Below, one piece after another: positions 1 through 36,553 of a DNA stretch of 36,553 bases. Where the stretch lies: positions 1 through 36,553 of the forward strand of contig JABDET010000008.1 of the NCBI GenBank assembly GCA_013286945.1, written 5' to 3'. The stretch comes from Candidatus Melainabacteria bacterium (GTDB taxonomy: Bacteria > Vulcanimicrobiota > JABDET01). Position numbers and translations under genes: made by a program. The notes beneath the pieces are model-generated. The model was given only the letters and a program-made list of their open reading frames with translations. It was not told the DNA's origin and ran no database searches. Every line of letters starts with the position of its first letter. The stretch's first letter is position 1.

Positions 1-1
1 G

Positions 2-148
2 CTTCTTCTCGTGTATGCAAGCCTCGCGGCGCTTCTTCGATTGTTTAATGTCCAAAGCATGGGAGTTCAGTATGGAGTTCTTGGACTGCTTGGTCTTTTG
101 ATGCTTGGAATTCTCTGGTTTTTTCTTAAAATATTGGTTTGGAACTGA
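2..148 (+). CDS. 3' end of a hydrophobic membrane protein, probably the out-of-frame N-terminal part of the bd-like oxidase
   Basis: A frame open from the window edge encodes 48 residues and ends at TGA 146-148. It is almost wholly hydrophobic and forms two likely membrane helices separated by a short polar stretch (RLFNVQSMGVQ). It overlaps the first 44 bases of the next reading frame, which has no ATG near its start. Within the overlap lies a run of six T at 119-124. Removing one T joins this frame to the next one through the shared residues FFLK. The joined product would supply the N-terminal helices expected of a cytochrome bd subunit I. The alternative is a separate upstream membrane protein that simply overlaps the oxidase gene. 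Sequence upstream of the window would decide. Confidence 0.5.
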   Translation, partial: LLLVYASLAALLRLFNVQSMGVQYGVLGLLGLLMLGILWFFLKILVWN

Positions 149-1406
149 AACCTCCCTTGACCGAAAAAAGCTCCATTTCACGATTGGCGTTTTTCTGAAT
201 GTCTTTGGGACCGCACTTCTCATGGTGGCCAATTCATGGGCTACGTTTATGATGACACCGGCCGGTGTGGACCAAAATGGAAACCTGACCGACATCTTTC
301 TGGCCGTCAAGAATTATGCGTGGATGCCGATTAACATTCACCGCCTTATCGCCAACGTGGCATTTGGGGGTGCCGTGGCTTCTGCTTATGCCGCCTATCG
401 CTTCCTGGGAGCAACCACAAAAGAAGACAAAGCGCATTATGACTGGATGGGGTACACCGGAAACTTAGTTTCCATTTCAGCCCTGATTCCACTCCCCTTT
501 GCGGGGTATTTCCTTGGAAAAGAAATCTATGGGTTTGATCAAAGCATGGGTGTGGCCATGATGGGAGGAATTTATTCGTGGCTTTGGATCATCCAAGCGG
601 TTTTAATCGGTGGCCTCTTCTTTGCTGCCAACTACTATCTCTGGCTTGGCATGGGACGAATTCAAGGGTCGGAGCGCTATCGAGGTGCAGTAAAGTTCAT
701 GCTCTTCATTTTAGCCCTCTCGTTTGCTGTGTGGGCTACCCCTCACTCTCTGGTGGCTAGCCTTGAAGAAGCACGAAAACTGGGAGGAGCTTTCCATCCG
801 ATTCTTGGCCGCTTTGGTTTCATGACCTACAAAGTGACGGTGGTGAACTTCATGATTCTTACCACTTTCTTTAGCTTTATGCTTTATCGCCGATCCAACA
901 AGATCGAAACGGTTTCATGGGGATTGATGGGAAAACTAATTCAGTACGCCATCTTGTTGATCACATCGGCGGGAGTTCTTTTCCTTGGCATCAAAGGCGA
1001 ACACGCACAAACCCAAGTCCGTGTCGAAATCTTTTCGCCATCTCAAGTCGGCATGGTCCTTCTTGCCATGATTACCGTGACGATCATCGATGTTCTTATG
1101 TATCGAAACGCCAAGATTATCGGTGAAATCGAATGGGGAAAAATGGCACCCCGTTCGCAATACGCGCTTGTCTTCCTTGCCATTTCCTTCACTTGGCTCA
1201 TGGGACTTATGGGCTATATTCGTTCAGCCATTCGTCAGTACTGGCACGTCTGGGGTAAAATGGTGGATCGAAGTGGCTATGGCTATACGCCCAGTATCGG
1301 TTTTGCCACCACCACGGTCTCGATTGTGGTCTTCATTTTTTTCTGCATTGTGGCTTTGGTTTTCTGGATGAGTATCCGAAGTGAGCAACAAGCGAAATCA
1401 ACATGA
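105..1406 (+). CDS. Cytochrome bd-like quinol oxidase subunit I (N-terminus missing or out of frame)
   Basis: This polytopic membrane protein of about 433 residues resembles the bd-like oxidase subunits of nitrite oxidisers and related lineages rather than classical CydA. The segment VANSWATFMMTPAG (41-54) matches the conserved bd motif after the third or fourth helix. His79 in NIHR corresponds to the axial haem b558 ligand at the start of the next helix. GYIRSAIRQYWHVWGK near the C-terminus resembles the conserved GRQPW region. The only in-frame start is TTG at 105, directly after a TGA, and the usual first helices are absent, so the real start probably lies in the upstream frame. The stop overlaps the next gene as ATGA. 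No subunit II follows; three cytochromes c do, which suggests electron exchange with c-type haems rather than a standard CydAB oxidase. The terminal acceptor cannot be read from sequence. Confidence 0.75.
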   Translation: MEFSGFFLKYWFGTETSLDRKKLHFTIGVFLNVFGTALLMVANSWATFMMTPAGVDQNGNLTDIFLAVKNYAWMPINIHRLIANVAFGGAVASAYAAYRFLGATTKEDKAHYDWMGYTGNLVSISALIPLPFAGYFLGKEIYGFDQSMGVAMMGGIYSWLWIIQAVLIGGLFFAANYYLWLGMGRIQGSERYRGAVKFMLFILALSFAVWATPHSLVASLEEARKLGGAFHPILGRFGFMTYKVTVVNFMILTTFFSFMLYRRSNKIETVSWGLMGKLIQYAILLITSAGVLFLGIKGEHAQTQVRVEIFSPSQVGMVLLAMITVTIIDVLMYRNAKIIGEIEWGKMAPRSQYALVFLAISFTWLMGLMGYIRSAIRQYWHVWGKMVDRSGYGYTPSIGFATTTVSIVVFIFFCIVALVFWMSIRSEQQAKST

Positions 1407-2383
1407 AATCAGTCTTTTCAAGAATTTTACTGATGGTGGTGGTGGTCCTCGGGGTTTACACCTTCGTAGGCCACTTAGTTCCCCAATTCACTGGCGGGTA
1501 CCCGCCAGCTGAAGTAAAAATCCAACCCGGAATTAATCAAGCAGACCTCGTGAAGGTTGGACAAGATTTGGTCAACAATCGAGGGTGCTTAACCTGCCAC
1601 ACGATTGGCGGCACAGACAAAGGGCGATGTCCCAATTTGGAAACGGTTGGAAAAGAAGCGGCCACCCGATACAAGGGATACAATGCTGAGCAATACCTGC
1701 TTCGCCGCTTAACCGATCCTGATTTTAGCGAAGTTCCTGGCTATCCAAAAATCATGCCCAAGGTGTGGCAACCACCGATTGCGCTTTCTTGGCCTGAGGT
1801 TAAAGCGGTAACCGCGTACCTTGAATCTCTGGGTGGCAAGGTTACCGTGCAAGTGACTGCCGATGATGTCCAAGAGAAACCACACGAAATCAAGTTTCCT
1901 GATGGGGCTTCGGTTACCGTCAAGAAAGTGGAAGCCGCCAAAGAAATCGACCCCGCTGTCATTCAGGAAGGGCACGATGTCATGATGAGCCTTCCTGACA
2001 AAGAACGGTGCATCGCTTGCCACAAGGTCGGCACCGAAATGCCGGCCGGCTGGTTTCCGAATGGTTATGGACAGTACTGCCCCGATCTCTCAACCATTGG
2101 GGCCATGCATGATGCTGACTACGTGAAACAAAAAGTTGAAAACCCTCAAAGCCTTCCTACCGTGACCGGTTACCCGAAAACCATGATGCCGATGGATTAC
2201 AAGAAAGTCCTGAATGACAAATACGGAAAGCAAGCCGACGAAAAACTGGTTGCGTTAGCGAGCTTCATCATCAGTCATCGCGGCCAACAAAAACTGCCGC
2301 CAGAGATTTCTCCTTGGATCATTGGTGGGATGTTTCTTCTTTCGATTATCGTCGGGTTCTTCTTGAAACGGAGGAGGACTTAA
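1403..2383 (+). CDS. Dihaem membrane cytochrome c
   Basis: The 326-residue protein has an N-terminal hydrophobic helix (about 7-25), two c-type haem sites, CLTCH at 62-66 and CIACH at 203-207, and a C-terminal membrane helix (about 304-321) ending in an Arg-rich tail. It therefore looks like a periplasmic two-domain cytochrome anchored at both ends. Each haem domain is followed by a PGYPK or TGYPK(T/I)M segment whose Met is a likely distal ligand. The start ATG overlaps the stop of the oxidase gene, and the next gene begins directly after its stop, so the proteins are almost certainly co-produced. It probably passes electrons between the bd-like subunit and the other cytochromes of the operon. 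The direction of flow is inferred, not seen. Confidence 0.85.
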   Translation: MKSVFSRILLMVVVVLGVYTFVGHLVPQFTGGYPPAEVKIQPGINQADLVKVGQDLVNNRGCLTCHTIGGTDKGRCPNLETVGKEAATRYKGYNAEQYLLRRLTDPDFSEVPGYPKIMPKVWQPPIALSWPEVKAVTAYLESLGGKVTVQVTADDVQEKPHEIKFPDGASVTVKKVEAAKEIDPAVIQEGHDVMMSLPDKERCIACHKVGTEMPAGWFPNGYGQYCPDLSTIGAMHDADYVKQKVENPQSLPTVTGYPKTMMPMDYKKVLNDKYGKQADEKLVALASFIISHRGQQKLPPEISPWIIGGMFLLSIIVGFFLKRRRT

Positions 2384-3142
2384 ATGTTGTTGTGGCAATC
2401 GATCCTTCTTTTTATTTTCTTTGAGCTCTTGCTTGGACCGATTTGGAACAACGTGATTAAGTGGCCTCCCCTTCCCCATCAATTCATTAGCATTTATACC
2501 ACGATTTTTATGGCAGCCATGTTCGTTTATGTGACAAGCGATGAAGCGCGGATGAAAAGTTTTCTTTCACCCATTGTGAACACCCTTGCAAAACCTGAAA
2601 GAGCTGTGGCACGCCTGATCGTGTTTGTTGCGTTCCCCGTGGTTCTGGGGCTTTGGGCTTATTCCAAGGCCCTTCCAAAATACGAAGCTCCTGCTGAAAC
2701 GCGGACGGTCCATCCGGATCCTCCACTCCAGTTCAAGTTTCACGATCAATCGATCACCATTCAAACGGCAGAGAACCCGTATCGAAAAGATGAAAAAGAA
2801 AACCCGGCTAAATTTAAGGAAGAAGTGATGGAAGGGGCACAAGTCTACTATCAAAACTGCTTCTTTTGCCATGGAGACAATCTCGATGGCCAAGGCCCTT
2901 TTCATGAGGCATTTAATCCTGAGCCCGCTAATTTTACCGACACGGGAACGCTCGCAATTCTTCAAGAAAACTATGTGTTCTGGCGAATTTCTACCGGCGG
3001 TCCCGGACTTCCACAAAACTCGAAGTCTTGGAATTCTGCCATGCCAGTTTGGCAAAACATCTTGACCCAAGATCAAATCTGGAAAGCGGTTCTCTGGATT
3101 TACAAAGGCTCGAACTCATCACCGAGGACGTTCGCGAAATGA
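2384..3142 (+). CDS. Monohaem membrane cytochrome c
   Basis: The 252-residue protein starts on the base after the preceding stop codon. It has about three hydrophobic segments in the first 95 residues (1-22, 34-51 and 77-93), then a soluble periplasmic domain with one haem site CFFCH at 159-163. The Met in SAMPVWQ near residue 218 is the likely sixth ligand. GDNLDGQGP after the haem site is the usual class I cytochrome c loop. Its stop overlaps the ATG of the next gene (ATGA at 3139). It is the third component of the respiratory cluster, and the membrane-embedded N-terminus suggests that it docks onto the oxidase-like subunit. I recognise the cytochrome domain but not the N-terminal membrane part. 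Confidence 0.85.
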   Translation: MLLWQSILLFIFFELLLGPIWNNVIKWPPLPHQFISIYTTIFMAAMFVYVTSDEARMKSFLSPIVNTLAKPERAVARLIVFVAFPVVLGLWAYSKALPKYEAPAETRTVHPDPPLQFKFHDQSITIQTAENPYRKDEKENPAKFKEEVMEGAQVYYQNCFFCHGDNLDGQGPFHEAFNPEPANFTDTGTLAILQENYVFWRISTGGPGLPQNSKSWNSAMPVWQNILTQDQIWKAVLWIYKGSNSSPRTFAK

Positions 3143-4734
3143 GATTCGGAGCGCGAAAACTTCTTCTTATCTTGGCTCTCTCATTCCTGACAGGAGCAAT
3201 CCTTACTGTCCGACCTCTCTATTCCAAAGGGGGAGAGCTTTTCTCCATGCAGGCTCCAACAGATGCCGCATCGATGGAGAACGGCAAAGAAGTCTATGAG
3301 CAAAAGTGCCTTTGGTGCCATGGAGAAAAAGGAGATGGCAAAGGAATTACCTACGATCGCGTGAATCCAAAACCACGCGATTTCACAAAGGGAACTTATA
3401 AGTTTCGCACCACCCAATCGGGTGAAATCCCTACGGATTACGACATCTTCCGATCGATTACGAAAGGGTTATCCGGAACGACCATGTATTCATGGGAAAA
3501 AGCGCTCCCCGAGAAAGACCGTTGGGATTTGGTGGCCTACGTCAAAACGTTTTCGGATCGATTTAAAAATGAGCAATACACGAAAGACAAAGTGCTCACG
3601 TATCACGCTCCAGGGGAAAAAGGAGAACCCTATCCTGGAGATCCGGGGAAAGCGGATGCCAATCTCCTGAAAGAAGGGGACCAGGTGTACCATGACAAGA
3701 ACGGAGCCAAGTGCTTCCAATGTCATGGGGACCATGGGCGTGGCAATGGTGTTTCAGCCGACAGCCTGGTGGATGATTGGAACAACCGGATTTGGCCAGC
3801 CGATTTGACCAAGAGTTATGATCTCCGTGGCAGTGATTCAGCCCAAGATATTTACCGCGACCTTTCTACCGGTGTGAGCGGATCACCCATGCCATCGTAT
3901 CGTGGGGCGTTGGACGCGGATGATAAGAAAGACCTTGAAAAACGATGGGCTGTCTCTTATTATGTGAAAAGCCTGCAAGCACCACGAAAGCTTGGGGCAC
4001 TCGTGAAGGCTCCTCACCTCTCCGGGGATCTTCCAACCGATCCAAAAGATTCGCGATGGGACAAGATTGATTGGATTGATGTTCCTTTAGCGGGACAAGT
4101 GATCATGGACCCACGCGAATTTACCCCATCAGTCGACAACATTTCGATCAAGGCTTGTTACAACGACAAGAACGTTGCGATTCTTGTTTACTGGGAAGAT
4201 CGCACGAAAAACACGACCACCGATAAGAAGAAGTACCCGGACGGAACCCAAATTCAATTCCCCGTTCAGATTCCGAAGGATCCAGCTCAAGACGCAAAAC
4301 CATACTTTGTGTTAGGGGACAAAGAGCATCCGGTCGATCTTTGGAGCTGGAATGCCCAAGAAGTCAAAGCCGCTGAAGCAAACGCATGGGGATCTGAAAA
4401 GATTGAACCGAAGCCAGCGCTGGGCGTTTCCGCAAAAGCAATCTATGATGACGGGATGTGGAAAGTGGTCTTTACACGCCCACTTGGCACAGCCTCCAAG
4501 GATCGTGACCTTCAATTCCAAATTGGTCAGTTCATTCCGATCGCTTTTTCGGTTTGGGATGGGGACAATGGCGAACATGAGATGCAAAAATCACTTTCGG
4601 CTTGGTATTATCTCTTACTTATCCCGCCGACTTCATCCAAAGTCTACATCGCTCCGGCGATCGCCGTGCTTGTCGGAATCGGCCTCCAGCTTTGGGGAGC
4701 CAAGAAATCCCGCGAGTACTCGAAGCAGATTTAG
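3139..4734 (+). CDS. Dihaem cytochrome c with ethylbenzene-dehydrogenase-gamma-like haem b domain
   Basis: The chosen start is the ATG in the ATGA overlap with the preceding gene; the frame is open further upstream but that would run deep into the neighbour. The 531-residue product has a signal or anchor helix (about 7-25), haem sites CLWCH (57-61) and CFQCH (192-196), then a beta-rich domain (about 320-500) of the ethylbenzene dehydrogenase gamma/NxrC type, with VDLWSWNA typical of that fold, and a C-terminal membrane helix (about 506-523). In type II DMSO-reductase-family enzymes this domain binds haem b and relays electrons from the molybdenum enzyme. No molybdopterin subunit is in the window, so here the domain seems to have been recruited to a bd-like oxidase complex. 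It brings the cluster total to five c-type haem sites. Confidence 0.85.
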   Translation: MRFGARKLLLILALSFLTGAILTVRPLYSKGGELFSMQAPTDAASMENGKEVYEQKCLWCHGEKGDGKGITYDRVNPKPRDFTKGTYKFRTTQSGEIPTDYDIFRSITKGLSGTTMYSWEKALPEKDRWDLVAYVKTFSDRFKNEQYTKDKVLTYHAPGEKGEPYPGDPGKADANLLKEGDQVYHDKNGAKCFQCHGDHGRGNGVSADSLVDDWNNRIWPADLTKSYDLRGSDSAQDIYRDLSTGVSGSPMPSYRGALDADDKKDLEKRWAVSYYVKSLQAPRKLGALVKAPHLSGDLPTDPKDSRWDKIDWIDVPLAGQVIMDPREFTPSVDNISIKACYNDKNVAILVYWEDRTKNTTTDKKKYPDGTQIQFPVQIPKDPAQDAKPYFVLGDKEHPVDLWSWNAQEVKAAEANAWGSEKIEPKPALGVSAKAIYDDGMWKVVFTRPLGTASKDRDLQFQIGQFIPIAFSVWDGDNGEHEMQKSLSAWYYLLLIPPTSSKVYIAPAIAVLVGIGLQLWGAKKSREYSKQI

Positions 4735-4759
4735 ACAACCCCTATTCAAGACTCAAGGC

Positions 4760-5686
4760 TTAGGAATTCAGGGAGAAGCCCACGACGACAAGAGGATAAC
4801 TTTCGTGATCGTAGCAGGGGGTGCCACCGACAACCCCACCATGGCTGGAGTTGACCGCACGAACAGGGATTCTAAAGGGTTCGGGGTCGTTGGCAAAGCG
4901 TTCTTGGTTGATCGTGTACGATTTGCCTCGAACCCAATGCTGCCGCACTTCCTCATCTTTACAAACGACGAAGTTAGTTAGGTCACCAACACGTCTGACA
5001 CCAGCAAACTCGAAGTGACTTCCGTTTCCGGTTATCCGGCTAATCGCGTCTCCAATGGCCATCCACAAAAGGCTCGCTTCTTCACGTCCTTGGCCGAATT
5101 TTTCGTTTTGCTCCCAACGTCTCGAACAGCCGGCACCCATAGCAATGGTATACCGGTAATGCCCGTCCTCGCCAACTTTTGTATAAGGATCCTCGAAAAG
5201 AAACTTGCCAGTTGCTTCGGTAGGAGGATAACTGTCAAACTTGTAACCAGTCTCTTTGGTAATTTCCCGAGCGATTTCTACAGCACTTTTTCCCGCCGGA
5301 TCGATGTTTACATCGAGCCAGCGAACTACAGCATCATTAGTATGAACGGTTGATGTAACCTCCATACGAACGCTTGACGTAACTACGGTTGAACCAAAAA
5401 TAGCTTTCTTCTGCTCTCCTTGCGTCGTCCGCGTCACAGTCGTCTGCGGAGATCGCATCTCTTCGAGTGTTCGTGAAAAAGAGGTACCACGCCCGCCTTG
5501 CTTTGCCAACCATGCCCCAAGTCTCGCCACCGTTGCCTCCGGATAGCTCTTGGCTTTCCGGATCAGTTCATCGCGATTGGCAACCGTTGCGGCTCCGTTA
5601 GAATGTTTCGCTTTTGTAGTCCCCTCGATTCCTCCATAACGCCGCACGGTTTTAAGCAGATCTCTTTCCGCCGCTTGCAGTATCAT
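4760..5686 (-). CDS. Orphan soluble protein, 308 aa, function unknown
   Basis: I do not recognise this protein. The start is ATG at 5686, supported by AGGAGG about eight bases upstream; the frame is open to 5764 but that extension has no ribosome site. There is no signal peptide or membrane segment. The first 100 residues are charged and Ala/Thr-rich, with a possible helical segment (ATVARLGAWLAKQGG). From about residue 125 the chain becomes a mixed, likely globular domain (VVRWLDVNIDPAGKSAVEI, then REEASLLWMAIGDAISRI and HFEFAGVRRVGDLTNFVV). It converges with the cytochrome operon, 25 bases from its end. It has its own 234-bp upstream region carrying a motif shared with the orphan gene at 17467. 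It could be a lineage-specific stress, effector or structural protein; the sequence gives no direct support for any of these. Confidence 0.75.
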   Translation of the reverse strand: MILQAAERDLLKTVRRYGGIEGTTKAKHSNGAATVANRDELIRKAKSYPEATVARLGAWLAKQGGRGTSFSRTLEEMRSPQTTVTRTTQGEQKKAIFGSTVVTSSVRMEVTSTVHTNDAVVRWLDVNIDPAGKSAVEIAREITKETGYKFDSYPPTEATGKFLFEDPYTKVGEDGHYRYTIAMGAGCSRRWEQNEKFGQGREEASLLWMAIGDAISRITGNGSHFEFAGVRRVGDLTNFVVCKDEEVRQHWVRGKSYTINQERFANDPEPFRIPVRAVNSSHGGVVGGTPCYDHESYPLVVVGFSLNS

Positions 5687-5920
5687 AAACAAGAACCTCC
5701 TCGTTGTTGCACTGCCTCGGTTTGAATTGCTCCTATTAGATGTAGCGTATGATGAGCAATTCATCCCATAATTTTGGCGTATTTAAACGAGAATATCACA
5801 CCTGGAGCTTCATCCACAAGGTAAAAAAACCCTTTGAATGTTAATATTTCATGAACTTTCGGCCAATTCGAAACCCGCAATCCTTTTTAAAAGTTAACAC
5901 GAAGTGGGCGAAGATTCGAG
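5687..5920 (-). other. Intergenic region between rodA and the orphan gene
   Basis: This 234-bp AT-rich stretch lies downstream of rodA and upstream of the orphan gene. It holds the shared motif at 5838-5856, a second TGTTAA-type half-site (TTAACA at 5894-5899 on the plus strand) and a run of seven T in the minus-strand sense at 5823-5829. I see no convincing rho-independent terminator, no clean sigma70 promoter, and no tRNA or small gene. Confidence 0.6.
5838..5856 (-). promoter_or_regulatory. Shared upstream motif, copy 1
   Basis: Read on the minus strand this is GTTCATGAAATATTAACAT, 151 bases upstream of the orphan gene at 4760-5686. It matches GTTCATCAAAAGTTAACAT at 17353-17371, upstream of the other orphan gene, at 16 of 19 positions and in the same orientation relative to the downstream gene. 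The half-sites GTTCA and TTAAC form an imperfect dyad typical of a dimeric regulator. No regulator gene is obvious nearby. Confidence 0.45.
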
Positions 5921-7054
5921 TTAGCCGAGCAAGATGCGATCGCGGCGGTATTCGATGTTTAAGAGGAGGGCAATTGCCACCATGTTGGTTATCAAGCTTG
6001 AGCCACCTGAACTGATGAATGGAAGTGGAATTCCGGTAATTGGCATGATTCTCATCGTCATTCCGATGTTGATAAAAACATGAAAGAAAATCATCACCAC
6101 AATCCCAGCCGCCAGCAATTTCCCAAGACGGTCTTCCGTTTCCAGGGCAATCTTCGAACCAAACCAAAGAAGCGAAAAGAACAAAATGAGGAGCAAGAAA
6201 CCGCCAACGAATCCAAGCTCTTCTGCCGCTACGGTGAAAATGAAATCGGTTGAGTGTTCTGGAACAAATCTGAGTTGGATTTGAGTCCCTGCAAACAATC
6301 CCTTTCCTGCAAATCTTCCTGAGCCAACCGCGATTAACGATTGAATGATATTCCATCCCCAACCGCGCGGATCTTTATTGGGATCAAGAAAAATCAAAAG
6401 CCTTTCTCTTTGATAATCTTTCATCACCCGAAACACGGCACTGCCAGCCACCACGACGCTCGTCAAAATCAGCAAGGGATTCATTCCAAGAAAGAAAAGG
6501 AGTCCAAGCCAGATGGCGGCAAGAACAATCGAAGTTCCAAGATCAGGTTGAGTAAGAACAAGGAGCAATGGAACACCGGTAATCATTCCCGAAATGAACA
6601 GTGATTTTGGACTGAGCGGTTCCCGATTCTCCGAAAAAAAAGTAGCCAACGCAAGGAGCACGGCAAGTTTCGCAAATTCGGATGGTTCAAACGTTCCAAG
6701 AGGCCCGACACGAATCCAGCGTTGCGCTCCAAGCGCCGAATGCCCTTTCTTCCAGACCAGCAAGAGAAGAAAAACAGCCACCCCGTAAAGGACATAACCC
6801 AACCGAATACTAAACGAAGATCCCCCGATGGGAATGCGAAAAGTGCACAAACGTTTGTAGTCTGTCCAGAAAATCAAAAAGGCCAAGGTTAAGCCAACAA
6901 AAAAAGCAAGCGTTTGCCGACCGACGTCAGCAAAAGGGGATGAAGGGTTGTCTCGGAAGGTGGCACTGTAAATGACGATGAGCCCAAAAACAATAAGGAG
7001 CAACGTAACAGACAAGAGTGGCCAATTCATTTTGGCGTACCAGCGACGATACAT
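5921..7054 (-). CDS. rodA: Rod-shape-determining SEDS glycosyltransferase RodA
   Basis: This 377-residue polytopic membrane protein of the FtsW/RodA/SpoVE (SEDS) family polymerises peptidoglycan glycan strands with a class B penicillin-binding protein. Family landmarks are visible: GAQRWI followed by FEPSEFAKLA after the third or fourth helix, LTQPDLGTS in the middle, PEHSTDFIFTVAAEELGF in the large periplasmic loop region, and the C-terminal GIPLPFISSGGSS. About ten hydrophobic segments are present. Length fits RodA, and the lack of a divisome-type N-terminal extension argues against FtsW. It starts seven bases after the accC stop, so it is probably the last gene of the era-accB-accC-rodA unit. 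A second ATG eight codons in is also possible as the start. Confidence 0.88.
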   Translation of the reverse strand: MYRRWYAKMNWPLLSVTLLLIVFGLIVIYSATFRDNPSSPFADVGRQTLAFFVGLTLAFLIFWTDYKRLCTFRIPIGGSSFSIRLGYVLYGVAVFLLLLVWKKGHSALGAQRWIRVGPLGTFEPSEFAKLAVLLALATFFSENREPLSPKSLFISGMITGVPLLLVLTQPDLGTSIVLAAIWLGLLFFLGMNPLLILTSVVVAGSAVFRVMKDYQRERLLIFLDPNKDPRGWGWNIIQSLIAVGSGRFAGKGLFAGTQIQLRFVPEHSTDFIFTVAAEELGFVGGFLLLILFFSLLWFGSKIALETEDRLGKLLAAGIVVMIFFHVFINIGMTMRIMPITGIPLPFISSGGSSLITNMVAIALLLNIEYRRDRILLG

Positions 7055-7060
7055 CGACTT

Positions 7061-8411
7061 CTAGCCGAACACCTTCTCAAGAAGCAAAGCTTCCACGAGT
7101 CCCACATGGAGCTTCCCTTGCACGATATCGGGATGACGCAGCAATTGTCGATGAAGTGGAATGTTCGTCTTGATTCCAAGGACTTCACATTCATCCAGGG
7201 CACACAGCATCCGCTGGATCGATTCGTCGCGATTGGTCCCCCATGCCATGATTTTCCCGAGAAGACTGTCGTAGAAGGGTGTCACCTTGTCTCCTTGGCG
7301 AATGTGGGAATCGACTCGAATGCCTGGCCCACCTGGCCAATGCAATTTCTCAATTTTTCCCGTCGAAGGGGAAAACGTTTCGGGATCTTCAGCATTCACA
7401 CGGCATTCAATCGCATGCCCTTCAATTCGAATCTCTTCTTGTTTGATCGACAGAGGATCACCGAAAGCCACGTGAATCTGTTCTCTAATGAGGTCAAGCC
7501 CACTCACCATTTCGGTAATCGGATGCTCCACTTGGATCCGAGCATTGGCTTCGATGAAATAAAACTTTCCGTTGGGATCCATCAGAAATTCAATGGTTCC
7601 CGCGCCAACGTAATGAACTCCTTTGCCAATCTTGATCGCGAGTTCCTGTATCTTTTTTTCGAACAGGTGGCGTAACCGCAATGGATGGGGCTTCTTCCAT
7701 AATCTTTTGGTGCTGGCGTTGGAGCGAACATTCTCGCTCTCCAACCGCAACAACATTTCCGCTTCGATCGCCCAAGATCTGAACCTCGATGTGGCGTGGT
7801 TCAATGAGGTATTTTTCGAGATACACTCGCCCGTCATTAAAGGAAGCCTCAGCTTCTGCCCGAGCAATAGGAAGGTTTTTTTCAAGCTCAGCGGGAGAAG
7901 TCACAAAGCGCATTCCCTTCCCTCCTCCACCAGCCACCGCTTTGATCATGACCGGATAGCCAATTTGCTTGGCTTTTTTGAGCGCCTCATCCAGATCGGC
8001 GAGGACATCGGTTCCTGGAATCACCGGAACATTCAGTCGTTCTGCCAGACCACGTGCACGAGCTTTGTCACCTAGCATTCCCATTGCTTCAATCGGTGGG
8101 CCAATAAAATGGATTTGATGCTTGTCGCAAATCTCAGCAAATTGCTGGTTTTCAGCAAGAAATCCGTAACCTGGATGAATGGCATCTGCTCCGGTGATCT
8201 GGGCAGCACTCATGATGTTGGGGACATTGAGGTAACTCTTCGCCGCGGAGGGGGAACCGACACAAACCGATTCATCCGCAAGCTTGACGTGGAGCAAATC
8301 GCGATCGGCTTCGGAATAAACGGCAACAGTTTTAATTCCCATTTGCTTGCAAGCTCGAATCACTCGGACCGCGATCTCACCCCGATTGGCGATGAGAATC
8401 TTATGAAACAC
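7061..8411 (-). CDS. accC: Biotin carboxylase AccC, interrupted by a +1 frameshift
   Basis: AccC carboxylates biotin using ATP and bicarbonate in the first step of fatty-acid synthesis. The N-terminal part starts at GTG 8411 (product begins with fMet in place of Val, then FHKILIANRGEIAVRV), overlapping the end of accB. It carries the ATP-grasp loop AGGGGKGMR and the ECSLQRQHQK catalytic region. At 7653-7659 a run of seven A (coding strand) shifts the frame. The C-terminal part continues in another frame with HYVGAGTIEFLMD, EANARIQVEHP and the C-terminal domain. Deleting one A restores an uninterrupted 449-residue protein, the canonical AccC length, and both halves are well conserved. I therefore treat this as one gene with a recent or artefactual insertion, not two genes. 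Without the correction the protein would be truncated after the ATP-grasp core. Confidence 0.85.
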
Positions 8412-8829
8412 GTTCGTTCTCAATGGTGAACAGGAGCTGACCAAACTCAACCGGTTGCCCTTCTTGGGCATGAATTTCGGAAAGCTTCCCCGGCTTTTCT
8501 ACATCGATTGTATGCTGGACATTGACCGCTCTGACGTAACCGAGTGCTTGTCCTGGCTTTAGAAGCGCTCCAACCTGAGGCATCTCAGGCAAGAAATGAA
8601 AGGTTCCAACCACCGGAGATACCACATGAAACAACTCAACTTTCGCACGATTTTTGCCATTGCTCGAGACCGGTGCCTGTCCATGAGATCGGGTCGCTTT
8701 GCGCGACAGCTTAATCCCATAGCCATCTTTTTCCCACTCAAGCTCGGTGGCATCGTACGAATGGAGAATACCCAAGAACTCTTTCAGTTCATGGATAAAA
8801 CCTTTCAGCGTCTTCTTTGATTCATTCAT
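8401..8829 (-). CDS. accB: AccB-like biotin carboxyl carrier protein lacking the biotin-accepting lysine
   Basis: The 142-residue protein has the AccB layout: an N-terminal helical segment (MNESKKTLKGF to about 45), a short linker, and a C-terminal biotinyl domain from SPVVGTF (71) to EGQPVEFGQLLFTIE. The start at 8829 is supported by AGAGGT five to six bases upstream. The biotin-attachment motif, normally EAMKM, reads RAVNV at 100-104, so Asn103 (codon AAT, 8521-8523) replaces the biotinylated Lys. The thumb region before it is also a few residues short. Several neighbouring positions differ, so this is not one miscalled base. As written it cannot be biotinylated at the usual site. It may be a non-catalytic partner, a carrier using another group, or a relic with a true AccB elsewhere. 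It overlaps accC by 11 bases. Confidence 0.85.
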   Translation of the reverse strand: MNESKKTLKGFIHELKEFLGILHSYDATELEWEKDGYGIKLSRKATRSHGQAPVSSNGKNRAKVELFHVVSPVVGTFHFLPEMPQVGALLKPGQALGYVRAVNVQHTIDVEKPGKLSEIHAQEGQPVEFGQLLFTIENERVS

Positions 8830-8872
8830 GATTACCTCTTCATCTGAACTCATAGACTGTCCTGCTCGCCTT

Positions 8873-8896
8873 TGGGACACTTACGGAAGTGTCCCA
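8873..8896. repeat. Palindromic REP-like element, 10-bp perfect stem
   Basis: TGGGACACTT at 8873-8882 pairs perfectly with AAGTGTCCCA at 8887-8896 around a four-base loop (ACGG). It lies between the end of era and accB. No T-run follows on either strand, so it is not a standard terminator. The GGGACA/TGTCCC core recurs in elements at 14289, 20599 and 28316. Confidence 0.7.
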
Positions 8897-8902
8897 CGTG
8901 AG

Positions 8903-9823
8903 CTATGCGTAGCCGAACAGTCGCAGCATCTCTTCTCGATCCTGCCACCCTTCCTTGACCTTCACCCAAAGGTCGAGAAAAACCGGCTGTTTTTTCCAGA
9001 GGGAAAGCTCTTTTCTGGCCTTGCTCCCAATCTTCTTTAACATTTGACCTCCCGCGCCGACCACAATCGCTTTGTGAGACTCTCGTTCGACGAAAATCGT
9101 GGCACGAACATACAAGGTCTTTCCATCTTTTCCTGGCCGAACTTCATCGATGGCCACAGCCACACCATGAGGAACCTCCTCGTGAATGAACATGAGAACC
9201 TTTTCACGAATGATTTCGGAAATGTAAAACAGGTCTTCCCCTGATTCGAGATCCTCTTCTTGAAAATAAGCAGGCCCTACCGGAAGACAAGCCTCGATCG
9301 CTTTTTCCAAAGTCTTTAGATTGTCCCCCTTTAAGGCCGAGATTGGAAAAACTTCGCTGAACTCCCCGAGCTTCGAGTAATTTTCGATGACAGGAAGAAG
9401 CTCTCGTTTGTCTGGCACTCGATCCACTTTGTTAATCACAAGATAAAGGGTTGGCGCGGGCTTCCGATTGCGCAGCCCTCCACGAAGCACTCGAAACGCC
9501 CAACGATCTTCGTCCTTCGGTTCTGGATGAATGCCTGACACCATGAAAAGGCAGACATCGCAGTCCACCAGCGCTTCCTCTGAATGTTTGACGAGCCGTT
9601 TTCCCAAAAGGTCTCTTGGAGAAGTGAGGCCAGGCGTATCAACAAAAATCATTTGGTTTTCTTCCGTACTCCTCACCCCAAGAATTCGTTGCCGTGTGGT
9701 TTGACTTTTGGGGGAAGTAATGGCAACCTTCTTGCCAACCAATTGATTAACGAGCGTTGATTTCCCAACATTGGGTTTCCCAGTAACCGCAATAAATCCT
9801 GAGTGAAATGTTTTCTTTTTCAA
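8903..9823 (-). CDS. era: GTPase Era
   Basis: Era is a ribosome-assembly GTPase that binds the 3' end of 16S rRNA. The 306-residue protein shows the P-loop GKPNVGKST (15-23), switch II DTPG (62-65), NKVD (131-134) and a C-terminal KH RNA-binding domain with VGAGGQMLKKIG near 258-269. Length matches the family. The first available start is TTG at 9823, since there is no ATG before the P-loop, and I see no strong ribosome site in front of it. It lies 29 bases downstream of the NUDIX gene and upstream of accB, in what looks like one transcription unit. Confidence 0.95.
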   Translation of the reverse strand: MKKKTFHSGFIAVTGKPNVGKSTLVNQLVGKKVAITSPKSQTTRQRILGVRSTEENQMIFVDTPGLTSPRDLLGKRLVKHSEEALVDCDVCLFMVSGIHPEPKDEDRWAFRVLRGGLRNRKPAPTLYLVINKVDRVPDKRELLPVIENYSKLGEFSEVFPISALKGDNLKTLEKAIEACLPVGPAYFQEEDLESGEDLFYISEIIREKVLMFIHEEVPHGVAVAIDEVRPGKDGKTLYVRATIFVERESHKAIVVGAGGQMLKKIGSKARKELSLWKKQPVFLDLWVKVKEGWQDREEMLRLFGYA

Positions 9824-9852
9824 GGGGGAAGTTCCGTGATGTTTGAAATCGC

Positions 9853-10485
9853 TTAGCTACTTGTTGATGTTTCGACGACGGGGGCTGTAACCACAAAGTC
9901 AGGCCAAAAGGTGGCGAGCACCAGTTGACTCCATGTTTCCATCCGGTCAAAGAAAACCGCCACTTCTTCCGGGGCAAAGAATGTCCCGGTCATTTTGTCT
10001 TTTTCCTTGATCGTGACCCCTCCATCGGGAGCCAGATCGACTCGGTACACCAATCCAAAATGAACACTTCCAACAGGGGTGGAATCATCATTTAGGAGGC
10101 CGATGAGCTGAGGTTCCCATGGCCCCTCGAGGGAGACTTCTTCGGAAAGTTCTCGCTTGAGGCCAACTTCCCACGCTTTCTCTCCTTCGACAGCATCCGC
10201 AGGATTAATGTGTCCTCCAAGACCAATGGAAACTTTCTGGTGGAGCCTTGCTTCACCTTGAGTGGCAAGACGCGTAACCATAAAAATCTGATCCCGCCAA
10301 GTGATCGTCACATAAGGGATGATTTGTTTAAAACTCGGATCTTTTTCAGCTTCTGCTCGACTCATAAAGAGACTTTTCTTTTCGACAATCTTTAAAGTTT
10401 CTTTAGTTTTAGCCGAAGAGATTCCCTGAAATTCCCCGCGCAAAAACAATTCAGTTCGTGGAACAACCAAAACCTTTTCAGTCAT
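9853..10485 (-). CDS. NUDIX-domain hydrolase
   Basis: The 210-residue protein begins with MTEKVLVVPRTELFL and resembles the MutT-like 'predicted phosphoesterase' group. The Nudix box runs from about 90 to 116 (GGHINPADAVEGEKAWEVG then RELSEEV), with the REXXEE core intact for divalent metal binding. The substrate cannot be read from sequence. The start is ATG 10485 because upstream codons would run into the divergent promoter region; no clear Shine-Dalgarno sequence precedes it. It is transcribed divergently from the sugar-isomerase gene, 61 bases away, and probably leads the era-accBC-rodA unit. Confidence 0.85.
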   Translation of the reverse strand: MTEKVLVVPRTELFLRGEFQGISSAKTKETLKIVEKKSLFMSRAEAEKDPSFKQIIPYVTITWRDQIFMVTRLATQGEARLHQKVSIGLGGHINPADAVEGEKAWEVGLKRELSEEVSLEGPWEPQLIGLLNDDSTPVGSVHFGLVYRVDLAPDGGVTIKEKDKMTGTFFAPEEVAVFFDRMETWSQLVLATFWPDFVVTAPVVETSTSS

Positions 10486-10546
10486 TGCTAACAGGATTTC
10501 TAAGGGATAAAGAAAAATCCTTTCGTAGCTTGAAGGGGTGACTTTG
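10486..10546. promoter_or_regulatory. Divergent intergenic promoter region
   Basis: These 61 bases separate the NUDIX gene (minus) from the isomerase gene (plus) and must contain both promoters unless they lie inside the coding regions. A small inverted repeat AGGATTT (10493-10499) / AAATCCT (10515-10521) is present. AAGGGG at 10533-10538 is the ribosome site for the isomerase ATG at 10547. No clear -35/-10 pair can be assigned. Confidence 0.4.
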
Positions 10547-11569
10547 ATGAACCAATCGATGACTGACATGATTCAGGCTTTCCCTGATCTTCTCCTACAG
10601 GCTGAGGAACTTTGCCGTTCGATATCGTTTCCCTCAGTTCAAGTCGACAAAATTGTTCTGTTCGGTATGGGAGGATCAGCCATCGGTGGCGACCTCCTAA
10701 AGGCGCTTGCTGAAAGAACCTTTCATCTTCCGATTCATGTGGTCAGAAATGAGGAAGTGCCAAGCTATGTGAATGACAAAACATTGGCCCTCATTGTCAG
10801 TTATTCCGGCAACACCGAAGAAACGCTTCATGCTTTTGAAACCGCTGTCCAAAAGAAGCACGCCAAGCCTATTCTCTTTTCAACCGGAGGAATCTTAAAG
10901 GAAAAAGCGCTGGCTCATAGGCTTCCGTATCTCGAGATTCCGGGAGGTTTGATGCCAAGGGCTGCCCTTCCGTACACGTTTATCCCGTTGATTTTCGCCC
11001 TCAACAAAAGTGTCGGGTTCCCGGATCAAACCGAGGCCATTCATGAGTCAATTATCATTCTTAAGGGTCTTCGCGAAGAAATTTCCAAAGCCTCAAAAAA
11101 TCACGATGCTCACCGGCTTGCGAAAGCACTTCGCGATAAAATCCCGATGATCTACAGTGGCACACCAGCATTCGCTCCGGCCGCCAGACGCTGGAAGTGT
11201 CAAATGAACGAAAATGCAAAACAACCTGCTGCCTTTGGTGTTTTCCCTGAGGCAACCCACAACGACATTGTGGGCTACACCCATCCCCTTCCTGTTCATA
11301 AGAGCTTAGGTTGTATCATTCTCCGCGATGTGGATGAATCGGCCAAAGTCAAACAAAGACTTGAGTTTACGAAGAAAGCCATGGAAAAGGCAGGGTCTCA
11401 AGTTCACGAAGTGTTCTCGAAAGGGAAAAGCTTTTTATCGAGACTTCTTTTTCTCTGCTATTACGGAGACTTCGTAAGCCTGTTCCTCGCTGAAGAAAAA
11501 GACGTGGATCCGGTTGGCATTCAAGTGATTGACGAGTTAAAAGCAGAGCTCTCTGGGGCAAACCGCTAG
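10547..11569 (+). CDS. Bifunctional phosphoglucose/phosphomannose isomerase
   Basis: The enzyme interconverts glucose-6-phosphate, fructose-6-phosphate and mannose-6-phosphate. The 340-residue protein belongs to the archaeal/bacterial SIS-type PGI/PMI family. GMGGSAIGGDL (40-50) and VSYSGNTEET (85-93) are the sugar-phosphate binding loops of the first SIS domain, and the catalytic segment FPEATHNDIVG (233-243) lies in the second. AAGGGG eight bases upstream favours ATG 10547 over the GTG three codons before it. The ROK kinase gene follows after six bases, so hexose phosphorylation and isomerisation are probably co-expressed, feeding glycolysis and mannose-derived polysaccharide precursors. 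Confidence 0.9.
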   Translation: MNQSMTDMIQAFPDLLLQAEELCRSISFPSVQVDKIVLFGMGGSAIGGDLLKALAERTFHLPIHVVRNEEVPSYVNDKTLALIVSYSGNTEETLHAFETAVQKKHAKPILFSTGGILKEKALAHRLPYLEIPGGLMPRAALPYTFIPLIFALNKSVGFPDQTEAIHESIIILKGLREEISKASKNHDAHRLAKALRDKIPMIYSGTPAFAPAARRWKCQMNENAKQPAAFGVFPEATHNDIVGYTHPLPVHKSLGCIILRDVDESAKVKQRLEFTKKAMEKAGSQVHEVFSKGKSFLSRLLFLCYYGDFVSLFLAEEKDVDPVGIQVIDELKAELSGANR

Positions 11570-11575
11570 AACTCA

Positions 11576-12538
11576 ATGTCAGCTTATGCCATAGGGGTTG
11601 ATCTCGGAGGCTCACACCTAGCTGTTGGGTTGGTTGATCCCCTCGGGAAAACTCTCGAACTCAAAGAAGTAAAAATTGATAACTTGGCCCCGCCAGAGAT
11701 CACCTTGGAGATTACAGCAAAAACCATCCAAGAGGTCTGGAAAAACCGATCTGAGGTGTGTGGTGTCGGCATGGGTCTTCCGGGAAACCATGACCATGTG
11801 CGCGGAATTTGTCATTTCTCTCCAAATTTTCCATCGTGGCATGAGGTCGAGGTTACCCCGTATCTCTCTCGAGTCTTGAAACTTCCTGTCTACATGTTAA
11901 ATGATGTTCGCGTGGCCACCTTGGGCGAATTTCACTTTGGTGCCGGGAAAAAAGTCAAGAATCTTGTGATGATGGCCATCGGAACAGGAATCGGTGGAGG
12001 CATTATCATCAATGGTCAGCTCCTCATCGGCGCACAAGAAGCTGCTGGTGAAATTGGGCACATGACGATCATTACGAATGGACCCCTTTGCAACTGCGGA
12101 AATCGGGGATGCTTAGAAGCGTTAGCTTCCGGCCCAGCCATTTCATCTCGAGGGGCCGAAGCGATTCTACGCGGGCAATCGGCAAAACTAAGAGACAAGA
12201 TTAAAAGCTTGGATGAGCTCAATGCCAAGGTCATTGCCGATTTGGCCGCCCTCGGAGATGACGCGTGCAAGCGGATTCTCGAAGAAGCGGGGGAGGCGAT
12301 TGGAATAGGAATTGCTTCACTTGCGGTAACCCTGAATCCAGAGCTTTTTATTGTGGGAGGGGGTGTCGCGCAAACGGGAAAGCCTCTTTTTGCTGCAATC
12401 CAAGCTGGGCTAAACAAGCACGTTCATATTTTCCCGTCCAGCTCGGTATCGATCGTCCCAGCGTCCCTTGGTGTTCGCGCAGGGCTTGTGGGTGCTGCGG
12501 CTTATGCCTTCATCCAGTGTGGAGTCGCGATTCCATAG
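11576..12538 (+). CDS. ROK-family sugar kinase (glucokinase-like)
   Basis: The 320-residue protein is a ROK kinase, probably phosphorylating glucose or a related hexose with ATP. GVDLGGSHLA (7-16) is the phosphate-binding loop, Asp110 in LND is the likely catalytic base, and GTGIGGG (136-142) is the second phosphate loop. The ROK zinc site is complete, with His162 in GEIGH and the cysteines of CNCGNRGCLEA (172, 174, 179). VGGGV in the C-terminal lobe completes the fold. There is no N-terminal helix-turn-helix, so it is an enzyme rather than an Nag/Xyl-type repressor. It follows the isomerase by six bases and precedes the PAS gene by two. Substrate specificity cannot be assigned from sequence. 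Confidence 0.92.
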   Translation: MSAYAIGVDLGGSHLAVGLVDPLGKTLELKEVKIDNLAPPEITLEITAKTIQEVWKNRSEVCGVGMGLPGNHDHVRGICHFSPNFPSWHEVEVTPYLSRVLKLPVYMLNDVRVATLGEFHFGAGKKVKNLVMMAIGTGIGGGIIINGQLLIGAQEAAGEIGHMTIITNGPLCNCGNRGCLEALASGPAISSRGAEAILRGQSAKLRDKIKSLDELNAKVIADLAALGDDACKRILEEAGEAIGIGIASLAVTLNPELFIVGGGVAQTGKPLFAAIQAGLNKHVHIFPSSSVSIVPASLGVRAGLVGAAAYAFIQCGVAIP

Positions 12539-12540
12539 CC

Positions 12541-14289
12541 ATGGAAGACAAGACAAAGAGCAGAGAAGAACTTCTCGAAGCGCTCAAACAACTTGAAGAA
12601 CGTCTTTTACGGTTAGAACAAACCAAACACAAACACGAGCGAGCGCGAGCGAAGCTTGAGAAATCCCATGAACGAGTCCGGATTATTCTTGACAGCATTA
12701 CCGATGGCTTTCTCGCCGTGGACAAGAAATGGCGAATCACTTACCTGAACCGTCTTGCTCTAAAACAATTAGAGCGAAGCGGTCTCCCGAAAGAGAAGCT
12801 TATCGGAAAAAATCTTTGGCAGGTTTTTCCTGAGGCAGTTCAAACAGCATTTTACAAAGAGTATAACAAGGCCATGAGTGAGCAAACTACCGTATTTTTC
12901 GAGGAATTTTATCCTCCCCTCGACGGCTGGTTCGAGTGTCATGTGTATCCAACAGCCGATGGATTGGCCATCTACTTTCGTGATGTCACCAAGAGAAAGC
13001 AAATGGCAGAAGCACTTCTTGAAAGTGAAATCCGGTATCGAACCTTAACCGAGAGTGTTTCAGATGCCATCATTTCGATAGACGAAGAAAGTACAATCTT
13101 GTTTGCCAACGAGGCCATCAAAGAAATTTTCGGCTACACGCCAGGAGAAATCATTGGCCAGTCGTTAACCTTGTTGATTCCTGAGCATCTCCGACCCAAA
13201 CATCGAAAAGCGCTCCAAGATTATGTCAGGACTGGTCTCAAGCGGATGAATTGGAACGGAGTAGAAATGCCGGGTCTTCACAAAAATGGGGTCATGATTC
13301 CTCTTGAAATCTCATTTCGTGAAGTCGTTCAGCGGGGGAAAATCAATTTCATCAGCATCATCCGCGACATCAGCACACGCAAACGGGTGGAAGAGGCCTT
13401 AAGAAAAAGCGAAGAAAGTTTCCGACATCTTTTTCTTAAGAACCCAACCCCGATGTGGGTGTTTGACGCGACAACCTTGAAGTTTCTGGAGGTCAATCAA
13501 GCCACCATCGACCGCTATGGCTATTCCCGTGAAGAATTTCTGAAAATGCGGGCCACCGATATTCGTCCCAAGGAAGACATCCCTCGATACCTCGATACTT
13601 TGGATTCCGTTGGACAGCGACTTAGCTTTGAAGGCCAGTGGCGTCATCGGCTCAAAAACGGAGAAATGATTGATGTCGAGATTTCAGCTCAGCGACTCGA
13701 ATTTGATGGCCGCGATGTTTTTCTTGTTGCCATTCAGGATGTCACCCGGCGTAAGCATGAAGAAAAGATTCTTCGAGACAGTGAGGCAAGATATCGTCTT
13801 TTCTTTGAAGCAAACCCGGAACCGATGTTTGTTTATGATTTACGAACATTGCAATTTCTGGCGGTCAATAACGCCATGGTCATCCGCTATGGGTATTCAA
13901 GGGAAGAGTTCCTCGCCATGACCATCCGCGAGATTCGCCCCCCCGAAGATCTCCCAAAACTCGAAGAGTACTTGCGAACAATCCCTGAAGAAGCGGCTCA
14001 CGCCGGGGTGTGGCGTCATTGCAAGAAAGACGGGTCGATCCTGTGGGTTGACACCACGGGAGAAGTAGTTGAATTCGAAGGCCATCGGGCCCGGCTTATC
14101 ATTGCCAAGGAAGTCACCGAGTTGGTGAACGCCAACCTGAACTCTGCTGCCACAGCAAAACCCAAAACCCCCCCCGACATAATTTGCGTGGTATCCATTG
14201 GCTCTGAAAAGGAGCGAGTGCGGGTTACCGACCGAGCGGATTCACTGCAGTCCGACCAAAAAAATAATGGTAAGCCACATATTCAGTAG
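12541..14289 (+). CDS. PAS-only sensor protein with four PAS domains
   Basis: The 582-residue protein has a charged N-terminal coiled coil (about 1-45) followed by four PAS domains at roughly 45-155, 165-285, 292-405 and 415-525, each ending in a DVTKRK, DISTRK or DVTRRK type PAC junction. PAS3 and PAS4 are near-duplicates ([27 protein letters not shown] in both). There is no histidine kinase, GGDEF, response-receiver or helix-turn-helix domain and no membrane helix, so it is a cytosolic sensor without an output module. It starts two bases after the ROK kinase. A run of eight C at 14168-14175 precedes a low-complexity tail; with seven C the protein would end at TAA 14180-14182, ahead of the palindromic element that the present reading runs into. 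Confidence 0.85.
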
Positions 14290-14323
14290 GGACACGGATG
14301 TCCCGTGGACTGCAGTGGCTCGG
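14232..14323. repeat. Nested palindrome with GGGACA/TGTCCC core
   Basis: The outer arms are CCGAGC (14232-14237) plus CACTGCAGTCC (14243-14253) on the left, and GGACTGCAGTG (14307-14317) plus GCTCGG (14318-14323) on the right, perfectly complementary apart from a five-base bulge. Inside sits a second hairpin GGGACA-CGGA-TGTCCC at 14289-14304. The element overlaps the last codons of the PAS gene as called and lies in the leader of uvrA. It belongs with the elements at 8873, 20497 and 28314. Confidence 0.65.
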
Positions 14324-14447
14324 AGAACGTCCATGGATGGTCGTTCGAGAATCAGCGAGGGAGGTAATCCGCAATCGCGACCCCTTCAGGGTCAATGGTG
14401 AAAAGGAATCCAGGAAAATTGCGTCGGGGAAAGAATCTTTGCAAGCC

Positions 14448-17327
14448 ATGGCCAAAGACAAAATCATCATCAGGGGAGCTCGTGAACACAATCTAAAAGG
14501 GATCGACCTCGAACTCCCCCGTGACAAGTTCATCGTCGTTACCGGGCTGTCGGGCTCCGGAAAAAGTTCATTGGCTTTCGACACCATTTATGCTGAAGGG
14601 CAAAGGCGCTATGTGGAAAGCCTTTCTGCCTATGCTCGACAATTTCTTGGCCAATTAGAAAAACCGGACATCGATTACATCGAAGGCCTTTCCCCAGCGA
14701 TTTCAATCGATCAAAAAGGAACCAGCAAGAACCCACGTTCAACCGTCGGGACTGTCACCGAAATCTATGACTACCTCCGACTCCTGTTTGCCCGAATCGG
14801 GCAACCCCACTGTCCAAATTGCGGAAAACCGATCAACCCACAAACCATCGAACAAATGGTGGATCGCGTCATGGAAAACCCCGAAGGAACCAGGGTCCAT
14901 GTCATGGCCCCGCTCGTCAAGGGAAGAAAGGGTGAATTTAAGGATGTGATTCAGCACGCACAGAAGCAAGGGTTTGTCCGATTACGAGTCGACGGAAACC
15001 TTTATGAAATCGGGGAAGACATTCCTCTCGATAAAAACAAACGACACACGATTGAAGTCGTTGTTGACCGACTGGTCCTTTCCCCTGAAGCCAAAAGCCG
15101 ACTTTATGAATCGATCGAAACCGCGGTTAACTTAACCAAGGGGACCGTTCTTCTGAGCATTCATGGAAAAGAACTTCTTTTGTCCGACAAATTTACATGT
15201 TTTGATTGTGAAATCAGTTTAGAAGAAATTGCACCGCGCTCGTTTTCGTTCAACAGTCCTTTTGGCGCTTGTCCCCAGTGCACCGGAGTCGGAGCGATCA
15301 TGGATTTTGATCCTCGGTTGATGATCCGCGACAAGAAACTTTCTGTCCTTGACGGATGCATTGCTCCTCTTGGCAAGCCCACGCACGATTATCGGCATCA
15401 CGCTTCGGAAACCCATTACTGGAAAAAACTGGAAGAAGCCTGTAACGTGGAACGGATTGATCTTTCAAAAGCCTGGAGATATCTGAAACCCGCAGAGCAA
15501 AGCTTTATCCTGAATGGTGGAGCGGAAGAGGAGAAGAGCCGATCGAAGCATTCGGCTTTCCAAGGGGTTATTCAGTACCTCAAAAAACGATATGAGGAAA
15601 CACATTCCTGGCACGTAAAATGGGAAATCGAGAAATACATGGACTACCTCACTTGTCCCACGTGTCAAGGTGCAAAGCTTAAGAAAGAAGCATTAGCGGT
15701 TCGCGTCCACGGGAAAAACATTGCCGATGTCACCCGGATGAACATCAAGCAAGCTCTTCATTTTTTCGAGAACCTGAAACTCACAAAGCGTGAAGAAACC
15801 ATTGCAAAACAAGTCTTGAAGGAAGTTCGCTCAAGGCTCCTCTTTCTCATTAACGTAGGGCTGGAATATCTGACTTTGATCCGTCGAGCAACCACGTTAT
15901 CCGGTGGTGAGTCGCAACGCATTCGACTTGCCACTCAAATTGGAAGCCAACTGGTTGGGGTCCTGTACATCTTGGATGAACCAAGCATTGGCCTTCACCA
16001 GCGTGACAATCGAAAGCTGCTCTCGACCTTGAAAGCGCTTCGAGATCTGGGGAACACCTTGATTGTCGTGGAACACGACGAAGAAACCATTCGGGAAGCT
16101 GACCACATTGTCGACATCGGACCCGGTGCCGGCTATCATGGCGGGCGAGTTGTCGCCCAAGGAACGCTCCGAGAGATCCTTGATTCCAGAGAATCGATCA
16201 CCGGAAAATACTTAAGTGGCGAGTTTTCCATCGAGGTGCCAAAAGAACGCCGAAAAGGAACGGGTGGACAAATCACCCTCGTTGGCGCACGCGAAAACAA
16301 TCTCAAAGAGATCACTGTTCGGTTCCCATTAGGAAAAATGATTGGAATCACCGGGGTATCCGGGTCGGGAAAATCGACGCTCGTAAACGACATCTTGTAT
16401 AAAGCCTTGGCTAAACATTTTTACGGAAGCCTTGAAAAACCGGGAGAATACGATGAGATCGAAGGCCTGGAGCGCGTTGACAAGGTTATTATCATCGATC
16501 AGTCCCCGATTGGAAGAACACCCAGAAGCAACCCGGCTACCTACACCGGGGCGTTTGATCCGATTCGAGAGATTTTTTCTTCCACCCCAGAAGCCCGAAT
16601 GCGAGGATACAAGCCAGGGCGTTTTAGCTTCAACTTGCGTGGGGGACGCTGTGAAGCGTGTCAAGGGGATGGAATCATCACGATTGAAATGCATTTCCTC
16701 CCCGATGTGTATGTTCCATGCGAAGGGTGCAAAGGGAAGCGGTACAATCGCGAGACCTTGGAGGTGCGGTTTAAGGGAAAAACCATTGCTGAAGTCTTGG
16801 AAATGACCGTGGAAGAAGCGGTGCACTTCTTCGAAAACATCCCAAAAATTGAGAAAAAACTTCAAACCCTATATGACGTAGGATTGGGGTACGTTAAGAT
16901 TGGGCAACCGGCCACCACCCTGTCAGGGGGTGAAGCGCAGCGTGTTAAATTGGCTGACCAGCTTTCCAGGCGAGCCACCGGAAGAACCTTGTACATTCTT
17001 GATGAGCCGACCACTGGACTTCATTTCCATGACGTGGCGAAGCTTCTCGAGGTGCTGGACCGTCTTTGTGAGGGGGGGAATACCATTGTGGTGATTGAGC
17101 ACAACCTCGAGGTGATCAAACGGGTCGACTGGATCGTTGATCTCGGGCCTGAAGGAGGGGACGAAGGGGGAAGAGTTGTAGCTGAAGGAACTCCTGAAGC
17201 GGTTGCTCAGGTTCAGGGTTCGTACACCGGTCAATACTTGAGGCCACTCTTGGCGAAGGTCTCCTCTCGAACGGATGAGAAGCTTGCGCGGCCTTTGAAA
17301 CGAGTGGCACAGGTTGGACGCCCATAA
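14448..17327 (+). CDS. uvrA: UvrABC excinuclease subunit A
   Basis: UvrA recognises bulky DNA lesions and loads UvrB in nucleotide excision repair. The 959-residue protein has two ABC ATPase modules. Module one has Walker A GLSGSGKS (33-40) and signature [13 protein letters not shown]; module two has GVSGSGKST and [13 protein letters not shown]. Cys pairs at CPNCG, CFDC, CPQC, CEAC and CEGC supply the zinc-binding sites of the family. The product begins [15 protein letters not shown], the usual UvrA N-terminus, so ATG 14448 is chosen although the frame is open upstream; the ribosome site is weak. The 158 bases before it contain the palindromic element. No LexA-type box that I can recognise is present. 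Confidence 0.95.
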
Positions 17328-17342
17328 AGGAATCCAGCGGTT

Positions 17343-17379
17343 TTAACAATCTGTTCATCAAAAGTTAACATACTGTTAA
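17343..17379 (+). promoter_or_regulatory. Tandem dyads upstream of orphan gene, including shared motif copy 2
   Basis: Two inverted repeats of the form TTAACA-N3-TGTTAA occur 22 bp apart, about two helical turns: TTAACA-ATC-TGTTCA at 17343-17357 (one mismatch) and the perfect TTAACA-TAC-TGTTAA at 17365-17379. The segment between, GTTCATCAAAAGTTAACAT at 17353-17371, matches the motif upstream of the orphan gene at 4760-5686 at 16 of 19 positions. A further half-site CTGTTAATAT at 17373-17382 recurs at 17411-17420, on the candidate -10 box. The arrangement suggests cooperative binding of a dimeric regulator. Confidence 0.5.
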
Positions 17380-17391
17380 TATGACCCCCGG

Positions 17392-17420
17392 TTTACATTA
17401 CGACGATTATCTGTTAATAT
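17392..17420 (+). promoter_or_regulatory. Candidate promoter of the orphan gene at 17467
   Basis: TTTACA at 17392-17397 is followed after 17 bases by TAATAT at 17415-17420, a fair sigma70-like pair. The -10 box sits inside a CTGTTAATAT half-site, which would place a bound regulator over the promoter. The region is distinctly AT-rich compared with uvrA. Confidence 0.35.
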
Positions 17421-17466
17421 TATGGTATAAAGGAAGAAGCAAAGAGCTTGGACGGAGAGTGATGTC

Positions 17467-18180
17467 ATGACAGGACCAGGATCAATCGGACCAGCAGACC
17501 CAATCAATAGCAATTTTGTTGGACACACCGATGCAGCTCAGCGTTTTGCAGCTGGCAACATTACAAAGAAAGATGCCGCAACTCCACCCCTAAGCACTGA
17601 CGATGAAGCTTTGATTTCTCGCGATTTTGCAAGTGCACAAGCAGAAAAAGAATTACATTTGATTGAAAGGTCGTTCGTTTCCGAGAACATCCAAGCGGAA
17701 CAAGCTGAAGAAACGGGAGCACAACAATCGGCTGCACTTGGAAAAGAAGTTGCCGGAATTAAGGATCCCAAGAAAACCCCAGGCAAGAAAGCCACTGTCC
17801 CCCTTGGTGATGGCGATGAGCCTGGTCTCTACGATGCTGATGATGCCGCGCGTGGTGAAGAGGGGTCGCTTGTTCGCGTGAAGATGGTTGGACCATCGGC
17901 ACAAGACGAGACGGCTCAAGTAATAGCCTCCACCTACCTGTTCGGTGTCCATGGTGACGTCTACGCCGATATTGTCAATCCAAACAATGCTGGGATCATT
18001 GCGGCTGGCAAAGAAAAAGGCTTGGAAGCTTTCTCACTCGTTCGCGACATGGAAATGGGAGTGGCCACCAGCATTGAGCCACACGCTAACATTGTAGACT
18101 TTGCCCATCGTCCAGACGACGGACCTTATTTCATGCACGAAACTGGTTATGCCGCTATGGCAGACGTGGTTGGACGATAG
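17467..18180 (+). CDS. Orphan soluble protein, 237 aa, function unknown
   Basis: I do not recognise this protein. The start ATG 17467 is preceded by GGAG at about nine bases; an earlier ATG at 17462 is in a frame that stops at once. The first 120 residues are polar, Ala/Gly/Pro/Glu-rich and probably disordered or coiled (TGPGSIGPADPINSNF, then a Glu/Gln/Ala segment around 60-95). From about 125 a compact acidic domain follows (GSLVRVKMVGPSAQDETAQV, GVHGDVYADIVNPNNAGIIA, HRPDDGPYFMHETGYAAM). There is no cleavable signal, membrane helix or Cys. It sits alone between uvrA and the convergent yciO with its own elaborate promoter region. Composition recalls secreted or appendage-associated proteins, but that is only an impression. 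Confidence 0.75.
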   Translation: MTGPGSIGPADPINSNFVGHTDAAQRFAAGNITKKDAATPPLSTDDEALISRDFASAQAEKELHLIERSFVSENIQAEQAEETGAQQSAALGKEVAGIKDPKKTPGKKATVPLGDGDEPGLYDADDAARGEEGSLVRVKMVGPSAQDETAQVIASTYLFGVHGDVYADIVNPNNAGIIAAGKEKGLEAFSLVRDMEMGVATSIEPHANIVDFAHRPDDGPYFMHETGYAAMADVVGR

Positions 18181-18186
18181 AAAAAG

Positions 18187-18807
18187 CTAGCGTTTTGCCA
18201 AAAGAAAACTGACGTCCCCTTTTCCTTCTCGTACAACTCGGGGCTCTTCATCATCCGTTAAATCGATGACACTGGATGGATCAGACATCAGGATTCCCCC
18301 GTCAATCACGATATCAAGCAAATTTCCAAACTTCCGATCAATCTCCACCGGATCGCTTAACACCTCGTCTTCATGAACAGCGGCACTTGTACTAATCACG
18401 GGGCTGTTCAATGCTCCAAGAAGTGCAAGGCAAATCTTGTTGTCCGGAACTCGAATCCCAACCGTGTGCTGATGGGTAGTGACCATTCGCGGCACTTTTT
18501 TTGTGGCTTTAAGGATAAAGGTGTAAGGGCCAGGGAGAAGGCGTTTCATGATTTTGTATCCAGCATTCGAAACGGCAGCATATTCACTGATGTCCTTGAG
18601 GTCCTGACAAATGAAGCTGAGGGGCTTTGATCGTGGAAGCTGTTTGATTCGATAAATTCGCTCGATGGCTTCTTTGTTAAAAAGGTCACATCCAATGCCA
18701 TAGACGGTGTCTGTGGGATAAGCGATGACCCCACCCTCACGCAAAATCTCAGCAACTCTTTTTATCAGTTGTTGACTTGGATTCTCATGATCAATCTTGA
18801 TTAGCAT
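18187..18807 (-). CDS. yciO: YciO-type Sua5/YciO/YrdC family protein
   Basis: The 206-residue protein belongs to the Sua5/YciO/YrdC fold, whose best-known members make threonylcarbamoyl-AMP for tRNA t6A. GGVIAYPTDTVYGIGCDL near the N-terminus is the family signature. The stretch PGPYTFILKATKKVPR and the C-terminal SSVIDLTDDEEPRVVREGKGD resemble Escherichia coli YciO more than TsaC. YciO activity is less well defined, so a tRNA-modification role is only probable. AGGAA six bases before ATG 18807 supports this start, 17 bases inside the end of the recombinase gene. It is the last gene of the his supraoperon and converges with the orphan gene, with only six bases between stops. Confidence 0.88.
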   Translation of the reverse strand: MLIKIDHENPSQQLIKRVAEILREGGVIAYPTDTVYGIGCDLFNKEAIERIYRIKQLPRSKPLSFICQDLKDISEYAAVSNAGYKIMKRLLPGPYTFILKATKKVPRMVTTHQHTVGIRVPDNKICLALLGALNSPVISTSAAVHEDEVLSDPVEIDRKFGNLLDIVIDGGILMSDPSSVIDLTDDEEPRVVREGKGDVSFLLAKR

Positions 18808-19831
18808 CTGATTTCCTTTTCTTCTTAATGTTTTGTTCTTCGGAAGGGCCTTCCATTCCCCTTGACAGGCCCCCTTTCTTCTTGTCGGCACGCGGGTGGC
18901 TATTTTGGTAAGTCTGCCTCATGTGAGAAACGGAAATGTTGGTGTAAATCTGAGTGGTGGAGAGGTTTGCATGACCCAGAAGTTCCTTGATGGTGACCAA
19001 ATCCGCTCCTCCCTCGAGAAGATGGGTAGCGAACGAATGCCGAAGGGTGTGGGGAGAGGCTGACTTCTTGATCCCCGCCCGTTTTAGATGCCGCTTTAAG
19101 AGGACCTGAATCATCCGGATGGAAATCCGTTTCCCTTGTTTACTTAAGAAAAGAGCTGAATGGGCTGCCCCTGGCCGTACTCTCAAGTATCGCTCGACCG
19201 CCGTGCTGGCGGCTTCATTAAAAAGGACCAGGCGTTCTTTTTGGCCCTCCCCCAAGACCTTCGCCGTTTTCTGTTTGAAATCGATGTCTTCTAGATCTAG
19301 CCCGACCATTTCACTCACGCGAATCCCGGAGGCGTAAAACAACTCCACAATCGCCCGATCACGAATGGTCCTAAAGTTCTTCGCCATCCATTCCTGATCT
19401 ATTTTGGCGGGGATCTCCACCTCGGGGAGTGCATCGAACAAGAGGTTCATGTCGTCGATGCTCAGCACTTTGGGAAGTGGACGATGATCTTTCACGCTTT
19501 TTAGTCGGGCTGCAGGGGAGTGCTTGAGAAAGCCATCTTTTTCTAAGAAGCTAAAATAGGCCTTCAAACAAGCAATCTTTCGATTAATGGCTCGGGGGGT
19601 ATATCGTCGAATCTGTTTCAGTTCGGCTAAGTATTCCCGAAGCGTTCGCTCATCGATGTTGGATAAAGAAAAGTCTTGATTTTTTTCAATGTTGATGGTT
19701 TTTGAATGAAAAAAAATAATGAGGTCCTGAGCGTATTCTTCAACAGTTCTGGTGGCAAGGTTTCGTTCGACCGAAAGATAAGTCGCGAAATCCTTCTGGT
19801 AGAAGTCCCGACTCCGTTCAAGACTACTCAT
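18791..19831 (-). CDS. XerC/XerD-type tyrosine recombinase
   Basis: The 346-residue tyrosine recombinase probably resolves chromosome dimers. The N-terminal SAM-like DNA-binding domain spans about 8-105. The catalytic set is complete: Arg171 (ASGIRVSE), Lys198, His261 and Arg264 in HTLRHSFATH, His287 in LLGHANLSTTQ and nucleophile Tyr296. The core ends near 310 and is followed by an unusual Lys/Arg/Asp-rich tail of about 35 residues. XerC and XerD cannot be told apart here. It follows hisIE by 46 bases and overlaps yciO, so it seems to ride in the his operon. With no integrated element around it, a housekeeping role is more likely than an integrase role. Confidence 0.9.
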   Translation of the reverse strand: MSSLERSRDFYQKDFATYLSVERNLATRTVEEYAQDLIIFFHSKTINIEKNQDFSLSNIDERTLREYLAELKQIRRYTPRAINRKIACLKAYFSFLEKDGFLKHSPAARLKSVKDHRPLPKVLSIDDMNLLFDALPEVEIPAKIDQEWMAKNFRTIRDRAIVELFYASGIRVSEMVGLDLEDIDFKQKTAKVLGEGQKERLVLFNEAASTAVERYLRVRPGAAHSALFLSKQGKRISIRMIQVLLKRHLKRAGIKKSASPHTLRHSFATHLLEGGADLVTIKELLGHANLSTTQIYTNISVSHMRQTYQNSHPRADKKKGGLSRGMEGPSEEQNIKKKRKSDANQD

Positions 19832-19877
19832 GACCCCTTAATTATACTCTTGTTTCGGGCAAACTGCAAGGACAAGG

Positions 19878-20483
19878 TTATTTTCGCCGAAGTTGAACTT
19901 CTTCCAGAATCTCTTCGAAAGCGATCTTTTTTTCGACCAAGAGAACAAAAAGGTGGTAAAGGAGGTCGACACTTTCTTCGATGAGGCGCTTTTTCGTTTC
20001 TTGGGTTGCCGCCTGGATGACTTCTCCTGATTCTTCTTCTACCTTTGCACAGATTTTCTTGAGGCCGCGGGAAAAAAGATGGGTGGTATACGAATCTTTG
20101 GGCATTTTCTTTTTTCGGCTTTCGATCAGAGCAAAAAGTTCGGTTAAGATGCCTTGACCTTCGGGTTCCTCATCGAAGCATGTCCAGTTTCCCGTGTGGC
20201 AAGTCGGTCCAGTAGGCTCAGCTTTGATCAAGAGCGTATCTTGATCACAATCCAGTTTCACATCGACAAGCTTGAGAATATTCTTGCTTGTCTCCCCTTT
20301 CATCCAAAGTCTCTTCCTTGTGCGACTGTAAAACCACACCTTCTTGGTTTTCAATGTTTTCTGCAAAGCTTCTTTGTTCATGAAGCCAAGCATCAACACC
20401 AAGCCTGTCTTGGAGTCTTGGATAATCGCTGGGATCAATCCATCCCCCTTTTTCCAATCAACCTTTGAAAGTGAGGCTTTCAT
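19878..20483 (-). CDS. hisIE: Bifunctional phosphoribosyl-AMP cyclohydrolase / phosphoribosyl-ATP pyrophosphatase HisIE
   Basis: This enzyme catalyses steps two and three of histidine biosynthesis. The 201-residue protein has an N-terminal HisI domain (about 1-110) with GFMNKEAL, FYSRTRKRLWMKGE and the metal site around DCDQDTLL and GPTCHTG. The C-terminal HisE domain (about 113-198) carries the pyrophosphatase helices KVEEESGEVIQAA and EESVDLLYHLFVL. AGGAGA about eight bases upstream supports ATG 20483. The fusion is common. It is separated from hisAF by a 201-bp structured spacer, the only long gap in an otherwise overlapping operon. Confidence 0.95.
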   Translation of the reverse strand: MKASLSKVDWKKGDGLIPAIIQDSKTGLVLMLGFMNKEALQKTLKTKKVWFYSRTRKRLWMKGETSKNILKLVDVKLDCDQDTLLIKAEPTGPTCHTGNWTCFDEEPEGQGILTELFALIESRKKKMPKDSYTTHLFSRGLKKICAKVEEESGEVIQAATQETKKRLIEESVDLLYHLFVLLVEKKIAFEEILEEVQLRRK

Positions 20484-20684
20484 TTATGGTCTCCTTATTT
20501 AACGTGGCTGTTATCTCGTTTGGAGTCGCAAGCGGGTATGGAATCCTCGCTCATTCTCGACGACCTTCCGTGGTCGTCTCCGAGGTGGCTGCCCTACCGG
20601 ACATCCTGTCCTCTTTAGGGCAGCCAATTCCGCTGCGGTCCCATACCCGCTTGCTCCCATACGATTGTTAACAGCCACGTTGAA
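20484..20684. repeat. Large nested inverted-repeat element between hisAF and hisIE
   Basis: The outer arms AACGTGGCTGTTA (20501-20513) and TAACAGCCACGTT (20669-20681) are perfect complements, extendable to 17 bp with one mismatch. Second arms CAAGCGGGTATGG (20529-20541) and CCATACCCGCTTG (20641-20653) are also perfect. Inside are two further hairpins: GACGACC/GGTCGTC at 20559-20578, and GGCTGCCCTA/TAGGGCAGCC at 20587-20625, itself enclosing GGACA-TCC-TGTCC at 20599-20611. The whole folds as a branched cruciform. An alternative pairing of CCCATACGATT (20656-20666) with AATCGTATGGG (20689-20699) would form a hairpin across the hisF stop. There is no open reading frame of note. It looks like a REP/MITE-type insertion or a structured intercistronic RNA. 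Confidence 0.85.
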
Positions 20685-22160
20685 TCATAATCGTATGGGG
20701 ATGCCCTTATGTGCCAAGTATTGCTTGGCTTCTTGGATTGAAATCTCTTGGTTATGGAACAGGCTTGCAGCCAAAACCGCATCAGCCTTCCCTTCAACCA
20801 AGGCTCTCCTCAAGTCTTCAAGACAGCCCGCTCCCCCTGAAGCAATCACGGGAATGTTCACTGAATCAGAAATTTGCCGCAGAATCTTCAAATCAAAGCC
20901 TTCTTTGGTTCCATCGCGATCCATCGAGGTCAACAAGATCTCACCTGCCCCTAAGGCTTCAACTTTCTTGGCCCAAGAAACCGCTTCAAGCGATGTTTCC
21001 TCACGTCCACCTTTGACAAACACTTTATAGGAATTTCCGGATCGTTTCACATCGATCGCCACCACAATGCACTGGGACCCAAAGGCTCTCGCACCCTCGG
21101 AAATGAGTGGAGGGTTTTGCACAGCGGAGGTGTTCAGTGACACCTTGTCCGCCCCATGATGGAGAAGACGCCGGATCTCATCAACACTCTTTATCCCCCC
21201 ACCCACGGTAAAGGGGATAAAAACATTCTTGGCCACCTTCCGTACCAAATCAAAAATGGTTTCACGGTTTTCGTAAGAAGCGGTGATATCGAGGAATACA
21301 AGCTCATCCGCATTTTCATCTGAATAACGCTTCCCAAGTTCCACCGGGTCTCCCGCATCACGAAGATTCAAAAACTTAACCCCCTTGACCACCCGGCCGT
21401 CTTTGACATCTAAGCATGGAATGATTCGTTTGGTTAAATTCGATGCGAAGCTTCCAGTCTTCAAGGCTTCACTTAACGTTATTTTCTTCTCGTAAATGGC
21501 TTTACCAAGAATGGCCCCATAAGCCCCAAGGTTTTTCAATTTTTCCAGGCTTTCCGTTTCCGATATTCCGCCAGAAGCCACCACATGAAATCCAAAGCCA
21601 ACGAGCTTTTCGATCGCTTCAAAATTGGGCTTCGTGAGTGTTCCATCCCGAACGATATCCGTAAAAATCACTTCCTGAATTCCAAGATCTTTCATTTCCT
21701 TTGCAAAATCAAGGTAAGAGGAGTTGCTCGTGTTCACCCACCCGTCTGTAGCCACTTTCCCCTCTTTGGCATCAAGCCCAAGAACAATACGCTCTGGTCC
21801 AAACCTCTTTAAACACTCCTGAAGAAATGTTCGATCCTGAATCGCTTTGGTCCCAAGGACAATCCGCTTGACCCCTGCATTAAGATATTTTTCGACGGTT
21901 TCCTGGTCGCGAATTCCCCCTCCAACCTCAAGTGGCGCATGAACCACCGCCGCCATGCTGAGAATGAGTTCCAGGTTTTCCGGAATTCCGCTTCGTGCCC
22001 CATCCAAGTCAACCACATGAATCAACGGAGCTCCCTCCGAAGCAAAAGTCTCTGCCACTCTTACTGGATTTGTATCATAGACTTTTTTCGAGGCATAATC
22101 CCCTTGGGTTAGCCTGACACACTCACCATCAATAATGTCGACTGCCGGAATGATCAACAT
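20685..22160 (-). CDS. hisAF: Fused HisA-HisF: ProFAR isomerase plus imidazole glycerol phosphate synthase cyclase
   Basis: The 491-residue protein carries two consecutive (beta-alpha)8 barrels. HisA (about 1-240) begins [12 protein letters not shown] with catalytic Asp8, Asp130 and the FTDIVRDGT loop (Asp172); it isomerises ProFAR. HisF (about 242-491) begins [19 protein letters not shown] with Asp251 and Asp370 (VAIDVKRSG) and the [10 protein letters not shown] loop; it cyclises PRFAR using ammonia from HisH. No stop or start codon separates them and the linker is at most a few residues near SFASN. The start is ATG 22160, overlapping the hisH stop; a TTG three codons earlier is possible. 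The partner glutaminase HisH is directly upstream. HisA-HisF fusion is unusual; separate genes are the rule. Confidence 0.93.
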
Positions 22161-22741
22161 TTCTCGCAAAAGTTCGACAAGAGTTGAAGTCCGATTTCTC
22201 CCGACTTCTCCGTATGAAACTGAACTGCATAAAAATTGTCCTTTTGAACCATCGAAGAAAAGGATACTCCGTATAAAGTTGTCCCGGTTGTATAAGCATC
22301 ATTCGTGGGCAAATAATAAGAATTGACAAAATAAAAGTAGCTCCCGGTTGGGATTCCCTCTGTCAGACGATTTTTTTTTACAAACTCCACGCGATTCCAG
22401 CCAATTTGCGGCGTTTTCAATTCTCGAGAAAACCGCTTCACCGTTCCTGGGACAATCGACAAACAATCCGCTTCGTCTTCTTCGGAGTTCTCTGCAAAGA
22501 GTTGTAAGCCTAAGCAAATCCCGAGACATGGAACCTTTAGATCAGGCAAGATCCGGCTAAAACCTGTTTGTCGAAGTCGCTCCATGGCCTGCCCAGCCGC
22601 ACCGACCCCAGGAAGAATCACCTTCCGAAAATCAACAAGCTTTTCCGGGCTCGACACCACCTCAAACGGTTGTCCAAGCTTCTCGAGTCCGTTGCAAACA
22701 CTTTGCAAGTTGCTCGCACCATAGTCAATCACGGCTATCAT
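22154..22741 (-). CDS. hisH: Imidazole glycerol phosphate synthase glutaminase subunit HisH
   Basis: HisH hydrolyses glutamine and channels ammonia to HisF. The 195-residue class I amidotransferase has the oxyanion strand PGVGAAG (44-50), nucleophile Cys76 in CLGICLGLQ, and His176 and Glu178 in [11 protein letters not shown], so the triad is complete. Start and stop overlap hisB (ATGA) and hisAF. Its position immediately before the fused partner fits obligate complex formation. Confidence 0.95.
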
Positions 22742-23778
22742 ACAAGCCCCTTCGTGGACGGCAACGAATTCTGACGTCGTGGATCCCGCTCACACGCCAT
22801 TCGCAGAGCCCTTGCCGTGGCTTTGAAAATCGCTTCAATTTTGTGGTGTTCATTTTCTCCGTATCGAACATTGATGTGGATGTTCGCTCTTAACGCATCC
22901 GAAAAAGACTTAAAGAAATGCTCTACGAGCTCGGTCGGTAAATCACCCACCACAGGCCGCTTGAATTCGCAATGAAACTTAAGATAGGGACGCCCACCCA
23001 AATCAATGACAACTTCAGCAAGCGTCTCGTCCAAGGGGACAAGAAAGCCAAATCGCCCAATCCCTTCACGGGATCCCAAGGCATCGGAAAGCACCTGACC
23101 GAGGACAATTCCAATATCTTCCACCGTGTGGTGCTCATCCACGTGCAAGTCCCCCTTAGCCTTGATCGCCAAATCAATCAGAGAATGTTTTGAAAGCTGT
23201 TCCAACATGTGGTTGAAAAAATTGAGTCCGGTGTCGATTTTATAAGCACCTTCACCATCGAGATTACATTGAATAAAAATCGACGTCTCCCGTGTGCTAC
23301 GCTCTAAAAAAGCCAGTCGAGGGAACGTCCCATTGGTGTCCATCTTAAATCCTTGAACTCCGAGATTCTTGGCAAATCCAAGATCGGTGGCCCGATCGCC
23401 AAGCATGAATGATTTGTCAAGATCAATCTTTTCCTGTGTCACAAATTTGCTTACCAAACCAGTTTTATGCTTTCGGCAAGAGCACCGATCCTTTTCAAAG
23501 TGAGGGCAGATAAAGACCTTCTGAAACTCGACCCCTTCCTTTTTGAGGAGACTCAGCAGCTTTTCTTGCGGCTTCCTGAATTGTGATTCGGAAAACTTTC
23601 GAGTTCCAAGCCCATCTTGGTTAGTGACCATCACCAATTGATAGCCAGCCTTTTTGATCCGCTTCAACCCTTCGATTACGCCGGGCAGAATTTTAAGCTT
23701 TTCGACAGAATCAATCTGCTCCGTGTCCACAGGCTCAAAAATCAACGTTCCATCTCGGTCTAAGAAAGCCACCTTCAT
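22738..23778 (-). CDS. hisB: Bifunctional histidinol-phosphatase / imidazoleglycerol-phosphate dehydratase HisB
   Basis: The 346-residue fusion performs two non-consecutive steps of histidine synthesis. The N-terminal HAD phosphatase (about 1-155) has the DXDG nucleophile motif DRDGT (7-11), VTNQDG (51-56), LGDRATDLG (126-134) and a GmhB-like zinc site Cys91, His93, Cys99, Cys101. The C-terminal dehydratase (about 163-346) has the manganese-binding DEHHTVED (214-221) and GENEHHKIEA (307-316). This HisN-HisB architecture is well known in Escherichia coli and some other groups. It joins hisC and hisH by ATGA overlaps. Confidence 0.95.
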   Translation of the reverse strand: MKVAFLDRDGTLIFEPVDTEQIDSVEKLKILPGVIEGLKRIKKAGYQLVMVTNQDGLGTRKFSESQFRKPQEKLLSLLKKEGVEFQKVFICPHFEKDRCSCRKHKTGLVSKFVTQEKIDLDKSFMLGDRATDLGFAKNLGVQGFKMDTNGTFPRLAFLERSTRETSIFIQCNLDGEGAYKIDTGLNFFNHMLEQLSKHSLIDLAIKAKGDLHVDEHHTVEDIGIVLGQVLSDALGSREGIGRFGFLVPLDETLAEVVIDLGGRPYLKFHCEFKRPVVGDLPTELVEHFFKSFSDALRANIHINVRYGENEHHKIEAIFKATARALRMACERDPRRQNSLPSTKGLV

Positions 23779-24815
23779 CCGATTTTCCTCAAGGCGCTCT
23801 TAAGCTTCTGATTTTGTCTTGGCGTGCCAACCGAAATACGAAAGCAGTCTTCCAAATGGGGTTTGCTTGACATATCGCGCGTAATAATCCCGAATCGCCT
23901 GGCAAGCTCCTTCACGAGATGCGAGGCATCACGGCGCTTGGCTAAAATGAAATTTGCTTCGCTCTCGAAAGCTTCATATCCAAGTTCTTCAAGAACATTT
24001 CCAAGCTTTTCTCGTTCTCTTAAGATGACTTTTATCCAGCGAGAGACCTGTGCAGTCTTACCGAGTGCTTGCTCGGCTATCGAAGCTGAAACCGAATTTA
24101 AATTGTAGGGAGGTTTTATCTTGTTAAGGTATTCAACAATAAGGGGAAGCGCCACAGCATAACCCACTCGAATACCCGCCAACCCCCACGCTTTCGAAAA
24201 GGTTCTAAGCAAGACGAGATTCTCAAACTTTTTTAGCTTGGCTGTCAACGAAGGTCGTGACGCAAATTCAATGTAGGCCTCATCCACAACCACGATTCCC
24301 TTAAAGCTCTTGCAAAGCTTTAAAATAGCCTCTTCTTCCAGGAGATTTCCGGTGGGATTGTTTGGAGAGCAACAGAACACCATTTTGGTTTTCGAGGTTA
24401 ATTGTTTCTTAAAAACAGAAAAATCGATCTGAAAATCGGAGGTTAAAAGGGCTGTCTTTATTTTTACACCGGCAATCTCTGCGGCTGCCCGATACATGCC
24501 ATACGTTGGCTCGAAAATGATAACCTCCTCATCTTCGGAAACAAAAAGCCGAATCAAGAGATCGATCACTTCATCCGATCCGACTCCAGTGAACAACGCC
24601 TCTGGCTTAACACCCACATATTCCGAAAGTCTTTCTTTGAGTTTCCTCGCAAACGGATCGGGATATCGGTTAAGTTCCAGGCCAAAAAGCGATTTCACGA
24701 CACTTCCGAACGGGTTTTCATTCGCATCAAAAAAGAGCCCTTCTTGGTAAAGGTGCCTGGCTGAGCTGTATGCTTGAAACTTAATGAGGTTTGGCCTTAT
24801 CAAAGATTGAATCAT
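23775..24815 (-). CDS. hisC: Histidinol-phosphate aminotransferase HisC
   Basis: This PLP-dependent enzyme transaminates imidazole acetol phosphate to histidinol phosphate. The 346-residue protein shows ANENPFG (31-37), the fold I segment SPNNPTG (150-156), VVDEAYIEF (177-184) and the PLP lysine Lys208 in RTFSKAWGLAGIRVGY. Length is typical. It overlaps hisD upstream and hisB downstream by ATGA. A related aromatic aminotransferase is possible by family, but the operon context settles HisC. Confidence 0.94.
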   Translation of the reverse strand: MIQSLIRPNLIKFQAYSSARHLYQEGLFFDANENPFGSVVKSLFGLELNRYPDPFARKLKERLSEYVGVKPEALFTGVGSDEVIDLLIRLFVSEDEEVIIFEPTYGMYRAAAEIAGVKIKTALLTSDFQIDFSVFKKQLTSKTKMVFCCSPNNPTGNLLEEEAILKLCKSFKGIVVVDEAYIEFASRPSLTAKLKKFENLVLLRTFSKAWGLAGIRVGYAVALPLIVEYLNKIKPPYNLNSVSASIAEQALGKTAQVSRWIKVILREREKLGNVLEELGYEAFESEANFILAKRRDASHLVKELARRFGIITRDMSSKPHLEDCFRISVGTPRQNQKLKSALRKIG

Positions 24816-26098
24816 GAGAAGCGCACCGACACGGCATTTCTGTGTGCATCCAGACCTTCACTGGAAGCCATGGTTTCTACGGTCTCCTTCAGGTTTCCAA
24901 TCCCCTCTTTCGATACTTTCTGCACTTGAATCATCTTACCAAAAGATTCGGTTGAAAGGGCCGGAAACATCTTCGCAAACCCCGAGGTGGGAAGCGTATG
25001 ATTAGCGCCAGTGGCGTAATCTCCTAGGGGCTCATTGGTGTATCGACCAAGAAAAATTGAGCCTGCGTTGTTGATCTTTTTTAAAATAGCCAATTCATTT
25101 TTCACGACAATCTCCAAGTGCTCGGGTGCATATTCATTCACAACACGGCACGCTTCGTCCAAGGAACGGACAACCACTGCAAAACTTTTTTCAAGCGATC
25201 GCTTAATGATCTCTCGACGCGAAAGCGCTTGCATTTGAGCTTTCATCTCCTGAATGACCCGCTCAGCAAAACCAGCGGAAAACGTGACAAGAACAGACTG
25301 GGAATCTTCACCGTGTTCTAACTGTGATAAAAGATCGGCAGCAACCCAACGCGGGTTTGCTGACTCATCCGCAATCACCGCCACTTCGGAAGGTCCAGCC
25401 GGCATGTCGATACTCACCTGACCAAACACAAGCATCTTAGCAGTTGTCACATAGGTATTTCCTGGACCGAAAATTTTTGAAACTTTTGGAATCGTCTCTG
25501 TCCCGTAAGCCATGGCTGCAATCGCGCCAGCTCCCCCCACCTTAAAAATTTTGGTAATACCACACAGATTGGCTGCAGCAAGAACGGCTAGGTTACATTT
25601 TCCATCGCTTGACGCCGGGGTGCACAAGATCACATCCTTGCATCCTGCGATGATCGCAGGAACAGCAAGCATCAAAACGGTTGAAGGATAAGCCGCTTTT
25701 CCTCCGGGCACGTAAAGGCCTACGCGTTCAATGGGACGAAATTCCCGCCAAACCGAAACCCCTTTTTGTGTGGTCACTTGTTTTTCTTTTAGACGAAGTG
25801 TCTGCTTGTGAAATTTGGCAATGTTTTCTTTTGATTTCTTGAGTGCCTTCAGGAGGGAAACGGAAATCTGAGATGCGGCCCCCTTGAGCTCGCTGGATGC
25901 CACTTGCAAGGACGAAAGCTGCAACCGATCATAGTGTGCAATCAATCGGAAAAGGGCCTTGTCCCCTTCCTTTCTCACTTGATCAAGGATCCCGCGTGTG
26001 GTTTCCACGATCTCCTTGTCTTGCGTGTAGCTACGCTTTTCTCGAAGCGTTTCCAGAATAACATCAAGCTTCATCGTGGCCGAGGTCAAGATTTTCAT
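24812..26098 (-). CDS. hisD: Histidinol dehydrogenase HisD
   Basis: HisD oxidises histidinol to histidine in two NAD-dependent steps. The 428-residue protein has the family hallmarks RVGLYVPGGKAAYPSTVLM, GPGNTYVTTAK, MPAGPSEVAVIAD, the zinc and catalytic region LLSQLEHGEDSQSVL, and EYAPEHLEI. Its length is canonical. The start overlaps hisG and the stop overlaps hisC, each as ATGA, suggesting translational coupling. Confidence 0.96.
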   Translation of the reverse strand: MKILTSATMKLDVILETLREKRSYTQDKEIVETTRGILDQVRKEGDKALFRLIAHYDRLQLSSLQVASSELKGAASQISVSLLKALKKSKENIAKFHKQTLRLKEKQVTTQKGVSVWREFRPIERVGLYVPGGKAAYPSTVLMLAVPAIIAGCKDVILCTPASSDGKCNLAVLAAANLCGITKIFKVGGAGAIAAMAYGTETIPKVSKIFGPGNTYVTTAKMLVFGQVSIDMPAGPSEVAVIADESANPRWVAADLLSQLEHGEDSQSVLVTFSAGFAERVIQEMKAQMQALSRREIIKRSLEKSFAVVVRSLDEACRVVNEYAPEHLEIVVKNELAILKKINNAGSIFLGRYTNEPLGDYATGANHTLPTSGFAKMFPALSTESFGKMIQVQKVSKEGIGNLKETVETMASSEGLDAHRNAVSVRFS

Positions 26099-26703
26099 AA
26101 CAAGATAAACTCCTTCTTTTCACCACGGGAAACCGGACTTTCAATGAGAACAGCCTGGGACTGCAAAATGGTCACCAGAGAAACCAAATGATTTTCTTTC
26201 AGCGTTTTCCCCGTTTGGGTTAAATCACAAATGGCATCTGCGAGATTCAAACTGGGCGCGATTTCCACCGAACCTTCAATCGGAATAATGGCGGCATTCA
26301 CCCCTTTCTCCTTTAGATACTCCGAAAGGATCCGTGGGTAGGACGTAGCAATACGTTCCCCTTCAAGGTCGGCCACCTCTTGAATCGAGGAATCATCCGG
26401 AACCCCAATCACAAGAGAACAGAATCCAAAGCCGAGCCGTTTGATGATGTTGACACGGCTGTTTTTTTCATAAAGGACATTCTCTCCAACAATTCCGAAA
26501 TCAGCCACTTCGCGACTCACGTATTCAGGGATATCATCATCACGAAGATGGAGAATATCCAAACTAAAATTGTCGCATGGGGTGATCAACGCCCTTCCGT
26601 TGGTCTTGAATTTCAAGCCTAAGGAACGCAAGTACTCAAGACTTGGTTCACTTAACCTCCCGTGACTTTGAACAGCGATGCGTAAAGGGTTGACGGCTTT
26701 CAT
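26095..26703 (-). CDS. hisG: ATP phosphoribosyltransferase HisG, short form
   Basis: HisG catalyses the first and normally feedback-regulated step of the pathway. The 202-residue protein is the short form: it has the catalytic domains (AVQSHGRLSEPS near the N-terminus, VADFGIVGENVL, RIATSYPRILSEYL, IEGSVEIAPSLNLADAICDLTQTGKTL) but lacks the C-terminal histidine-binding domain of the long form. Short HisG usually needs HisZ, a HisRS-like regulatory subunit. No separate hisZ is present in this window; instead full-length hisS overlaps its start by ATGA. The partner may be encoded elsewhere. Confidence 0.93.
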   Translation of the reverse strand: MKAVNPLRIAVQSHGRLSEPSLEYLRSLGLKFKTNGRALITPCDNFSLDILHLRDDDIPEYVSREVADFGIVGENVLYEKNSRVNIIKRLGFGFCSLVIGVPDDSSIQEVADLEGERIATSYPRILSEYLKEKGVNAAIIPIEGSVEIAPSLNLADAICDLTQTGKTLKENHLVSLVTILQSQAVLIESPVSRGEKKEFILL

Positions 26704-27993
26704 GACGCTTGATAGCCATTGAGATAAATGGTAAGCTGACTTTGGGGAATAACTTTTTGCTTCCCAGTTTTCATTACCTTGATAATGGCTTCTCCATGCT
26801 CGATTTCATCAGGACCACAAATGATAACAAACGGAATTCCCTTTTTTTTCTGCGTAGCGCAGTTGCTTGCTAAGCCGATCGGATTGAAAATAAATTTCAG
26901 CATTAATTTGAGCTTCTCGAAGCGAATTCACGATTCGCAATGAGTTGGGTAATGTTTCTTCATCAAGATAGGTCACCAAAACTTGGGAATTAAGGCGAAC
27001 ATCTTTCAGCATATCCAGCTCTTCCATCGCCAGCATGATCCGGTCAAACGCAAAGGCGGCCCCCACCCCGCTGAATTTTTCTCGAGAGAAAGTCGAGCAG
27101 AGATCATCGTAGCGCCCACCGGCGCATACGGCTCCAAGCTTGACATCAGGCAAGCTCACTTTGAAGATAAGGCCCGTGTAATAATCAAGACCTCTGGACA
27201 AACTCGGGTCAAATTTGAGATAACGAGTCGGGACCTCGAATGCTTCCGAAATCCTGATAAACTCCCGAATTTCGGATGGAGAATACTCTTCTAGAAAACG
27301 CATTTTCTCTTCATTGGTTCCTGTAACTCCGACCGTTTTAAGAAGTGCATCGGCTTTCTCTTCTGGGAGGATCTTTCGGAGCTCCTCACCCACCGCTCCC
27401 TTCCCAATTTTTTCAAGTTTGTCCAGAAGCCGGATAACCGGAAGTTGCTTGTCCAGGGCAATTCGGAGCCGTGAAAGGATGTTGTTCATTAAACGGCGGC
27501 TATTAAACCTGAAAACAAGATCTTCAAAACCCAACGCTTCAAACACAGAGACAATCACTCGAGCGATTTCTCCCTCAGCCATCAGGCTGTCGGTTCCGAT
27601 GATGTCAATATCACATTGATGAAATTCCCGATATCGACCCCGGGCGGGCTTATCAGCTCGCCACACGGGGGAAATCTGATAACGCTTAAAAGGCATCGGG
27701 AGATTTTGATAGTTCGAAGCCACAAAACGAGCAAAAGGCACGGTTTGATCATACCGAAGCGCTAGCTTTCTTCCCCCGTGATCGTTAAAAGTGTAAGTGA
27801 GCTTCGATTCATTTTCCCCGTAATTGCCATGAATGGTCTTCGCGTATTCAATGGCCGGGGTTTCAATGGTGTCATAACCAAAATTCACGAAGACCGACTT
27901 GATTTTCTCCAAAACAAATTCTCGTCTTACCATGTCTTTGGGAAGAAAATCACGGGTCCCTTTAGGAATCTCTGGGGTAATGAGCGTTGTCAT
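26700..27993 (-). CDS. hisS: Histidyl-tRNA synthetase HisS, interrupted by a +1 frameshift near its C-terminus
   Basis: This class II aminoacyl-tRNA synthetase charges tRNA-His. The N-terminal catalytic part begins with PKGTRDFLPKD (motif 1 region), then RYQISPVWRADKPARGRYREF (motif 2, resembling the eukaryote/archaeal branch) and the HisA motif LDYYTG. At 26842-26849 a run of eight A on the coding strand shifts the frame after RYAEKKG. The anticodon-binding domain resumes in another frame with IPFVIICGPDE and ends in a stop that overlaps hisG as ATGA. Removing one A gives a continuous 430-residue protein of normal length, and the restored overlap matches every other junction in the operon. 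The uncorrected frame ends after SVCYHLWS. Confidence 0.88.
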
Positions 27994-28012
27994 GGCTGTG
28001 AAATGAGCGCGG

Positions 28013-28303
28013 TTATGATTTCATCCGATCAAGAACCAGCTTGTAACCTCCTGGACCATTGTGAAGCCAGTAAGCCACGCGGGTAACCGTGGCTGTACTC
28101 ACTCCTGTCTTCTTGCTGATAACACGGTAAGGCTCTTCCTTGTAAACCATTTTAGCCACCTGGAAACGCTCACACATGGCTTCGAGCTCTGTCAGGGTGC
28201 AGAGATCGCGAAAGAATTGTTTGCATTCCGCAACGGTTTTAAGCTGCAGAACTGCTGCAAACAGCTCTTTCATTTCTTGGTTGTTAATGGCTTTTTCGTT
28301 CAT
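28013..28303 (-). CDS. TrpR-superfamily regulator of the YerC/YecD type
   Basis: The 96-residue protein matches the YerC/YecD branch of the TrpR superfamily. It is all-helical, with LTELEAMCERFQVAKMVYKE (scaffold helices) and a helix-turn-helix around PYRVISKKTGVSTATVTRVAYWL. It is the first gene of the his operon and its promoter carries palindromes, so it probably represses the operon, perhaps with histidine as corepressor by analogy with TrpR and tryptophan. ATG 28303 is preceded by GGAG at seven bases; an upstream ATG at 28315 lies in the palindromic leader and is less likely. The ligand and target are inference. Confidence 0.88.
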   Translation of the reverse strand: MNEKAINNQEMKELFAAVLQLKTVAECKQFFRDLCTLTELEAMCERFQVAKMVYKEEPYRVISKKTGVSTATVTRVAYWLHNGPGGYKLVLDRMKS

Positions 28304-28313
28304 GCCTAGCTCC

Positions 28314-28361
28314 AAGGGGACACTTCCTGCCGGGTTAGGGCAGGGACAGAAGTGTCCCCTT
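28314..28361. repeat. Perfect 13-bp palindrome in the yerC-his leader
   Basis: AAGGGGACACTTC (28314-28326) and GAAGTGTCCCCTT (28349-28361) are exact complements. An inner hairpin CTGCC/GGCAG lies at 28327-28343. In the minus-strand transcript the 3' arm ends directly before the GGAG ribosome site of the regulator gene. An alternative short hairpin GGGACA-CTTC-TGTCCC can form using 28343-28358. It is a member of the window's GGGACA/TGTCCC palindrome family. Confidence 0.75.
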
Positions 28362-28384
28362 CAATGTCGTTTTACTGTTTTAAC

Positions 28385-28407
28385 GTGTTACAACACTATC
28401 ATGATAG
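28385..28407 (-). promoter_or_regulatory. Operator-like palindromes over the his promoter
   Basis: CTATCATGATAG at 28396-28407 is a perfect 12-bp palindrome that contains the -10 hexamer. It abuts GTGTT-AC-AACAC at 28385-28396, a second palindrome around the expected transcription start. Bound protein would block RNA polymerase. The obvious candidate is the TrpR-like product of the first gene. Confidence 0.55.
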
Positions 28408-28429
28408 CACACGCGCAAGGATTTGTCAA
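28401..28429 (-). promoter_or_regulatory. Sigma70-type promoter of the yerC-his operon
   Basis: On the minus strand TTGACA (28429-28424) and TATCAT (28406-28401) are separated by exactly 17 bases. The -35 box is a consensus match and the -10 box has four of six. It lies 16 bases after the purA stop with no terminator between, so some read-through from purA is possible. It is the best promoter in the window. Confidence 0.8.
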
Positions 28430-28444
28430 GGGGAAAATCGAGTG

Positions 28445-29758
<1,314 letters not shown>

Positions 29759-29780
29759 TCACGAAGGTCTAGCAATTGGA

Positions 29781-30071
29781 TTATCCGAGCGAAAACCCTT
29801 CTTTATCCGGGAAATCGCATTGGGCGCACTCCGCAAAACTCTTCAGCGGACGCGCAAAATAAGTATGAGTGCAGTTCATGTAGATTCGAGGCGGCTTCTC
29901 TTCAAAGTTAAACCCAAAATCGATGTGAGGACAAAAGCGATCAGGTACGTGTTCGAGGCAAAACTGATAGAGCTGGTCATACTGATCGGGGTCACTGTGC
30001 TGGAAGAAGTGCCGTTCACACTGGAAGATGCCTAATTGAGAAGAGCGGAAGACGCATGGCCGATACGGCAT
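29781..30071 (-). CDS. Small Cys-rich protein, 96 aa, function unknown
   Basis: I do not recognise this protein, but it is likely real. ATG 30071 has AGGGA about eight bases upstream, and the gene begins 15 bases after the zinc-ribbon gene stop on the same strand. Seven Cys (6, 18, 38, 47, 67, 82, 85) and several His suggest a metal-binding fold; ECAQC at 81-85 is a possible zinc knuckle half. The product is soluble, with no signal peptide. The position between the zinc-ribbon gene and purA points to an operon member. An overlapping plus-strand reading frame is much less convincing. Confidence 0.65.
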   Translation of the reverse strand: MPYRPCVFRSSQLGIFQCERHFFQHSDPDQYDQLYQFCLEHVPDRFCPHIDFGFNFEEKPPRIYMNCTHTYFARPLKSFAECAQCDFPDKEGFSLG

Positions 30072-30085
30072 TTTCGATTCCCTAC

Positions 30086-30800
30086 CTAGTTTCCCATTTC
30101 TTTGTCAAGGTAGAGGATCCTCCCGCAAGAGCTGCAGTACTCCAGCTCCAACACTTTCACTTTTTGCATGGAACTTTCTGGAACTTGCATAAAGCAGCCC
30201 CCGCAAGTATTTTTTTGAACTTTCACGATCGCCAGGCCACCTTTTCGCGCTTTCAAGTTTGCGTAGCGTTCAAGCAGCGTTTCATCAATGGATTGGGTAA
30301 AGGTATCCCGCTTGGTTTGCAGTTCTGCAAGACGCTTAGCCAGCTGTTCCTTACGAGTTTCATGAGCGGATTGATCCGCCTCACATCGGGTTCTTACTTC
30401 GTTACAGGCTTGCTCCTTGGTAGAAAACTCTTTGTTTACCTTTTCAATCTTGTCCATTCCGCGAAGGACTTGTTCATCGAGTTTTTCTCGGCGCCTATCC
30501 AGCTGTTGCAAATCTTTTTCTAGCTGGGAAAGTTCCTTCGAATTGGTAACCTTCCCGCCGTAGAGCTTATCCTGAGCTTGCTTCTTTTCTGCCTCGACTG
30601 AGGCAAGCTCAAGTTCGGCATCTTTGAGCAATCGATCGGCTTCTCGCTTCTCGGATTGCGCTTTTTTCCAAGGCTTCTTGCGCGTGAGCAAGTTCTTCCT
30701 TCCCTTGAATAGAGCCATTCATCGATCCAAGTTCTTCTGAGATCTCTTCGATTTGTTTGTCAGTTTGTTGAAGTCGATAAAGCACCGTTAAGTTAGCCAT
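30086..30800 (-). CDS. C4-type zinc-ribbon coiled-coil protein, interrupted by a +1 frameshift
   Basis: The family (DUF164-like) has a long N-terminal coiled coil and a C-terminal zinc ribbon; some members are suspected of nucleic-acid roles but the function is not settled. The N-terminal part starts at ATG 30800 (MANLTVLYRLQQTDKQIEEI). At 30662-30667 a run of six A on the coding strand breaks the frame after EALEK. The rest, from about AQSEKREADRLL, continues in another frame as a coiled coil rich in Glu/Lys/Gln and ends with the ribbon CGGC and CSSC. Removing one A gives 237 residues, the normal family length. It follows hpt with a stop-to-start gap of two bases. Confidence 0.85.
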
Positions 30801-30802
30801 AA

Positions 30803-31345
30803 TTATAGTGGACAAATCTCCTTTTTTAAGACACAGATAAAGGGAAAGTGGCGATAACGTTCCTGATAGTCAAGACCATAACCAACCACAAAGCGACGGT
30901 CGAGTTCAAACCCGCGATAATCCACCGGAACTCGCATGATGCGGTACACCGGTTTATCGAGCAACGCACACACGCGTAAGGAAGCTGGCGACCGCTCCTT
31001 CAAAATCTTGAGAAGATAACCAAGGGTTAGACCCGTATCGACCACATCTTCCACAATGAGAATGTGTTGATTTTCAATCGGTTTTTCAAGATCTTTTAAA
31101 ATGCGGACCACACCGGTTTTCTGTGTTGAAAAGCCATAGTTTGAAATGGACATGAAGTCAATCGCTAAAGGAACCTTGAGCGCCCGAATTAAATCCGCCA
31201 TAAAATACATGCACCCTTTCAAGATTCCTACCAAAAGAAGTGACTTCCCTTCATATTCTTCATTGATTTCGCTAGCGATCTCTTGGACGCGCGTTTTCAG
31301 CCGCTCTGGAGTGAATAAGATTTCTTCAATGTCATCCGAAATCAT
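30803..31345 (-). CDS. hpt: Hypoxanthine phosphoribosyltransferase, copy 1
   Basis: The enzyme salvages hypoxanthine and guanine to IMP and GMP with PRPP. The 180-residue protein has the PRPP-binding loop VEDVVDTGLTL (98-108) with the conserved Asp-Thr-Gly, LKGCMYFMADL (the pyrophosphate-binding region) and the base-binding C-terminal RFVVGYGLDYQERYR. Length is typical. Its ATG overlaps the PD-(D/E)XK-like gene as ATGA. A second, diverged hpt lies on the far side of ftsH. Confidence 0.93.
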   Translation of the reverse strand: MISDDIEEILFTPERLKTRVQEIASEINEEYEGKSLLLVGILKGCMYFMADLIRALKVPLAIDFMSISNYGFSTQKTGVVRILKDLEKPIENQHILIVEDVVDTGLTLGYLLKILKERSPASLRVCALLDKPVYRIMRVPVDYRGFELDRRFVVGYGLDYQERYRHFPFICVLKKEICPL

Positions 31346-31695
31346 GGATTGTCTAATTTTTCTCCTTGCCTTTCTCCCTGAATTCCATATTTGATGAGAA
31401 GCGTACGGTAGTCCTTTCCATAAAAAACCTTCAAATTAATTTCAGGATACAATTCTCGAAGCAGTCGCACTTTCCGATTCTTCTTGGTCACCAGCTTTTG
31501 CTTCAACGTTGTCAATTCGATGTACAAATCGAGATCGGGAAGGTAAAAGTCAGGCTTAAATCGTTCGATGACATTTCCCTTTTTGTCCCAGGCGATGGGA
31601 AAAGCATGGGGCTCATATTCCCATCGAATTTGATAAAAATTAAGAATCTTCGCAAATTCCCCTTCGCTCCTGTGGGCAAAACTCTGCTCTTTCAA
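31342..31695 (-). CDS. Small PD-(D/E)XK-nuclease-like protein
   Basis: The 117-residue protein has the pattern of a minimal PD-(D/E)XK fold: an acidic N-terminal helix residue (Glu11 or Glu13), FKPDFYLPDLDLYIEL with Asp49 and Glu60, then Lys-rich helix TTLKQKLVTKKNRK. The usual Lys two residues after the second acid is Thr62, so catalysis is uncertain. Similar small proteins are seen next to hpt and ftsH in other bacteria. The start is TTG 31695, overlapping the ftsH stop (TTGA); GAGGG precedes it very closely. The stop overlaps hpt. It might act on nucleic acid, but this is fold-level inference only. Confidence 0.7.
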   Translation of the reverse strand: MKEQSFAHRSEGEFAKILNFYQIRWEYEPHAFPIAWDKKGNVIERFKPDFYLPDLDLYIELTTLKQKLVTKKNRKVRLLRELYPEINLKVFYGKDYRTLLIKYGIQGERQGEKLDNP

Positions 31696-33602
31696 CCCTC
31701 GGCGGGCACCACCTTTCCTTGAGGGATACGAGGTTGCTCGGCTGCTGGTCTAACCTCTGGGCCACTCTCGGCACTCGGAGGTGGCGTTGGTTTTGGCCGA
31801 TTAATCGTTTCACCTCGAATGATGGCATCCAAATCCGTACCATCAATAACCTCATGTTCTTGAAGTTCCTTAACGACGCGATCGAGAGTCGGGCGGTTTT
31901 CGCTTAGAAGTTTCTTGGCTGTCTCGTAACATTGGCTCACGATAAGCTTAACTTCAGAATCAATTTGATTGGCAATGTCTTCCGAATAATCCCGATCTTC
32001 CATCAAATCTCTCCCGAGAAAAACTGCTCGATGTTTGCGGCCAAAAGAGAGCGGCCCAAGACGCTCGCTCATTCCATATTCAGTCACCATTCGGCGAGCA
32101 ACATCGGTAGCATTCTCAATGTCGTTGGATGCTCCCGTTGAAATCTCGCTTAAGGCCAGCTCTTCAGCCACACGACCACCCATGGCTACCGTGATCTTCG
32201 CAACAAGCTCTTCTTTGGTCCGATTGTATTTGTCCTCGTCAGGCGCAAGCCATGTGACACCAAGCGCCATACCCCGCGGAAGAATGGTGACTTTTCGCAC
32301 CGGATCAGCCGCAGGGGTCAGTCTGGCTACCAAAGCGTGGCCAGCTTCGTGATAGGCTGTGCTCAGTTTGTCCTTGTCTGACATGATTCGACTTTTCTTT
32401 GCTGGCCCCATGTGCACACGATCAATCGCCTCGCTGCAATCCTCCAAATCAATTGCCTTTTTCCCGGTGCGCGCGGCGAGAAGAGCCGCCTCGTTCAAAA
32501 GATTTTCCAAATCCGCACCTGAAAAGCCTGGAGTGCGCTTGGCGATTAGCTCTAAGTCCACCTCAGAGCCCAACACTTTTTTCCGCGAATGAATCTGAAG
32601 AATCGCCGTGCGGCCAGCGATATCCGGCTTATCAAGAACCACTTGACGATCAAATCGCCCTGGGCGCAAAATCGCTGGATCTAACACATCGGGGCGGTTA
32701 GTTGCCGCCAGCAAAATCACCCCGTTGTTTGGCTCGAAACCATCCATCTCCACAAGAAGCTGGTTTAACGTTTGCTCTCGTTCATCATGGCCACCGCCAA
32801 GGCCAGCGCCTCGTTGGCGACCAACAGCATCGATCTCATCAATGAACACAATACAAGGGGAATTTCGTTTCGCTTGCTCAAACAAATCTCGAACGCGCGC
32901 AGCTCCCACACCAACAAACATCTCCACAAAATCGGAACCGCTGATGTAGAAGAATGGCACCCCCGCTTCTCCGGCGATTGCTCGCCCGAGCAGCGTCTTT
33001 CCTGACCCCGGGGGACCAACCAACAACACGCCTTTGGGGATTCGGGCTCCAAGCATCTGGAATTTCTTAGGATATTTCAAGAATTCAACGATTTCTTCAA
33101 GTTCTTGTCTGGCCTCATCCACCCCAGCCACATCGTTAAATGAAACTTTGGGTCGATTTTCATTGAGCAATCGGGCTTTGCTTCTTCCAAAAGAGAAGGC
33201 TTGACTGCCGCCAGCTTGGGCCTGCCGCATCACGAAATAAATCAACAAGAAGACAAGAATTGCAGGGAGAAATAAACCGGCCAGGTTCCACCACTGAGCA
33301 TCATCTTTGTTATCGACCTGAGTGGCCACATTGTACTTCCGGAGAAAACGGAACAAATCGGGATCATTCGGGGCATACGTCACGAATTCTCCACCAGGAC
33401 CATCCGGCTTGGGTTTGTAGGTGCCCTGAATCTCGGTTCTGGTCACCACAACTTTTTCAACCTGCCCTTTCCGGACATCATCAAAGAATTCGCTATAAAT
33501 CTTCTGGGCAGGCTTATTTCCCATCTTCATGTGCTGAGCAAAATAAAGCCCGATGGAGACCAGAACCAACAAGACCAAAAGTAAACGTGAACCTCGAAGC
33601 AA
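31692..33602 (-). CDS. ftsH: ATP-dependent zinc metalloprotease FtsH
   Basis: FtsH is a membrane AAA+ protease that degrades misfolded membrane and short-lived regulatory proteins. With the start at TTG 33602 the protein has 636 residues: a transmembrane helix (about 6-24), a periplasmic domain, a second helix (about 109-127), Walker A GPPGSGKT (196-203), Walker B and SRH ([32 protein letters not shown]), and the zinc site HEAGH (418-422). The C-terminus is Pro-rich. AAGGAG at 33611-33616, eight bases before TTG 33602, decides the start; a TTG twelve codons earlier has no ribosome site. It lies between two hpt genes, and tilS-hpt-ftsH is a common bacterial order. Confidence 0.95.
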
Positions 33603-33610
33603 ATCGATTT

Positions 33611-33616
33611 CTCCTT
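33611..33616 (-). promoter_or_regulatory. Ribosome binding site setting the ftsH start
   Basis: AAGGAG on the minus strand lies eight bases before TTG 33602. It sits inside the longer open frame and just after the hpt stop at 33635, so it argues for the internal start. Confidence 0.75.
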
Positions 33617-33634
33617 TCCTCTTACTTGTTTCTT

Positions 33635-34183
33635 TCAAAAATGTTCATAAACTTCCTTCCTTAATGTGGCGATGTAAGGCAAATTGCGATAGCGTTCGTT
33701 GTAATCCAATCCGTACCCGACCACAAATTGGTTTGAAATGACAAAACCATTATAATCGGGCTGAAATGGTGCTGCCCGTTTTTCGCGCTTGTCCAACAAA
33801 GTACAGACTTTGAGAGACGCTGGCTTTCTTAACTTGAGTGTCGTCAGTAATGATTGAATCGTTACCCCATTGTCGATGACATCTTCGACCAAAAGGACAT
33901 GGCGATCGGCAATGGGATAGTCCAAATCTTTTAGAATTCGAACTTCTCCGGTGCTGCGCGTTTCTTGGTAGCTTGAAACCACCATAAAATCTAAGGTGGC
34001 TTGAATGGTTAAAGCCCTCGAAAAGTCAGCCAGAAAAACCAAAGCTCCCTTCAAAACAGCCACAAGGTGTATGCCATTTTCAGCGTAGTCGCTCGAAACC
34101 TGAAGGGCAAGCGACCGAACACGCTGCTGGATCGCTTCTTCGGAAAGTACGATTTCTTGGATGGGTGCTTCCTCAACCTTCAT
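33635..34183 (-). CDS. Hypoxanthine phosphoribosyltransferase, copy 2 (variant PRPP loop)
   Basis: This 182-residue paralogue of the hpt at 30803 has LKGALVFLADFSRAL, STGEVRILKDLDYPI and the C-terminal QFVVGYGLDYNERYR. The PRPP loop reads VEDVIDNGVTI (99-109), so Asn105 replaces the usual Thr after the second Asp. That residue normally contacts the PRPP 5'-phosphate, so affinity or specificity may differ. It sits in the classical tilS-hpt-ftsH order (ATGA overlap with tilS), which would make it the ancestral copy and the canonical-loop gene downstream the added one. A role in 6-oxopurine salvage is likely; preference for guanine, xanthine or hypoxanthine is unknown. Confidence 0.9.
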   Translation of the reverse strand: MKVEEAPIQEIVLSEEAIQQRVRSLALQVSSDYAENGIHLVAVLKGALVFLADFSRALTIQATLDFMVVSSYQETRSTGEVRILKDLDYPIADRHVLLVEDVIDNGVTIQSLLTTLKLRKPASLKVCTLLDKREKRAAPFQPDYNGFVISNQFVVGYGLDYNERYRNLPYIATLRKEVYEHF

Positions 34184-35577
34184 GCTTCAGCAATCCTCAA
34201 ATGCAAAATTTCTTGTGTCTTTTCTGTCACCTTAAATCGATCGTCAACGTCATGTCCCCCCACCCAAAGAATGGAATCGCCAGAAATTAAAAGCGGAACT
34301 CGATCGCGCATGAGCCTCGGGATCTTCCGATCCACAAAATAATCTTGCAGCTTCTTTCTTTTTCCGAGGCCCAAGAGACAGAACCAATCGCCTGGCCGCC
34401 AAGTGCGAATCATGAGCGGAGATTGAATGGCTTCATAATCCAAGAAGGCTTCTGCCCCCTCTTTTTCAGAGGGCCTTGTTGGAAAAGTGATCTTAGCTGT
34501 AATTTGAATTTGCAATGGTTTTACTTCAGTTTGACCTGGGACTGAGACTTCAATCTCCCCCTTCCAGGGTTGATAAGGCGCAGAAAAAAAAAGTCCATCC
34601 TTTGTTTTTTCAATGACAGCGTCAAGAAAAATAAATCATTTGCCGTTTTCCTTTTGAAGAAGTTTTCGAACTTCTTCAATGTGATGAAAGGTGACCCCAT
34701 CCAGAGTCCCGAGAGAACTCTCAAGAAACTTCCGAACCAGCCGTCTTTCTAATGGTGGAGGGAGTTCATCTTCCGAGGGGAGCTCAAGCCGTGAAATTCC
34801 CTTCCCGCACAATCGAAATCTCTTCTGAAACAAGACCGTGATTTGTTTTTCAAACCATGCTTCCTCCTCACTGACGATCTCTGCTGTCCGAATAAGATTC
34901 TCTCGAATGTTGCGCTGTAGTCTTTCTTCAAGAAAGGGGAGAACCTCGAGACGAACTCGATTTCTTGCATAATCTCTTGTCTCATTGCTCTTGTCAACGC
35001 GATACTGAAGCTCATGGTCTTCCAGAAATTGAAGGAGCTCTTTTTTTCGAAACTTAAGCATGGGGTGAATCACCAATCCATTCCGAACGGGAATTCCAGA
35101 CAATCCCCGCGGACCAGCACCACGAAAGAGATTTAGCAAGATCGTCTCCGCTTGATCGTCGGCTGTGTGAGCGAAAGCCATTCGGTCGAATTTTTTCGCC
35201 TTCGCGTATCGGCAAAAAAAGTGGAATCGGATCTGACGTCCTGCTTCTTCGATGGATAGCTTTTTTTCTTTCGCATATTTTGGAACGTTAAACTGAAATA
35301 AGCGAAAAGGGATTCCAAGGTGTTTGCAGGCCTCGTTTACAAAACCAGCGTCTTCGTCTCCTTCCTTCCCCCGAATTCCATGATTCAGGTGAACCACCTC
35401 GAGCCTTAAATTCCACCGCTCTCGCATGCGGCAGAAAAGATGGAGCATGGCCATGGAGTCAGGTCCACCCGAGACAGCCAGAAGAAGGCTGTTGGATGCT
35501 TCCAAAAGCTGGCTGGATTGTAGATAATCTTGTAGGCGATCAAGCACGATATCTTTATATTTCGAGGTCCAGATCAA
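34180..35577 (-). CDS. tilS: tRNA(Ile)-lysidine synthase TilS, interrupted by an in-frame TGA
   Basis: TilS converts C34 of the AUA-decoding tRNA-Ile to lysidine and is normally essential. The N-terminal PP-loop domain has AVSGGPDSMAMLH, HLNHGIRGKEGDEDA, HTADDQAETILLNLFRG and FRKKELLQFL. Translation meets TGA at 34636-34638 after LLQKENGK, but the same frame continues without further stops through FIFLDAVIEKTKDGLFF to the C-terminal TilS domain (RTWRPGDWFCLLGLGKRKKLQDYF) and ends in an ATGA overlap with hpt. No length change is needed; one base substitution would restore about 465 residues. TTG 35577 with GGAAG five bases upstream is the preferred start; GTG 35547 is possible. Genes nearby use TGA as stop, so recoding is unlikely. 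Confidence 0.85.
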
Positions 35578-35604
35578 GATATCTTCCAGATTCGAAAGGT
35601 CGGG

Positions 35605-35634
35605 GTGAGCTGGTTTTGCCAGCTCACTTTTTTT
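35605..35634 (+). terminator. Rho-independent terminator shape, plus-strand orientation
   Basis: GTGAGCTGG (35605-35613) and CCAGCTCAC (35619-35627) form a perfect nine-base stem with a five-base loop, followed by seven T at 35628-35634. The T-run is on the plus strand although all nearby genes are on the minus strand. It lies between the DUF421 stop and the likely tilS start, so it would stop antisense transcripts rather than the operon. Confidence 0.65.
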
Positions 35635-36163
35635 ACGATTTATTTCTGGTAAATCGGAGATTGCGCCTGGCACGGGATTTTGCTTCTGGCTTCAGGTCTT
35701 CAGTCCGAATAATGCTCACCGAACCATCAATTTCTAGAACCGCCAATTCGACGTCTTCAACGCGCATAACCCCATGCTCGCGAAGCGCTTGATTCAGCTC
35801 TTCGACACTTAATTTTTCCTTTTCCAAATGCTCGATCACCATTCTCCCTTGAGAAACAAGCACTGTTGGTACCCCTCCAACCCAATGCCTGAATTTCAAG
35901 CTTCGGAAAAAGAGAAGTGAAATGAGACTCGTCATGGCAATCAGAGTCACGGCAGCAACGATGCCACCGGTCACCGAGGTGTCAGGGCCTGTCATGGCAT
36001 TTTGAACTGCGTTGCTGATGAGGAGCAAGAAAACGAGCTCAAAAGGGGTGAGCTGCCCAATTTCTCGCTTCCCGATCGCTCGAACGCCCAGCAGCACGAC
36101 TAGATAAATAAAGACGGTTCGAACAACGATGCCCAGAAGAACGTGGGGGTCGAGGTTTAACAT
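35633..36163 (-). CDS. DUF421 (YetF-like) membrane protein
   Basis: The 176-residue protein has two to three N-terminal membrane helices (about 10-27, 41-53 and 65-88) including the DUF421 signature VRAIGKREIGQLTPFELVFLLLISNAVQNAMTG in its core. A cytosolic domain follows (GGVPTVLVSQGRMVIEHLEKEKLSVEELNQALREHG and VELAVLEIDGSVSII). The family is widespread but of poorly defined function. It starts seven bases after the lysA stop, and its C-terminus is basic. Confidence 0.9.
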   Translation of the reverse strand: MLNLDPHVLLGIVVRTVFIYLVVLLGVRAIGKREIGQLTPFELVFLLLISNAVQNAMTGPDTSVTGGIVAAVTLIAMTSLISLLFFRSLKFRHWVGGVPTVLVSQGRMVIEHLEKEKLSVEELNQALREHGVMRVEDVELAVLEIDGSVSIIRTEDLKPEAKSRARRNLRFTRNKS

Positions 36164-36170
36164 GAACGGA

Positions 36171-36553
36171 CTAGCGACTGCGTGAACGACCTCGGTGGTT
36201 CAACCAACTTGGAACGAGATCTTTTGAAACAATGTCATCATAAGTTTCTCGGCGAATGATCAGTTCCGCTTTGCCATCCCGGCAAAGAACGACCGCAGGA
36301 CGCGGAAGTCGATTGTAGTTGCTGGCCATGGAGTAATGATAAGCTCCAGTCGAAAACACGGCTAGAATGTCCCCAGACTTCGGCTTGGCTAACGGAACAT
36401 CCCAAAAAAGAATGTCACCCGACTCGCAACACTTTCCAGCCACCGTGACTTTTTCATTCGCTTCATCTTTCGCTCGATTGGCCAAGGTGGTTTCATACTT
36501 GGCTTGATAAAGAGCCACTCGGGGATTGTCCGCCATTCCACCATCCACAGCGA
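36171..36553 (-). CDS. lysA: Diaminopimelate decarboxylase LysA, C-terminal part (gene continues beyond the window)
   Basis: LysA decarboxylates meso-diaminopimelate to lysine. Only the last 127 codons or so are present; the frame is open at the window edge. The visible part starts within the family segment AVDGGMADNPR and includes KCCESGDILFWD, with the active-site Cys of CESGD, and GAYHYSMASNYNRLPRPA, with the PLP-contacting Tyr, then RRETYDDI. The N-terminal barrel with the PLP lysine lies outside. It is the most upstream gene of the minus-strand run in this window. Confidence 0.92.
   Translation of the reverse strand, partial: AVDGGMADNPRVALYQAKYETTLANRAKDEANEKVTVAGKCCESGDILFWDVPLAKPKSGDILAVFSTGAYHYSMASNYNRLPRPAVVLCRDGKAELIIRRETYDDIVSKDLVPSWLNHRGRSRSR

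Follow-up and report, generated by a model that had tools for sequence, protein, structure and literature searches.

The closest known counterparts of the protein reported here are the plant BADC proteins, which are homologues of the biotin carrier BCCP without the biotinylation motif, share 25-30% identity with BCCP and coexist with a true BCCP (PMC11926652). BADC binds both BCCP and biotin carboxylase (BC), and whether it acts as a glue or as a brake is disputed (PMC11926652, PMC7712654): one description is that of a glue that goes with the biotin carboxylase component of the heteromeric acetyl-CoA carboxylase (PMC11926652), the other that of a competitor that lowers activity and binds in a pH-dependent manner (PMC7712654). 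According to a 2025 paper, BADC occurs solely in the plant enzyme. Small epsilon-type subunits without catalytic function, which belong to certain bacterial acyl-CoA carboxylases, are cited as glue in PMC11926652. The acetyl-CoA carboxylase of Chloroflexus aurantiacus has a fused BC-BCCP; EAMKM is retained in its free BCCP as well as in the fused one, and the latter was shown to be biotinylated (PMC11077971). A bacterial non-biotinylated AccB paralogue was not found in our literature searches, which is weak evidence, with subscription papers mostly outside their scope. Acetyl-CoA carboxylase controls entry to fatty-acid synthesis.

The gene considered here, accBx, encodes an AccB-like paralogue without the biotinylation lysine. 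It lies in the window, i.e. the whole stretch of 36,553 nucleotides that was analysed, which is contig C8 of a 1.73-Mb genome (106 contigs, 67% complete) of the Eremiobacterota/Vulcanimicrobiota lineage (WPS-2). An earlier note on this DNA had recognized an AccB homologue at this place that lacks the biotinylation lysine, and both the reading of the ORF (coding 8404-8829, reverse strand, ATG at 8829, product of 142 amino acids) and the profile matches confirm this. Where canonical AccB has EAMKM, AccBx has RAVNV, encoded by AGAGCGGTCAATGTC, with Asn103 in the position of the AccB lysine; the earlier note had the residues right and the coordinates (8521-8535) one codon off (table 1). Against TIGR00531 (BCCP), AccBx scores 56.7 bits (E=3.7e-15), which is under the curated cut-off of 115.2, and canonical AccB proteins of relatives score 96-132 bits; the match to Pfam Biotin_lipoyl has E=2.5e-6. 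The proposed alignment with AccB including the N-terminal segment holds, with a relatives-enriched profile covering residues 24-176 of E. coli AccB from the BC-BCCP crystal structure 4hr7, and so does the proposed shortening of the thumb, since 13 residues separate two fixed glycines in AccBx versus 18 in 35/35 canonical AccB read. AccBx thus lacks both the acceptor lysine of EAMKM and the curated TIGR00531 score of a canonical AccB. Nor does it read as a lipoyl E2 protein, as its hairpin has no lysine where a DKA motif is expected; in contrast, the E2 protein of the same genome (contig C20) reads TDKAT.

Table 1. Features in and around the accBx locus (positions in the window).
Feature	Position	Strand	Basis and remarks
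accBx (AccB-like paralogue without biotinylation lysine)	8401..8829	-	ORF, domain matches, orthologues, modelled biotinyl fold
RAVNV replacing EAMKM	8518..8532	-	residues 100-104, Asn103 at hairpin tip
accC, biotin carboxylase of acetyl-CoA carboxylase, two frames in assembly	7061..8411	-	ORFs, domain matches; GTG start 8411
Run of seven A (coding strand), point of accC frame change	7653..7659	-	probable assembly indel; relatives' accC intact
rodA, directly downstream of accC	5921..7054	-	TIGR02210; same place in G001 and G002 (tblastn to L038/L039)
era GTPase, upstream neighbour	8903..9823	-	not beside accBx in L038/L039 (G001/G002); by gene order no part of the accBx system

An AlphaFold model predicts a biotinyl barrel (block-mean pLDDT 90-98 over residues 61-140) plus an N-terminal helix, with strands 95-101 and 104-109 turning at Val102-Asn103, the position of the missing lysine. 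The best Foldseek matches of this model are E. coli BCCP (1bdo, 4hr7; biotinyl domain rmsd 1.5-1.6 Å) and Arabidopsis BCCP1 (9a87). Judged from sequence and modelled fold, AccBx has kept the N-terminal segment, the biotinyl fold and the place before accC of canonical AccB/BCCP (TIGR00531; E. coli 1bdo, 4hr7), and differs from it in that the acceptor lysine is gone, the thumb has been lost as well in this lineage, the score falls below the family cut-off and the protein forms a separate clade (100/99).

The accC gene starts with its GTG inside the end of accBx, giving an 11-nt overlap, such that the claim of direct adjacency stands; it requires the correction, however, that accC itself is frameshifted in this assembly, where the break separates ORFs 7590-8471 and 7061-7885. 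A second homopolymer break in the window affects hisS (about 26810-26890, near a run of eight A). Because two such breaks occur in one window and accC is intact in relatives, both look like assembly errors, and both frame changes are probably assembly indels. By contrast, accBx has no frame break and no homopolymer run above five bases, so RAVNV is not explained by homopolymer error.

Among relatives, the same-family genomes G001 and G002 carry accBx orthologues (38 and 43% identity) that read TSINV and directly precede accC, share the order accBx-accC-rodA with the window, and encode a canonical AccB with EAMKV elsewhere. The earlier note would have counted EAMKM in all close relatives against its reading; the nearest ones have TSINV. 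A single-sequence scan of genome contigs with AccBx recovered no relative; the accBx profile, in contrast to it, matches 144/149 genomes of the phylum, the majority giving two or more AccB-type matches, and two AccB proteins occur in genomes of 15/16 sampled Eremiobacterota families. As read in 30 accC-linked copies from 15 families, the site of the lysine is occupied by K in 3, N in 8, R in 2, G in 16 and S in 1, i.e. 27/30 are lysine-less, and the canonical copies have their lysine (EAMK) in 23/23 read, with none standing next to accC. A second set, consisting of 30 best-profile-hit loci, gave the same picture: 22/23 accC-adjacent copies are lysine-less (the exception being G003; L069, misaligned in this set, is counted as ETVNI from a separate reading) and 7/7 non-adjacent copies read EAMKLF. 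At this site, every one of the named Eremiobacterota loci L142-L207 has G, a count not used as a frequency because these loci were fetched partly with an LGIR-containing pattern and are biased. A canonical and a lysine-less copy were both read in G001, G002 and 13 further genomes, so that coexistence of accBx with a true lysine-bearing AccB is shown at the sequence level in relatives. In five genomes, which represent four families, hisS is followed by canonical accB. In G006 and G010, no strong accC-type match was found other than the copy paired with the lysine-less protein, and the biotin carboxylase of their acetyl-CoA carboxylase is therefore the one paired with it. No match to accBx was found in some f13 genomes, and neither an ACC-type accC nor AccB in family f7 (G008, G011), where an AccD-like protein of roughly 590 amino acids is seen in their place. 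By its distribution, AccBx is a phylum-wide paralogue rather than a single-genome oddity. A further AccB type (EVMKL[IM]NTI) stands beside another accC copy in L119 (G057) and L123 (G107), both of f8, and apparently belongs to a separate carboxylase. One AccBx of the Eremiobacterota type comes from a 3.4-kb contig that bears the label Hyphomicrobiales (L184, palsa_929), which is probably a binning error.

For the genome of the window itself, the proposed search for a second accB and for birA found neither a canonical accB nor a birA or other biotin ligase gene in the 67% present, whereas canonical accB is present in relatives. In relatives (G001, G002) there is good support for the suggested combination of a BCCP homologue in a regulatory or structural role and a true accB at another locus; this genome shows no canonical accB of its own. 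Besides accD, it contains a propionyl/methylcrotonyl-type carrier with ESMKME, followed by an HMG-CoA-lyase-like gene; this carrier and the E2 lipoyl protein are the only other carriers found, with no further AccB-type protein. Since a biotin enzyme (ESMKME) is encoded, the absence of a biotin ligase is put down to incompleteness. Linkage to hisS was also tried in order to locate the canonical accB, and the hisS-type gene of the window (26809-27993) adjoins hisG-hisD, not accB.

The survey comprised Eremiobacterota and Armatimonadota. In Armatimonadota, 246/251 genomes match the accBx profile, usually with two copies, and in almost every locus read the best-matching copy precedes accC on its upstream side. 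This accC-linked copy is thumb-less in most cases, with the lysine kept in 17/32 and lost in 15/32 (G 12, N 3). Because the lysine is also kept in 3/30 Eremiobacterota copies, lack of biotin is not universal in the accC-linked paralogue. All examined Armatimonadota loci (L246, L250, L248, L256 and others) have a short prepilin-like ORF with conserved NLxxxR and CPV..Y.YDP between accBx and accC.

In a tree of 97 sequences, calculated with the motif columns removed and canonical AccB of other phyla included, one branch with a support of 100/99 divides all canonical AccB from all accC-linked copies; long branches make finer relations unsure. The lysine state requires at least seven changes on this tree. 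The simplest reading is that an old paralogue remained linked to accC and repeatedly lost the lysine, with biotin carriage being left to the other copy. Between G001 and G002, accBx has a dN/dS of 0.11, against 0.20 in canonical accB and 0.06 in accC, and two other accBx pairs gave 0.17 and 0.23, all of these values being rough owing to high dS. The LGIR replacement motif is invariant in 13 diverse f8/f16 copies. A dN/dS of about 0.11 together with a confidently modelled biotinyl fold means that accBx is maintained; it is under purifying selection.

We propose that AccBx is a non-biotinylated, non-catalytic partner of AccC that would assemble or tune acetyl-CoA carboxylase in a BADC-like manner, and we put the probability of the assembly role at roughly 0.6. 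Coupled translation would keep the production of AccBx in step with that of AccC; AccBx would bind AccC and probably canonical AccB as well via the retained AccB surfaces, and would act as a non-catalytic subunit that builds and holds an AccC-AccB subcomplex in which canonical AccB carries the biotin. Since AccBx could occupy AccC without biotin, the AccBx:AccB ratio may also throttle malonyl-CoA synthesis. An operon that makes AccBx in step with AccC suits a stoichiometric subunit, and we judge the assembly role likelier than a brake. Several points count against it: the lysine is retained in part of the accC-linked copies of both phyla; the part of BCCP that touches BADC in plants is the thumb, a feature of the canonical partner, and the contact in the bacterial system is putative; and the incomplete genome of the window has no detected canonical accB.

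Among the alternatives, a dedicated inhibitor or sensor that competes with biotin-bearing AccB for AccC, perhaps depending on the pH or the metabolic state, and whose main effect would be to lower activity, is possible, though rather unlikely. Such a model, pH-dependent binding included, has been published for plant BADC (PMC7712654), and a lysine-less copy that keeps the AccB surfaces seems built for competition; yet the one-to-one coupling with AccC, seen in almost all genomes of the phylum, is more in keeping with a constant subunit than with a brake that can be adjusted, and a separate promoter or regulator was not seen for accBx. A biotin-independent scaffold or a moonlighting function outside acetyl-CoA carboxylase, for instance as an autogenous regulator of the accC operon, could be modelled on E. 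coli AccB, which regulates its own operon. With no match to a DNA-binding domain in profile domain searches of AccBx, and with a strong linkage to accC and not to other genes, we think this quite improbable.

That AccBx carries biotin, a lipoyl or some further group at another residue, a reading that takes in the alternative prosthetic group of the earlier note, is very doubtful: nothing beyond the retained fold speaks for it, conservation of any other lysine column does not exceed 29% across the 42 lysine-less copies, and various residues (N, G, R, S) have taken the place of the lysine. The frameshifted accC of the window might suggest a decaying pseudogene, but the dN/dS of 0.11-0.23, frames that are open throughout the phylum and the LGIR invariance in f8/f16 lead us to reject this; simple loss of function, as raised in the earlier note, is not supported, given the dN/dS of 0.11, conservation across two phyla and the intact modelled fold. 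Least credible of all is a sequencing or assembly artefact at RAVNV. The draft of the window does contain at least two homopolymer frameshifts; nevertheless, the orthologues in the independent genomes G001 and G002 also have this Asn and stand in an identical accBx-accC-rodA order, which bears out the earlier view that a base error is unlikely, and sequencing error at the motif is rejected.

Returning to AccBx as an AccC partner, its likeness to BADC (BADC1-3, Arabidopsis plastid) is drawn from sequence, predicted fold and gene order, the binding of BADC itself being published: both are BCCP homologues without the biotinylation motif that stand beside a true BCCP, in the case of AccBx as seen in relatives. 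AccBx is unlike BADC in being bacterial, in forming an operon with accC, in usually having lost the thumb and in keeping the lysine in some members. If our reading holds, AccBx works like BADC; membership in the BADC family, in terms of binding and descent, is putative, and the likeness is more likely convergent than due to common descent. With the epsilon-type subunits, AccBx would share the role of a non-catalytic bacterial subunit that aids formation of a carboxylase complex. To our knowledge these subunits are not derived from a biotin carrier, and they differ from AccBx in origin, with no homology claimed. AccBx genomes and Chloroflexus aurantiacus both distribute BCCP in a way that is unusual for a bacterial acetyl-CoA carboxylase; they differ in that EAMKM is lost in AccBx and kept in the latter.

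On balance, we lean towards the view that Eremiobacterota and part of Armatimonadota use, in their acetyl-CoA carboxylase, a dedicated AccB subunit that is not biotinylated and is encoded with AccC, i.e. a BADC counterpart of independent origin, which would have discarded its lysine several times after becoming an AccC-assembly subunit. A bacterial family in two phyla with BADC logic, lysine-bearing as well as lysine-less members and a compact operon would make the question of glue or brake directly testable. It would also change annotation in mostly uncultivated phyla, where the gene beside accC is not to be equated with a biotin carrier.

Minor observations concern neighbouring genes. A protein that by eye resembles bacterial-microcompartment shell proteins is encoded just upstream of accBx-accC in G001 (L136, 6055-6414). 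In the window, the hisS-type gene (26748-27993, reverse strand) has its frame change near the C-terminus and is followed by hisG-hisD. A 494-aa ORF at 20685-22169 (reverse strand) is apparently a HisA-HisF fusion, with hisA matching its first half and hisF the second.
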